Shown here: positions 1-23,644 of the stretch, piece after piece | How positions within the stretch are numbered: position 1 is the first letter of the stretch | How the letters are laid out: each line of letters starts with the position of its first letter | Translations under genes and position numbers: made by a program | Virus record (IMG/VR): IMGVR_UViG_3300017613_004222 | Coordinates: 1-23,644 of that record | Strand: one strand, 5' to 3' | Origin: a virus | DNA length: 23,644 nt | The notes under the pieces: model-generated | Databases searched by the model: none | Told to the model about the DNA's origin: nothing | What the model saw: the letters and a program-made list of their open reading frames with translations, nothing else

Positions 1-684
1 ATGCTTAATAAACAAGGAAAAGGCAAGATTGATTGGACAGATTACACCTGGAATCCTATTACAGGATGCAAGCGGGATTGTGATTATTGTTATGTTAAGC
101 GGTGGGTTAATCGTTTCAATTATAGCATGGAGCCAGAGTTCCATGAGCGCAGGCTTAATGATCTATCTGTTCTTCAATCTCCTGCAAAAATATTTGTAAG
201 CAGCACCGGTGATATGTGGGGGCCGTGGGTGAGCGCTGAGTGGATAGATCAGGTTTTAGATGTCGTCAGGAAATATCCGCAACATACGTTTCAGTTTTTA
301 ACTAAATATCCTAAACGATATTTAGAGTTTGATCTGCCCTATGGTTGGTATGGCGCAACAATAGACGGTACGTGTAAGACTAACAGTTGCGATGAATTTA
401 TAGAGAAGTTGAGGCGCAGGAATAAAGATATCGTGACATTCTTCAGCTTTGAGCCAATGCTTCATTATCCCACAGTATCCCTGTGGCATGTTGATTGGAT
501 CATCATAGGAGCGGATTCAAATAAAGGGGCAAAAAAGCCCCGTCCGTGGTGGGCTGGTCAAGTGATCGACAGGGCACGCAAGAATAATGTGGATGTATGG
601 ATTAAAGATAACTTAAAGTATGGAGGAGTCGTCAAGGTTTTCCCTAAGGATAAGAGAATAGTAAGCCCTTCCCTCTCAAAATAA
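1..684 (+). CDS. DUF5131 (phage Gp37/Gp68-like) protein
   Basis: The 227-residue product opens with the family signature: an acidic-tryptophan motif IDWTDYTWNP (residues 10-19) followed by a cysteine cluster C23-x3-C27-x2-C30-Y. That spacing resembles the iron-sulfur-binding loop of radical SAM proteins. DUF5131 is widespread in phages and mobile elements, and its reaction is not established. Further family-like segments are FVSSTGDMWG (near residue 65), FQFLTKYPKRY (near 97), FFSFEPML (near 146) and DWIIIGADSN (near 165). The ATG sits at the first base of the window; the short lead-in before IDWTD matches the usual family N-terminus, so the gene is probably complete, but an upstream start cannot be excluded. 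It lies just before a putative packaging-end region and a phage methyltransferase. Family assignment is fairly sure; function is unknown. Confidence 0.85.
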   Translation: MLNKQGKGKIDWTDYTWNPITGCKRDCDYCYVKRWVNRFNYSMEPEFHERRLNDLSVLQSPAKIFVSSTGDMWGPWVSAEWIDQVLDVVRKYPQHTFQFLTKYPKRYLEFDLPYGWYGATIDGTCKTNSCDEFIEKLRRRNKDIVTFFSFEPMLHYPTVSLWHVDWIIIGADSNKGAKKPRPWWAGQVIDRARKNNVDVWIKDNLKYGGVVKVFPKDKRIVSPSLSK

Positions 685-693
685 ATAAAAAAA

Positions 694-750
694 GGTACTC
701 CCGAGGGGGTGACGCGTTTTGGGGGTTGGCGCATGGCGGGCAGTTAGTGA
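694..750. other. G-rich patch, candidate packaging (cos/pac) site
   Basis: Directly after the DUF5131 gene there is a short, strikingly G+C-rich stretch in otherwise A+T-rich DNA. It contains CCCGAGGGGG, a second run of five G, and the related words GGCGC and GGCGGG. It codes for nothing recognisable. Its place just upstream of the packaging genes is where lambda-like phages carry their cohesive-end or terminase-binding site, so a cos or pac role is possible. This rests on composition and position only; no cleavage site can be read from the sequence. Confidence 0.25.
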
Positions 751-849
751 GCGTAAATTTTTTTTAGAGGTTTCCTGTTCCTGTTTTTTAACATGTTGAA
801 AATGAGAAAATAGGGATAGTTCCTTCACGCTATGAAAGGAGTTATAGGG

Positions 850-894
850 GTGTCAAAAACAGTAAAAAAACAGGAAATCCATGAAATTTCCTAG
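850..894 (+). other. 14-codon micro-ORF resembling the N-terminus of the next gene
   Basis: A GTG start with its own ribosome binding site (AAAGGAG at 836-842) opens a 14-residue frame, MSKTVKKQEIHEIS, ending in TAG. Nine of 14 residues match the first 14 of the downstream methyltransferase (MSKIGKRPEIEEIS). It is either a degenerate duplicate start region or a short leader peptide. There is no evidence that it is translated. Confidence 0.4.
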
Positions 895-905
895 TTTCCT
901 GTTTT
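867..905 (+). promoter_or_regulatory. Alternative hairpins in the methyltransferase leader
   Basis: An 11-bp perfect inverted repeat, AAAACAGGAAA (867-877) with TTTCCTGTTTT (895-905), ends in four T and overlaps the micro-ORF stop codon. A competing 7-bp hairpin, AGGAAAT (872-878) with ATTTCCT (886-892), shares its left arm, so the two cannot form together. Mutually exclusive hairpins over a short leader frame are an attenuator-like layout, but the sequence is A+T-rich and part of a repeat, so chance is a real alternative. Confidence 0.3.
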
Positions 906-963
906 AGCATATTGAAAATGAGAAAATATTGATAGTTTCTCCACGGAAGAAAGGAGCTAGCAG

Positions 964-2274
964 GTGTCAAAAATAGGAAAAAGACCGGAAATCGAGGAAA
1001 TTTCTTTATCAGAGATTAAGCCATTTCCTGATAACCCTAGAGACATTGATCAGAAGGCCTTGGAAGGGTTAAGGAAAAGCTTGGAAAGGTTTGGCTACAT
1101 CGATTTGTTAGTTGTTAATAAACGTAATATGGTGCTTGTTTCTGGCCATCAAAGGTTGAAGGTACTGCTTGAGGCTGGTGTTGAAAGTGTTTTGGCTGTG
1201 ATTGTTGATCTTGATGATTTGGCGCATAAATCTATGTGTTTGACTTTAAATAATCAGCAAATTATGGGGCATTTTACTGCAGCTGTTATACCTTTGCTTG
1301 AGCAATTGCGCAATGAAATGCCAGATGAATATTTGGATCTTCGTTTGCAGGAGTTAAGAGAAGAATGTAACGAGTTTGAAGTTGAAAATGATGGAACAGG
1401 AAAAACATTGCCTGATGATATCCCGGAACAACCAAAGGAACCAATAACAAAGCCGGGTGATTTATGGATATTGGGAGAGCATCGATTGCTTTGCGGATCC
1501 AGCACTGATCCAGAAGATGTCGCACGTTTGATGGATGGAAACAAATCACAGCTTATGGCAACAGATCCACCATATTGTATAAATTATACTGGAGCGGATC
1601 GGCCCACAGGGGGAAAAGATTGGTCAGGAGTTTATAAAGAAATTGATATTCCAGATGCGGAAAAATTTTGGACTGATTTTTTAGGTTTGGGTTTATCGGT
1701 CATTGATTCACATTCGGCTATCTATTTTTGGTATGCATCAAGTAAACATGGAGTTGTTGAGAAAGTTTTTAATAAATTAAATTTATTGCTGCATCAAAAT
1801 ATTATTTGGGTTAAGCCATGTATGAATTTAAGCTTTTCAATTTATCCCTGGAGGCATGAGCCTTGTTTTTTTGGATGGAAAAAAGGAAATAAACCATTTT
1901 TCAGAGTTAAACATAAAAGTGTTGGAACTGTTTGGTCTTTTGGATTTTTAAGGTCTGGGGATCTTACAGATCCAACGTATTATTCTGATGTATGGGAGTT
2001 AGATTATGAAGGGAAGAACAGGGCGGCACTGGGATTGCATCCTACGGTAAAGCCTACAGAGTGTTTTGCCATTCCGATGCGTGTTCACACAAAGCCTGGA
2101 GATATTTGTTATGAACCATTTAGCGGATCAGGATCGCAGATTATTGCAGGGGAGCGATTGAAGCGAAGAATTTTTGCAATGGAAGTCGAACCAGTTTTTG
2201 TTGATGTCGCAGTTAAAAGGTGGGAAGAATTTTCAGGGAAAAAAGCAGAAAGAATTATTAAAGTTAAAAAATAA
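964..2274 (+). CDS. ParB-like domain / DNA methyltransferase fusion
   Basis: The 436-residue protein has two parts. Residues about 10-100 form a ParB/sulfiredoxin-like domain with the SGHQR motif (60-64), preceded by IKPFPDNPRDID. After a linker, residues about 160-430 form an amino-methyltransferase of the DNA N4-cytosine/N6-adenine class. The catalytic motif DPPY is at 201-204, a VHTKPGDICYEPFSGSGSQ region carries the SAM-binding FSGSG (386-390), and HPTVKP is at 359-364. Catalytic motif before the SAM motif is the beta-class order. The enzyme should methylate phage DNA using SAM, probably against host restriction, without a visible partner nuclease. The GTG start is chosen for the GAAAGGAG site upstream and because the ParB domain starts at once. 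Such fusions commonly sit next to terminase genes in phages. Domain calls are confident; target sequence is unknown. Confidence 0.92.
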   Translation: MSKIGKRPEIEEISLSEIKPFPDNPRDIDQKALEGLRKSLERFGYIDLLVVNKRNMVLVSGHQRLKVLLEAGVESVLAVIVDLDDLAHKSMCLTLNNQQIMGHFTAAVIPLLEQLRNEMPDEYLDLRLQELREECNEFEVENDGTGKTLPDDIPEQPKEPITKPGDLWILGEHRLLCGSSTDPEDVARLMDGNKSQLMATDPPYCINYTGADRPTGGKDWSGVYKEIDIPDAEKFWTDFLGLGLSVIDSHSAIYFWYASSKHGVVEKVFNKLNLLLHQNIIWVKPCMNLSFSIYPWRHEPCFFGWKKGNKPFFRVKHKSVGTVWSFGFLRSGDLTDPTYYSDVWELDYEGKNRAALGLHPTVKPTECFAIPMRVHTKPGDICYEPFSGSGSQIIAGERLKRRIFAMEVEPVFVDVAVKRWEEFSGKKAERIIKVKK

Positions 2275-2280
2275 AGGCCG

Positions 2281-2340
2281 GGGTGGTGCTGTAACACCAC
2301 CCAACGCTACACATGGTTATGAGCATGTGCAACTCGACCA
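2281..2340 (+). ncRNA. Two tandem hairpins upstream of terminase; candidate structured RNA or packaging site
   Basis: Six bases after the methyltransferase stop lies a perfect 8-bp stem, GGGTGGTG (2281-2288) with CACCACCC (2295-2302), enclosing CTGTAA. Seven bases later is a perfect 6-bp stem, CACATG (2310-2315) with CATGTG (2324-2329), enclosing GTTATGAG. The downstream CTCGAC (2333-2338) can pair with the second loop (GAG with CTC, GT with AC), an H-type pseudoknot geometry. No T-run follows the first stem, so it is not an ordinary terminator. It could be a conserved RNA structure of the terminase transcript, or DNA hairpins recognised during packaging. The stems are plain in the sequence; the role is open. 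Confidence 0.45.
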
Positions 2341-2374
2341 TTTTGGAATATTAAATATTATTTTAAGGTAAATA

Positions 2375-2506
2375 ATGAATGTGTCAATAATGCAACTGTT
2401 TGATGCCATATGGAAAAAACAAATAAAAGAACGAACGTTGTTGAAATGGCTAAAAAGAAACGTCATATATCACTTTTGGAAAAAATGCAGAAAGGCAAGG
2501 CTTTGA
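2375..2506 (+). other. 43-codon frame overlapping the small terminase start
   Basis: An ATG at 2375, with AAGG 8-9 bases upstream, opens a 43-residue frame (MNVSIMQLFDAIWKKQIKER...) that runs out of frame across the first 32 codons of the small terminase and ends at 2506. The product is basic and tryptophan-containing with no family I recognise. It has a better ribosome binding site than the terminase start itself, so it might serve to load ribosomes, or be a chance frame in A-rich DNA. Confidence 0.25.
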
Positions 2507-3057
2507 CAAAAGCCGAAATTAGAGAGCTTTCTGAATTTGAGAAGGGGGCCAAGAAGCCAAACGTTGTTAATACTAAAAAAGAGGTTGCTGATTCGTATAA
2601 TGTGGATCCTCGGACAATAACAAACTGGGTTCAAAGCGGAATGCCTGTCCGAAGAGATGGGCGTTATGATTTATTAGAGATTAAAAATTGGAAGCTAACG
2701 CGCGAACAGCGTAATGCGTTTAAACGTAGAGAGAAGAAAAAAAAGAATAGAGTCGAAAATGAAGAACCAAAAGCGCTGGAAGATGAATCTAAGATTGATT
2801 GGACTTGGAAAAAAGAAGAATATGACGCTAAATTAAAGCAATTAAAATATGAAGAGCAGGAAGGGAAGCTGATCTTGAGGGAAGATGCAATTAATGCATT
2901 AAAAGAGAGTATCCGTACCATAAAAAAGGAGTTTCTATCCTTACCCAAACAGATATCCCCGCAGTTGGTAGGTTTAGAAATTAGTGATATAGACCAAATT
3001 TTATCTGCAAGGATTAAGGATATTATTGAAGGTTTTTCAAGGGGAAAGTTCAAATGA
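2410..3057 (+). CDS. terS: Terminase small subunit, Nu1-like
   Basis: The 215-residue product matches the layout of Nu1-type small terminases. There is a winged helix-turn-helix at about residues 52-95 (NTKKEVADSYNVDPRTITNWV, then GMPVRRDGRYDLLEI), a lysine-rich linker, and a helical C-terminal half (about 125-205) for oligomer formation and binding the large subunit. It should bind the phage packaging site and recruit the large terminase. The ATG at 2410 has no evident ribosome binding site; an in-frame ATG at 2446 (MAKKKRHIS) lacks one too, and the conserved domain starts later, so the exact start is uncertain. The stop overlaps the next start by 4 bases (ATGA at 3054-3057), indicating coupled translation with the large subunit. 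Confidence 0.88.
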   Translation: MEKTNKRTNVVEMAKKKRHISLLEKMQKGKALTKAEIRELSEFEKGAKKPNVVNTKKEVADSYNVDPRTITNWVQSGMPVRRDGRYDLLEIKNWKLTREQRNAFKRREKKKKNRVENEEPKALEDESKIDWTWKKEEYDAKLKQLKYEEQEGKLILREDAINALKESIRTIKKEFLSLPKQISPQLVGLEISDIDQILSARIKDIIEGFSRGKFK

Positions 3058-4922
3058 CAGAAGTTGTTTTGAAATTATTGAAAGAATCTCGCATAGCCTG
3101 GAATCTTCCAAAGTCTATTACTGTATCTCAATGGGCGGATGCCAATCGAGTGCTTCCTGGATCATCTGCAGAGCCTGGCAGATGGCGAACATCGCGTACG
3201 CCTTATCTTAAAGGTCCAATGGATGCCTTCAACGATTCACATATACGTGAAATGACATTAATGATGTCTACGCAAGTCGGAAAAACTGAGACAATGCTTA
3301 ATATGCTTGGATATGTTGCGCAGGAGGATCCTGGACCGACTGCATGGCTTGGAGCAAAGGAGCAGGATGTGAAAGATTTCTGTGTTGAGAGGATCCAGCC
3401 AATTTTTAACTTATCATCCGAGTTGCTAACTAAGCTATCAAAAAATAAGGATGAAATAAATAAAAAGGGTATTGCCTTGGATAATATGCGGATGCATGTT
3501 GTTTGGGCAGGAAGCCCCTCAGGGCTTGCGTCAAGGGCAATCAAATATGTCTTTGCTGATGAAGTTGATAAATATCCACCGTATTCCGGACGAGAGTCAG
3601 ATCCTCTTGAGTTAATAACAGAGCGAACCCGAACTTTTTGGAATCATAAAAAAATTAAAGGTTCCACGCCAACAACCAAGCGGGGTTATATTTATAAAGA
3701 ATATGAAAAAAGTGATAAGCGAAAATATTATATGCCTTGTCCACATTGTGGAGAATATCAGATATTTGTCTGGGGATGCGTAAAATTTCCAAACGACGAA
3801 AGAAATCCTGATGTTATTAAAATGAATAGGCTAGCTTATTATGAGTGTCCTTATTGTGGAGAGAAAATAACTGACAGCATGAAATTTTCAATGTTGGAGA
3901 AAGGGATTTGGGTTCAGGAAGGTGGCGAAATTGACAAAAAAGGCAAGGTGAGTGGAGTTGGGAAAAAATCAACTCATGCCGGATTCTGGATAAATGCTAT
4001 ATATTCTCCATGGCTTACTTTTTCAGATATTGCAGCTAAGTTTTTGAGTGTAAAAAATGAGCCTTCAAAATTAATGAATTTTGTTAACTCATGGTTAGCT
4101 GAAGTGTGGGAGGAAAAGGCAAAGAAGACAGATGTTGAATTTTTAAAAAGAAGAATTATTGATTATCCTGAAGGGTTAGTTCCTGATGCAGTCAAGGTGT
4201 TGAGTTGCGGTGTGGATGTGCAGAAAGGTTATATGCTTCTTACAGTCAGAGGATGGGGCGTGGGATCGGCATCTTGGTTAATTCGTAAGGCAAAAGTTGA
4301 GTCGTGGTCAGAGCTTGCTGTTAATCTTTTTGATACGAAATATAAAAAATCCGACGGGCAATTAATGAGCATTAGGCTTTCTTTAATTGATACGGGATAT
4401 CGAACTAATGAGGTCTACGAATTTTGCCGTAGGTATCCGCAGAGAACTCGACCAATAAAGGGAAAAGATAATTTAGGAGGAATCCCTTTTCATCCAAAAC
4501 GTTTGGATAAGTTTTCAGATAGCCGTAGCATGCCAGGGGGTTTGGTATTGTGGACGATTGATGTAAATTATTTTAAAGATAAACTTCATCGGTTTATTCA
4601 TTCAACAATGGATGATGCCTCACAGTGGTATATTTATAAAAATATCACAAATGATTATTTGATACAGATGTGCGCTGAGGATAAAGTGATCATCCGAAAT
4701 AAAAAGACAGGGACCTCAACTGAGGTCTGGCAACCAAAAACAGGAAGCATCGCCAATCATTATTGGGATTGTGAGGTTTATAACGTTGCTGCAGCAGAAA
4801 TGTTAAGGGTTTCACTTTTAAAAGATTCTAATAATCAGCAGAGAGTTTATGGGGGAAACAATAAAGAGGGAAATGCAGAAGAAAAATCTTGGATAGGTGA
4901 TCATAAAGACTGGTTAAAATAA
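3054..4922 (+). CDS. terL: Terminase large subunit, GpA family
   Basis: This 622-residue packaging motor has the lambda GpA layout. The N-terminal ATPase has a Walker A-like segment STQVGKTE (72-79) and a Walker B with its catalytic glutamate, YVFADE (165-170). A treble of family features follows: GSTPTTKRGYIYKEYEKSD (near 203), then two CxxC pairs, C229/C232 and C265/C268, that should bind zinc as in GpA homologues. The C-terminal nuclease starts at about 380 with LSCGVDVQ (D388) and continues through SLIDTGYRT (D446). It cuts concatemeric DNA and drives it into the prohead with ATP. Length is normal for the family. It overlaps the small terminase gene by 4 bases. The call is very secure. 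Confidence 0.97.
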   Translation: MTEVVLKLLKESRIAWNLPKSITVSQWADANRVLPGSSAEPGRWRTSRTPYLKGPMDAFNDSHIREMTLMMSTQVGKTETMLNMLGYVAQEDPGPTAWLGAKEQDVKDFCVERIQPIFNLSSELLTKLSKNKDEINKKGIALDNMRMHVVWAGSPSGLASRAIKYVFADEVDKYPPYSGRESDPLELITERTRTFWNHKKIKGSTPTTKRGYIYKEYEKSDKRKYYMPCPHCGEYQIFVWGCVKFPNDERNPDVIKMNRLAYYECPYCGEKITDSMKFSMLEKGIWVQEGGEIDKKGKVSGVGKKSTHAGFWINAIYSPWLTFSDIAAKFLSVKNEPSKLMNFVNSWLAEVWEEKAKKTDVEFLKRRIIDYPEGLVPDAVKVLSCGVDVQKGYMLLTVRGWGVGSASWLIRKAKVESWSELAVNLFDTKYKKSDGQLMSIRLSLIDTGYRTNEVYEFCRRYPQRTRPIKGKDNLGGIPFHPKRLDKFSDSRSMPGGLVLWTIDVNYFKDKLHRFIHSTMDDASQWYIYKNITNDYLIQMCAEDKVIIRNKKTGTSTEVWQPKTGSIANHYWDCEVYNVAAAEMLRVSLLKDSNNQQRVYGGNNKEGNAEEKSWIGDHKDWLK

Positions 4923-4927
4923 TCAAT

Positions 4928-5182
4928 ATGAGCGATTGGTTAGATAATACAGATAATTGGTTGGGAAATATCCCAATAAAAAATAAAAGGCCTGCAAAAA
5001 AAATAGATATCGATGCGGATGTGAAAAATCAGGTAGGAGTGGCATATTTTGTATTAAGATGTCCTAGCTGCAATTCATCAAGATGCCGATGCTACAGTTC
5101 CAACCCACCAATCAGATATCATAAATGTAATGGGTGCGGTTATAATTTTAAATCGGTAGAACAGGAGATTGGGAAATGTTAG
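4928..5182 (+). CDS. Small zinc-ribbon protein
   Basis: The 84-residue protein starts 6 bases after the large terminase. Its C-terminal half holds C45-x2-C48, C53-x-C55 and C67-x2-C70, with aromatic and basic residues between, as in a zinc beta-ribbon. The N-terminus (WLDNTDNWLGNIP) is acidic and tryptophan-rich. Zinc ribbons of this size are found in transcription-associated and phage accessory proteins, but nothing here fixes a role. Its position between terminase and gpW, just before a terminator, would suit a regulator of late transcription; that is a guess from context. There is no strong ribosome binding site, so translation may be coupled to terL. Confidence 0.65.
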   Translation: MSDWLDNTDNWLGNIPIKNKRPAKKIDIDADVKNQVGVAYFVLRCPSCNSSRCRCYSSNPPIRYHKCNGCGYNFKSVEQEIGKC

Positions 5183-5241
5183 AGACTAAGAGTTTCTTTG
5201 ATTTTTTACGTATTAAAAATATAAAAGACTCCAGAACATAA
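5176..5241 (+). CDS. Possible 21-residue peptide overlapping the zinc-ribbon stop
   Basis: An ATG preceded by AGGAG (about 8 bases upstream) overlaps the end of the zinc-ribbon gene by 7 bases and encodes MLETKSFFDFLRIKNIKDSRT before TAA. Good spacing and coupling argue for translation; the tiny size and lack of any recognised family argue against weight. It may be the remains of a longer gene in this otherwise empty gap. Confidence 0.3.
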   Translation: MLETKSFFDFLRIKNIKDSRT

Positions 5242-5373
5242 AAAAAGGCTAAAAATTAAGAAAAAACAAGTAGTTTTTACCAATCTGTAGTATTAACCCT
5301 ATTGACCAAAACAAAATATATGAGAAAATAAAATATAGAATATGATTAGGGTAGCTCCCTGATTTTAAGTAAT
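5242..5373. other. Non-coding A+T-rich gap
   Basis: I see no gene on either strand here. The stretch holds a TTGACC at 5302-5307 without a convincing -10 box at normal spacing, and ACCCTA (5296-5301) facing TAGGGT (5347-5352), a weak 6-bp inverted repeat 45 bases apart. Its main content is the lead-in to the terminator that follows. Confidence 0.5.
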
Positions 5374-5432
5374 CCAAACAAAAAATTTAAAGACAATCTT
5401 GTGCACAAGCAGGATTGTCTTTTTTTGTTTGG
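5374..5432. terminator. Strong intrinsic terminator, likely bidirectional
   Basis: The core stem is a perfect 10-bp repeat, AAAGACAATC (5389-5398) with GATTGTCTTT (5413-5422), followed on the plus strand by a T-run (5420-5426). The base is extended by CCAAACAAAAAA (5374-5385) facing TTTTTTGTTTGG (5421-5432), so the minus strand also has a T-run after the stem. The loop itself contains the 12-bp palindrome CTTGTGCACAAG (5398-5409). This is a textbook Rho-independent signal. It ends only 20-26 bases before the gpW-like start, leaving no room for a promoter between, so readthrough, antitermination or use as an RNA-processing hairpin must supply the downstream genes. Confidence 0.85.
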
Positions 5433-5451
5433 TGTGATCTTCGAGGAGAAT

Positions 5452-5661
5452 ATGGCTACAAAACAGGAAATGTTAAACAATGTAGATTCTGCAATTGATT
5501 CACTCATGACAGGGGGAGCGGTCCAGGAATATACGCTTAATGGCAGAAATATCAGAAAATATTCATTAACTGAATTAATGAAATTAAAAGAACAATTAAA
5601 ATCAGAGATCAGGGCAGAAGCCGGTTCTGTTCGTACATATGTGAAGTTTGGCAATGATTAA
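5452..5661 (+). CDS. Head-tail joining protein, gpW-like
   Basis: The 69-residue product has almost exactly the length of lambda gpW (68). It shows its pattern: two helices (residues about 3-18 and 38-55) around a short hairpin (VQEYTLNGRNIRKYS), with the LTELMKLKEQLKSEI helix in the second half. gpW plugs the portal after packaging and forms the site for tail attachment. The ATG at 5452 is chosen for GAGGAG seven bases upstream; the same frame stays open upstream only through the terminator hairpin. It lies between terminase and portal as in lambda and overlaps the portal start by 8 bases. Confidence 0.88.
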   Translation: MATKQEMLNNVDSAIDSLMTGGAVQEYTLNGRNIRKYSLTELMKLKEQLKSEIRAEAGSVRTYVKFGND

Positions 5662-7294
5662 AAAAGCAGAAAAACAACCGTTAGGAAGAAGAATAGCGCA
5701 TGGGATTAATCGTGCAATTGCAGTATGTTCACCTGAAAGTGCATTTCGACGAGAGATGTATTTAAATGGCTTGGATCAAATAAGTGCATTATCACCTTAC
5801 AGAGGAGCGCAGAGGCGAAGAGCTACGGAAGACTGGATTCCCGGATCATCTTCGGCAGATCAGGATTTGCTTAGCGGGACTACGCTTGAAGATCTGAGAT
5901 CGAGAAGCCGGGATTTAAGTCGAAATAATCCGTATGCGGCAAGTATTACGGATACGACTGTGACAAATACTGTTGGTACTGGAATTAGACCTCAGAGCCA
6001 AATAAAAGCGGATGTCCTTGGTATTTCAGCAAATCAAGCCAGTGAATTTCAGTCAAAGGCAGAAGCAATCTTTCAAAGATGGATGAAGTTTGCTGATGCG
6101 GGACGAAGATTAAATTTTTATAAAATGCAAGCCTTGGTGGATCGTCAAATTATTGAAAATGGAGAGATTTTTATTGTGCCGCTCATCCTCGATAAGAGTA
6201 AGAATAACCGTCCGTATTCTTTTGCTTATCAGCTTGTAGAGGCTGATCGAGTGGATACTCCCAATGACAAAAGATCAGATAAAAATGTCCGTAAAGGCAT
6301 TGAGATTGGTAAATATGGACAGCCAGAAGCGTATTACATAAGCACTGGATTTCCGGGTGATTGGAAATATCAAACATATAACAAAAATCAAAAGTTTCGT
6401 AGATATCCTTCTATTAATGCAAAAACTGGATATAAAAATATATTGCATCTTTATGATATGAAGCGTCCGGATCAGTCAAGAGGTTTACCCCTTTGCGCTC
6501 CTGTAATCGAGTTTTTTCAACATTTAAATAAGTATTTAGAGGCAGAAATTATCAGTGCACGTATAGCCGCATGCTTTTCGATTTTTATCAAGAGGAATAA
6601 TCCATCGACGGCGTGGAATGATCCGAATGTTACAACTGATAGTGAGGGAAGGAAAATAGAAAAGATTTCTCCTGGCAGGGTTGATTATTTGGAGAATGGC
6701 GAGGAGCCAGTCTCCTTTAATCCAGCACGCCCAGGACAAACCTTTGATCAGTTTACGACTACTATTCTTAGAATGATTGCCGCAGGTGTTCAGCTTCCGT
6801 ATGAGTTGGTTCAAAAGAATTTTTCAAAAAGTAATTATTCCAATATGCGTGCGGCATTATTGCAAGCATATAAATACTTTCGCACCCGCCAGCAATTTCT
6901 TGCAGATAGCTTTTGCACGCCAACATGGGAGAGGGTAATTGAAGAGGCATATCTTTTAGGTGAAATAGAAGCTCCTGGCTTTTACGAAAAGAAAGATGAG
7001 TGGTTAAAAGTTTCGTGGATCGCTGATGGATGGGAATGGGTGGACCCGGCCAAAGAAACCAAGGCAGCGGTAGAAGGAAAGAATGCCAATATTATTACAT
7101 TATCTGATATTTGTGCGGCAAGAGGTAAGGATTGGGAGGAACTCCTAGAGCAAATAGCCCGTGAGAAATCAAAAATCAAGAAGTTAGAGGAGAAGTATGG
7201 AGTGAAATTTGATTTAGAAAAGGATCTTAGTAGTAAATTCTCAGAAGAGACACCAAGGAAAAAGGATGAGGGGGAGGAGGATGAAGATGCGTGA
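5654..7294 (+). CDS. Portal protein, lambda family
   Basis: The 546-residue protein has the conserved course of lambda-type portals: YRGAQRRRATEDW (near 50), SRDLSRNNPYAASITDTTVTNTVG (near 90), the QLVEADRV segment (near 195), HLYDMKRPDQSRGLPLCAPVI (near 265), and a C-terminal helix-rich stem with GVQLPYELVQKNFSKSNYSNMRAAL (near 375). Twelve copies should form the DNA entry ring at one capsid vertex and dock terminase, then gpW. The ATG at 5654 is preferred; a TTG two codons upstream (5648) is in frame. Neither has a ribosome binding site, and the 8-base overlap with gpW suggests coupled translation. The last residues are very acidic (KKDEGEEDEDA). Secure call. Confidence 0.95.
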   Translation: MIKKAEKQPLGRRIAHGINRAIAVCSPESAFRREMYLNGLDQISALSPYRGAQRRRATEDWIPGSSSADQDLLSGTTLEDLRSRSRDLSRNNPYAASITDTTVTNTVGTGIRPQSQIKADVLGISANQASEFQSKAEAIFQRWMKFADAGRRLNFYKMQALVDRQIIENGEIFIVPLILDKSKNNRPYSFAYQLVEADRVDTPNDKRSDKNVRKGIEIGKYGQPEAYYISTGFPGDWKYQTYNKNQKFRRYPSINAKTGYKNILHLYDMKRPDQSRGLPLCAPVIEFFQHLNKYLEAEIISARIAACFSIFIKRNNPSTAWNDPNVTTDSEGRKIEKISPGRVDYLENGEEPVSFNPARPGQTFDQFTTTILRMIAAGVQLPYELVQKNFSKSNYSNMRAALLQAYKYFRTRQQFLADSFCTPTWERVIEEAYLLGEIEAPGFYEKKDEWLKVSWIADGWEWVDPAKETKAAVEGKNANIITLSDICAARGKDWEELLEQIAREKSKIKKLEEKYGVKFDLEKDLSSKFSEETPRKKDEGEEDEDA

Positions 7295-8639
7295 AAATAG
7301 AATCAGTGAATTATTTTTCAATCAGCCGCTTGCGCTTCATGAAGATATGATCGGCCCTATAGGTGCGATTATTGATCGCCACACCGAAGGCATTAAATTG
7401 TCAGATTTAGAAGTTGAAGCCGCAATTGGACAGGGCCAAAGACAGGCAAAGGGCTATGAAGTGATTAATGGTGTTGCGGTCATTCCTATTATTGGAGCAA
7501 TTTCAAAACGTATGAATATGTTTAGTCGTATCAGTGGAGGCACATCCGTTGAAATGTTGCAAAAAGATTTCCTGCAGGCATTAGGAGATCCCCAAGTGAA
7601 AAGAATAGCTTTTGATATTGATAGTCCTGGAGGAACTGTGGGGGGAGTGCCTGAATTGGCAGATGCAATTTATGAGTCAAGAGGAATTAAGCCGATTGAA
7701 TCATACATTAATGGTCAGATGTGTTCCGCTGCTTATTGGATAGGATCCGCCGCAGATAAAATTTATGCAACCAAAAGTTCTATTGTTGGCTCTATTGGTG
7801 TTTATACAGTTGCCAAAGATTATACGGTTATGGAACACAATCGTGGGGTGCGAAGTGAAGTTATCCGGGCAGGAAAGCATAAAGCCGCTGGGCATCCTGA
7901 AAAGTATTTATCCAGTGATGACATTAATATTATGCAGGCAAGAATTAATGATTTTTATGAATTGTTTATTGATGCAGTTGCAAAAAATCGAAATATTTCA
8001 AAAGAGAAAGCTTATGAGCTAGGTGATGGAAACTTTTGTATTGGGCAAAAAGCCCTGGGCATTGGTTTAGTCGATGGTTTAGCCGTATTAGATTCCATTA
8101 CAACTGGCAACAATTCCGCAATAGTTGCGGATGCGAATCCGTTAATTATAGATGCAGATAATAAAAATAATAATAAGGGAGAAGAGAATATGGGAAAAGA
8201 AATAAAAGATTTAACACTTAATGAATTGAAGGCGGAGAATCCTGAGTTGGTAAAGAAGATTCAAGATAACACAATTGATGCATTAGCCGAGAAGGAAACC
8301 TTGGGTAAAGATAAAGTCATTGAGGCAATAGATGGTGAAAGAGCAAGAGCAACTAAAATTTTAAATCTTGTCAAGATTGAAGCTTATTCGGAGTTCGGAG
8401 ATTTAGCTGGTGAGTGTGTGGGAAAAGGTGATTCTTTTGAAGTGGCCGAAGGAAAATTTAAAGATGCTCGTATAAAAATTTTAGAAACTAGCGCACCTCA
8501 AACGCCTGGATCTGGCGATGGTGATATAAATGCGTCTGGTGAAAAAACACCTCTAGCGAAAGCTAAAGAGTATGCCGCAGAGCATAAGTGTAGTATTGCA
8601 GATGCATTATCAGCGACTGCAGAAAAACGAAATAGGTAG
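7287..8639 (+). CDS. Prohead protease-scaffold, S49 (GpC-like)
   Basis: The 450-residue product combines an S49/SppA-type serine protease (about 50-280) with a helical C-terminal region. The protease shows the oxyanion motif DSPGG (near 113-117), a nucleophile candidate S147 in MCSAAYW, and a catalytic lysine candidate K199 in AGKHKAAGHP, a Ser-Lys dyad. A linker rich in Asn, Asp and Lys (about 285-300) leads to the scaffold part. As in lambda C/Nu3 it should help build and then clear the prohead interior. The ATG at 7287 is preferred because GAGGAGG ends six bases upstream; ATGs at 7266 and 7281 are in frame but lie before or against that site. The start overlaps the portal stop by 8 bases. 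Confidence 0.93.
   Translation: MRENRISELFFNQPLALHEDMIGPIGAIIDRHTEGIKLSDLEVEAAIGQGQRQAKGYEVINGVAVIPIIGAISKRMNMFSRISGGTSVEMLQKDFLQALGDPQVKRIAFDIDSPGGTVGGVPELADAIYESRGIKPIESYINGQMCSAAYWIGSAADKIYATKSSIVGSIGVYTVAKDYTVMEHNRGVRSEVIRAGKHKAAGHPEKYLSSDDINIMQARINDFYELFIDAVAKNRNISKEKAYELGDGNFCIGQKALGIGLVDGLAVLDSITTGNNSAIVADANPLIIDADNKNNNKGEENMGKEIKDLTLNELKAENPELVKKIQDNTIDALAEKETLGKDKVIEAIDGERARATKILNLVKIEAYSEFGDLAGECVGKGDSFEVAEGKFKDARIKILETSAPQTPGSGDGDINASGEKTPLAKAKEYAAEHKCSIADALSATAEKRNR
8190..8639 (+). CDS. Nested capsid scaffold, Nu3-like, made from an internal start
   Basis: Inside the protease gene, in the same frame, AAGGGAG (8175-8181) sits 8 bases before an ATG at residue 302. Starting there gives a 149-residue protein, MGKEIKDLTLNELKAENPEL..., that is charged, helix-prone and without the protease domain. 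Lambda makes its scaffold Nu3 in exactly this way from the 3' part of gene C. The ribosome binding site and the domain border coincide, which supports real internal initiation; the product itself is inferred. Confidence 0.7.
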   Translation: MGKEIKDLTLNELKAENPELVKKIQDNTIDALAEKETLGKDKVIEAIDGERARATKILNLVKIEAYSEFGDLAGECVGKGDSFEVAEGKFKDARIKILETSAPQTPGSGDGDINASGEKTPLAKAKEYAAEHKCSIADALSATAEKRNR

Positions 8640-8709
8640 AAAGATGATTTTTAAAGAAATCAGGTAAAGATTCATAATCACATGTTAAATGAAAATCGAG
8701 GAGGATAAT

Positions 8710-9432
8710 ATGTATAACGAGGGGAATAAGACATTTACATCAGGAGAGGCTCTGGAGGCTTACCGAAGAGTAAAGTTAAGAGCGGGATCAGGCTTTATTG
8801 TTGAATATGCTGATGCTGGTGAAAAAGACATTGGTGTTACTCAAGAAAAAGTTGAGATTAGTAAGCCTGTTGCTTTGAAGTTGAGAAATGCACCAGGGAC
8901 AGTTGAGATTGAATCTTCAGAAGAATTTGCAGTGGGTGTGACTCTTTACGGAGCAAATGATGGGAAAGTCCAAGACACAGCAAGTGGTGATCCTCTGGGG
9001 ACAGCGCTAGATAATTCAACTGCAGATGGATGTATTGCTGAAGTCTTGCGTGACAAAGGCGAAGCAGCTTCTATCGATGGAGCATCTGTGAAAGTTGAAG
9101 CAGAAGCTGGGAATGGTGCAATTCCTGTGATTTTCAGGAAATCTGGCATTACGGATGCGACAACAGCCCTTGAAATTGTTGCAGCGCCGTTTGCATTTAA
9201 GGTTATTGATTGGTGGATGATCTCCAGAGATACAACCGTCTCAAATATCAAATTGCAAAATGATGCAGATGATCTTTCAGCAAATAAGGCAAAAGGCACG
9301 GCAAATGATACGATTGTTCGAGGAGGCACTCTTGTTGCAGGGCAGGATGAGTTTGCAGTAGCGGAATCTTTGAAAGTTTTTGCAAGTGCAGTAGCAGCTT
9401 TTGATATTTTTGTTCTTGCTGAAAAGATATAA
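8710..9432 (+). CDS. Capsid cement/decoration protein (DUF2190-like N-terminus)
   Basis: The 240-residue product lies between scaffold and major capsid protein, the gpD position in lambda. Residues about 10-115 are glycine/alanine-rich beta sequence with a DUF2190-like pattern (RVKLRAGSGFIVEYADAG, FAVGVTLYGANDGKV, GDPLGTALDNSTADG). A second beta-rich part (about 130-240) contains APFAFKVIDWWMISRD and ends with FDIFVLAEKI, a type seen in phage surface proteins. It probably binds the outside of the expanded capsid. The ATG at 8710 is chosen because GAGGAGG (8698-8704) precedes it by five bases; an in-frame ATG at 8689 lies before that site. The assignment leans on position as much as on sequence. 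Confidence 0.7.
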   Translation: MYNEGNKTFTSGEALEAYRRVKLRAGSGFIVEYADAGEKDIGVTQEKVEISKPVALKLRNAPGTVEIESSEEFAVGVTLYGANDGKVQDTASGDPLGTALDNSTADGCIAEVLRDKGEAASIDGASVKVEAEAGNGAIPVIFRKSGITDATTALEIVAAPFAFKVIDWWMISRDTTVSNIKLQNDADDLSANKAKGTANDTIVRGGTLVAGQDEFAVAESLKVFASAVAAFDIFVLAEKI

Positions 9433-9494
9433 GCAAAACAGAAATTAAATTTATATTGATTGCAAAGTATTTTTTGAAAAAGGAGGAATAAGTA

Positions 9495-10454
9495 ATGATA
9501 AATCATTCAGGATTAAGAGGAGTTCCAAGGCTGGATTTATCAGCCGCAGTTGAAGAATATATTCAAAATGATAGCGATTTTATCGGGACAAAAGTTCTTG
9601 CTATTAAGGATGTACCACAGCAGTCATCTAAATTTAAAGCAAAAACCCGTGCTAGTGTGACGCTTGACGCGGATACAAAAAGAGCCAAAAGCGGGCATTA
9701 CAATCGCATTTCTTTAGAGGTTAAAGATTTAACTTATGCCTGTGAAGAAAATGGCCTTGAGGAGGTATTAGGTGATGATGAGCGAAATCTCTACGAGAGT
9801 GACTTTGATGCTGAGTTTGCGACAGCAAAGAATGTTGCTGATGCTCTGAAGAGAATGCAGGAGAAAAGAATTTCAGAAGCAGTATTTAATACTTCAACTT
9901 TTTTTGGATCTGATCTCTACACGGATGCGGCGGCAACAAAAGCATGGAACGATGCCACTGCAGATGCAATCGGGAATGTCAGGACTGCAAAGCGAAAAGT
10001 TAAGGCGAATTGCGGGATAACTCCAAATGCATTAATTTTAAATGGAAATATTTTAGAATATTTGAAAAGTAACACCGCAGTAAAAGACGCAATTAAATAC
10101 ACAGCACGCTTAACTGAGGCTGAAATCTCAAATGCGATTGCCGATTTATTTGGCGTTGATTATGTCCTGGTCGCAGATAGCATCCGCAATTCCGCGAAAA
10201 AAGGTAAAGCATTTTCATCATCAGCAATTTGGTCTGACCTTTATGCAATGGTAGCTATTATTGCATCGCATGGCAGCGATCTAAGGACGCCAAGCCTCGG
10301 CCGCACACTGTTGTGGACTACCGATAGTCCAGATAATTGTACTGTTGAGGAATATCGGGATAATCCGGCAAGAGGTGATGTTTATCGTGTAAGGCAAAAT
10401 ACGGAAGAAAAGATTATTGATCCATATTTTGCGCACCTTATCAAAGTCACTTAG
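9495..10454 (+). CDS. Major capsid protein
   Basis: The 319-residue protein starts behind AAAGGAGGAA and lies right after the decoration gene, in the gpE position. It has the character of an HK97-fold capsid subunit: a charged N-terminal arm (VEEYIQNDSDFIGTKVLAIKDV), a long spine helix (DAEFATAKNVADALKRMQEKRISEAVFN, about 103-131), an A-domain with NALILNGNILEYLKS and GVDYVLVADSIRN (about 175-235), and a C-terminal WSDLYAMVAI / GRTLLWTTD / DPYFAHLIKVT series typical of phage coats. Several hundred copies should form the icosahedral shell. Its length suits a coat that relies on a separate scaffold, consistent with the nested gene upstream. Confidence 0.88.
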   Translation: MINHSGLRGVPRLDLSAAVEEYIQNDSDFIGTKVLAIKDVPQQSSKFKAKTRASVTLDADTKRAKSGHYNRISLEVKDLTYACEENGLEEVLGDDERNLYESDFDAEFATAKNVADALKRMQEKRISEAVFNTSTFFGSDLYTDAAATKAWNDATADAIGNVRTAKRKVKANCGITPNALILNGNILEYLKSNTAVKDAIKYTARLTEAEISNAIADLFGVDYVLVADSIRNSAKKGKAFSSSAIWSDLYAMVAIIASHGSDLRTPSLGRTLLWTTDSPDNCTVEEYRDNPARGDVYRVRQNTEEKIIDPYFAHLIKVT

Positions 10455-10549
10455 GAGGCAGATTTTTAATATCGATGAAAATAAGAAATATTGACATCTC
10501 CGGTATAAGTATTCGGGGATGGCAACTTCTTAAATTTGTGAGGTGTAAA

Positions 10550-10735
10550 ATGTCTAAAGAAAAACAAGAAGTAATTAAGGGCTCAAAGGTTAAGTTGGCT
10601 TTGGCCTGTGACAGATACGTAGACGGCAAAGATCGGATTGCGGGGTACGTTGTTTATGATGAGGGATTAGTGGGAAGCCTTAAGAGATTCGATTTTGATA
10701 TTTTATTGAGAAAAGGCTTTTTGAAAGGGGCCTAA
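10550..10735 (+). CDS. Small protein after the capsid gene, unknown function
   Basis: A 61-residue product, MSKEKQEVIKGSKVKLAL..., begins at an ATG with GAGGTG five bases upstream. The same frame runs back to an ATG at 10475, but that one is about 17 bases from the nearest GGAGG, so the shorter form is preferred. The sequence looks like one small beta barrel (KVKLALACDRYVDGKDRIAGYVVYDE) and a C-terminal helix. No family is recognised. Its place after the major capsid gene is that of lambda gpFI or of small completion proteins, which is only a positional hint. Confidence 0.6.
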   Translation: MSKEKQEVIKGSKVKLALACDRYVDGKDRIAGYVVYDEGLVGSLKRFDFDILLRKGFLKGA

Positions 10736-10740
10736 TAGAA

Positions 10741-10776
10741 AAAAGAGGGGGCTTGTTTTTATTGAGAGCAAGCCCC
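10741..10776 (-). terminator. Hairpin with a minus-strand terminator layout
   Basis: A perfect 8-bp stem, GGGGCTTG (10748-10755) with CAAGCCCC (10769-10776), has no T-run on the plus-strand side. Read on the minus strand, the stem is followed by CTCTTTTTTC, the classic intrinsic terminator order. It may stop antisense transcripts, or stabilise the 3' end of the capsid message on the plus strand. It marks the border between the core head genes and the inserted fibre cassette. Confidence 0.55.
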
Positions 10777-10798
10777 GTTGACAGTATTGAGGTAAGGG

Positions 10799-11152
10799 AT
10801 GGAAAAAAATCTTCAAATATATCGTGGTGATGATAAAAATTATAATTTTGTTTTTAAAGATGGAGATGGAAGTCCTATAGATATTACAGGATGGATTCTA
10901 TTCTTCACGGTAAAGTCAACAGTAGATGATGCAATAAATGATGATGCGGCTGAAGTGATAAAGACAATATCAGCACACACGAATCCTGCAGAGGGTCAAA
11001 CAACTGTCTCGATATTGGATACAGATACAAATGGTTTAAGCGCAGGTGATTATTATTACGATTTTCAAGTGAAGAAAAGCACAGGGAAAATTATGACCAT
11101 CATGCATGGTGGGTTAGAAATAACGCGTGAAGTAACTCGAAGGATTTCATGA
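10799..11152 (+). CDS. Ig-like structural protein (BppU N-terminal-like)
   Basis: The 117-residue product starts behind GAGGTAAGGG. Its opening, LQIYRGDDKNYNFVFKDGDG..., then DITGWILFFTVKS, SILDTDTNGLSAGDYYYDFQV and IMTIMHGGLEITREV, follows the beta-sandwich pattern of the N-terminal domain of BppU-type baseplate proteins and similar Ig-like phage domains. Such domains attach accessory or fibre proteins to a virion. It heads a group of three genes joined by 4-base overlaps, so it may be the anchor for the fibre encoded third. The fold call is from pattern; the role is inferred from the neighbours. Confidence 0.6.
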   Translation: MEKNLQIYRGDDKNYNFVFKDGDGSPIDITGWILFFTVKSTVDDAINDDAAEVIKTISAHTNPAEGQTTVSILDTDTNGLSAGDYYYDFQVKKSTGKIMTIMHGGLEITREVTRRIS

Positions 11153-11496
11153 TGTCTAATCAGGATATAGAAGTGACGGTTGGGTCAACAAATATAGAGG
11201 CAACGATTGAAGATGATCAGGTTATAAATATAACATTTGCGAGTGCATCATCAGGGCAGGTGTTATTAACCGATTTAATTGATGGAGCCTCCCCCGTTGA
11301 ATCTCCTGATGGCATCAGAACAGATTTTACATTGCCTAATGGGGATAAATATATTTCCGGACGCCTTAAAATCTATAGGGATCACGCAAAGCTTATTCGC
11401 GAAGTAGATTATATAGAAACAAGCCCAACCATTTTTAGATTAACAGTGCCGACAGATAGTGACGAAAAACTAACAATGGATTATATCAGACAATGA
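11149..11496 (+). CDS. Small beta-rich phage protein, unknown function
   Basis: The 115-residue product overlaps its upstream neighbour by 4 bases (ATGA); an adjacent second ATG at 11152 is an alternative start. The N-terminal half is repetitive and hydrophobic-polar (VTVGSTNIEATIEDDQVINITFASASSGQ). The second half (DGIRTDFTLPNG, SGRLKIYRDHAKLIREVDYIE, FRLTVPTDSDEKLTMDYIRQ) has the pattern of a small beta domain common in phage fibre-associated proteins, where the phrase DGxRTxFTLP recurs. It is probably a virion component linking the Ig-like protein and the fibre. No firm function. Confidence 0.6.
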   Translation: MMSNQDIEVTVGSTNIEATIEDDQVINITFASASSGQVLLTDLIDGASPVESPDGIRTDFTLPNGDKYISGRLKIYRDHAKLIREVDYIETSPTIFRLTVPTDSDEKLTMDYIRQ

Positions 11497-13775
11497 AAAA
11501 AATATTTTTTATTTTCATAATATTTTTATTTATGAAATCAAGTGTTTTTGCAGGCACAAAGGCCAAACGTGTAAAAGTTGAGGATGCCGGAGGGTATTTT
11601 GATGGAATAAATGTTGAAGAGGTTTTGCAGGAAATAGGGGCAGCTGGAGGAGTAGGAAATTTATCGGCAGTTTGGGAGTGTTTATCCGGAGATTGCAAGG
11701 CTTTAATTGCTAGTAATGATGATACTTTAGATGTTTCTGGAATTAATTGGTCTATTCCGATGAAGATGTCAATGGATTGTAGCGGAGAATTAATCGAGGG
11801 GCATATGTGTTGGGATACGGATGACGATAAATTGTATGTGGGTGATAATACCAGTGCAAGTGAAATAGGATCTGGGTCGCAATTAACAGAAGAACAAGTT
11901 GAGGACTTTGTCGGTGCAATGTTAGCCGGAACGGAAACACGGATCACGGTCACTTATGATGATGCCGGAAATATGATTGATTTTGTTGTTGATGACATGA
12001 ACCAAAGTGAATGCTCTTCTTCCTCGTGTGATTTGAATATAGGGACAACGCTTAATGCTCAAGGGGTATGCCTTGCCGATGGTACGAATTGTCCTGCAGA
12101 TGATGATGCCCCGGATAATGATTCAGAAGTTCCGGACGCAATAACCGTCACTGGATACATGCAAGATGCTGATATAAATACTTTTTCAGAAATACAAGAT
12201 TGGGTGAGTGACGCAACGCTTTTAAAAGGGGGAATTTTAACGGATACAAAATTTTGCGTATATGACAGTGCAAGCGGAACAATAGCCTGTAATGCCGAGG
12301 CTGGGTCAACATTAACGCAGGAGCAAGTGGATGATTATATCAGTCAATTAATCAACGATCCTGACTCAGTACATACAAGGATCAGTGTTGTTTATGATGA
12401 TGTAAATAACGCGTATGATTTTATTGTAGATGATATGAATGATGACATCCCGGATAGTGGCGATTTAGGAATAATTGATACAGAAACGGAATTTGAAAGT
12501 GAGCTCTTTTCCATAACAACCCCTACAGAAGTTACAAACGCAATTTCGACACATGAGTCCACCTATAGCCATTTAAATTACAATACGGCATACACGCATA
12601 GCCAAATAGCCACAGGGAATCCTCATAGTTTAGATTATGTTGATATTGGTTTATCTGCTGATCAAATCAAGGATTGGACCCTAGATCAAGGGGCAACAAA
12701 TATCCATGAGGGGAACTATGTTGAAACAGATCCTAAAGTGGGAAATTTAACGGCAGATAAATGGTGTAAAGAGGATAGCGGACAAGTTGTTTGCAACCAG
12801 AATACTCCTGCAGATACAAGCGCAAATACACAGTGCACAGGCACAACCACCTATTATGATGGTGACGGGAATTGTGATGATATATCAACCGTGTATGAGG
12901 CAGCAGATACAGACATAGCAAAAAGAAATGAAGATGAGGTTATTACCGGAGCTTGGGACTTTGGAGGAGGAGGTCTTGAGATCCCCAATAGCATTTCGTT
13001 GCCCGGGACTTGCACCGTAGGAGCGTCGTATATGGATACCGATGCAACAAGTGGGCAGAGGTTTTATTTATGTGAATCTTCTAATTCATGGGTGGCGCAA
13101 GGAGTTGCAGGAGGATCAAGTGTATGGAGCGATGGAGGCACTTATATATATCCTGCTAATGATGAAGAAATTAGGACTAGAGGTTATGTCTATAATAATA
13201 GTTTTATAGGTGAAGGTGCCGGGGGAACTTTAAATATTGCACATGAAAATAATGTTGCCTTTGGAAAAAATGCATTAGGGTCTTTATTCAACTCATCTTC
13301 TGACCTTAATTCAGCCTATGGCTCATATTCATTGCAAAAGTGTGATGGTTGTAATGAAAACGCCGCTACTGGATATCATGCATTAGGTGATGTAGTTACA
13401 GGTTTTAGAAGTGCTGCTATAGGATTTAAAGCAGGAGATTTATTGAATGCTAGTTCTAGCTATAATTCAATATTAGGTTCTTTTGCATGTGGAAATGTTG
13501 CTGATGATATTGATAACTCAATTTGTATAGGGTATGCGTCTGGGTATGGAAATGTTTCTAGTAATGAATTATGGGTTGATAACTCGCCTACAGCCACTCC
13601 ACTTATTTTTGGAGATTTCTCATCGGATGAACTTACGATCAACGGAGTTCTCATAGCTGCCCCTGCAGCATCAAGAACATGTGATGCCGGGACAGAAGGC
13701 GGGATGATGTATGACAGTGATGATAATAATTTTTATGGCTGTGACGGGAGCTCATGGAATCAGCTTAATAATTAA
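11493..13775 (+). CDS. Fibre/adhesin-like protein with a signal peptide
   Basis: The 760-residue product begins with a clear Sec signal peptide: KK, a hydrophobic core IFFIFIIFLF, and SSVFA before G21. The mature part opens with VKVEDAGGYFDGINVEEVLQEIG, a motif common in phage fibres. A domain of about 40 residues is repeated, at 131-170 and 273-316: L-T-x-E-Q-V-x-D, R-I-(T/S)-V-x-Y-D-D, DF-x-V-DDMN. Near 587-690 come YadA-head-like repeats (NVAFGKNALG, AATGYHALG, AAIGFKAG, SICIGYASG). A short Trp/Cys motif occurs at about 103-115, 510-535 and 736-757. Cysteines are frequent, fitting an exported protein. The ATGA overlap ties it to the two genes before it. Either an exported surface adhesin carried by the phage, or a fibre with an unusual N-terminus. 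Confidence 0.75.
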   Translation: MKKIFFIFIIFLFMKSSVFAGTKAKRVKVEDAGGYFDGINVEEVLQEIGAAGGVGNLSAVWECLSGDCKALIASNDDTLDVSGINWSIPMKMSMDCSGELIEGHMCWDTDDDKLYVGDNTSASEIGSGSQLTEEQVEDFVGAMLAGTETRITVTYDDAGNMIDFVVDDMNQSECSSSSCDLNIGTTLNAQGVCLADGTNCPADDDAPDNDSEVPDAITVTGYMQDADINTFSEIQDWVSDATLLKGGILTDTKFCVYDSASGTIACNAEAGSTLTQEQVDDYISQLINDPDSVHTRISVVYDDVNNAYDFIVDDMNDDIPDSGDLGIIDTETEFESELFSITTPTEVTNAISTHESTYSHLNYNTAYTHSQIATGNPHSLDYVDIGLSADQIKDWTLDQGATNIHEGNYVETDPKVGNLTADKWCKEDSGQVVCNQNTPADTSANTQCTGTTTYYDGDGNCDDISTVYEAADTDIAKRNEDEVITGAWDFGGGGLEIPNSISLPGTCTVGASYMDTDATSGQRFYLCESSNSWVAQGVAGGSSVWSDGGTYIYPANDEEIRTRGYVYNNSFIGEGAGGTLNIAHENNVAFGKNALGSLFNSSSDLNSAYGSYSLQKCDGCNENAATGYHALGDVVTGFRSAAIGFKAGDLLNASSSYNSILGSFACGNVADDIDNSICIGYASGYGNVSSNELWVDNSPTATPLIFGDFSSDELTINGVLIAAPAASRTCDAGTEGGMMYDSDDNNFYGCDGSSWNQLNN

Positions 13776-13801
13776 TTAATTAAGAAAGAAGGAATTAAGC
13801 A

Positions 13802-14023
13802 ATGAGTGAGCAATGTGTTCAAGGGGCAACTAATGCGGAGAAAGTCAAGGGTCTAGAGGCTCGAATGAAGAAGGTGGAAGAAGCTATTACTGATATGAGG
13901 GACGGATTACTAAAACGCCCTTCTTGGTCGGTAACCATTGTCATAACAATATTATCATCCTTAACATTTGCGAGTTTAACGTTTTCTTTTACTATCATCA
14001 GAATAACATTTTTAAAATCATGA
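13802..14023 (+). CDS. Small one-helix membrane protein, XhlA/holin-like topology
   Basis: The 73-residue product starts behind AAGGAA. Residues about 12-38 form a charged, coiled-coil-like helix (EKVKGLEARMKKVEEAITDMRDGLLKR), followed by a single hydrophobic segment at 42-68 (WSVTIVITILSSLTFASLTFSFTII). Cytoplasmic coil plus C-terminal membrane helix is the layout of XhlA-type lysis-associated proteins and some phage membrane proteins. No endolysin lies next to it, so a lysis role is unproven. It follows the signal-peptide fibre and overlaps the next gene by 4 bases. Confidence 0.55.
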   Translation: MSEQCVQGATNAEKVKGLEARMKKVEEAITDMRDGLLKRPSWSVTIVITILSSLTFASLTFSFTIIRITFLKS

Positions 14024-14208
14024 AAAATATTAAGAAAGAAAATTTTGTGAAGAATTTTTTAAGGGTGGTGGAGAGTCGGCTTAATAAAGATTTGCCTCAA
14101 GAAGCCAGCGAGGGGGAGTTTATTATGCGGGCCTATGATCTTACGTCCGGTCAATTGCGACATGTGATAATTGAAAAATATTCCGTTATAAAGGGGGAAA
14201 AAGGATGA
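14020..14208 (+). CDS. Small phage protein, unknown function
   Basis: A 62-residue product, MKNIKKENFVKNFLRVVESRLNKD..., starts at an ATG overlapping the previous stop by 4 bases. The frame is open further upstream, but that part lies wholly inside the membrane-protein gene and is a shadow. The sequence suggests an N-terminal amphipathic helix and a short beta segment (FIMRAYDLTSGQLRHVIIEKYSV). It overlaps the joining-protein gene by 4 bases. No family is recognised. Confidence 0.6.
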   Translation: MKNIKKENFVKNFLRVVESRLNKDLPQEASEGEFIMRAYDLTSGQLRHVIIEKYSVIKGEKG

Positions 14209-14552
14209 GTTTTAAAGATATACTGGCCGATGACATGAAAAATGTCATTCTTAACACGAATGAGTTTGCAGAGGCAATTACTTATGTCCCCAAGGCAGGC
14301 GATGAGAAGACTATTAATGCCATAGTAGAGAGAGATTTATTAGCTCCTATTGGGTCCGGGGGAGCTGATACTCGCCATAAAATCATTGAAATATTAATAG
14401 CTAATGATGCAACCAAAGGGGTCACTTCAGTCAATTTAAACGGAGATTATGTCAAGGTGGCTGAGTATGTTGGGCATCCGGTTGAGAGGTACAGGATTAT
14501 CGAGATTGTGGAGGTCAATTCAGCATCGTGGGCCTTAAGATGTGTTAAGTAA
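14205..14552 (+). CDS. Head-tail joining protein, gpFII-like
   Basis: The 115-residue product, MSFKDILADDMKNVILNTNEFAEAITYVP..., has the opening typical of lambda gpFII-type joining proteins and the related Gifsy-2 family. The beta-rich remainder (INAIVERD, HKIIEILIANDA, GDYVKVAEYVGHPVERYRIIEIVE, SWALRCVK) fits a small barrel. It should form a ring on the head completion proteins where the tail docks. AAGGGGG seven bases upstream supports the start, and the position before the tail genes agrees. Confidence 0.7.
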   Translation: MSFKDILADDMKNVILNTNEFAEAITYVPKAGDEKTINAIVERDLLAPIGSGGADTRHKIIEILIANDATKGVTSVNLNGDYVKVAEYVGHPVERYRIIEIVEVNSASWALRCVK

Positions 14553-14561
14553 AGGAGAGAG

Positions 14562-15212
14562 ATGAGTTTTGCGCTAGAGATTGATCATGGTTTATTTGAT
14601 AGATTGGTTAAGCATTTCCCTCAAGAAACGCGAGAACAATTTGAAGATGATATTGATTATTTTAAGAATAAGTTTCACAAGGAATTAAATCTTCGAAGAT
14701 TAAAAGGTAGACCTGGGATACAGGGGTATCGTGGTGGCATTTTAAGGCAATTTAAAGCTATTAAGAATTTTAGATCTTCTTCGGCAGATGGAATGAGTAT
14801 AAAATTTTATACTTTTTCTCCTGTAGCTTATCAGCATGAGGTCGGGGGGACGATAAAAGGTGGATCAAGGGGGAAGCTTGCTATTCCTTTGTCATCTGCA
14901 AAAAAAAGTGCGACAGATATTTTCACAAAGAGGGGGCAGGTAAGAAAACGATATAAAACTGATCTTAAAAAAGTTAAAGGTCTTTTTAAAGTTAAAACAC
15001 GAAAATCTGGTGCAGAGATATTGTTCAGGCGTAAGAAATACACAAAAAAAGGTACAGCTAAAAGAACAGATGATATCCAAGCCCTTTTTGTTTTAAAGGA
15101 TTCAATCAAGCTGGACCAAAGGCTTAAATATTATGTATTATTCGAAGATTTATCCCCTATTTTTGTCGGTAGGATAAATCAAAGTTTAGATAAGATTTTA
15201 GTGAATTTGTAG
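14562..15212 (+). CDS. Tail completion protein (gpZ/HK97 gp10-like)
   Basis: The 216-residue, very basic product begins behind AAAGGAGAG. It contains the YQHEVGGTI segment (near 90-98) resembling the HEFG-type motif of the HK97 gp10 / minor tail Z group, and IKGGSRGKLAIPLSSAK just after. A lysine/arginine-rich middle (about 110-170) may contact DNA or neighbouring rings. Position between the FII-like and tail-terminator genes matches lambda gpZ. Function is inferred from order plus this motif. Confidence 0.65.
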   Translation: MSFALEIDHGLFDRLVKHFPQETREQFEDDIDYFKNKFHKELNLRRLKGRPGIQGYRGGILRQFKAIKNFRSSSADGMSIKFYTFSPVAYQHEVGGTIKGGSRGKLAIPLSSAKKSATDIFTKRGQVRKRYKTDLKKVKGLFKVKTRKSGAEILFRRKKYTKKGTAKRTDDIQALFVLKDSIKLDQRLKYYVLFEDLSPIFVGRINQSLDKILVNL

Positions 15213-15220
15213 AGGATTTG

Positions 15221-15706
15221 ATGGCTAATAAAACATACACAGTCTCAGTTAAAGAAAAAATTGTGCAAAATATTGAAGATGCACTCAAGTTGATCAGACG
15301 TGCTAATGGATATGAAAATAATGTTGAGGTTGTTGAGCGGTGGGAGCAGGCAGGGAATAGTTTAGCGATTGTCCCGGCCATACATATACATTCTGAGATT
15401 AAGCAGAGTACGGATATGCCGGGTTTGGTTACGCAATGTATTGTTACAGTGACTATTGATGCCTGGGTGTGCCATGACAAGACTAAGTTTGCCAAGTCAT
15501 CAGATGCCTATTTGGATACAGTTGAAAGCGACATCATTAAAGCTGTGATGACGGATTATCAGCGCTCAGGATATGCCGAGAAAACCGAGATGTCGGCTCC
15601 TGTGCAGATATTTCACGAAACCCGAGGGGAAGCCACTTGCGGGGTGATATGTAAATTTGATGTTCACTACAAGCATCTAACAGGAGATCCACGAACACAA
15701 TTTTAA
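15221..15706 (+). CDS. Tail terminator-like protein (gpU position)
   Basis: The 161-residue product starts at the ATG at 15221 (AGAGGA upstream); a TTG one codon earlier is in frame. It alternates helices and strands as tail terminators do: an opening helix (KEKIVQNIEDALKLIRRANGY), a central strand set (LVTQCIVTVTIDAWVCHD), then a helix with LDTVESDIIKAVMTDYQRSG and final strands (EATCGVICKFDVHYKH). In this family the ring caps the tail tube and joins it to the head. It directly precedes the tail tube gene, as gpU precedes gpV. Confidence 0.7.
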   Translation: MANKTYTVSVKEKIVQNIEDALKLIRRANGYENNVEVVERWEQAGNSLAIVPAIHIHSEIKQSTDMPGLVTQCIVTVTIDAWVCHDKTKFAKSSDAYLDTVESDIIKAVMTDYQRSGYAEKTEMSAPVQIFHETRGEATCGVICKFDVHYKHLTGDPRTQF

Positions 15707-15727
15707 ATTATTGGGGAGGATATAAAG

Positions 15728-16672
15728 ATGGGCGAAAAACGTTATGAAAGGCAATGTATATTGGTCAAAGAAGAGTCAAGTCGAGGAGTGGATTCTTCGC
15801 CAACAGGGGCATTAAACTCAATCCCCTATATTGAGCCAATAAGTCCGGAATATGATGTGCAGGATATTGAAAGAAATAATCCGCTCAATTCCTTAAGTCC
15901 TATTAATGGGTTGGTTGGAAAGAAATCCATTAAATTGGGATTCAAGAGTGCCTTTTATGGATCGGGTTCTTTGGGTGTGGCTCCTCGGATAGGTGATGTC
16001 CTTGAGATGTGCGGTTTTGGGGAGACTGTCAATGCATCGACAAATGTTATTTATGCGCCTATCTCCTCAAATTTTAAGACAGCGACAGTAAAGCAGTATT
16101 TAGATGGTCTTCTGCATGTTGCCTTGGGGGCGGTTGGAAATTTAAAGGTTTCAGGCAAAGTAGGTGAGCCAATTTATTTTGAGACTAATCTGCAAGGGTT
16201 GTATCAGGATGATGCTGATTCTGCAATTGTCACTCCTGCCTATGGATCCAATTTTAATACACCACCACAATTTTTAGGCGTAACGTTTTCGTTTGATTCA
16301 GTTACGACTTTCATCTTGCGTGAATTTAATATTGATATGGGACAAGAGATTATTCCACGAGAGAGTGCTGCAGAAGAGCATGGGTTTGCGAATTTTATGT
16401 TAGGCAAAAGGAAGCCGACGGGAAACATCATTATTGAGCTCGAATCCAAGGCAACCTATGATTTTATGGCCAAGATGGAGGCGGGAACAAAGTTATCTGC
16501 CTCTATTCAAACAGCCATCAATAGTGGAAATGAATTAAAAATTGATATTAATTTTACTATTGGTGTACCCAAAATTGAGAATGCAGGGGGATTAGCAATT
16601 CTGAATATTCCAATCAAACTCTGCAGATCCACAGATGCCGGGGATGATGAGATAACTTTTACAGTAACGTAA
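15728..16672 (+). CDS. Major tail tube protein
   Basis: The 314-residue product has a strong GGGGAGGA site seven bases before its ATG, suitable for an abundant protein. The sequence is beta-rich with a typical tube-protein opening (ECILVKEESSRGVDSSPTGALNSIPY-like arrangement, then a long block of IKLGFKSAFYGSG) and LHVALGAVGNLKVSGKVGEPIYFETNLQGLYQ in the middle, a phrase common in siphovirus tube proteins. The C-terminal half has TFILREFNIDMGQEI and GNIIIELESKATYDF. Hexamers should stack around the tape measure. Position between terminator and chaperones supports it. Confidence 0.82.
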   Translation: MGEKRYERQCILVKEESSRGVDSSPTGALNSIPYIEPISPEYDVQDIERNNPLNSLSPINGLVGKKSIKLGFKSAFYGSGSLGVAPRIGDVLEMCGFGETVNASTNVIYAPISSNFKTATVKQYLDGLLHVALGAVGNLKVSGKVGEPIYFETNLQGLYQDDADSAIVTPAYGSNFNTPPQFLGVTFSFDSVTTFILREFNIDMGQEIIPRESAAEEHGFANFMLGKRKPTGNIIIELESKATYDFMAKMEAGTKLSASIQTAINSGNELKIDINFTIGVPKIENAGGLAILNIPIKLCRSTDAGDDEITFTVT

Positions 16673-16710
16673 TTAATTGATTTAAATTCATAATGGAGGA
16701 GGTGAAAAAT

Positions 16711-17091
16711 ATGGCTGTAATAATTGATATTCATCAAACGAAAGAATATGTGTTGAAATCTGAACGGGATAAGGAAAATCCTACCATTTTTGTTATAGGT
16801 GTTCTTGACGGCACAACAAATGCCCGGATTCAGGATTGTTCAACAAAATATAAGATGGGGCTTGATGCTGATCCAGGTGCTGAGGCTGAGATGGTTTTTA
16901 ATCTTAATCAGGCACGTGTTCTCTATGCAAAAGCAGGCATTAAAGGTATTAAAAATTTGGTTGATTCTAAGGGTCATTCTGTTGAATTTGAGATCAGCGT
17001 AATTGAAAAATTACCTTCAAGTATTTTGTATGAGGTTGGTGATGAAATAAAGAAGTTTAACAATTTCTCTGAGGACGAAAGAAAAAACTAA
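16711..17091 (+). CDS. Tail assembly chaperone, gpG-like
   Basis: The 126-residue product starts at an ATG behind GGAGGAGGTG; an earlier in-frame ATG at 16693 lies against that site and is rejected. The protein is acidic and mixed helix/strand (IHQTKEYVLKSERD, GAEAEMVFNLNQARVLYAKAGIKGIKNL, VIEKLPSSILYEVGDEIKKFNNFSEDE). It sits between tube and tape measure, where lambda gpG coats the tape measure during tail assembly. Its last codons contain the slippery heptamer that lets some ribosomes continue into the next frame, making a longer fusion. The context makes the call strong although the sequence alone is not diagnostic. Confidence 0.82.
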   Translation: MAVIIDIHQTKEYVLKSERDKENPTIFVIGVLDGTTNARIQDCSTKYKMGLDADPGAEAEMVFNLNQARVLYAKAGIKGIKNLVDSKGHSVEFEISVIEKLPSSILYEVGDEIKKFNNFSEDERKN

Positions 17092-17131
17092 TCATGGCAG
17101 TTGAGGTTGGGAGGTTAAATCTTGACTGCCA
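17082..17131 (+). promoter_or_regulatory. Programmed -1 frameshift signal joining G- and T-like frames
   Basis: The heptamer A AAA AAC (17082-17088) lies in the correct phase over the last codons of the gpG-like gene (AGA AAA AAC TAA). After a 6-base spacer comes a 14-bp stem, 17095-17108 with 17118-17131, having three G-U pairs, a fully Watson-Crick 7-bp base (TGGCAGT with ACTGCCA) and a 9-base loop. A -1 slip leads straight through CTA ATC into the next frame, which is open for 96 more codons. Heptamer, phase, spacer, stem and open frame all agree with the G/GT mechanism of lambda. Confidence 0.9.
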
Positions 17132-17384
17132 GAAGTGTTCAGACCAGCAGAAGGTTTTGAGGGGTTGTGAGAAAGATTTTTCCGGGACATGGCTGGGTGT
17201 CTTTGATGGATTAACTCGATGTCCGAAGAGGATTGTGAAAGCAGATAATTATCAATACATAGGCGCCTACAATAAATATATGAAGGGCATTTTAATGAAT
17301 AAAGGCAACTGGTTTGATCAGCCTGCAAAATTAAATGAAGCCTTTGATGTTATTGAGTTTCAAATTGCGAAAGAAGATAAGTAA
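17094..17384 (+). CDS. Tail assembly chaperone extension, gpT-like
   Basis: This 96-residue frame is expected to be made mainly as the C-terminal part of a G-T fusion of about 224 residues, through the frameshift at 17082-17088. Its ATG at 17094 has no ribosome binding site and is buried in the frameshift spacer and stem, so independent translation is doubtful. It has cysteines C12, C15, C25 and C43 (numbered from this ATG) and ends with LNEAFDVIEFQIAKEDK. In lambda the T part binds the tape measure and recruits the tube protein. The tape measure starts one base after its stop. Confidence 0.82.
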   Translation: MAVEVGRLNLDCQKCSDQQKVLRGCEKDFSGTWLGVFDGLTRCPKRIVKADNYQYIGAYNKYMKGILMNKGNWFDQPAKLNEAFDVIEFQIAKEDK

Positions 17385-19289
17385 ATGGGATTAACGAATA
17401 AAGAACTTAGTATTAAGATGACCATGCGTGATATGGCCACAAAAGAGCTGACACGCGCACAAGGTCGTATAAAGAAGTTTTCTCGAAAAGCTAAACAGGG
17501 CTTTGTCAGCCTGGCAGCAAAAGTGTATTTGGCTGAGAAGGCGTTTCATGCCTTAAGTGCGGCCGTTAGTAAAACAGCCATTCCTTTAATACAGGTAGGG
17601 TCAAAAGTCGAAGATCTTAAAATTCGACTTAATGTTTTATTTAAAAGTACAGAGAAGGGCAACCAGGTTTTTAAGGATATGTCCACGTTGGCAGGCAATG
17701 TTCCTAAGACATATGATGAAATCATGGAATCGGCCACAAATTTAGCCGGTGTGGTTAAGGGCGGAACAGATGAGATAAATAAGTTAATGCCGATGATCGT
17801 AGATATTTCCTCTGCGACAGGATTGTCTGTTGAAGAAACAACATCACAGATGATAAGAATGTATAGTTCCGGCATAGCTTCTGCGGATATGTTTAGGGAA
17901 AGAGGTATTAGTGCAGCATTAGGGTTTAAGTCGGGGATTTCGTACACAAATCAAGAGACAATGGATATTCTTTACAAGCAATGGGAAGAAGGATTTGGAA
18001 AGTATGTTGGGGCCTCAGAACAATTAGCTACGACTTTTACCGGAATGTCATCGATGATGCAGGATGCATGGTTTCAATTCAAGCAAGGCATAGGTGAGCC
18101 GATGTTTGAAAGCATTAAAGTAGATATGCAGGCTGTATTGAAATTGATCGAGGCCAGTAAAAAAGAAGGCGGCGAGTATAGCGGAGTTATTAAAGATATG
18201 GGAGAGTCGTTTCAGGAGGCTTACGATTCTGCAAAAAATTTATTTGCTGTTGCTTTGATTGGCGGAGGTCAGGTAATCGATATTTTTAATGAAATTGTAT
18301 TTGCTTCTAAAGGTGCACAGGCTGCATGGGTTGGTATGATATCGGGAATCATGAGTGGAGCATCTTGGCTTGGTAATATTCCAGGAATCGGTTCTAGAAT
18401 AGTTGATAAAGAAGCTCTTGAAGCAGGGGTAGATGCAGCTATTGAGGGTCTTCATAGACTAAACACAGAAATTAAAGAGGCACGAGAAAGGGCGGATGTT
18501 GATTATTCAGAGAATATTGAGCAGAGAATCCAGGCGTTTAAAGAGTCCTTAGATCAGGAAAAAGAAGCTTTAATTGAGCATCAAGAGGACTTAGGGCGAA
18601 TAGTTATTGAGGGGGATAAGCAGATAGCTCAGAGGGAAAAAATCATTGAGTTGACTGATTTGCAGAAAGAAAAATATAAGGAGTTGGGTGCGGTTAATAA
18701 GCAGATTGAGAAAGCTTTCAGCCGTAATTTAGCCGGTATGATGACCGGCGCCAAGACAGCCAAAGAAGCTTTTCAGGGCTTAGGAGATGTTTTAGTTAAT
18801 ATGATTGCCAATTATCTGGCTGAGTGGATTATTGCCAAAACAGTAGGCCAGGCGCTTGAGAAAACAGCGGTGGCTTTAGCTGTCACAGATGCAGTCATTT
18901 TAGCTGAGGCTTGGAAGCCTGCAGCCGTCTTTGCGGCAGTTGCTACAGCAGGAGGAGCCGCTGTAGCGGGTGCTGCAGGGTTGACGGCAGCCTATATGTC
19001 AGCAACCGGATTAAGTGCTGTTTCAAAAATTCCGGGGTTAGCTGAAGGGGGAATTGTGCCAGCAACACCAGGAGGACGCATTATTAGAGTTGCGGAGGGG
19101 GGAGAAGATGAGGCAATAGTTCCTCTTGGAAAAGGGGGAAATAGGGTAAGTGAATATATGGGTGAAAGTGCTGTGATCATTGAAGAAATAAATATCTATG
19201 GAAATGTGGATGAGGGTAATGCAAGAGACTTAGCTGAGGAAATTGGGGAGGTTGTGCGACGTGAGCGAGGATATATTAGGAGTTTATAA
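17385..19289 (+). CDS. Tail tape measure protein
   Basis: The 634-residue protein begins with the standard KELSIKMTMRDMATKELTRAQGRIKKFSRKAKQGF coil-forming opening. Then comes the SKVEDLKIRLNVLF ... PKTYDEIMESATNLAGV ... ATGLSVEETTSQMIRMYSSG region characteristic of tape measures. A coiled coil follows at about 355-445, a strongly hydrophobic alanine-rich block at about 500-550, and the usual ending GLAEGGIVPATPGG...GEDEAIVPLGKGG (about 552-590). It fixes tail length and may enter the host membrane during DNA injection. At roughly 0.15 nm per residue the tail would be near 95 nm. The start abuts the upstream stop. Confidence 0.95.
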   Translation: MGLTNKELSIKMTMRDMATKELTRAQGRIKKFSRKAKQGFVSLAAKVYLAEKAFHALSAAVSKTAIPLIQVGSKVEDLKIRLNVLFKSTEKGNQVFKDMSTLAGNVPKTYDEIMESATNLAGVVKGGTDEINKLMPMIVDISSATGLSVEETTSQMIRMYSSGIASADMFRERGISAALGFKSGISYTNQETMDILYKQWEEGFGKYVGASEQLATTFTGMSSMMQDAWFQFKQGIGEPMFESIKVDMQAVLKLIEASKKEGGEYSGVIKDMGESFQEAYDSAKNLFAVALIGGGQVIDIFNEIVFASKGAQAAWVGMISGIMSGASWLGNIPGIGSRIVDKEALEAGVDAAIEGLHRLNTEIKEARERADVDYSENIEQRIQAFKESLDQEKEALIEHQEDLGRIVIEGDKQIAQREKIIELTDLQKEKYKELGAVNKQIEKAFSRNLAGMMTGAKTAKEAFQGLGDVLVNMIANYLAEWIIAKTVGQALEKTAVALAVTDAVILAEAWKPAAVFAAVATAGGAAVAGAAGLTAAYMSATGLSAVSKIPGLAEGGIVPATPGGRIIRVAEGGEDEAIVPLGKGGNRVSEYMGESAVIIEEINIYGNVDEGNARDLAEEIGEVVRRERGYIRSL

Positions 19290-19291
19290 TT

Positions 19292-20494
19292 ATGGGAAAG
19301 GCATTTAAAATTAGTCCGATCAATTTGCTCGCAGACTGGGGGTATGTTGAGGATTGGTCAGAGGGAGATAGTTCGGCACCTACTGGATGGTTGATGGCCG
19401 GGACTGCAGGGAGCGTGTCTAAGGAAAGTACGGAGAAAAAGTTTGGTAACTATGCAATGAAAATTATTTCGGGAAGTTCTGCAAGCTATAAAGCAGAAAA
19501 TTCCTATTCTAATTATACAGCACTTGCCGGACGGACGATCACATTTGGGATGTATGTAAAATGCTCATCGGCAAATAAGGCACGATTATATATTTATGAT
19601 GGCATGGCAACGGTTAATTCTTCTTATCATAGCGGTGGGGGAGATTGGGAGTTTCTTGAGGTTGAAATTCAGGTAGATGAAAGTAATACAGAATTAACAT
19701 TTGGTTGTGAGGTCCAGAGTTCATTGATTGCAGCATATTTTGATTGTGCGATTTGCTGTGAAGGCGAAGACTTGTTTTTTGAACTGGACAGTAGCGATGT
19801 AGATGTTCAGGATTGGTCGCCTAAGCCGAAGCTGGAGCGTACGATTTTTAAAATACCAAGCCGTCCAGGTGTGCTGATGCCGGATGTCAAATATGGTCGA
19901 AAAGATATCAAAATTAAAATGGCAGTTGTCGGGAGTGACTACTCAGCGTGCCGCACGATGTATGATTCCGTTAATAAAGCGGTTGTTGGGGGAGAAAAAG
20001 AGTTGTATCTATTTGATGATCGCATACAAAATGCAAGGCTGATCAATATATCCAAGCTTCAATATAAGGCATCCCTGCTAATAGGGATTTTTACTCTGAG
20101 CTTTATTGCCGAAGATCCTTTTAATAGATATATCTGCAAGACCAGAAAGAAACAAACCATATCCTCAAGCCCGGCATCATTTAACCTCTCCTGTTTAGGC
20201 AATGTGGAAGTATTTCCTGTAATCAGCTTTCAGGCAAATGGTGCGGACATGACGAATTGCACACTCAAGAATTTAACCACAGGCCAGAGTATGAATTTTA
20301 CCGGCACGGTTCTCGATGGAAATATTTTGGAAATCGATTGTGCCAACAGAACTGTAAAAAATAACGGAGTCAACAGTACTTCTAATTTTACGGCCGCAGG
20401 GCATTTTATCAAGTTTATTTCGGGTACAAATTATTTGAAATTCACAGGGGATAACTGCATTATTAAGATCGATTGGTATAACAAATGGATTTAA
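19292..20494 (+). CDS. Distal tail protein (Dit) with a carbohydrate-binding-like domain
   Basis: The 400-residue product has three parts. Residues about 10-160 (NLLADWGYVEDWSEGDSSAPTGW, FGNYAMKIISGSSASYKAEN, TITFGMYVKCSS, EFLEVEIQVDESNTELTFGCEV) follow the jelly-roll pattern of CBM4/9-type carbohydrate-binding modules. About 170-285 match a Dit/tail-family core (FKIPSRPGVLMPDVKYGRKDIKIKM, GGEKELYLFDDRIQNARL, FTLSFIAEDPFNRY). The final part is a beta domain (NVEVFPVISFQANG...FIKFISGTNYLKF). Dit forms the hexamer at the end of the tail tube; the extra domain would let it touch cell-surface sugars. AGGAG lies about 9 bases before the ATG. Confidence 0.82.
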   Translation: MGKAFKISPINLLADWGYVEDWSEGDSSAPTGWLMAGTAGSVSKESTEKKFGNYAMKIISGSSASYKAENSYSNYTALAGRTITFGMYVKCSSANKARLYIYDGMATVNSSYHSGGGDWEFLEVEIQVDESNTELTFGCEVQSSLIAAYFDCAICCEGEDLFFELDSSDVDVQDWSPKPKLERTIFKIPSRPGVLMPDVKYGRKDIKIKMAVVGSDYSACRTMYDSVNKAVVGGEKELYLFDDRIQNARLINISKLQYKASLLIGIFTLSFIAEDPFNRYICKTRKKQTISSSPASFNLSCLGNVEVFPVISFQANGADMTNCTLKNLTTGQSMNFTGTVLDGNILEIDCANRTVKNNGVNSTSNFTAAGHFIKFISGTNYLKFTGDNCIIKIDWYNKWI

Positions 20495-21609
20495 AATATC
20501 GAGTTTTAATTAGTGACCGAGCGTTTAAAGCGATTGCTTACATTGAGAATGGCATTTCGAGCTTAAGTTTTGAGCATTCTGCAACCGGTGGATGTGGGTC
20601 TTTTAGATTCTCACTCCCCAAACAATATGAAAATTCACGATTTTTACTTGGTGGATACAATATCAAAATATACATACTTAATGAAAGTTCGGGTGATTTT
20701 GAGTTGAAGTATCAAGGATATATTCAAAGGGTAAAACGATCCTTTTCCGGAATAAAGGATACCTTTTCAGTCAATGGCCTGGGGTATATTGGCAAGCTCT
20801 CTAAGATAAATATTAACAGCACATTCACAAGCCAGGAAGCAAGCCAGTCGGTTAAAGATATTTTAGACAATGACGTTGTCCCCAATACAGACATAAGTTA
20901 TTCGGAAGGGGATATTGACAATACTGGATTTACACCAGATACAATTAAATTTAATTATGAGTCATCTGATTCCGCCATTCAAAAAATTGCCGATATCGTT
21001 GGTTCCAGAGAGTGGGGAGTGGATAAAAATCGTAAATTATATTTTAAGGCAAGAAATACAACCATTAAAAAAGAGTTTGTCTTAGGTAAAAATATTACGG
21101 ACTTTGAACTTGAACATGATTATGAGACGATTATCAATCGTGTAATTATTCAGGGTGGTACACTCGCAGATGATTCAACCTATATTAAAATTTATGATGA
21201 AGTCAAAAGTCAGTACAAATATGGCCGAAAAGATAAATTGATTCAAAATTCCTCAATCACAACAGACACCGTTGCCGCGCAGTTTAAAGACTCTGTGTTT
21301 GCCAATAAAAAATATGGAACAAGAAAGTCGAGTTGTAGACTATGTAATTTTTATGAGTTTCTTGAGGATGCCATTCCGTTACCAATTTTTGTTTATCGAG
21401 AGGTAGGGGAAACATTCGGAACGAGAAAATTTGGTAGCGGTCGGTATAATGGTTTGCTCAAACAGAGGATTAAAAGGATCAAATATAATATTAATAACAA
21501 AGGGGCATTCACAGTTGCATTAGACCTTGATGATATCGCACCTGCAATTACAGAAGACCTTTCAAAATTAGAATATCAATTAGAACAGCAAAGGTCGGCA
21601 AGTATATAG
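20485..21609 (+). CDS. Tail hub protein, Tal/gp27-like
   Basis: The 374-residue product overlaps Dit by 10 bases. It has the pattern of phage hub proteins: an opening sandwich (KYRVLISDRAFKAIAYIENGISSLSFEHS, GGCGSFRFSLPKQYENSRFLLGGYNIKIYI, GDFELKYQGYIQRVKRS), a helix-strand domain (SQSVKDILDNDVVPNTDISYSEGDI, SAIQKIADIVGSREWGVDKNRKLYF) and a final strand set (RIKRIKYNINNKGAFTVALDLDDI). A short coil ends it (LSKLEYQLEQQR). It should close the tail tube below Dit and carry the fibre. No peptidase domain is seen, so this is the short form of Tal. Confidence 0.78.
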   Translation: MDLKYRVLISDRAFKAIAYIENGISSLSFEHSATGGCGSFRFSLPKQYENSRFLLGGYNIKIYILNESSGDFELKYQGYIQRVKRSFSGIKDTFSVNGLGYIGKLSKININSTFTSQEASQSVKDILDNDVVPNTDISYSEGDIDNTGFTPDTIKFNYESSDSAIQKIADIVGSREWGVDKNRKLYFKARNTTIKKEFVLGKNITDFELEHDYETIINRVIIQGGTLADDSTYIKIYDEVKSQYKYGRKDKLIQNSSITTDTVAAQFKDSVFANKKYGTRKSSCRLCNFYEFLEDAIPLPIFVYREVGETFGTRKFGSGRYNGLLKQRIKRIKYNINNKGAFTVALDLDDIAPAITEDLSKLEYQLEQQRSASI

Positions 21610-21627
21610 AAGAAGGAGATTAAATTT

Positions 21628-22392
21628 ATGGTAGATGCAAATTCAACATATTCAACCACAAAAGATACTTTCCAAGATCCGGAAGATGACAAAGACGTCT
21701 ATGAGGCAGATTATCTCGTTAAGCTTCATAACGTCCTGATCGCCATGCAGAATGCTTTAGGGACAGAGATAGAAGGGACAACAACTGATTTAAAAACACG
21801 ATTAGCAAGATGTTTGTCTGATGATGGATCTATGAGGCAGGGGACCTCTTTCCCTTCATCTCCAAACGAGGGGGATTTCTTCTACAGGGCAGATGAAAAT
21901 GTTATGTACATCTATAATGGCTCTTCATGGGATGCTCAGGGGCAATCTTTAAGCAATTTAGCGTTTTGCTACCAAAGAGGTGGCTCTAATCATGCAGCTG
22001 CATCTCATGGTTTACTTGATCCTGGAACGGTAGAACATCATGATGGATCCAATATAATAGTTTCCCCTGTTTGGGCAGTTTTTGGCAATACCTATCGAAC
22101 GATTATCACTGGAAAATTTAAAAAGTTGGCAGGAGTCAATACCGTTACTGTGTATGCGAAAATATTATCAAAAAATAGCAATGCTTCTTATTATGTTTCC
22201 GTTGAAGCCAATATTGGCGGTCAGAGTGCATCTCAATCAGGATCAACGACAAGCACGGCCTGGGAGTGGATTAGTTTTAATGTTGATGTCTCTAGCTTAA
22301 CAGATGGATCCATCTATGATGTTACCATTAAATTGAAACATTCAACAGCCAGAGTCGCCTATATGGATTCGATTATTGGGTTTACAAGTTAA
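21628..22392 (+). CDS. Tail fibre / receptor-binding-like protein
   Basis: The 254-residue product starts behind AAGGAGA. Residues about 1-60 hold an ordinary fibre-like start (DVYEADYLVKLHNVLIAMQNALG). Around 75-101 is FPSSPNEGDFFYRADENVMYIYNGSSW, a short trimeric-fibre motif also present in the signal-peptide fibre upstream. The C-terminal part (about 110-254) is a beta sandwich (TYRTIITGKFKKLAGVNTVTVYAKILSKN, SASQSGSTTSTAWEWISFNVDVSSLTDGSIYDVTIKLKHS) of the kind that binds sugars or proteins. It follows the hub gene, the usual place for the receptor-binding protein. Confidence 0.72.
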   Translation: MVDANSTYSTTKDTFQDPEDDKDVYEADYLVKLHNVLIAMQNALGTEIEGTTTDLKTRLARCLSDDGSMRQGTSFPSSPNEGDFFYRADENVMYIYNGSSWDAQGQSLSNLAFCYQRGGSNHAAASHGLLDPGTVEHHDGSNIIVSPVWAVFGNTYRTIITGKFKKLAGVNTVTVYAKILSKNSNASYYVSVEANIGGQSASQSGSTTSTAWEWISFNVDVSSLTDGSIYDVTIKLKHSTARVAYMDSIIGFTS

Positions 22393-22413
22393 TTTTGGGA
22401 GGTTGAGAATAAA

Positions 22414-22794
22414 ATGTCAAGTTTCACAGAAAAATTAATAGTCAGCAAAATTTCAAACAAGTATTGGGAGGTTGAGCGATCGTTTGAGTATTATGTGGGA
22501 GAAGAGAGTAATCCAGAATATATTGAGGTTCCTGCAGGGTTTAAAACCGATTTTGCAAGTGTTCCCAGAATGCTATGGAATATAATCCCCCCAGACGGAA
22601 ATTATACCCAGGCAGCCGTTTTGCACGATTATATGTATTTTAGGCAACTATTTAAAAGATCGAAATGCGATAAGATATTTTTAGAAGCTATGGAAGTTTT
22701 GAAAGTCTCATTATGGAAACGAAAAATAATGTATCAGTCTGTAAGATTATTCGGCTGGATAGGATGGGGGAGACATGATAAAAAGAATAATTGA
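22414..22794 (+). CDS. DUF1353 protein
   Basis: The 126-residue product starts behind GGGAGGTTG and shows the DUF1353 marks: VPAGFKTDFASVPR (39-52) and QAAVLHDYMY (66-75), with a C-terminal RLFGWIGWG. This family occurs at the end of tail modules in many phages; its function is not known. The conserved aspartates and histidine (D46, H71, D72) could form a site. The end overlaps a small basic peptide gene by 20 bases. Confidence 0.88.
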   Translation: MSSFTEKLIVSKISNKYWEVERSFEYYVGEESNPEYIEVPAGFKTDFASVPRMLWNIIPPDGNYTQAAVLHDYMYFRQLFKRSKCDKIFLEAMEVLKVSLWKRKIMYQSVRLFGWIGWGRHDKKNN

Positions 22795-22870
22795 AAAAAT
22801 TAAAAAGCTAAAAATTAAATTGTGGTTCAGTCGAAAGTCTGTAGGGGTTAAGAAGGAAGTTAAGTTTTAA
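22775..22870 (+). CDS. Possible 31-residue basic peptide
   Basis: An ATG inside the end of the DUF1353 gene, with a GGGGGAGA just upstream, opens a 31-residue frame, MIKRIIEKIKKLKIKLWF..., ending in TAA. The peptide is very basic and its first half would make an amphipathic helix. Its opening resembles that of the gene at 23092 (MVKTIKKIFKKS). Size is small, but the binding site and overlap favour real translation. No family is recognised. Confidence 0.45.
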   Translation: MIKRIIEKIKKLKIKLWFSRKSVGVKKEVKF

Positions 22871-23061
22871 AGATTAAGCTAGATTGTATTGTAACCGGTT
22901 TTTATAGTTCTAGACTAGAAATTGTAGAAATACTTGCAAATAAATTTGACAAATCCAGGCATATTGGTGTAATATGCAACCAAATTACAAATAAAGATAA
23001 GATGGTAATAGATAGTAAATTTGATCTATTCGCCCCCTGCGCATTGAAAAGAAACATTTAA
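22864..23061 (+). pseudogene. Open frame without a standard start; possible gene remnant
   Basis: A frame is open for 65 codons through this gap (KIKLDCIVTGFYSSRLEIVE, then ILANKFDKSRHIGVICNQ, then MVIDSKFDLFAPCALKRNI) without an ATG, GTG or TTG at its head; the only ATG is 19 codons from the end (23002). The sequence reads like mixed helix and strand, not the low-complexity product of random A+T-rich DNA. It overlaps the strong promoter described next, so at most one of the two readings is likely to be important now. It may be the decayed end of a lost gene. Confidence 0.25.
22908..22977 (+). promoter_or_regulatory. Strong sigma70-type promoter with palindromic operator-like sites
   Basis: A perfect -35 TTGACA (22946-22951) is followed after 18 bases by TAATAT (22970-22975); TGTAAT at 16 bases is an alternative. 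A perfect inverted repeat, GCATATT-GGTGT-AATATGC (22959-22977), covers the -10 box, and TTCTAG-A-CTAGAA (22908-22920) lies 25 bases upstream of the -35. Transcription would start near 22982 and enter the gene at 23092 after a leader of about 110 bases. This is the only near-consensus promoter I see in the window, and the repeats suggest repressor control. Confidence 0.7.
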
Positions 23062-23091
23062 TATTTTATACTCTCCCTAGCGGAGGTAGTC

Positions 23092-23322
23092 ATGGTAAAA
23101 ACAATAAAAAAAATTTTCAAAAAAAGTCCTTTTGTAAGGGGCATGGTGAGAATTATTGATCTAGGGTGTACTTTAGACAAAGATTCTCTTTTTGCAGACT
23201 ATTTTGAAATAACTGAATCTCAGAGAAGTTGTAATGAGTGGTCTGCCGTTGGAAATGACATTAGAACTGCTATCGCTAAATACGGGAAAGAATTGTCTCA
23301 TGTCGAAACAAAAACGCAATAA
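23092..23322 (+). CDS. Small phage protein, unknown function
   Basis: The 76-residue product starts behind GCGGAGGT. It has a basic opening helix (MVKTIKKIFKKSPFVRGMVRII) and an acidic middle, then WSAVGNDIRTAIAKYGKE (about 48-65), a phrase of the W-x-AVG-x-D-x-R-x-A type that occurs in small phage proteins encoded near the lysis region. It is the first gene after the strong promoter and overlaps the DUF2335 gene by 23 bases. No function is known. Confidence 0.7.
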   Translation: MVKTIKKIFKKSPFVRGMVRIIDLGCTLDKDSLFADYFEITESQRSCNEWSAVGNDIRTAIAKYGKELSHVETKTQ

Positions 23323-23644
23323 TAGTTTTCCTCCAAAAAAAGTTCAACCTCAAAATAATCCTAAAAATCCACAAGTTCTTACAAAGACAGCTGTGTATAG
23401 TGGTCCCATACCTGATCCATCTACTTTAGCAGGGTATGAAAATATTCATGAAGGTGCTGCTGGTAGGATATTAACAATGGCTGAGAATGAAGCAAATCAT
23501 CGACATTCAATTGAGAAACGACATCTTGGAGGAGTTATCAATAATGAACGTATTGGAATGTGTTGTGGTTTGTTTGTATGTCTTGTCGCGTTATGTGGAG
23601 GTTTTTATTGTGTCCTGAACGGACTCCTGCTGCAGGTACTATAA
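23300..23644 (+). CDS. DUF2335 membrane protein, C-terminus apparently frameshifted
   Basis: The 114-residue product, from an ATG at 23300, has a polar, proline/asparagine-rich start, then the DUF2335 core: VYSGPIPDPSTLAGYENIHEGAAGRILTMAENEANHRHSIEK (32-73). A membrane helix follows (about 87-106, CCGLFVCLVALCGGFYCVL). Members normally continue from LNG into a second glycine-rich helix. Here the frame runs LNG-LLLQVL and stops at the window's last base. One frame over, the DNA from 23623 reads TPAAGTI, which fits the expected continuation. A one-base loss near 23621-23623, or a sequencing error, is likely. The frame is open further upstream, but only as a shadow of the previous gene. The function of the family is unknown. 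Confidence 0.8.
   Translation: MSKQKRNNSFPPKKVQPQNNPKNPQVLTKTAVYSGPIPDPSTLAGYENIHEGAAGRILTMAENEANHRHSIEKRHLGGVINNERIGMCCGLFVCLVALCGGFYCVLNGLLLQVL

Follow-up and report, generated by a model that had tools for sequence, protein, structure and literature searches.

Two perfect hairpins stand in a short gap directly in front of the terminase genes of a virus genome, and they raise the question of what they belong to: a DNA site, the terminase transcript or a gene of their own. The window analysed here, a linear IMG/VR virus record of 23,644 bases taken at its full length, carries a ParB-N/DNA methyltransferase (MTase) fusion gene (964–2274, plus strand) upstream of terS (2410–3057, plus strand), which encodes a lambda-type small terminase subunit (phrog_57, E 3.4e-28; its start is backed by the alignment of relatives), and of terL (3054–4922, plus strand), which encodes a GpA-type large terminase subunit with GpA_ATPase and GpA_nuclease. 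The initial annotation had described two perfect stems, 7 nt apart, between the methyltransferase gene and terS, and both stems and place were confirmed: the 135-nt gap from the MTase stop (2274) to terS (2410) holds them at 2281–2288/2295–2302 (8 bp, loop of 6) and 2310–2315/2324–2329 (6 bp, loop of 8), in a stretch (2275–2340) with 56% G+C versus 39% in the window. No T-run follows the hairpins on the plus strand, as had been remarked, and no terminator was found there.

Two uses had been suggested for the element, a DNA packaging site recognised by the Nu1-like protein and a structured part of the packaging transcript. On the basis of comparative sequence analysis, we read the hairpin DNA as a small-RNA gene on the minus strand, belonging to what appears to be a new phage small-RNA family tied to terS; its identity as a small-RNA gene is very probable.

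The fold and its strand

Over 76 nt the minus strand of the window reached a z-score of −5.17 against shuffled sequences (−4.61 in a second shuffle set) versus −2.57 for the plus strand; over 136 nt the plus strand modestly beat its shuffles (z −1.94). The closest TerS relative found is encoded at locus L137, where a similar interval precedes terS; there the small-RNA strand gave −6.53 versus −3.72 for its complement, and the minus strands of both loci fold as a three-way junction. The small-RNA strand outfolds the complement in 9 of the 10 members of the family, the exception being L233 (−3.15 versus −3.74).

Folding and covariation both indicate that the junction is closed by helix P1, in which GGUCG (2335–2339, minus strand) pairs with CGGCC (2276–2280, minus strand). 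All five of its pairs are standard on the minus strand, one of them G-U; the plus-strand helix has a C-A mismatch. The pseudoknot formerly proposed between a downstream CTCGAC and the second loop gives way to this pairing, the better partner of CGACC (2335–2339) being GGCCG (2276–2280). P2 (2306–2333, minus strand; GUUGCACAUG/CAUGUGUAGC with an 8-nt loop) includes the second hairpin of the initial annotation within a 10-bp stem (2306–2315/2324–2333), and P3 (2281–2302, minus strand), the first hairpin, is the most strongly covarying helix of the family. Because several of the pairs are G-U and would become A-C on the plus strand, the fold points to a minus-strand RNA and not to DNA or a plus-strand RNA. 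Of the suggestion that a structured RNA of the packaging transcript lies here, the structured RNA survives, by virtue of covariation, and the transcript does not, since the element is on the opposite strand with a promoter of its own.

Right after P1 there is a T-rich tract, UUUAUUUUUUA (2265–2275, minus strand), a candidate terminator that is absent from the other members; a terminator scan reported none at this tract in the window, and no 3′ terminator common to the ten members was found. The promoter match described below and the T-rich tract together predict a transcript of about 75–90 nt (2265–2353, minus strand), with the 5′ end set 7 nt after the −10 box and the 3′ end assumed at the tract. 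Such an RNA would begin about 55 nt before the terS start codon and so would not cover it. The minus-strand promoter, the tract running from 2275 to 2265 and the longer second stem had all been overlooked; a hairpin pair read on one strand can conceal an RNA gene on the other.

Ten members, their covariation and their promoters

The family comprises the window, L137, L220, L222, L224, L225, L227, L228, L232, and L233. A model made from the window alone (R1) scored L137 at 13.8 bits, the sole full-length match outside the window at E < 0.05 in 30 kb. Model R2 combined the window and L137 with a partial match to the P3 palindrome of the window itself; in 384 Omnitrophota genomes it detected L220 (47.4 bits, E 1e-10), and from 40 records or genomes it returned only the window, L137 and a chance match (L219). 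Sequence patterns taken from earlier members brought in L222, by a DNA pattern from L137 and L220, as well as L224 and L225, which were found together with L226 by a pattern containing the promoter. Model R3, made from six sequences, found L227 and L228 in the 384 Omnitrophota genomes, L232 among 293 genomes of one class and L233 among 44 genomes of another phylum; it gave nothing new in 128 genomes of one order and no match at E ≤ 1 in 40 further records. At E ≤ 0.05 R3 matched five distinct genome loci (three in the 384, one in the 293 and one in the 44 genomes, the searched sets overlapping), and the genome searches with R3 or R2 that made no use of terS led to five loci, all of them adjoining terS.

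Several candidates were set aside. L219 (E 0.118) and L221 (E 0.064), the latter being the only other R2 match at E ≤ 1 in the 384 genomes, are coding sequence; L039 and L040, from a DNA pattern scan of the interval, both read as Gly/Pro-rich coding sequence; L226 matched the pattern and not the model; and L223, L217, and L218 are second copies of L137 or the window. A blastn search of the interval against phages and plasmids gave short chance matches only, and the same search with the L225 copy gave none. The Rfam comparison proposed in the initial annotation yielded no match at gathering scores in the window and the seven member loci other than L232 and L233; relaxing the cut-off to E ≤ 10 added chance-level matches alone in the window and nothing in L137. 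ARAGORN reported no tRNA or tmRNA gene in the eight member loci other than L232 and L233, and the small RNA was not found in the literature, as covered by open PMC papers.

Covariation among relatives, the other check that had been proposed, was obtained with ten sequences. They were aligned under guidance of the model (alignment A12), which started from the window fold and favours that fold; such alignments lean towards the model and were used because MAFFT alignments of the window and L137 misplaced the helices. In A12 97.9% of 233 cells form standard pairs, and both sides have changed in 11 of the 25 pairs (33 cells); none of 500 shuffles reached any of the five covariation measures, and sliding the partner by 1–3 columns as a control left 36–45% paired. 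Both-side changes affect seven of nine pairs in P3, three of seven in P2 and one of seven in P1, which is mostly invariant, and none in the two-pair base of P2. The earlier six- and eight-sequence sets gave a similar covariation picture, and for both of them RNAalifold again predicted the three-way junction. In the family fold P1 has 5–7 bp, P2 ends in a conserved CACAUG/CAUGUG and P3 is variable; the strand joining P1 and P2 (J1/2) is A-rich, reading CAUAAA in six of the ten members, and the other two junctions are almost free of nucleotides.

A sigma-70-like promoter lies at 2387–2360 on the minus strand of the window, TTGACA-16-TAAAAT, with the −35 box TTGACA at 2382–2387 (minus strand) and the −10 box TAAAAT at 2360–2365 (minus strand); by consensus match it agrees at 11 of 12 positions. 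Its counterpart in L137 is TTGACG-17-TAAAAT, and TTGAC[AGT]-16/17-TA[AG]AAT stands at the matching place in all eight members scanned, including L224 and L225, for which the promoter belonged to the search pattern itself. Among the later finds, inspection by eye gave TTGACA-17-TAAAAT in L232, and L233 shows only a weak TTGAAA-17-TAATAT. An inverted repeat connects the promoter spacer with P1 or J1/2 in five members, its length being 8 nt (L222, L232), 7 nt (L225, L220) or 6 nt (L224); in L222 and L232 the spacer contains GACCGCAC and the RNA start GTGCGGTC. In the first eight members the summed length of this repeat exceeded that in spacer shuffles (p < 1/5000, tested after the pattern had been noticed); among the later members it is present in L232 (8 nt, p 0.0002) and absent from L233. 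Possible roles for the repeat are those of an operator, a TerS site or a switch within the leader of terS.

Besides the fold, strand and promoter match, the computations show the synteny. All ten members are opposite in strand to terS, with the core 58–98 nt from the extrapolated terS start, and nothing intervenes between the small RNA and terS in any carrier. On the methyltransferase side there are alterations in L137 (a cut methyltransferase gene and an additional frame of 117 aa), L220 (an additional frame of 90 aa), L224, L227, L232, and L228; additional sequence on that side amounts to 3.4 kb in L224, 423 nt in L229 and 620 nt in L234, and the carrier L228/L230 has no methyltransferase nearby. 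In L224 and L228 the small-RNA transcript would not run into the MTase gene. Assuming that the terS mRNA extends upstream, the small RNA overlaps the terS leader and not the start. Since the RNA stays by terS despite these changes on the other side, an action on terS or on the packaging step of TerS may be inferred.

Other features of these loci may be recorded here. Tandem-looking repeats, TGGCTCGCTA and TTGGTTTTCTA, lie right behind the small RNA of L224 (4840–5100), within the 3.4-kb insert before the methyltransferase. Short out-of-frame reading frames overlap the terS start in the window (2375–2506) and in L137 (2957–3103); both have a purine-rich stretch before the ATG and stand in the same frame relation to terS, and the window frame, starting at 2375, overlies the small-RNA promoter. 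The window TerS also has a lysine/arginine-rich stretch at about residues 95–123 that is absent from 11 aligned relatives.

Distribution, age and an apparent satellite

The distribution was examined in 88 distinct loci in which terS is immediately preceded by a complete methyltransferase gene, identical junctions being counted once and near copies retained; 16 duplicate or chance loci and 5 loci with the terS start uncovered were left out. The gap between the two genes is at most 30 nt in 76 of them and longer in 12. Eight of these 12 carry the small RNA and four do not (L158, L161, L216, and L173, the last of which equals L045); L137 and L228/L230 carry it outside the full-methyltransferase set. 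In the 384 Omnitrophota genomes 24 terS loci occur in 21 genomes, 3 of the loci carrying the small RNA, and genome G183 has one terS with it and one without. Related terS loci come mostly from Omnitrophota MAGs, with single ones labelled Nitrospirae, Ruminococcaceae, and Planctomycetota; binning errors are possible throughout.

A 59-row tree of TerS, TerL, and methyltransferase started from 119 loci (terS start covered, TerL match over 350 residues); removal of near copies left 57, to which L230 (TerS only) and L231 were added. It covers the members known before L232 and L233. Branch support (SH-aLRT) comes from a quick search, and several carriers are long-branched. The eight carriers included are placed on deep branches, and none falls within a well-supported clade of 46 rows; the carrier label requires 4 changes versus 7.7 in shuffles, and none of 500 shuffles was as low. 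The tree pattern, whose root and some deep branches are weakly placed, suggests an old gene with later losses and not a recent insertion. It fits a small-RNA gene that is old in one lineage of phages with lambda-type terminases, known largely from Omnitrophota MAGs, and that has undergone a minimum of two or three losses. A mobile origin of the window interval, as a small insertion bounded by terminal repeats (2254–2269/2361–2376), was also considered and dropped, since L137 and others show an old shared gene. With no Rfam match at gathering scores, the small RNA keeps its place on the terS side across deeply diverged phages and in an apparent satellite.

This apparent satellite, G268:C56 (L230, L236, L237), from an Omnitrophota MAG, contains terS and the small RNA in an element with two recombinases. 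One is a tyrosine recombinase; the gene for the other, a serine recombinase, overlaps a frame with Mg-chelatase/ComM-type domains at the 3′ end of that frame, which stops inside its Mg_chelatase domain. The element also encodes a replication-initiator-like protein and a relative of the window's 84-aa zinc-ribbon-like protein, and one stretch, a scaffold-like fragment, has its match confined to the C-terminal portion of the head protease gene of the window. With window proteins as queries (E ≤ 0.01), no terL, portal or capsid match was obtained in the 20,978-base contig. Having an integrase, a replication gene and terS, and with terL and a structural operon not found, it looks, by gene content, like a PICI-type phage satellite; a decayed prophage is possible. 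PICI-type satellites divert packaging with a TerS of their own. That the small RNA and terS were kept jointly in this element is the best hint that the two work together. Repression of terS by SaPIs has been described (PMC7567579). Four further loci, L252 (G197:C59), L257, L258, and L261, have terS-family matches and no terL or methyltransferase matches in the available sequence, and are possible further satellites or remnants.

Other elements were seen around the terminase genes of relatives. L045 (1598–1686; also L173) has a different insert at the MTase-terS junction (z −4.15), with three copies of ATGTCGAGAAC, one of them inverted to give a perfect 11-bp hairpin. In L127/L247 and L261, which have no methyltransferase match, a G+C-rich block, ACGGGTCCTTCCAG.GGGGGT...CGCGGGTCGG, precedes terS and might be a cos region. 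Downstream of terL, 12 relatives (L153, L057, L128, L149, L144, L162, L126, L154, L172, L146, L049, and L124) have a plus-strand promoter-like pair and two hairpins, one of which resembles a strong terminator and is flanked by CCCAATAA/TTATTGGG, and the window has a similar design at 5290–5435, CCAAACAAAAAA...TTTTTTGTTTGG; a crude count of perfect stems retrieved this element in 1 of 104 loci (L235). It is possibly a second small RNA or a conserved terminator.

Possible function and comparison with known systems

We infer that the gene is transcribed and propose the following role. A promoter 23–50 nt upstream of the terS start and directed away from terS would make an RNA of about 75–100 nt, which would fold into the three-way junction and, as a folded regulatory RNA, set the amount or activity of TerS. 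It would act in cis on the mRNA to which it is antisense and possibly in trans on a related infecting phage. A simple block of the ribosome site is unlikely because the small RNA falls short of the terS start; cutting or refolding of the terS leader, or protein binding, would be likelier. The statement as a whole, a minus-strand gene for a folded small RNA regulating terS or TerS, is given a probability of roughly 0.6. It combines two kinds of evidence, since trans action does not require a place beside terS, nor plain antisense action a preserved fold, and it has against it that most relatives have no small RNA. Control of TerS by the small RNA, if real, would put the first packaging step under an RNA switch.

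The position in front of terS, which is that of cos in lambda-type phages, could also mean that the element is a DNA packaging site, cos or pac, bound by TerS, whose dyad symmetry produces the hairpins incidentally. Strongly conserved DNA words (GCGGTCGCATAAAGC, shared by L137 and L220), the spacer inverted repeat in L222, L232, L225, L220, and L224 and the location beside terS in all ten carriers, even the apparent satellite without terL, agree with this; however, the covariation includes many G-U pairs valid on one strand only, a promoter is present, and the interval is missing in 76 of 88 relatives with the same gene order, which must therefore package from elsewhere, so that we regard a packaging site, the chief rival to our reading, as unlikely. 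The uniform opposite orientation (10 of 10), the conserved promoter and the constant proximity to terS would be expected of plain cis-antisense or transcription interference, where the promoter directed against the MTase-terS mRNA is what matters and the fold merely protects the RNA. This too is improbable: covariation in all the main helices, together with the conserved J1/2 strand and P2 end, favours a folded RNA, and in L224 and L228 the transcript would miss the MTase gene.

In a reading unrelated to packaging as such, the RNA would counter host defence, serve as a decoy or be the trigger that a defence system senses. There is a precedent in cabRNA from the terS-terL region, which activates CBASS in staphylococci (PMC10686824), but that RNA has 400 nt and originates inside terS and terL, none of the loci examined shows a linked defence gene, and a decoy need not adjoin terS; we hold this to be very unlikely. 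A chance hairpin or a recent small insertion in an intergenic gap, to which the lack of similar DNA in phage or plasmid records and the rarity of gaps above 30 nt (12 of 88 relatives) might have pointed, is refuted by the R3 matches in genomes and the covariation, with ten copies from deeply diverged loci agreeing in fold, strand, promoter and neighbour. Beside the regulatory role that we prefer, the RNA might take part in lambda-type packaging itself, TerS working with, or being loaded by, an RNA made next to its gene; a satellite stealing the TerL and capsid of a helper would then keep terS and the RNA as one unit. We consider such participation quite doubtful.

Among known phage RNAs, lambda OOP and aQ, P22 sar, and P1/P7 c4 are likewise small, have their own promoter and lie opposite a phage control gene; phage antisense RNAs act on control genes, and aQ on late-gene control (PMC12197685). 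They were compared by sequence through Rfam scans only, and differ from the present RNA, which has a covarying three-way junction, has terS as its neighbour and leaves the terS start uncovered. The cabRNA is similarly a structured phage RNA from the terminase region, but it has about 400 nt, lies within terS and terL and is sensed by CdnE03 (PMC10686824), whereas the RNA described here is short and encoded on the opposite strand upstream of terS. Noncoding RNAs are also present in the PLE phage satellites, where they are complementary to gene leaders; host and element are different, and the likeness is by description only (PMC7567579).

No tRNA-like or phi29-like identity is claimed from the bare shape. 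Lambda cos/cosB occupies the same position before the Nu1 gene, directly in front of a lambda-type terS, but conservation here concerns a promoter and an RNA fold that includes G-U pairs. Phi29 pRNA is alike in general features, being a phage-encoded three-way-junction RNA of about 100 nt that is linked to DNA packaging. Phi29 uses another type of ATPase, and pRNA rings form by loop-loop pairing; no complementary loops were seen by eye in the members, the P3 loop of L222 is a plain UUCG, and the Rfam scan gave no match. Should the RNA take part in packaging, it would join phi29 pRNA as a second packaging RNA, in a motor of another type.

Follow-up and report, generated by a model that had tools for sequence, protein, structure and literature searches.

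A fibre-like phage protein with a predicted Sec signal peptide and paired cysteines, encoded between capsid and head-completion genes

The window, meaning the whole stretch of DNA analysed here, is a complete 23,644-base IMG/VR record from an uncultivated tailed phage, and it encodes a fibre-like protein of 760 amino acids (11493..13775, + strand) that combines a Sec signal peptide with 11 cysteine pairs. The best reading of the region is a fibre cassette of phage type, in which the fibre has become a Sec-exported protein stapled by disulfides. As judged from its sequence, the fibre seems to be folded outside the cytoplasm, because the export signal occurs together with the 11 pairs, and we consider it highly probable that the protein is exported and carries disulfides. 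A literature search restricted to open-access papers, which is weak evidence, found no description of signal peptides on tailed-phage fibres.

The signal peptide and the start codon

The reading frame proposed in the earlier note is exact in its coordinates, start and length, and the Sec signal peptide that had been read at its N-terminus is borne out. Residues 1-20 (11493..11552, + strand) form the sequence MKKIFFIFIIFLFMKSSVFA↓G, with a KK n-region, an I/F/L h-region and a VFA↓G site, and reach a score of 5.58 with cleavage after A20. The score comes from a crude home-made rule (charged n-region, hydrophobic core, and small residues at positions -3 and -1), not from SignalP, and by this rule the window fibre presents a tripartite signal peptide with an AXA-like cleavage site. 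The rule is passed by 18 of 601 open reading frames in the window and the viral loci (non-overlapping, at least 90 aa), and among the passing frames listed the window fibre is outscored only by the gene at 11249 of a second phage (locus L022), which also encodes a fibre. When N-termini were drawn at random from the protein compositions of the window itself, 4 of 108,000 scored at least 5.58; among the start codons of the fetched DNA, a set that includes true signal peptides, 6 of 22,937 did so. Two further loci that pass the rule, L046 and L050, were not counted as fibres, since their products resemble tail-tip proteins whose N-terminus is hydrophobic.

The hydrophobic N-terminus might instead have nothing to do with export, the fibre being cytoplasmic and either translated from M14 or keeping the hydrophobic segment, which could serve, for instance, in trimer formation or attachment. 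The absence of a Shine-Dalgarno sequence before the ATG at 11493 is consistent with this explanation, whereas the overlap of that ATG with the stop codon of the upstream gene (ATGA) and the canonical cleavage site argue against it. A start at M14 (11532), which had been named as an observation that would overturn the signal peptide, is not favoured, with neither a Shine-Dalgarno sequence nor coupling found there. Taken with the cysteine and second-phage data described below, a fibre that stays in the cytoplasm appears improbable.

Paired cysteines and fibre modules in two phages

The protein had also been described as rich in cysteine, which holds: it contains 22 cysteines in 760 residues, every one C-terminal to the signal peptide. 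Taken in order along the chain, they make 11 close pairs (63/68, 96/106, 174/179, 193/200, 255/266, 425/434, 448/461, 507/527, 617/620, 666/678 and 730/750), and pairs this close are expected under random placement with a P of about 5e-5. Cysteine makes up 2.9% of the window fibre, against 0.38% in related fibre proteins that lack a signal (8,717 residues), so that its content is about eightfold that of comparable signal-less fibres. The mature part thus has the even, locally paired cysteines of a Sec-exported disulfide protein, and the pattern, as far as it can be read from the translation, is the look of a protein folded in an oxidising compartment. The 11 close pairs are the strongest new evidence that the signal works.

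Cysteine content alone was rejected as a marker of export. The window protein at 19292-20494, a tail protein at the Dit position, has 11 cysteines, which are odd in number and unpaired, and it lacks a signal peptide. A DNA pattern search for LYxCNGTxW in viral contigs gave mostly chance or single-cysteine versions (L041, L043, L044 and L052), indicating that one cysteine alone is no marker of export.

The module CSGELIEGHMCWDTDDDKLYVG (residues 93-130; 11769..11882, + strand) has a cysteine pair in the window fibre and in a signal-peptided fibre of the second phage. In 14 other viral loci it takes the form EGDxxYDTDDDKLYxRDEDSWNE, which is free of cysteine, and the proteins there have no signal peptide; many of these loci are near copies of one another, and the number of lineages among them is small. 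The C-terminal module CDAGTEGGMMYDSDDNNFYGCDGSSW (13665..13772, + strand), which holds the pair 730/750, resembles PSSPNEGDFFYRADENVMYIYNGSSW in the window's tail-region protein at 21628, where it is cysteine-free and the protein bears no signal. From these module comparisons, the cysteines are judged to go with the signal and not with the module, an association resting on four signal-peptided proteins in two phages. That the modules have paired cysteines only where a signal is present speaks against a cytoplasmic fibre.

The YadA-head-like repeats reported in the body of the protein (residues 585-700, with two cysteine pairs; 13245..13592, + strand) are partly upheld. Four N/S-x-A/S-x-G-x3 units can be recognised at residues 587-648, and a partial match of 33% links the window fibre to a megaphage fibre full of YadA-head-like repeats; no Pfam YadA/Hep_Hag match was obtained, so that this part is YadA-like by resemblance only. 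An AlphaFold2 model from the single sequence, made with no alignment, has a pLDDT of 36 and is uninformative; only the stretch of the C-terminal module reaches about 70.

The viral contigs searched contain no close full-length homologue of the window fibre, and the one partial match obtained is that to the megaphage protein; there is likewise no match among PDB sequences and no Pfam, PHROG or NCBIfam family. The collections searched thus offer no lineage along which conservation of the signal could be followed, a point against the best reading. Prophage relatives, sought by capsid, were absent from 84,980 genomes.

The second case is L022 (IMGVR_UViG_3300021437_000012), an uncultivated siphovirus-like phage of 88.6 kb and the sole other phage with the paired-cysteine module. 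Its fibre with this module begins with the signal MKRIIIILTILLVATIVWSQ..., after which come CAGSTLEGDTCWDTDDDKFYIG and a collagen-like fibre body. The L022 tail region encodes three fibre or spike proteins with signal peptides (7890-8660, 9510-11252 and 11249-13792), which contain 6, 8 and 4 cysteines, all even counts; the neighbours of the CWDTDDDK fibre, at 9510 (a right-handed beta-helix) and at 11249, thus bear signals as well. The post-signal module of the 11249 protein recurs in 19 other viral loci (L061-L079), near the N-terminus of reading frames without a convincing signal. Applied to those frames, the signal rule gave just three weak matches, each overlapping the module itself, and the second cysteine of the first pair (59/119) is missing in 19 of 19 loci.

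The L022 genes share with the window fibre gene the signal peptide, the paired-cysteine CWDTDDDK module, the upstream ATGA overlap and a small transmembrane gene downstream. They differ in their location at the tail end, downstream of the head-tail adaptor and tail genes, in their collagen and beta-helix bodies, and in being three in number. The evidence from both genomes suggests that two unrelated phages have each put ordinary phage fibre modules downstream of signal peptides, a recurrence that further disfavours a hydrophobic N-terminus of no use for export. Two other features of this phage were observed: its fibre and spike genes are followed by genes for a small transmembrane protein and a lipoprotein-like product, and a long run of glycosyltransferase/methyltransferase-like genes, as read by eye (L086:22-11187), lies just upstream of its head-tail adaptor gene.

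The fibre cassette and its genomic slot

All genes of the window point one way, starting with terminase, portal, an S49-type protease, a decoration-like protein and the major capsid protein; the fibre region is followed by head-completion (14205), tail, tape measure (17385-19289) and tail-tip genes. Reading the translations by eye gave the names terminase, portal and protease, and the other genes are named from family matches. The major capsid protein (9495..10454, + strand; phrog_1005, E 8e-46; Phage_cap_E) precedes a protein of 86 aa at the start of the cassette (10475..10735, + strand), which had no family match in Pfam and PHROG searches. Next comes a BppU_N-like protein (10799..11152, + strand), matching phrog_1084 with an E of 1e-22, for which BppU_N itself falls below the Pfam cut-off. 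The 115-aa protein between it and the fibre (11149..11496, + strand) may be an adaptor, as its start resembles, by eye, the 'IEV' proteins encoded downstream of BppU_N-like genes in other phages; BLAST found no match between it and the adaptors of those phages. On the 3' side of the fibre lie a 73-aa protein with a coiled coil and a single transmembrane segment (13802..14023, + strand), a 62-aa protein (14020..14208, + strand) with an ATGA overlap at either side, and the head-completion or joining protein (14205..14552, + strand). For the 62-aa gene, the start at 13924 in the list of open reading frames is too early.

The ATGA overlaps joining 10799 to 11149, 11149 to the fibre, and 13802 to 14020 and 14205 place the fibre within a translationally coupled late gene run, in which a BppU_N-like gene lies upstream of it as in a fibre cassette. 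The coupled run extends to the head-completion gene, with no excess of promoters or terminators. A moron with its own promoter was rejected for lack of promoter support, and a frameshift fusion of 11149 with the fibre was also discarded, the A-rich stretch being located 3' of the stop codon.

The fibre had been described as sitting between capsid and head-completion genes, not at the tail tip. This position is confirmed by the flanking major capsid and 14205 genes, while its oddness is not, because Stanwilliamsviridae carry a homologous cassette in the same place. In the Streptomyces phages Beuffert, Enygma and Wakanda of this family, the gene order is major capsid protein, small protein, BppU_N-like protein, one or two fibre-type genes and head-to-tail adaptor. 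The slot and order are those of the window; the fibre position holds a collagen-like 'minor tail protein', and the gene at this position in Beuffert carries that annotation. The BppU_N-like proteins of these phages are 29-34% identical to window 10799 (E 2e-13 to 4e-17, with 4e-17 in BLAST for Enygma gp51), and a BppU_N-like profile scan of viral contigs hit one Streptomyces phage locus only. Rhizobium phage RHph_TM16 shares with the window a BppU_N-like gene that has a short 'IEV' protein after it, and large fibre-type genes are close by; its 'DNA helicase loader' (L082:3992-4330) is the BppU_N-like cassette protein, and that annotation looks wrong.

The Stanwilliamsviridae and RHph_TM16 cassettes indicate that the position is a known fibre slot, possibly a head or neck fibre slot, and that the signal is the novelty. 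The fibre counterparts in Enygma, Wakanda, Beuffert and RHph_TM16 have no signal peptide, in contrast to the window fibre, and those of the Stanwilliamsviridae contain 0-3 cysteines. The signal-less state of the comparable Streptomyces phage fibres is a point for the cytoplasmic explanation given above.

The nearest relative by capsid (L007, 51%) has its head-completion gene directly 3' of the capsid gene, and that gene is 43% identical to window 14205, from which it follows that the window has about 3.7 kb extra in this slot. Such an insert could be a host adhesin captured as passenger cargo with no part in phage propagation, since it is absent from L007 and since the signal and cysteine repeats resemble cellular secreted fibres. 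This origin is very unlikely in view of the gene overlaps, the coupling to cassette and head genes, a codon usage that is ordinary and, like the GC3, within the window's range, and the finding that, of 299 genomes from the phylum that gave the single cellular match, only 2 match, and these partially. Another capsid relative (L018:8377-10385) has a different four-gene insert in the same post-capsid slot, including a transmembrane protein.

Where the exported fibre would act

The proposal that a phage-type fibre is exported is supported, and is strengthened by the cysteine pairing and by L022. The sequence singles out none of the three functions suggested for it, namely an adhesin displayed on the infected or lysogenic host, a blocker of superinfection, and a fibre loaded outside the inner membrane. 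The window fibre shows no surface anchor, be it a beta-barrel, a lipobox, an LPXTG motif or a C-terminal transmembrane segment, and has no family match to an anchor or barrel domain. No lysogeny-type promoter for its gene was found in the window either. The lack of an anchor and of such a promoter slightly favours loading outside the inner membrane.

The preferred reading, a fibre cassette with an exported and stapled fibre, would proceed from the insertion of a cassette (small protein, BppU_N-like protein, adaptor and long fibre) between the major capsid and head-completion genes, and from the gain of a Sec signal peptide by its long fibre. Export of this fibre to the periplasm or envelope would take place late in infection, with cleavage after A20 and with disulfide stapling during trimerisation; the Sec and Dsb pathways provide the basis for such export, processing and bonding. 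At lysis, the matured fibres might then meet virions already bearing the cytoplasmic BppU_N-like and adaptor proteins, and might dock on the capsid, neck or tail to form adhesive fibres that point outwards. It counts against the preferred reading that cytoplasmic assembly is the rule for tailed-phage fibres, and that virions are taken to be wholly built in that compartment; we know of no fibre of this type for which loading at lysis has been demonstrated. The whole chain of export, disulfides and docking on the virion is held tentatively, with a little less than even confidence. It is rather doubtful as a generalisation, that is, that some tailed phages build the particle in the cytoplasm and Sec-exported, disulfide-stapled fibres in the periplasm and join them only at lysis.

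Alternatively, the exported fibre could act outside the virion, in the periplasm or at the surface of the infected cell, where it would block or decoy phage adsorption or make the cell adhere. It would then be the phage-encoded analogue of a group of Bdellovibrio fibres, the mosaic adhesive trimers (MATs), which are phage-like and carry signal peptides. The signal peptide and cysteine pairs suit any exported fibre, and Bdellovibrio MAT fibres are exported adhesins resembling phage tail fibres that combine signal peptides, trimeric form and, in some cases, disulphides, an example of signal-peptided fibres of phage type that function on a cell surface (PMC10769870). The MATs, compared here by description, are encoded and used by a predatory bacterium and not by a phage, and many of them have a C-terminal Peptidase_S74 domain (PMC10769870), for which the window fibre gave no Pfam match. 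YadA-type trimeric autotransporter adhesins share with the window fibre a Sec signal peptide and YadA-head-like repeats, but the window fibre lacks their C-terminal membrane anchor, with no Pfam match to it, and ends in the short cysteine module. A Thiotrichales protein with cysteine repeats and a similar module, which adjoins signal-peptided tail-collar-like proteins, also fits action outside the virion. Such action is a real possibility, although the anchors listed above are all absent, the gene lies in a late, virion-coupled run without a promoter of its own, and its upstream neighbours are virion-type cassette proteins without signals. Between docking on virions at lysis and staying on or around the infected cell, we lean slightly towards docking, because the cassette is of virion type and a surface anchor is lacking.

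If a recurrent class of such fibres is real, it would imply either a two-compartment maturation of virions or phage-made surface adhesins that alter the infected cell. A signal peptide together with paired cysteines in fibre modules is a simple genomic marker by which further fibres of this kind could be sought. Two side observations concern signal-like N-termini elsewhere. In the Thiotrichales genome (L058 / L057:73-4153), the cysteine-repeat protein has CANGQVMKFDGTDWACAAD repeats, and the three tail-collar-like proteins beside it start with hydrophobic, signal-like N-termini. In two viral contigs (L045:5535-7220 and L056:6421-8106), a 561-aa protein with a signal peptide and acidic Met/Glu-rich repeats is followed by two transmembrane proteins, one of which is phrog_20984.
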